DNA of 13,928 bases from Clostridia bacterium (GTDB taxonomy: Bacteria > Bacillota_A > Clostridia > Oscillospirales > CAG-272). Below, piece after piece: positions 1 through 13,928 of the stretch. The stretch's first letter is position 1, and each line of letters starts with the position of its first letter. Position numbers and translations under genes: made by a program. A model generated the notes under the pieces. The model did no database searches and was not told the origin of the DNA. It saw only the letters and a list, made by a program, of their open reading frames with translations. The stretch covers positions 1-13,928 of the forward strand of contig JAFTRQ010000182.1 in assembly GCA_017462125.1 (NCBI GenBank), in the 5' to 3' direction.

Positions 1-30
1 CAAATACCGAGAGAATGAGGAGAAATAGCA

Positions 31-68
31 GACCCACCGACAAACAAAAGTCGGTGGGTCATTTTTTT
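31..68 (+). terminator. Rho-independent terminator of an upstream gene
   Basis: A perfect 11-bp stem (GACCCACCGAC / GTCGGTGGGTC, 31-41 and 50-60) closes an 8-nt A-rich loop and is followed by a run of seven T at 62-68. It presumably ends a transcript entering from the left and isolates the promoter at 89-117. Confidence 0.93.
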
Positions 69-88
69 ATTCAACTGCCGAAAATGTG

Positions 89-117
89 TTGAAAAGTTCA
101 CGATATTATGATATAAT
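89..117 (+). promoter_or_regulatory. Sigma-A-type promoter for the FIVAR lipoprotein/deformylase operon
   Basis: TTGAAA (89-94) and a perfect TATAAT (112-117) are separated by 17 nt, about 60 nt upstream of the first start codon. No operator-like dyad is obvious around it. Confidence 0.85.
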
Positions 118-176
118 AAGTAGAATGGGATAGGTATATCCCCACACCAATTTGACGAAAGGAGCGAAAGACCGAA

Positions 177-1394
177 ATGCTGAAACGGATAGCCGCAATT
201 TTGCTTTTGCTGACAATGGCATTCTCCATCGTTTCGTGCAAGGACGAAACGGACGAAATAAATACCGCTCCTTTACAAGAGCTAATGGCTACCACATACG
301 AGGAAAGCGAATACACTCCGTCAACCTATAAGCAATACACGGAAGCTCTCGAAAATGCCCAAGAGTTTCTTGATAGCGAAAGCAAGACACAGTATGACTA
401 CAACACCGCATACCGGGAGTTAAAGGCAGCTATCACAATACTCGCCAAGAAACCCGACAAAACCGCACTTGCGGACAAGATAGCCGAAGCTGAAGAGTAT
501 GAAAAGAACCTTGACTCATACTACAACGCATCTACCGAAAAACTCGTTGCAGCCTTGGACACAGCCAAGAAATATCTCGCCGATGAGGATGCTACGCAAG
601 GTTTGGTCGATTATGCCATTACAAGTTTGACCGAGGGCATTGAAAAGCTCGAAGTCAGAGCGGACAAAAGCGGTCTCGTAGAGCTTGTGAGTAGTGCAAA
701 CGCAATCGACAAGGAAGAATACATGAATACGGATTGGTCGAGTTTCGACACAGCCGTATCAAATGCAAACAAAATCATAGACAAGGAGTCTGCGACCGAG
801 GTCGAAATAACCAACGCACAGACCGCCTTGACCGCCGCTATGGGGGACTTGGTGCGGAAACCCGATAAGACAGCACTACAAGCTCTGTACGACCAAGCGG
901 TAGCCATAGATACGACCCTCTACTCCAAGGCTACGGTTGCCACCTTGGACTACGCAAAAGCGGTGGCTTGGGATGCACTCTACATTGCACAGGTAGATCA
1001 AACAAGAGTGGATGAGGTCGCTGCCGAATTAAGCTCGGCTATCAACGGCTTGCAAATCAAGGTTACGAAGACCTACAAAGTAACCTGTACAGCCACCATG
1101 ATTTACAACAACAACGTAGGAGACCAATGGGGCTACTACACGACCATCAATGACTATGACTTCTCGAAGAAATATACCTTTGAGGAGGAGGTCGGAATCA
1201 CGATACAAGCCGAGGCGAATGTTTACGAAAACGATGATGTCACCGATTGGGGGTCATTGTTCTTCGACTTGGTCATGACAGACGGATATACCACCTCGGT
1301 AGAAGTGGTAGTTCGAGAGAACCGAGGCACCTATGCGGGCAACAAAGCCAAGTGGAAAATGACCTATACGGTAACCGAGGTCATAGAGGAATAA
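177..1394 (+). CDS. Surface lipoprotein with four FIVAR-like repeats
   Basis: Predicted exported, lipid-anchored protein of 405 aa. Residues 1-20 are a lipoprotein signal peptide (charged MLKR, hydrophobic core) ending in IVSC, so Cys21 is the likely lipidated residue. About four helical repeats of ~65 residues follow (roughly 29-92, 95-158, 163-226, 230-293). Each ends in a 'LxxAIxxL' helix and three are introduced by PDKTAL or DKSGL; this is the pattern of FIVAR domains found in Gram-positive surface proteins. Residues ~295-405 form a separate beta-rich, Tyr/Thr-rich C-terminal domain that I do not recognise. The start is supported by GAAAGGAG at 157-164. The deformylase gene begins 1 nt after the stop, so the two are almost certainly co-transcribed. 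FIVAR domains are linked to binding at the cell surface, often of carbohydrate; the ligand here is unknown. Confidence 0.85.
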   Translation: MLKRIAAILLLLTMAFSIVSCKDETDEINTAPLQELMATTYEESEYTPSTYKQYTEALENAQEFLDSESKTQYDYNTAYRELKAAITILAKKPDKTALADKIAEAEEYEKNLDSYYNASTEKLVAALDTAKKYLADEDATQGLVDYAITSLTEGIEKLEVRADKSGLVELVSSANAIDKEEYMNTDWSSFDTAVSNANKIIDKESATEVEITNAQTALTAAMGDLVRKPDKTALQALYDQAVAIDTTLYSKATVATLDYAKAVAWDALYIAQVDQTRVDEVAAELSSAINGLQIKVTKTYKVTCTATMIYNNNVGDQWGYYTTINDYDFSKKYTFEEEVGITIQAEANVYENDDVTDWGSLFFDLVMTDGYTTSVEVVVRENRGTYAGNKAKWKMTYTVTEVIEE

Positions 1395-1395
1395 C

Positions 1396-1812
1396 ATGAT
1401 AAAAGAGCTAATGCACGACCCCATTTTTCTTGCGGGAAAGTCGGAGGTCGCTACGATAAATGACCTACCAATCGCCAAGGATTTGCTCGACACTCTAATG
1501 GCTCATAAAGAGACTTGTGTAGGGATGGCGGCGAACATGATTGGGGAGCGGAAATGCATCATTGCATTCGTCTGTGATGACGGAACTTACATGACAATGA
1601 TGAACCACGAAATCATCAAAAAGGCGCTTCCATACGATACCGAGGAAGGCTGCCTTTCGCTCCTCGGTGGACCGCGTAAAAGCAAGCGGTACAAGACCAT
1701 AAAAGTGCAATATCAAACCCTTGATATGAAGACACGAACCAAAACCTTTGAGGGGTGGACAGCACAGATAATTCAGCACGAAGTCGACCATTGCAACGGC
1801 ATACTCATTTGA
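1396..1812 (+). CDS. def: Peptide deformylase, short 'AANM' class
   Basis: Likely removes the N-formyl group from nascent proteins. The 138-aa protein carries the metal-site motifs EGCLS (84-88) and HEVDH (128-132), giving ligands Cys86, His128 and His132 and catalytic Glu129. Motif I is unusual: canonical GxGxAAxQ is here CVGMAANM (41-48), so the first Gly is Cys and the active-site Gln is Met. As I recall, this variant recurs in a compact subclass of clostridial deformylases, so it need not mean loss of function. The chain ends immediately after HCNGILI. GAGGA at 1386-1390, inside the end of the upstream gene, serves as ribosome site, so translation is probably coupled to the lipoprotein. 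Whether it is the housekeeping enzyme or an accessory copy cannot be told from this window. Confidence 0.88.
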   Translation: MIKELMHDPIFLAGKSEVATINDLPIAKDLLDTLMAHKETCVGMAANMIGERKCIIAFVCDDGTYMTMMNHEIIKKALPYDTEEGCLSLLGGPRKSKRYKTIKVQYQTLDMKTRTKTFEGWTAQIIQHEVDHCNGILI

Positions 1813-1816
1813 AAGT

Positions 1817-1881
1817 GAGACCTTTTGCTGTCTTGACCCACGTTGAAACTATTGTTTGTCTTTGCAAACAATAGTTTCAAC
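1817..1881. repeat. Left copy of a ~65-bp repeat with perfect 17-bp hairpin
   Basis: The unit is GAGACCTTTTGC (1817-1828), a 13-nt spacer, then GTTGAAACTATTGTTTG (1842-1858), a 6-nt loop and its exact reverse complement (1865-1881). A second unit with the same order, the same 12-mer, the same 13-nt spacer and a related hairpin lies in the same orientation at 3027-3088. There is no T-tract after the hairpin, so it is not a standard terminator. It begins just after the deformylase stop codon. Confidence 0.85.
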
Positions 1882-2054
1882 AATGAATTGCAACCTAACG
1901 GTTGCGTGAATTGAGCACAAGTGCTCATGAATTGGCTTGCCATGAATTGCCCTGCGGGGCATTGGGGGTGCAATTCAATTCATGGAGGAGGCGAAACGCC
2001 GACGAGAAATCATGATGCGATAGCATCAATTCATGACACGAAGTGTCAAATCAT
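1882..2054 (+). repeat. Array of small hairpins with mutually complementary linkers
   Basis: Left half: linker (A/G)TGAATT followed by a small hairpin, four times: GCAACC/GGTTGC (1890-1905), GAGCAC/GTGCTC (1913-1926), GGC/GCC (1934-1941), GCCC/GGGC (1949-1960). Right half: GGCG/CGCC (1990-2000), GATGC/GCATC (2014-2027) and GACAC/GTGTC (2035-2047), with linkers AATTCAT and AAATCAT after the last two. The right-half linker is the reverse complement of the left-half linker. The whole could fold into a long-range duplex studded with side hairpins. The stems differ in sequence while the linkers are conserved. It ends 19 nt before the four-helix-bundle start codon, so it would be the 5' leader of that mRNA. 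I see no convincing promoter inside it. Confidence 0.75.
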
Positions 2055-2073
2055 CAAAAAACGAGGGCTTACG

Positions 2074-2445
2074 ATGAAAGAAAATTTTTTAGTCGATTTA
2101 TCAAAGCAATTCGCGGTTGATATCGTAAATCTTTGCACAGATATCAAAGAAAACAGAAAAAGCAATGTATTATTAAACCAAGTATTGCGTAGCGGTACAA
2201 GTATCGGTGCAAACATTCACGAAGCCAACTATGCTGCAAGTAAAGCAGATTTTGTCAATAAATTCCAAATTGCACTAAAAGAGTGTTACGAAACCGATTA
2301 TTGGCTTGGATTGTTCAAAGATACGCGCATGATAACCGAAGAAGAATACAAGGATATGTTTGCAAAATGTAGTAAAATTCGAAAATTGCTCATTGCTTCC
2401 ATCACCACCGCAAAAGGAACGGTTGAGGACAAAAGTGATTTTTGA
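2074..2445 (+). CDS. Four-helix-bundle protein (S23 / bAvd-like)
   Basis: This 123-aa, all-helical protein belongs by motif to the four-helix-bundle family that includes proteins encoded in 23S rRNA intervening sequences ('S23') and the accessory protein Avd of diversity-generating retroelements. The family signature LRSGTSIGANIHEA is at residues 38-51, with KADFVNKFQIALKE (57-70) and ETDYWL (73-78) in the next helix. Members are basic, ring-forming and nucleic-acid-associated where studied. The start was chosen at the ATG at 2074 because GAGGG (2063-2067) precedes it and because translation upstream would run through the hairpin array. No reverse transcriptase, template repeat or rRNA is nearby, so neither a DGR nor an rRNA insertion is supported. 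The leader array suggests an RNA partner, but the function is unknown. Confidence 0.88.
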   Translation: MKENFLVDLSKQFAVDIVNLCTDIKENRKSNVLLNQVLRSGTSIGANIHEANYAASKADFVNKFQIALKECYETDYWLGLFKDTRMITEEEYKDMFAKCSKIRKLLIASITTAKGTVEDKSDF

Positions 2446-2506
2446 GCAAAACTCAAAACTCTCATTTACAGCAGTAATTGTTAACATATCGAAAGGGGCA
2501 ATCTTG

Positions 2507-2990
2507 ATGAAAGCTAAAATGAAAATAAAATATAGAAAAGCTTGGTTGTTTATAATCGGTGTTACTTTACTGTTAGCATTACTCGTTGTAATGGCGGTAG
2601 CCTTTATTTCCGAGGAACATAACTACGGATTAGCGGTTTTATGCTTATTGCTTGGTGTCGTAATTCCTATTGCTATGTATTTCCGCTTTAATTATGGAAT
2701 AACAATCAACGAAAAACGTGTAGTAGCGCGCAAATAAAAGTATTACGATATGACGATATAAGAAGTATTATTGTGAAATTCACTAATGAAAGCGTTGTAG
2801 CTTACATAAAGATGAAAAAACAACAAGAATACGTTTTTGTTTGGGACAGTGTTTTCTTGGGTACAAATGTGATCTTACCCCCAAAAACAAAATTAAGCTC
2901 TATGACAAATTTGTTGAAGATAGTATTGTGAGCTTGTCCCAGTACCCGAAGGTAAAAATTCAAAATTTTTATATACCTGGATCAAAATGA
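2507..2990 (+). pseudogene. Membrane protein with C-terminal PH-like domain, broken by two frameshifts
   Basis: ATG 2507 (ribosome site AAAGGGG 2492-2498) opens a 76-aa frame with two membrane helices (~13-34, 41-58) ending at TAA 2735-2737. Coding sense continues in the next frame from 2734 (IKVLRYDDIRSIIVKFTN... to ...NVILPPKT) until TGA 2929-2931, and in a third frame from 2889 (KIKLYDKFVEDSIV... to YIPGSK) until TGA 2988-2990. Restoring one A near 2732-2734 and one A near 2889-2892 gives a single protein of ~160 aa. Two N-terminal helices followed by a beta-rich domain with 'YGITINEKRVVAR...LRYDDI' is the layout of small bacterial PH-domain membrane proteins. Both lesions are one-base losses in A runs, so decay and assembly error are both possible. 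The final stop lies in the TGAGAC repeat edge, so the native C-terminus may also be lost. Confidence 0.7.
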
Positions 2991-3026
2991 GACTTTTTGA
3001 ACTTACCCCCATTTTTGACTTATTTT

Positions 3027-3088
3027 GAGACCTTTTGCATTCCCCACTCGTGTTGAATCTGTCATTTGCGTCAAACGACAAATTCAAC
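3027..3088. repeat. Right copy of the ~65-bp repeat with imperfect 17-bp hairpin
   Basis: GAGACCTTTTGC (3027-3038), a 13-nt spacer, then GTTGAATCTGTCATTTG (3052-3068), a 3-nt loop and CAAACGACAAATTCAAC (3072-3088). Two positions mismatch as DNA (C-A and A-C); in a minus-strand RNA both become G-U pairs. A second TGAGAC-type motif precedes it at 2988-2999. Confidence 0.82.
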
Positions 3089-3408
3089 ATCCAAAGAATC
3101 GATAAAAAAGGAGCGGTAACGGGAGAGGAAAGACCGGACGGTCCATCCTGCATGGGAAAAGTGCCGGTAGGCGTAGCGAAGCTTGCCTGAAAATATGGAG
3201 AGCCGCTCATCGCGTTTTTCGGATGCGTGACCGAGGATGTCTGCGCGTGCAATGAGCAGGCATTGACATTTTTTCGATTCTGCCAAGTGTATACACGCAG
3301 GAAAAGGCAATGGACGTTGGCAACGCGTACCGCAATTTAAAAACAGATCTTCCGGTTGATCCGTTGCTTCGGTCAGCGGGAGTGACTCGCCAAAGGAGAA
3401 GAACATGA
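3089..3408 (+). pseudogene. Glycerate kinase, decayed 3' fragment
   Basis: Conceptual translation gives a recognisable C-terminal segment of the GlxK/GarK-type glycerate kinase family. From 3110 it reads GAVTGEERPDGPSCMGKVPV and continues GVAKLA, stop, KYGEPLIAFFGCVTEDV. After a frame change at 3257-3259 it reads GIDIFSILPSVYTQEKAMD and on to NAYRNLKTD. Family members have TGEGRxDGQ...GKVPxGVA...KKYGxPVIAxxGC...GIDAxFSI...LEEAM there. Lesions: loss of everything upstream at the repeat boundary (3088/3089), an in-frame TGA at 3188-3190 where Arg/Lys is expected (CGA to TGA is the simplest route), and a one-base loss near 3258. The terminal frame ends at TGA 3406-3408, overlapping the next gene's ATG. 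An intact copy would phosphorylate glycerate; this one cannot. Confidence 0.8.
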
Positions 3409-3647
3409 AAAAGAAAATCTGGAACGCCATATTGGAAGCGGTTGGAGAATTGATCCTAACCCTTCTATGTTTGGGAATCGGGATTCTCATTGTTAGTCTG
3501 TTTGGGGTGAATGTTGCTTTGGATGACGTGGACTATGATTTGCTCATTCTGCTTGGATGTGCCGTTTTTGTCGCAAGCTTTATAGCGGTCTATTTCTTTG
3601 TACAATGGATAAAAAAACGGTTCGAGAAGCGAAAAAACGAGGAGTGA
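3405..3647 (+). CDS. Small two-helix membrane protein, hypothetical
   Basis: This 80-aa protein has a short basic/amphipathic N-terminus, two predicted membrane helices (~15-35 and ~46-68) with an acidic loop between (ALDDVDYD), and a highly charged C-terminal tail (KKRFEKRKNEE). AAGGAG at 3393-3398, 6 nt before the ATG, supports the start. The ATG overlaps the stop of the decayed glycerate kinase frame, so it may once have been translated behind that gene. I do not recognise a family. Confidence 0.68.
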   Translation: MKKKIWNAILEAVGELILTLLCLGIGILIVSLFGVNVALDDVDYDLLILLGCAVFVASFIAVYFFVQWIKKRFEKRKNEE

Positions 3648-3710
3648 TCCGTCTTACTTCCTATATGACGTGCCCCTCATGATTAAAAATCAGAAAGGTG
3701 TTTTACTGAC

Positions 3711-4691
3711 ATGGAGTCATTTATATTTGCGGTCAACGCGGTGCTTCCCATCGTATTGATGGTAGCCATTGGCTACGGGATCAAGCGGATCGGGCTGATC
3801 AGCGAAGCAGTAGCAAAGGCATTGAACAAGTTAGTCTTCCGAGTTCTTTTGCCCTGTACGCTGTTTTTGAATGTCTATAAAATCGAGGATCCAGCCGCCA
3901 TGGATCTCGGCTACATATATTATGCCATCGGTATTACCGTAGTGATGTTTCTGTTGGCGTTCCCTGCCGTTATGGCGGTGACAAAAGAATCCAATCAACG
4001 GGGTGTCCTGATTCAGGCGGTCTTTCGCTCGAATTTCGCCTTGATCGGAATTCCTCTCGCTACCTCTCTTTACGGCGAGGAGGGAAGCTTGATTGCCACC
4101 TTACTTTCCGCGTTCATTATTCCCATATTTAATGTTTTGGCAGTGATTTGTCTGACCGTATTTGGAGACGGTGGTAAGCCGAGCGTTAAGAAGATCCTTT
4201 TGGGAATTCTGAAAAATCCGCTGATCCAAAGCATTGCTCTGGGCGGTATATGCCTTGGTGCTCGCGCACTGTTTGGGTACTGGGGAATCGATTTCAGGCT
4301 TTCCGATATTACTCCTGTGTACTCGGTGGCGGAGCAGTTGTCCAAGACCGCTACCCCCATTGCTCTGTTGGTGTTGGGAGCGCAGTTTGAATTTTCGGCG
4401 GTTCCGGCACTGAAAAAGCAAATTTTATTCGGAACCGTTTTGCGAACCATTATTATGCCCGCCATAGCTCTTTCCGTCGCGTACCTGATGGGATGCTTCA
4501 GCGGCGCTCACTTCGCGGCATTTGTGGCACTGTTTGGTACGCCGGTTGCCGTTTCCAGCGTGCCTATGGCGCAGGAAATGGGAGCTGATGCCAGAGTCGC
4601 CGGACAACTCGTGGTCTGGACGACCCTTCTGTCCGGTTTTACCATTTTCCTAATATCTTTTGTTTTAAAAGCCCTCGGCGTATTTTCTTAA
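3711..4691 (+). CDS. AEC-family (auxin efflux carrier-like) permease
   Basis: Predicted inner-membrane secondary transporter of 326 aa, a normal length for the AEC family. About ten hydrophobic helices are spread over the chain. The N-terminus (NAVLPIVLMVAIGYGIKRIG) and the first cytoplasmic segment ending in LNKLVFRVLLPCTLFLNVYK are typical, as is the C-terminal half with ATPIALLVLGAQF (~214-226) and FGTPVAVSSVPMAQEMG (~275-291). Bacterial members move organic acids such as malate or malonate, but the substrate cannot be read from sequence. The neighbouring glycerate kinase remnant hints at an organic-acid context. The start is supported by AAAGGTG at 3694-3700. Confidence 0.88.
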   Translation: MESFIFAVNAVLPIVLMVAIGYGIKRIGLISEAVAKALNKLVFRVLLPCTLFLNVYKIEDPAAMDLGYIYYAIGITVVMFLLAFPAVMAVTKESNQRGVLIQAVFRSNFALIGIPLATSLYGEEGSLIATLLSAFIIPIFNVLAVICLTVFGDGGKPSVKKILLGILKNPLIQSIALGGICLGARALFGYWGIDFRLSDITPVYSVAEQLSKTATPIALLVLGAQFEFSAVPALKKQILFGTVLRTIIMPAIALSVAYLMGCFSGAHFAAFVALFGTPVAVSSVPMAQEMGADARVAGQLVVWTTLLSGFTIFLISFVLKALGVFS

Positions 4692-4869
4692 ATTCGCGGA
4701 GCACGGGCTTGAAGAGTGAAATGATTCGAACGGGGGCTTCCCGCTGGATTTCATGATAAAAAACAGCAGTGTCGGATAGAGTTTCAGAAATTATCTCGAA
4801 GGGAGCGGAAGCACGCTTCGGGAACGACCTAATGCGGAGATGTACGTAAAGAATATGTGAGAGAAGAAT

Positions 4870-5748
4870 ATGAAAAAGAAAGCGTTTATATATGTGATCA
4901 TTGCCGGGATTTTTTGGGGGAGCTCGGGAATTTTCGTTGGATTTCTCGCCCCCTATGGCTTCACCTCCTTACAAATGACGGCAGTTCGAGGGTTGGTCTC
5001 CTTCCTCTGCATGGCAATCTACGTGCTCTTGCGGAATCGAGGTCTGTGGCGCGTCAAGCTACCGGATCTGTTGTTGTTTCTCGGTGCCGGAGTGACGCTG
5101 TTTGGTACTGCCAGCGGCTATTATTCGTCCATGCAAATGACATCGGTTTCCACGGCGGTAACGCTGATGTACACCGCGCCCGTGTATGTGACGGTTGTTT
5201 CGGTTCTGTTTTTTGGAGAGCGTCTTTCAAAATTAAAAGTAGTTGCCATCGCTTGTATGCTCGTAGGATGCTGTTTCGTGTCCGGTGTCATCGGCGGACT
5301 GAAATTTGATCTGCTTGGAATATTGCTCGGCGTATTCTCCGGGATTTCCTATGCCGGATATAATATTTTTACGAAGATTTCCATGCGGCGCGGAAACTCA
5401 CCGGTGACAGCAACCATGTACAGCTTTCTTTTTATGACCCTGGTCGCTCTTTTGGTTTGTAACCCGAAGGAAATCGTTACTTATACTGTCAAAGATCCTA
5501 ACCTGCTTCTGCCCATGTTGATTGGTTTGGGAATCGTGACCGAGGTCGTTCCGTACCTCCTCTATACCCTGTCCTTGCGGGAGCTTCCCGCGGGAACTGC
5601 GTCAGCATTGGCAATCGTGGAGCCCTTGGCGGCAATGGTCTTTGGTGTGTTGATTTTTCATGAGGTGCCGGATGTCCCGTCGTTTGTGGGGATCGTTTTG
5701 ATCCTTTTAGCGGTGATTCTGTTGGGAAGAGCGGAGGGAAAAGAATAA
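4870..5748 (+). CDS. DMT-superfamily EamA transporter
   Basis: This 292-aa integral membrane protein has about ten predicted helices arranged as two EamA repeats (~7-135 and ~148-288). The first starts with GIFWGSSGIFVGFLAPYGFT and contains the RGLVSF segment; the second starts IGGLKFDLLGILLGVFSGIS. The motif near 247-275 (AGTASALAIVEPLAAMVFGV) is typical of the last two helices of drug/metabolite exporters of this superfamily. It probably exports or imports a small metabolite or amino acid; the substrate is unknown. The ribosome site is weak (GAGAGAAG just before the ATG). A 178-nt gap separates it from the AEC gene, with a small hairpin but no convincing terminator or promoter. Confidence 0.87.
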   Translation: MKKKAFIYVIIAGIFWGSSGIFVGFLAPYGFTSLQMTAVRGLVSFLCMAIYVLLRNRGLWRVKLPDLLLFLGAGVTLFGTASGYYSSMQMTSVSTAVTLMYTAPVYVTVVSVLFFGERLSKLKVVAIACMLVGCCFVSGVIGGLKFDLLGILLGVFSGISYAGYNIFTKISMRRGNSPVTATMYSFLFMTLVALLVCNPKEIVTYTVKDPNLLLPMLIGLGIVTEVVPYLLYTLSLRELPAGTASALAIVEPLAAMVFGVLIFHEVPDVPSFVGIVLILLAVILLGRAEGKE

Positions 5749-5823
5749 ACGAAAGAAATCACGGGCGGATCCAATACCGTGCGCAATCAATTTGACGGAT
5801 GTTATCATTCGGAGGAGGGGAAA

Positions 5824-6387
5824 ATGAGTCAAAGGAAGAAAAGCGGCTCGGCAATTTTTATGTATTGTGTTATTGGTCTTACCTTGTTATTATCGGCAAT
5901 GTGCTTTCTGCTATACTATGGGGGATGGATCAGACACGGGGTTGTTTTGTGGACAGGCATTACTGCTTTTACCGTTTTGTATCACTTCTGGCTGAGGATC
6001 ATCATGGGGAATGTGACGAAGAAATTCAAGCTTCACTACTCCCAGTGGTGGTTTCATGAGCGGCGCTTTGAGAAAAAGCTTTATAAATTCCTACGAGTAA
6101 GACGATGGAAAGAAAAGGTACTTACCTACGATCCCGCCGCTTTTTCAGTGGAGAATCACTCTTTGGAGGAGATCGCCAATACCATGACAAAAGCAGAGAC
6201 CGATCACTGGATCAACGAGCTGATCTCGGTGACTACGTTGTTCTTTGCCATTCCGTGGGGTGCTTTTTGGATTTTTCTAGCCACCGCGATCCTCGCCATG
6301 CTCTTTGACGCGCAATTCATCGTGGTTCAGCGATATAACCGCCCTGTGGTGCTGAGAGTCATAGAAAGAAAAAAGCAACGGGCATAA
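5824..6387 (+). CDS. CrtO-like (glycosyl-diaponeurosporenoate acyltransferase family) membrane protein
   Basis: This 187-aa protein has two N-terminal helices (~9-31, ~36-55), a basic/aromatic cytoplasmic segment (QWWFHERRFEKKLYKFLRVRRWK, about residues 68-90) and two C-terminal helices (~130-165), then QRYNRPVVLRVIERKK. Aromatic 'FERR(F)EKKLYxxLxVxxWK' followed by 'AETDHWIN' and a terminal 'QRYNRP' is the pattern I associate with the CrtO family, named for the staphyloxanthin acyltransferase. Most clostridial members sit, as here, without carotenoid genes, so the real substrate is unclear. A start at 5824 is preferred over 5779 because GGAGGAGGGG lies at 5811-5820. It is co-directional with the transporter upstream and the esterase downstream. 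Confidence 0.6.
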   Translation: MSQRKKSGSAIFMYCVIGLTLLLSAMCFLLYYGGWIRHGVVLWTGITAFTVLYHFWLRIIMGNVTKKFKLHYSQWWFHERRFEKKLYKFLRVRRWKEKVLTYDPAAFSVENHSLEEIANTMTKAETDHWINELISVTTLFFAIPWGAFWIFLATAILAMLFDAQFIVVQRYNRPVVLRVIERKKQRA

Positions 6388-6411
6388 ATCAGAATTACAA
6401 AAGGAGAACAT

Positions 6412-7155
6412 ATGAACATTCAAGACGGAATCAACGAACAACAGGAACAGATCCAATCTTTTTTAATGATTGGACAATCAAATATGGCGGGCAGAGGAGA
6501 ATTTGGAGAGGTAGAGCCCATCCGCAACCGCCTCTGTTATATGCTTCGTATGGGACGTTGGCAGAGAATGCAGGAGCCCATCAACGTAGACCGAGGGATC
6601 TTTGAGGCTGCTATGCATAGTGGCATTGGTTTGGGTGCCAGCTTTGCCGACAAAGTGGCAAACACGACGCAAAGAAAGGTGGGACTGATCCCCTGTGCCG
6701 ACGGAGGAACCAAACTGGGGCAGTGGATGCCGGGTGAGGTGCTGTACGACCATGCCCTGCTTATGACTCGGCTTGCTATACGTTCCTCGGTGTTGACGGG
6801 TATTTTGTGGCATCAGGGAGAGAGTGACTGCGACAGTGACACGGGTGTATTGTCGTACAAGGAAAAATTCATGACCATGATCACCTCTCTTCGGGCGGAC
6901 CTTGGTGCTGAGGATGTTCCGGTGATCATAGGAGAGCTTTCCGAGAATCTTGCGGAGCGCTGGCAAATGGGAGATCGGCCCGCTCGGCTGAATCGGATCT
7001 TTCATGAGATCGCCGAAGAGCTTCCCTTGTGCGCTGTGGTCTCCGCTAAGGAGCTTACGTTGAAAAGCGATGGGCTACACTTTGACTCCGTGTCTCAGCG
7101 TGAGTTTGGAAAAAGATATAGCGAAGCGTATATTCAGTTGCTCCAAGACAAATGA
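6412..7155 (+). CDS. SGNH carbohydrate acetylesterase (sialate O-acetylesterase / CE6-type)
   Basis: Predicted cytoplasmic enzyme that removes O-acetyl groups from sugars. Of its 247 aa, block I is FLMIGQSNMAG (17-27) with nucleophile Ser23, the central block is WHQGESD (133-139), and the C-terminal catalytic block is SDGLHFD (219-225) with Asp220 and His223. These are the diagnostic blocks of the SASA/DUF303 family. There is no signal peptide. AAGGAG at 6401-6406 supports the start. Its stop overlaps an upstream ATG of the GH43-like gene (ATGA at 7152-7155), indicating an operon. Together they could process acetylated oligosaccharides (acetyl-xylan type or similar) after uptake; the exact sugar is inference. 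Confidence 0.87.
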   Translation: MNIQDGINEQQEQIQSFLMIGQSNMAGRGEFGEVEPIRNRLCYMLRMGRWQRMQEPINVDRGIFEAAMHSGIGLGASFADKVANTTQRKVGLIPCADGGTKLGQWMPGEVLYDHALLMTRLAIRSSVLTGILWHQGESDCDSDTGVLSYKEKFMTMITSLRADLGAEDVPVIIGELSENLAERWQMGDRPARLNRIFHEIAEELPLCAVVSAKELTLKSDGLHFDSVSQREFGKRYSEAYIQLLQDK

Positions 7156-7172
7156 AAGAGGAGGAACACCGT

Positions 7173-8006
7173 ATGTTAACCAGAGAACAGATTCGGATCC
7201 GGGATCCCTTTATTCTTACGGATAAAGAGCGGGAATGCTATTATATGTACGGAACCACGGCGTTAGAGGCAGACTCTTTGCGCGCGGGAAATACGTTTTT
7301 GGTGTATAAGACTCATGATCTCGAGCATTTTGAGGAGCCGCGGGAGATCTTTCACGGAGGAAAGTGTGGATTCTGGGCAGATCGGGACTATTGGGCACCG
7401 GAGATTCATCTTTGGCGTGGGAAATATTACTTGTTCGGCAGCTTCAAGGCAGAGAACCGATGCCGTGCCACGCAGATTTTAGTGTGCGACACACCTGACG
7501 GGGAATTTGTGCCACTGACCGACCGTCCTGCTACGCCGGAGGGGTGGGAATGCTTGGACGGAACCTTTTGGGTAGAGCAGGGAATTCCCTATCTGATCTT
7601 TTCCCACGAATGGACGCAGATTTCTGACGGAGAAATCTGGGCGGTAGCGCTCACCGAGGATTTGACCGGGTGGGCAGGAGAGCCCTTTCTCCTCTTCCGT
7701 GCCTCGGATAATCCACACGTGACTGCCTTGAAGAAGCTTCCCGGCTGTTACGTTACCGACGGTCCCTTCCTGTTTCGCGAAGACGGAAAGCTTCGGATGA
7801 TCTGGTCCAGCTTTTACGGGGAGCGATACCTGGTGCTGGAGGCAGAGAGTGACTCGCTTTCGGGGAAATGGGTACATGGGGGAAGCCGATTTGATTTTGA
7901 TGGCGGTCACGCCATGCTCTTTGATCGCTTAGACGGCGAAAAAATGATCTCGCTCCATAAGCCGAATACGGCTGGGAACGAGAGAGCCTGTTTCTTCAAG
8001 TGGTAA
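7173..8006 (+). CDS. GH43-like glycosidase
   Basis: Predicted cytoplasmic five-bladed beta-propeller glycosidase, 277 aa, acting on arabinose- or xylose-type glycosides. The N-terminal IRDPF gives the base Asp11; DYWAPEIHLWRGKYY (72-86) forms the blade-two hallmark; LDGTFWVEQGIPYL (128-141) supplies Asp129; VTDGPFLF (194-201) occupies the general-acid position. In classical GH43 enzymes that position is Glu (EGP), while here it is Asp196. As I recall, a clostridial/Bacteroides subgroup shares the TDGPFL form and the C-terminal GGHAMLF...LHKPN. The start at 7173 is preferred over 7152 because GAGGAGG (7158-7164) precedes it with 8-nt spacing. It is translationally linked to the esterase upstream and has no signal peptide. 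Confidence 0.82.
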   Translation: MLTREQIRIRDPFILTDKERECYYMYGTTALEADSLRAGNTFLVYKTHDLEHFEEPREIFHGGKCGFWADRDYWAPEIHLWRGKYYLFGSFKAENRCRATQILVCDTPDGEFVPLTDRPATPEGWECLDGTFWVEQGIPYLIFSHEWTQISDGEIWAVALTEDLTGWAGEPFLLFRASDNPHVTALKKLPGCYVTDGPFLFREDGKLRMIWSSFYGERYLVLEAESDSLSGKWVHGGSRFDFDGGHAMLFDRLDGEKMISLHKPNTAGNERACFFKW

Positions 8007-8050
8007 AGGCATAAAACAAAGAAATGATTAGTGGTAAGAAAGAGGTTGTT

Positions 8051-8803
8051 ATGATTCAGGATCTTCATTCCCATACGTATTATTCCTTTTGCGGACAGGA
8101 TGTTCCGGAGGCGGTAGTAGAGGCGGCTATGGCGGGAGGTGTTCAGCTTCTTGGAATTACCGACCATTGCCATGGTGTTGGCTTTTGCCGAAAAGATGCC
8201 AGAAGAGCCCCGGAGGACATCATCCCCAACGTATACGGGGAGTACACGCTTCGCCGTTATTTTGACCATATCAATCTGATTCGGGAAAAATACGCGGATC
8301 GGATCCGCATTTTGCGGGGGATCGAGATCGCTACGGTCACAGAGCCGAAGAAATATGCCCTGCCCGAGGGGGAAGATATTTCCTTTTTTGATTACTGCCT
8401 CATTGAGCATTTGGATCAACCCGAGAAGTCCATTGCCAGGGGCGACCTGTTCGCCTTTGCTCAGCGATGTGGATGTCCTACGGTAGGGGTGGCACACACC
8501 GACCTGTTTGCCTTTATCAAGACTCTGGGAGAGGATCCTTCCGCCTACTTTCGCAGAATGGCAGAGAGAAATATCTTCTGGGAGTTGAACGTCAATCGGG
8601 ACAGCACGCACCATTACCGGGAGCACGCTTATGTGAAGCGATTTTTTGAGAGTGAGGAGCAGCAGGACATTGTTCGGAGGGCGGGCGTTCGTCTTAGCGT
8701 CGGATTTGACGGTCACAAGGCGGAGGAATATGACGCGTGCCGGGTTGTCGACGCGTGCAGAAGACTGACCGATCTGGAAATCAAAATGGCGTTTGAGGAA
8801 TAA
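8051..8803 (+). CDS. PHP-domain metal-dependent phosphoesterase
   Basis: A 250-aa protein with the complete set of PHP-type metal ligands: DLHSHTYYS (His6, His8), GITDHCH (Asp38, His39), RGIEIA (Glu92), IEHLD (His120), VAHTD (His149) and GFDGHK (Asp220, His222). The family hydrolyses phosphomonoesters or nucleotides; histidinol phosphatase is one member, but nothing here points to histidine synthesis, so the substrate is open. The start at 8051 is preferred over 8024 because AAAGAGG (8039-8045) lies 5 nt before it and nothing comparable precedes 8024. The gene sits between the glycosidase and tcdA with short gaps, consistent with one transcript. Confidence 0.85.
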   Translation: MIQDLHSHTYYSFCGQDVPEAVVEAAMAGGVQLLGITDHCHGVGFCRKDARRAPEDIIPNVYGEYTLRRYFDHINLIREKYADRIRILRGIEIATVTEPKKYALPEGEDISFFDYCLIEHLDQPEKSIARGDLFAFAQRCGCPTVGVAHTDLFAFIKTLGEDPSAYFRRMAERNIFWELNVNRDSTHHYREHAYVKRFFESEEQQDIVRRAGVRLSVGFDGHKAEEYDACRVVDACRRLTDLEIKMAFEE

Positions 8804-8832
8804 GCTGGACGGTAAATCGAAAGAGGAGAAAG

Positions 8833-9567
8833 ATGGATCAACGATTTGAAAGAGAAGCGTTGCTGATGGGGGAGGAAGCGGTGGAACGGCTTGCCGCCTC
8901 AAGGGTGGCACTGTTTGGTGTCGGCGGCGTGGGAAGCTACGCCGCGGAGGCGTTGGCTCGATGCGGCGTGGGCGCACTGGAGCTTATAGATAACGATGTG
9001 GTTTCGCGGAGTAATATCAACCGACAGCTTTGTGCTTTGGAGAGTACGGTAGGTTGTCCCAAGGTGGAGGTGGTTGCCGCACGGTTGCGGGATATCAATC
9101 CCAATATTCGGGTGACGGAGAGACGAGCCTTCGTTTTACCGGAAACGGTAGACGAATTTGATTTTACTGCTTATGATTACGTCATCGATGCCATAGACAC
9201 AGTGTCGGGGAAGATTGCCATTGCCGTATCAGCGGTAGCGGCAGGGGTGCCCATGATCTCCTGTATGGGTACGGGAAACAAGTGGGATCCCACGGCATTT
9301 TGTGTTACCGACCTGGCAAAAACCAATACCTGTCCTCTGGCGCGAGTCATGCGGCGGGAATTAAAAAAACGTGGTATTCTGCATCTGCCGGTGATCTATT
9401 CCCAGGAGGAGGCGGCAAAGCCGATCTTGGCGGTAGTACCTGAGACGGGGAAAGCAGTGCCGGGCAGTCTTGCCTTTGTTCCTTCGGTGGCAGGACTCAT
9501 TGCCGCCGGCGAGGCGGTCAAGACACTGATTAGCGGAGTTCCGAAAAAAGGAGAAGCGAATGAGTAA
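8833..9567 (+). CDS. tcdA: tRNA threonylcarbamoyladenosine dehydratase
   Basis: An E1/ThiF-like enzyme expected to cyclise t6A37 to ct6A37 in ANN-decoding tRNAs, using ATP. In its 244 aa the nucleotide loop is GVGGVGSYAAEALARCGVG (29-47), followed by LIDNDVVSRSNINRQ (51-65) with the adenylation Asp/Arg cluster, then DYVIDAIDT (~115-123) and the TcdA-type C-terminal segment with KTNTCPLARVMRRELKKRG and PGSLAFVPSVAGLIAAGEAVK. No rhodanese or CXXC zinc clamp of ThiF/MoeB type is seen, which favours TcdA. AAAGAGGAG precedes the start. Its end overlaps the next gene by 8 nt, so the two are co-translated. Confidence 0.88.
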   Translation: MDQRFEREALLMGEEAVERLAASRVALFGVGGVGSYAAEALARCGVGALELIDNDVVSRSNINRQLCALESTVGCPKVEVVAARLRDINPNIRVTERRAFVLPETVDEFDFTAYDYVIDAIDTVSGKIAIAVSAVAAGVPMISCMGTGNKWDPTAFCVTDLAKTNTCPLARVMRRELKKRGILHLPVIYSQEEAAKPILAVVPETGKAVPGSLAFVPSVAGLIAAGEAVKTLISGVPKKGEANE

Positions 9568-10129
9568 GATGATTTGGAGAGGGGGCGCGTTGACGGCACC
9601 GGTTCCTCCTTGTATGGTTACCTGCGGAAAGGGAGAGTCTGCCAATGTGCTGACGGTTGCCTGGACGGGAATTATTAACACCGTTCCTCCGAAAACCTAT
9701 ATTTCAGTTCGTCCCGGACGGTATTCCTACGGATTGATCCGGGAGTCGGGGGAGTTCGTGGTCAATCTGACTCCCGCGTCGCTCATTCGGGCGGCGGATT
9801 TCTGCGGCGTTCATACGGGAAGAAAGGTCAATAAATTCGAGAGATGCGGTCTGCATACGGTGGAAGCATCAGAGGTGTCCTGTCCGCTTTTGGCGGAAAG
9901 TCCTTTGTCCTTAGAGTGCCGTGTTACCGACGTGATCCCTCTGGGAAGCCACGATATGTTCTTGGCAGATATTGTGGCGGTAGACGTGGAGGAATCTCTG
10001 GTGGACGGGGCAGGGAAGCTTCACTTGGATCGGGCGAATCTTGCCGCCTTTGCTCACGGAGAGTATTTTGAGCTGGGCAAGAAGATCGGAACCTTTGGTT
10101 TTTCCGTAAAGAAGAAAAGGAAACGGTAA
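9560..10129 (+). CDS. Flavin reductase-like FMN-binding protein
   Basis: A 189-aa protein with the split-barrel FMN-binding fold of the flavin reductase-like family. The N-terminal APVPPCMVTCGKGESANVLTVAWTG segment and the PPKTYISVRPGRYSYGLIRESGEFVVNL segment (about 47-76) match the family's flavin-binding strands and helix; RAADFCGVHTGRKVNKF (~79-96) follows as in typical members. Such proteins reduce or bind flavin for a partner enzyme or act as small oxidoreductases; the partner is unknown. It overlaps tcdA by 8 nt, uses AAGGAG at 9549-9554, and is the last gene of the co-directional block before a terminator. Confidence 0.85.
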   Translation: MSKMIWRGGALTAPVPPCMVTCGKGESANVLTVAWTGIINTVPPKTYISVRPGRYSYGLIRESGEFVVNLTPASLIRAADFCGVHTGRKVNKFERCGLHTVEASEVSCPLLAESPLSLECRVTDVIPLGSHDMFLADIVAVDVEESLVDGAGKLHLDRANLAAFAHGEYFELGKKIGTFGFSVKKKRKR

Positions 10130-10133
10130 GAAA

Positions 10134-10171
10134 ACAGCCGATGTATCATTTGCGATACATCGGCTGTTCTT
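10134..10171. terminator. Bidirectional Rho-independent terminator
   Basis: A perfect 14-bp stem, ACAGCCGATGTATC / GATACATCGGCTGT (10134-10147, 10154-10167), closes a 6-nt loop between convergent genes. On the plus strand it is followed by TCTTATATA; on the minus strand by TTTTCTT, the better U-tract. It serves the flavin reductase gene and the convergent XRE gene. Confidence 0.88.
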
Positions 10172-10193
10172 ATATAAACAAGGGAGCGGCGGG

Positions 10194-10433
10194 TTAAACC
10201 AACTCGTCAACACTTACGCCGAATATCTCGGCAAAAGCTTTCAGTTCAATATTGGTGACAAACCGTTTGCCACATTCTATTCTTTGAATCGCGTTTTTAT
10301 CGACATCAATTCCAATTAGTTGCATTTTGTCCGCCAGAGCCCGTTGAGAAAGCTTGGAGGGATAGGCTAACCGAAGCTCGCGAATCTTCTCTCCGCAAAG
10401 ATTGTTTCTTCCTTTGTTTTTGTTTTTAAACAT
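10194..10433 (-). CDS. XRE-family helix-turn-helix regulator
   Basis: A 79-aa DNA-binding protein. After a basic N-terminus (MFKNKNKGRNN) comes a Cro/C1-type HTH: CGEKIRELRLAY, LSQRALADKMQL, then DVDKNAIQRIECGKRFVT as turn and recognition helix, ending with LKAFAEIFGVSVDELV. The start at 10433 is preferred over 10454 because GGGAGAG lies just upstream of it on the minus strand. It is divergent from the AbrB-type gene; two copies of a 19-bp dyad between them suggest it represses that gene and itself. It has no sensor domain. Confidence 0.85.
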   Translation of the reverse strand: MFKNKNKGRNNLCGEKIRELRLAYPSKLSQRALADKMQLIGIDVDKNAIQRIECGKRFVTNIELKAFAEIFGVSVDELV

Positions 10434-10448
10434 ATTTCTCTCCCTGTT

Positions 10449-10467
10449 TGACATTCAGTGATTGACA
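10449..10467. promoter_or_regulatory. Operator-like 19-bp dyad, imperfect copy
   Basis: TGACATTC AGT GATTGACA matches the perfect dyad at 10500-10518 at 14 of the 16 arm positions. It overlaps the -35 hexamer (10462-10467) of the rightward promoter and lies just ahead of the XRE start codon. Confidence 0.6.
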
Positions 10468-10491
10468 ATACTTATTATACTGTGTTATGAT
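10462..10491 (+). promoter_or_regulatory. Promoter of the AbrB-type gene
   Basis: A perfect TTGACA (10462-10467) and TATGAT (10486-10491) are spaced by 18 nt. The two dyads cover its -35 and its predicted start-site region, so it looks repressible. On the opposite strand a TATAAT (10474-10479) could serve the XRE gene, with only a poor -35. Confidence 0.78.
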
Positions 10492-10499
10492 ACAAAGCA

Positions 10500-10518
10500 T
10501 GACATTCACAGAATGTCA
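10500..10518. promoter_or_regulatory. Operator-like 19-bp dyad, perfect copy
   Basis: TGACATTC ACA GAATGTCA is a perfect 8+3+8 inverted repeat (extends to 9 bp arms, 10499-10519), placed where transcription from the TTGACA/TATGAT promoter should start. It is the best candidate binding site for the XRE regulator. Confidence 0.72.
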
Positions 10519-10554
10519 TAAATTATAAAAACATCTTTTGGGAGGAACATCAAG

Positions 10555-10743
10555 ATGGACGGAAAAATTGGGGTGATCAAAGAGATTGATCACTTGGGAA
10601 GATTGGTAATTCCAAAGGAATTCAGAGAATGGTTGATGTTAGAGAGGAAGGTTGAGGTGATATTAACAAAAGAAGGTGTACTTATCCGTAGTCCTGAATA
10701 TGAGGTGCTCAAGGAAGACGAAAAAGGATTTCGATCAAAATAG
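10555..10743 (+). CDS. AbrB/SpoVT-type transition-state regulator
   Basis: A 62-aa protein consisting essentially of the swapped-hairpin AbrB DNA-binding domain: KIGVIKEIDHLGRLVIPKEFRE (4-25) followed by VEVILTKEGVLIRSPEYE, then a short charged tail. GRLVIPKEFR is diagnostic. It probably acts as a dimer binding AT-rich promoters; antitoxin components also use this fold, but no toxin gene is adjacent. GGGAGGA at 10540-10546 precedes the start. The divergent XRE gene and the dyads indicate local control. Confidence 0.9.
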   Translation: MDGKIGVIKEIDHLGRLVIPKEFREWLMLERKVEVILTKEGVLIRSPEYEVLKEDEKGFRSK

Positions 10744-10772
10744 AAAAGCGGAATCTGACGGTCAGACTCCGC
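10739..10772 (-). terminator. Terminator shared by the AbrB and M23 genes
   Basis: GCGGAATCTGA (10748-10758) and TCAGACTCCGC (10762-10772) form an 11-bp stem with one mismatch that becomes a G-U pair in minus-strand RNA. On the minus strand it is followed by TTTTCTATTTT, so it chiefly ends the M23 peptidase transcript; it may also slow readthrough from the AbrB gene. Confidence 0.82.
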
Positions 10773-10792
10773 TCTTGATTTCTATGCATCAA

Positions 10793-11536
10793 TTACTCTC
10801 CGAAGGAAGCGTCAATGGAAAGGGATTCCAGAGCCTTCTCGTTGAAGTACTCCAAGGGATCTACGGGAAGATCACCCACGGTCATCTCAAAGTGCAGGTG
10901 AGGTTCCTCGGCAATCTCAATCATGGCACTCTCACCCACGGAGGCGAGAAGCTGTCCCGAACGAACCTTGATTCCCTCCGCCATGCCGTCAGGCAGCTCT
11001 TCAGCCAAATTCTTATAGATGGTCAGGCAGTTTCCGCTATGCTGTACAGCAATACAGTATCCCATCAGGGGATCCTTCCAGATCTTGGATACGGTACCGT
11101 CCGCCGCCGCGTAAACGGGGGCACTTGCTTCGGTTACAATGTCAACACCCAGGTGTACACGGTAATCATTCATGGTGGTAGAGTACACCTGAAGGGTGGG
11201 ATCATGCTTCTTGGACAGGGAGCCGCTTACCGGCAAAATAAAGGAGGGAAGCTTGTTCTCTACCTGAGAGGAGCCGGTGTCAACGGGGGGCTGCTCGGGT
11301 TCGGTGTCTGTAGGCTCGGAGGTGTCGATGGGTTCATCCACTACGGGCTCGGTCACGGGATTGGTGTCCACAGGGTCGGGGAGCTTGTTGTTTTTGGAAC
11401 GGTTGGAGGCTACGGTAACTGAAATGACGATGCCCAGAGCGGCAACCACGATCACGGAGGTGATCAAAGCGGCACGGCTGATTTTAGTATTTTTGAAGGC
11501 TTCGCCGAATTTGGACTTCTTAGAATTTTCAGACAT
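10793..11536 (-). CDS. Membrane-anchored M23 (LytM) peptidase, SpoIIQ-like
   Basis: A 247-aa, single-pass membrane protein: cytoplasmic residues 1-21, a membrane helix ~22-44, a Pro/Asp/Thr-rich linker ~50-95 and an extracytoplasmic M23 domain ~97-235. Zinc ligands are His128 and Asp132 (HLGVD) and His215, with catalytic His213 (HLHFE), so the enzyme should cleave peptidoglycan cross-links. Size and layout match SpoIIQ, the forespore half of the engulfment channel; clostridial SpoIIQ keeps the active-site histidine that the Bacillus protein lacks. A sigma-F-like promoter lies upstream, as expected for spoIIQ. AAAGGAG precedes the ATG on the minus strand. M23 identity is firm; the SpoIIQ role is inference, because no SpoIIIA or SpoIID gene is in view. 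Confidence 0.85.
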   Translation of the reverse strand: MSENSKKSKFGEAFKNTKISRAALITSVIVVAALGIVISVTVASNRSKNNKLPDPVDTNPVTEPVVDEPIDTSEPTDTEPEQPPVDTGSSQVENKLPSFILPVSGSLSKKHDPTLQVYSTTMNDYRVHLGVDIVTEASAPVYAAADGTVSKIWKDPLMGYCIAVQHSGNCLTIYKNLAEELPDGMAEGIKVRSGQLLASVGESAMIEIAEEPHLHFEMTVGDLPVDPLEYFNEKALESLSIDASFGE

Positions 11537-11569
11537 GATTTTAAACTCCTTTGCGTGATTTACTGTTTC

Positions 11570-11598
11570 TATTTTTGCCTGTTCTCCATGCTTTATTC
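11570..11598 (-). promoter_or_regulatory. Sigma-F-like promoter of the M23 gene
   Basis: Minus-strand GGCAAAAATA (11579-11570) fits the forespore sigma-F -10 consensus GGNRANANTW at every position. GAATA (11598-11594) sits 14 nt upstream as a partial -35. The element is about 34 nt before the start codon. Confidence 0.5.
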
Positions 11599-11699
11599 AC
11601 TTTTGAAAAATTTTTGGGCGTTTTTTCGATTTTTTTCAGAATTTTCTGGTTCAAAAATAAAACAATTGCGCTCAAAGGGAGTAAATCATAGGGAAGTTC

Positions 11700-11728
11700 T
11701 TGCATTTTGAAGTGGATTGTGATATGAT
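11700..11728 (+). promoter_or_regulatory. Sigma-A-type promoter of the M14 carboxypeptidase gene
   Basis: TTGCAT (11700-11705) and TATGAT (11723-11728) are separated by 17 nt, about 40 nt upstream of the predicted GTG start and divergent from the M23 promoter. Confidence 0.68.
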
Positions 11729-11752
11729 AATGGTAGCATTTTTTTGGAAAGG

Positions 11753-11766
11753 ACCGCTTAGGCGGT
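11753..11766 (+). promoter_or_regulatory. Hairpin between ribosome site and GTG start
   Basis: ACCGC-TTAG-GCGGT folds into a 5-bp tetraloop hairpin filling exactly the space between the GAAAGG ribosome site (11747-11752) and the GTG at 11767. Unfolded spacing would be about 14 nt, longer than ideal; folding removes it. This may tune initiation. Confidence 0.5.
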
Positions 11767-13092
11767 GTGAAGCACGTGCCCAATCAGCAAAACATGCAGG
11801 AAGAAGTAGATACCTTGGCTGCCGAATCGGAGAGCCCGTTGCGGGACGTTTCTATTGAGGAGTCTGCGGAGGATTTGAAGGAGTTGCCGGAAGAGGAGAC
11901 ACTCGCGGAGGAACTCACTTCGGAACAGATGGAAGAGGCAGATTTGCAGGAGGACGCAGCAGAGATCCTTTGGGAGCCTCCCGTGAAACGGAGGCGTTTT
12001 CGTCATATTGTAATTTTCACGGTCTCCATTTTACTGACGGTTGCCGCGTTGTTTGTCTTGGCAATGAAGCTTTCGGCACCGGAGCATGGTTCCCAGGAGG
12101 AGACGCGCAGGCGGGAATTTTTGGAGGGAGAAATTGTAGACACGTCTCGGGCGGAATATGGCTATGAGGAAATGAAATCTGATCTTTTTGCCCTTCAAGC
12201 CGCCTACCCCGATCTGCTTCGGGTGTCCTCAGCGGGGAAGTCTCTGGATGGCAGAGAGCTGTACTATGCCGACTTTGGCGTGCAGGATGCCGAAAAACAG
12301 ATTTTTATTAGTGCCGGGATCCATGGCAGGGAATATCTTACGCCCCTTTTACTTATGAAAATGACCGAGTACTATTTGGTGAATTATAATACGGAGGATG
12401 AAACCGGGGTGGCATTTGCCGATCTTGCGGGGGATTATCGGATCCGAATAATACCTATGGTGAATCCGGACGGAATCATGATTAGCCAACAAGGACTATC
12501 CGCCGTTAAAAGCGAGAGTCTGAAAGAGCAGATTCGGTTGGTATATGAGTCGGATTGCAGTAAATACGAATCCTACCGTCGGTACGGTTCCTTGGAAGAA
12601 TACTTGAAACATTGGAAAGCAAACGCCGCCGGCGTGGATCTGAATCGAAATTTTCCTATTGAGTATTGGGGGGAGATGCGAACTGGGGTGGGACAACCCA
12701 GTTCCCAAGCGTACAAGGGAAAATCGGCGGGATCTGAACCAGAGACCCAAGCCGTTATAAGCTTGGTGCGGGAGCTTTCGAATCCTGTCTGTGTGATCTC
12801 GATTCACTCTCAGGGTGAGATCTTGTATTGGAATTGCGGTCAAAGCGGAGAGTTGTTGGCAAGAAACGAGCGACTGAAGGAGGTACTTGTGGGGCTGACG
12901 GGGTACCGTTCTCAGAGTAGTTTTGAAAGCCCCGATGCCACCCTGGACGATTGGGCGGCACTGGAGCGTGGGATTCCCTCGGTGACTATCGAGACGGGAA
13001 CGGGCAGTTGCCCCTTGCCCATTGAACAGTTTGCCGCGATTTGGGAACAGACGCGGAATCTGTGGCGGTGTCTTGTCACCTATGAGTCCTGA
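11767..13092 (+). CDS. Membrane-anchored M14 zinc carboxypeptidase
   Basis: A 441-aa protein: a very acidic, low-complexity cytoplasmic N-terminus (1-70), a KRRRFRH stop patch, one membrane helix (~80-101) and an extracytoplasmic M14 domain (~127-438). The zinc site is HGRE (His186, Glu189) and IHSQGE (His347); VDLNRNFP (290-297) supplies the substrate Asn/Arg pair and TIETG (408-412) the catalytic Glu409. All essential residues are present. M14 proteins of this kind include cell-wall peptide-trimming gamma-D-glutamyl-diaminopimelate peptidases, a plausible role next to a LytM peptidase, though unproven. The start is the GTG at 11767: no start codon lies in frame upstream, and GAAAGG at 11747-11752 precedes it. 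ATG 11794 is an alternative that would only trim the acidic tail. Confidence 0.88.
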   Translation: MKHVPNQQNMQEEVDTLAAESESPLRDVSIEESAEDLKELPEEETLAEELTSEQMEEADLQEDAAEILWEPPVKRRRFRHIVIFTVSILLTVAALFVLAMKLSAPEHGSQEETRRREFLEGEIVDTSRAEYGYEEMKSDLFALQAAYPDLLRVSSAGKSLDGRELYYADFGVQDAEKQIFISAGIHGREYLTPLLLMKMTEYYLVNYNTEDETGVAFADLAGDYRIRIIPMVNPDGIMISQQGLSAVKSESLKEQIRLVYESDCSKYESYRRYGSLEEYLKHWKANAAGVDLNRNFPIEYWGEMRTGVGQPSSQAYKGKSAGSEPETQAVISLVRELSNPVCVISIHSQGEILYWNCGQSGELLARNERLKEVLVGLTGYRSQSSFESPDATLDDWAALERGIPSVTIETGTGSCPLPIEQFAAIWEQTRNLWRCLVTYES

Positions 13093-13107
13093 AAAGAAGA
13101 ATTCCTT

Positions 13108-13195
13108 CCCAATGGATTAGAAGTGTCTTATAAATTTTTAGGGCGGATTGGTTTTGACGCATTGTTTTTGAAAATGTTCTTGACAATCCATTGGG
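13108..13195. repeat. 11-bp inverted repeat around/inside the 13180-13208 promoter
   Basis: CCCAATGGATT (13108-13118) and its exact reverse complement AATCCATTGGG (13185-13195) are 66 nt apart. The right arm lies between the -35 and -10 of the consensus promoter, so it could be a pair of regulator sites. Confidence 0.55.
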
Positions 13196-13208
13196 AGCAT
13201 GATATAAT
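13180..13208 (+). promoter_or_regulatory. Perfect consensus sigma-A promoter
   Basis: TTGACA (13180-13185), 17-nt spacer, TATAAT (13203-13208). Transcription should start near 13214-13216. No protein gene follows, so a stable RNA or a tRNA transcript is the likely product. Confidence 0.88.
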
Positions 13209-13734
13209 AAAAAAGATGTTGAGGTATTTTGCCTCGAGCCGAATGCCCTAACTCAAATTCATTTGCTACCACGATATGTGAGCCACTGCGAGTCTCTCTG
13301 TAGATAAACTGGATATTATGTACGGAGGTTTATTTCGTCTAAGGGTGAATGTTGCGATGCAGTCTTAAAAATATGCGTTACAATGTAACGGTCGTGCTGA
13401 GACAGTCTTGAAATTTCAGTCTGCCGCGCGATGATGCAAGAAAGAAACTCCCAAAAAGGTTCAAAACACGCCGTTTTCGGAACGGTAAAAAGCACGCGCA
13501 AAAGGATGTCTAACGATATCTCTAAAGAAGCGTGAACACTAAAAATCAAATATGTTGCAGTATGCATCAGGAGAGTTATTTCGCTTTACGGCGAAGATAC
13601 CCACACCCTGCGCCTGACAAGCGAGCTTGTCGATCTTCGGGTGGGGTATGCGAAGCGAATTCGGCGAGTAGAAGCTTGACGAGCCACACTCTTAAGCTCC
13701 GTAGATATGATGCATGCTGTTGCATCATATCTAC
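13209..13734 (+). other. Non-coding, hairpin-rich stretch downstream of a strong promoter
   Basis: No open frame here looks like a real protein: the short frames lack ribosome sites and cross palindromes. Visible structure includes the hairpins GAGGTA/TGCCTC near 13220-13234, CGTTAC/GTAACG (13376-13390), CCGTT/AACGG near 13471-13485 and TTCGC/GCGAA (13580-13595), a nested structure at 13597-13649, and the long hairpin at 13697-13738. GGAGGTTTATTTCG (13324-13337) and GGAGAGTTATTTCG (13570-13583) resemble the tRNA-Ser 5' end found at 13735 and 13917. I could not match it to 6S RNA, tmRNA, SRP RNA, RNase P RNA or a T-box by key motifs. Confidence 0.5.
13597..13649. repeat. Nested hairpins with a GACAAG/CTTGTC core
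   Basis: An outer stem pairs ATACCC and CACCC (13597-13608, one bulged A) with GGGTGGGGTAT (13639-13649). An inner hairpin is GACAAG-CGAG-CTTGTC (13616-13631). There is no T-tract, so this is a structured element rather than a terminator. Confidence 0.7.
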
Positions 13735-13738
13735 GGAG
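13697..13738. repeat. Perfect 18-bp hairpin running into a tRNA-Ser 5' end
   Basis: CTCCGTAGATATGATGCA (13697-13714), loop TGCTGT, then the exact reverse complement (13721-13738). The last four bases, GGAG, are the first bases of the tRNA-Ser-like sequence, so the left arm carries an inverted copy of the tRNA start. Confidence 0.85.
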
Positions 13739-13779
13739 GGTTATCGAAGCGGTCATAACGAGGCGGTCTTGAAAACCCG
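13735..13779 (+). pseudogene. tRNA-Ser(UGA) 5' portion, truncated
   Basis: GGAGGGTTATCGAAGCGGTC and the following ATAACGAGGCGGTCTTGAAA match the acceptor 5' strand, D-arm and anticodon arm of bacterial tRNA-Ser; anticodon TGA is at 13770-13772 in the loop CTTGAAA. The 3' side of the anticodon stem reads ACCCGCC instead of the ACCGCC that would pair, as if one C were inserted. No variable arm, no GGTTCGAAT T-arm and no matching acceptor 3' strand follow, so this cannot be a working tRNA. Confidence 0.65.
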
Positions 13780-13806
13780 CCCGTAGCAGTCCCCTTTGTC
13801 CCCTCA

Positions 13807-13840
13807 AAAAGCCTTATATTATAAGGGTTTTCGGCATTTT
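13807..13840. terminator. Possible terminator hairpin
   Basis: CCTTAT-ATT-ATAAGG (13812-13826) is flanked by AAAA and TTTT that extend the stem after a mismatch. Read on the minus strand, CTTTTT follows the stem; on the plus strand only GGGTTTTCGG does. It is AT-rich and weak, and sits between the truncated and the terminal tRNA-Ser copies. Confidence 0.4.
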
Positions 13841-13916
13841 CTAAAACACAAAAATTTCATAGTTCTCTCGCGAAATTCTCTCCAAAATGCAGAGCATTTC
13901 GCAAAAGATAACCTAC

Positions 13917-13928
13917 GGAGGGTTATCG
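13917..13928 (+). tRNA. Possible start of a tRNA-Ser, cut by the window end
   Basis: GGAGGGTTATCG is identical to the first 12 nt of the tRNA-Ser-like sequence at 13735, and the preceding CTAC is also shared (16-nt direct repeat 13731-13746 / 13913-13928). Whether a complete tRNA follows cannot be seen. Confidence 0.35.

Follow-up and report, generated by a model that had tools for sequence, protein, structure and literature searches.

The array and its gene

What is a row of small hairpins, joined by one conserved heptamer, doing in front of a four-helix-bundle gene? The arrangement lies in a 13,928-nucleotide contig of a Clostridia bacterium (JAFTRQ010000182.1), the whole of which is called the window here, and the first-pass annotation had proposed a small RNA-protein element or an autoregulated leader. 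The array occupies positions 1883-2054 of the + strand and, as read from the window sequence, comprises eight heptamers and seven hairpin segments (H1-H7). Its earlier description as heptamer-linked hairpins in two opposed halves holds. The left half (1883-1960) has ATGAATT-type linkers, namely ATGAATT at 1883-1889, 1927-1933 and 1942-1948 and GTGAATT at 1906-1912, together with H1 (1890-1905), H2 (1913-1926), H3 (1934-1941) and H4 (1949-1960). The right half (1977-2054) has AATTCAT at 1977-1983 and 2028-2034 and AAATCAT at 2007-2013 and 2048-2054, together with H5 (1984-2006), H6 (2014-2027) and H7 (2035-2047). Unlike the others, H5 is not a simple hairpin and reads GGAG...GAG around a GGCG/CGCC stem. 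The centre (1961-1976, + strand) consists of a spacer and the strand GTGCAATTC, which, from the consensus fold and covariation, is able to pair with linker 1 and the 5' arm of H1 (stem P1).

Folded as RNA, the array reaches -63.8 kcal/mol, whereas 200 dinucleotide shuffles average -49.7 (sd 4.2; z -3.4), and with DNA parameters z is -3.3; in neither case was any shuffle as low. The linkers of the two halves had also been expected to join in one long duplex with side hairpins. Such a duplex appears neither in the minimum-energy fold nor in the consensus fold, in which P1, a stem of 10 bp, encloses H2-H4 and separate hairpins follow. The full linker-linker duplex was rejected on its absence from the folds computed; the linkers are too invariant for a covariation test, and pairing of AAATCAT with ATGAATT leaves one mismatch.

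The last linker ends at 2054 and the ATG of the gene stands at 2074, which confirms the 19-nt spacing noted earlier. The gene (2074-2445, + strand) encodes a 123-aa four-helix-bundle protein of the S23/bAvd type, which matches PF05635 (23S_rRNA_IVP; 1.3e-25, 90.1 bits against a cut-off of 33.8), TIGR02436 (four helix bundle; 4.1e-29) and PDB 2rld (E 2.5e-28). Only PF05635 and related models match it, and neither a toxin-like family nor an HUH (Y1) transposase is among the matches. S23/IVP proteins are common, and we know of no function assigned to them outside retroelements.

Borders of the unit

The unit begins before the limit set in the first-pass annotation, with a perfect 17-bp hairpin with a 6-nt loop (P0, 1842-1881, + strand) that adjoins the first linker. 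Its left arm resembles the end of rlmD/rumA-type genes, and in relatives, judged by eye, the left arm of P0 is often formed by the end of the upstream gene, which suggests either that the target is recognised through pairing or that a fold-back arises on insertion. P0-like stems of at least 8 bp adjoin the array in 68 of 112 places against 0.5% in shuffles, a count in which the copies of one dispersed subfamily (see below) share a single P0 and hence are not independent. In some relatives a TATAAT-like box is seen by eye just before P0.

When the window was compared with the related loci by blastn, none of the 80 matches listed began before 1818, and only two, L018 (to 2538) and L005 (to 3019), passed 2512, the L005 extension running over a shared small ORF. 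In the end region of this shared block a small TTTTGAG/CTCAAAA hairpin (2440-2458, + strand) lies over the stop codon and is conserved in several close relatives. About 1.2 kb downstream of the first 5' border lies another copy of it, a 72% direct repeat (3026-3088, + strand) that contains a P0-like hairpin (3052-3088, two mismatches) but is followed by no array; repeats like it come after the gene in L010, L012 and L039. A peptide-deformylase-type gene stands just before the array both in the window (1396-1812) and in L067, where the call was judged from C-terminal sequence; this is possibly a coincidence.

Conservation and covariation in relatives

Relatives comprised the best 80 of 370 candidates from named genomes (64-97% identity) and one locus on a viral contig, 81 loci in all. 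The prediction that the array would recur beside the same protein family was borne out, since at least three canonical heptamers lie within 300 nt upstream of the gene in 79 of the 81 loci; a control stretch downstream holds a mean of 0.49 left-type and 0.40 right-type words per 400 nt. The two exceptions carry variant heptamers (ATGATAT in L073 and GTGAAAT in L081). Arrays are kept upstream of homologues, and the changes in their stems are compensatory: in 47 aligned leaders, 13 of the 32 consensus pairs show at least one double change.

Arm pairing was assessed in the 48 of 82 arrays that fit a strict pattern, the 34 with other architectures being left out, and was compared with the maximum of 500 reshuffles, a margin that ignores relatedness and so is not a probability. 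Pairing against that maximum was 92% vs 78% for H1, 93% vs 66% for H2, 85% vs 67% for H3, 94% vs 76% for H6, 100% vs 94% for H7 and 34% vs 32% for H5. The 5' arm of H1 covaries not only with its hairpin partner but also with the centre strand (87% vs 73%), so two alternative pairings are conserved.

Variable stems between constant linkers had been read as selection on RNA shape. The stems do vary with compensation and the linkers are conserved, as that reading would have it; its RNA part is unproven, since the stems show no strand-specific G.U tolerance and the loops of the two halves are mirrored. The idea of a leader for one gene fares worse: arrays can also follow the gene, flank it on both sides or stand where no such gene is near, and the units look inserted. 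The orders LEFT-RIGHT-gene, LEFT-gene-RIGHT and RIGHT-gene-LEFT all occur, which leaves the true ends of the element uncertain. Both inverted halves precede the ORF in the window, and they enclose it in L049, L067, L071 and L073.

RNA or DNA symmetry of the array

Among 1,485 stem positions counted, 1,462 are Watson-Crick, 8 are G.T, 7 are A.C and 8 are others, under a rule by which 7 of the 192 segments on the left and 55 of the 204 on the right do not fold. Strand-specific G.U tolerance does not show in the array stems. In arrays of the window heptamer class the loops are mostly TNC/TNNC on the left and mostly GNA/GNNA on the right, that is, mirror images; GCGAAGC occurs in 32 of the 204 right segments and in none of the 192 left, and GCTTCGC in 19 left segments and in none on the right. 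Such a mirror is expected if both halves are one DNA structure in opposite orientation, and is not predicted by constraint on the + strand RNA alone. The G.T/A.C balance and the mirrored loops fit DNA-level inverted symmetry at least as well as + strand RNA. In 22 arrays with other heptamers the loop mirror is not significant (28 TNC/TNNC to 15 GNA/GNNA on the left, 9 to 12 on the right; Fisher p 0.11). DNA mini-hairpins with GNA loops are specially stable. Extraordinarily stable DNA hairpins are also described in general terms elsewhere (PMC10527192), the available portion of that source making no mention of GNA.

Gut-1 RNA and the left half

The Rfam family nearest to the window is Gut-1 (RF01706; Weinberg 2010, PMC2864571), described as a noncoding RNA of human gut sequences and, in the available portion of that description, with no protein partner named. 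Its consensus has three hairpins linked by GUGAAAU, and the left half of the window array corresponds to it. The match covers the whole length of Gut-1 at 25.1 bits, and the difference is that the window array itself lies under the Rfam gathering score of 50. In L081 Gut-1 matches twice, at 72.9 and 69.4 bits, and two sub-threshold matches (38.4 and 37.3) lie at the right halves on the other strand. Gut-1 also stands above threshold directly upstream of PF05635 genes in L130 (63.5 bits), L142 (70.5) and L145 (66.1); a scan of the paralogue loci L120, L121, L124, L140 and L171 found none. The likeness of three heptamer-linked hairpins, with the above-threshold matches in L081 and directly before PF05635 genes, indicates that Gut-1, an Rfam orphan, is, as judged from sequence, the left half of S23-type heptamer arrays.

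Paralogues and their own heptamers

PF05635 matches number 1-7 per genome in 28 genomes. We fetched 60 stretches around such matches; 56 were matched by the window protein, and 15 of these repeat members of the set of 81 loci, leaving 41 further copies (L112-L115, with no tblastn match to the window protein, were left out of the paralogue counts). Many of the further copies have inverted arrays built on other words, such as CGATAT, TGAAAT, GTATGGAATC, AGTTATATT and GCTAAATT, some have simple tandem heptamers that lack hairpins, and in a few no clear pattern is seen. In a word test, from which L155 was omitted as too short, 110 of 137 leaders exceed all 20 shuffles, or 96 of 122 once the 15 repeated loci are removed, so that 26 of the 122 fail. 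The leaders that fail include degenerate arrays that are plain by eye (e.g., L072, L073, L131, L163 and L171) and some with nothing clear by eye (L122 and L146); L117-L119 have short tandem heptamers at most.

The heptamer follows the protein. Among 82 non-redundant proteins, a linker similarity of at least 5 of 6 was found in 72, 64, 23, 6 and 0% of protein pairs in bins of falling identity, in a comparison that left out 20 of 135 entries without a two-sided 6-mer. None of 300 permutations gave a co-divergence as high, and the effect is also present in 33 further copies alone. Co-inheritance of protein and array would explain the co-divergence, which shared descent alone can give. The heptamer that follows each protein lineage offers a concrete candidate binding partner for S23/IVP proteins. 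A tRNA gene lies upstream in 21 of the 41 further copies, which have other heptamer types, against 0 of 106 random positions; among the 81 window-type loci no tRNA gene was found upstream.

Putative insertion sites and gene-less arrays

Upstream neighbours differ among relatives, many arrays lying behind rlmD/rumA-type genes and others between operon genes. Four regions (L202-L205, in genomes G013, G003, G010 and G009) each contain a pair of rumA/rlmD-type genes; at least one S23 unit, along with other genes, lies between the pair or next to it. One operon site, the ntpB-ntpD junction of the V-ATPase genes, was followed in 30 ntpD loci fetched from relatives of genome G025. Two of the 30 contain array, gene and array in gaps of 549 and 556 nt, and 28 have no S23 match, 23 of these with a gap of at most 56 nt; the longer gaps include three (L229, L230 and L232) with the look of repeat palindromes lacking the gene. 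In L211 a 19-nt palindrome, ATGATTATTAAATAATCAT, stands at the junction where a relative has the full unit, and could be an excision scar. The hemW site was uninformative, as the upstream neighbour differs among the relatives fetched.

A model of the array (R1) matches in all 28 genomes, with up to 24 matches in one, and some genomes have far more matches than S23 genes (24 vs 3, 18 vs 1 and 17 vs 1), though a single place may be counted once per strand. Forty array places were chosen at a distance from known S23 matches, and in 39 the stretch fetched contains no S23 match. A dispersed subfamily of hairpin arrays makes up 15 of the 40 places (L301, L303, L304, L315-L318, L320, L324, L325, L327-L331), spread over five genomes (G002 and G006-G009) and about 390 bp long where both ends could be read. 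At seven of them (L315-L317, L320 and L327-L329) inverted ends could be read, and an ordinary transposase could move this subfamily. No target-site duplication was established and no insertion event was seen.

Several subfamily copies sit in the loops of intrinsic terminators of the host. When the downstream window was short, an inverted match of at least 10 nt was found at 3 of the 40 places (controls, 4.9%); with a longer window, a flanking inverted match of at least 12 nt was found at 6 of 40 against 0.4% of control pairs. Five of these six belong to the subfamily with inverted ends, in which L315 in addition has a match of 11 nt, and the sixth, L307, may be chance. Insertion into terminator loops was rejected as a general rule, the short-window test being negative and the longer-window matches mostly from the subfamily.

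Among 79 relatives of genome G006, an S23 homologue is present in 48 and arrays in 21, and all 21 have an S23 homologue, compared with 27 of the 58 others. Arrays occur in 8 of the 9 genomes with an S23 homologue of at least 60% identity against 13 of the 70 others (Fisher p 6e-5); the filters of this census were stricter, with no more than 37 candidates scored in each genome, so some array-negatives may be false. G150 has a 64% homologue yet no R1 match. Several S23 copies contain internal stops.

Comparison with known systems

REP/RAYT systems combine dispersed palindromic repeats with a few gene-bearing copies that carry the same repeats, and the RAYT protein is an HUH nuclease. The present elements resemble them in having dispersed arrays and some gene-bearing copies that share the repeats, and differ in that the gene of the window unit is of PF05635 and not an HUH (Y1) transposase. 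STRR heptamer repeats are 7-nt tandem repeats of heterocystous cyanobacteria; in the Nostoc and Anabaena plasmid loci examined, 7-nt tandem repeats likewise flank four-helix-bundle genes, but there are no hairpins between the repeat units. We know of no report linking STRR repeats to a four-helix-bundle gene. Inverted ends as in TIR-type MITEs were read in seven places of the one dispersed subfamily and not seen for the window.

The intervening sequence (IVS) of Coxiella has tandem heptamers before an S23 ORF and 28-bp terminal inverted repeats, according to the part of PMC4990558 drawn on here. The 23S rRNA IVSs, which lie inside 23S rRNA genes and are cut out of the transcript by RNase III, share with the window unit a PF05635-type protein, inverted repeats and a transcribed, non-coding location, and the Coxiella IVS also shares heptamers before the ORF, whereas the window heptamers are spaced by hairpins and gene-less dispersed copies occur here. 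A whole-window scan found no rRNA and no Rfam family at gathering score, which places the window unit outside a 23S rRNA gene. Diversity-generating retroelements combine a reverse transcriptase with template and variable repeats. Their Avd/bAvd belongs to a homologous four-helix-bundle family (PMC10053308, in the portion available), and the difference here is that no reverse transcriptase was found among 16 window ORFs scanned with Pfam. Taken by its sequence features, the element is nearest to rRNA intervening sequences in its protein and repeats, and to REP/RAYT in its apparent habit. PMC4679880 describes heptamer direct repeats, and terms for an S23-type protein were not found in the accessible part of its text. 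Judged by title and the start of the abstract, no open-access paper was found that treats heptamer arrays, Gut-1 and S23 proteins as one mobile system.

A proposed selfish element and alternative explanations

The first-pass annotation saw a true and widespread structure, and the evidence moves its interpretation from a leader RNA to a selfish element with a cognate inverted heptamer array. We regard it, with slightly better than even confidence, as an inverted heptamer array with an S23/bAvd-type gene, in which the cognate ring protein recognises the array and the array can spread either together with the gene or alone. The conservation, covariation, borders, gene-free sites, gene-less arrays and co-divergence observed all point to this reading, as do the co-occurrence of arrays with S23 genes, the 7-nt repeats at plasmid loci, the tRNA genes before further copies and the heptamers of the Coxiella IVS; binding of the array by the protein and the way the element moves are inferred. 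Against it stand the 13 of 70 genomes that carry arrays with no close S23 homologue (at least 60%), the lack of an R1 match in G150, the varied order of halves and gene, the subfamily with its own inverted ends, the lack of tRNA genes before window-type loci and the 26 of 122 leaders that fail the word test. Such an element would occupy transcribed intergenic places that the host tolerates, those following a stop codon or separating operon genes and, in other heptamer types, those following tRNA genes as well, and the window array would be a heptamer array enlarged by hairpins between the heptamers. The ring-shaped protein may bind its own array at the heptamers, the array being either RNA or extruded single-stranded DNA, and may assist in the copying, protection or mobilisation of DNA that carries arrays, both in cis and in trans. 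To our knowledge no nuclease is known in the S23/bAvd protein family, and movement would therefore probably involve host or other enzymes. On this view, 23S rRNA IVSs that carry S23 genes would represent members that had come to lie in rRNA.

Unrelated transposons might instead carry the arrays, the S23 protein being a passenger, or else a host factor whose binding to them is incidental. We consider this unlikely: it would account for the 15 of 40 dispersed places in one subfamily, with inverted ends read in seven, and for the six places with long flanking inverted matches, but the other 25 places lack the ends of the subfamily, arrays co-occur with S23 genes and heptamers follow the protein. 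Slightly less likely still is an autoregulatory leader, a 5' array bound by the transcript's own protein, with a switch between H1 and P1 controlling translation and the spread of arrays secondary. The 19-nt spacing, the covariation of the H1 5' arm with both partners, as a switch would need, and the TATAAT-like box in some relatives would suit it, but arrays also occur after the gene, on both sides or without it, many copies with heptamers other than ATGAATT are plain tandem repeats lacking hairpins, and a scan at the window copy found no + strand terminator or strong promoter. The covarying stems, the conservation beside one protein family and the above-threshold Gut-1 matches in L081, L130, L142 and L145 could belong to RNA genes acting with the S23 protein in a cellular role; we hold such a host-useful RNA to be quite improbable in view of the patchy presence of arrays (21 of 79 relatives) and S23 homologues (48 of 79), the internal stops in some S23 copies, the variable copy number, and the mirrored halves with no excess of G.U. 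Type III toxin-antitoxin systems have a repeat array before a small gene, which the window recalls, and some homologues lie in cas and restriction loci. That the ring protein is toxic and under the control of repeat RNA or DNA, in a toxin-antitoxin or defence unit, nevertheless seems very improbable, as there is no toxin-like family match, gene-less arrays are common and the halves are inverted rather than direct repeats.

Plasmid loci and generality

A tblastn search of plasmids returned 25 records, and 7-nt repeats stand beside the gene in all ten loci examined, those of L348 being judged by eye. The ten span Bacillota, Bacteroidota, Cyanobacteriota, Spirochaetota and Chloroflexota. In nine of nine loci computed, a period of 7 or 14 was strongest and the inverted word exceeded all 20 shuffles, narrowly in L339 and L343. 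As a tentative extension of the selfish-element reading, for which we would put the chances rather below even, there may be a widespread class of mobile elements without a recognisable nuclease, each consisting of a pentameric S23/bAvd-type ring and a cognate inverted heptamer array that is mobilised gene-less in trans; Gut-1, the cyanobacterial repeats, IVSs and S23 'orphans' would then be one system. In such a class the array would fold as extruded single-stranded DNA, with GNA-type loops on the AATTCAT strand, or as RNA. A heptamer that follows each protein lineage offers one explanation for an orphan Rfam motif, cyanobacterial heptamer repeats and rRNA intervening sequences, and where such arrays are met in operons, cas loci or restriction loci they may have been inserted there rather than serve in regulation.

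In the Nostoc and Anabaena plasmids L343 and L345, the heptamer-repeat four-helix-bundle gene is flanked by cas2 and cas1, both of which are on the other strand. The 23S rRNA IVP is listed among the associations of CRISPR adaptation modules in the portion of PMC10910872 available, which fits these cas1-cas2 placements. In L347, L348 and L339, members of the gene family lie between DUF1156 and Swt1-HEPN genes, and between hsdS and hsdR.
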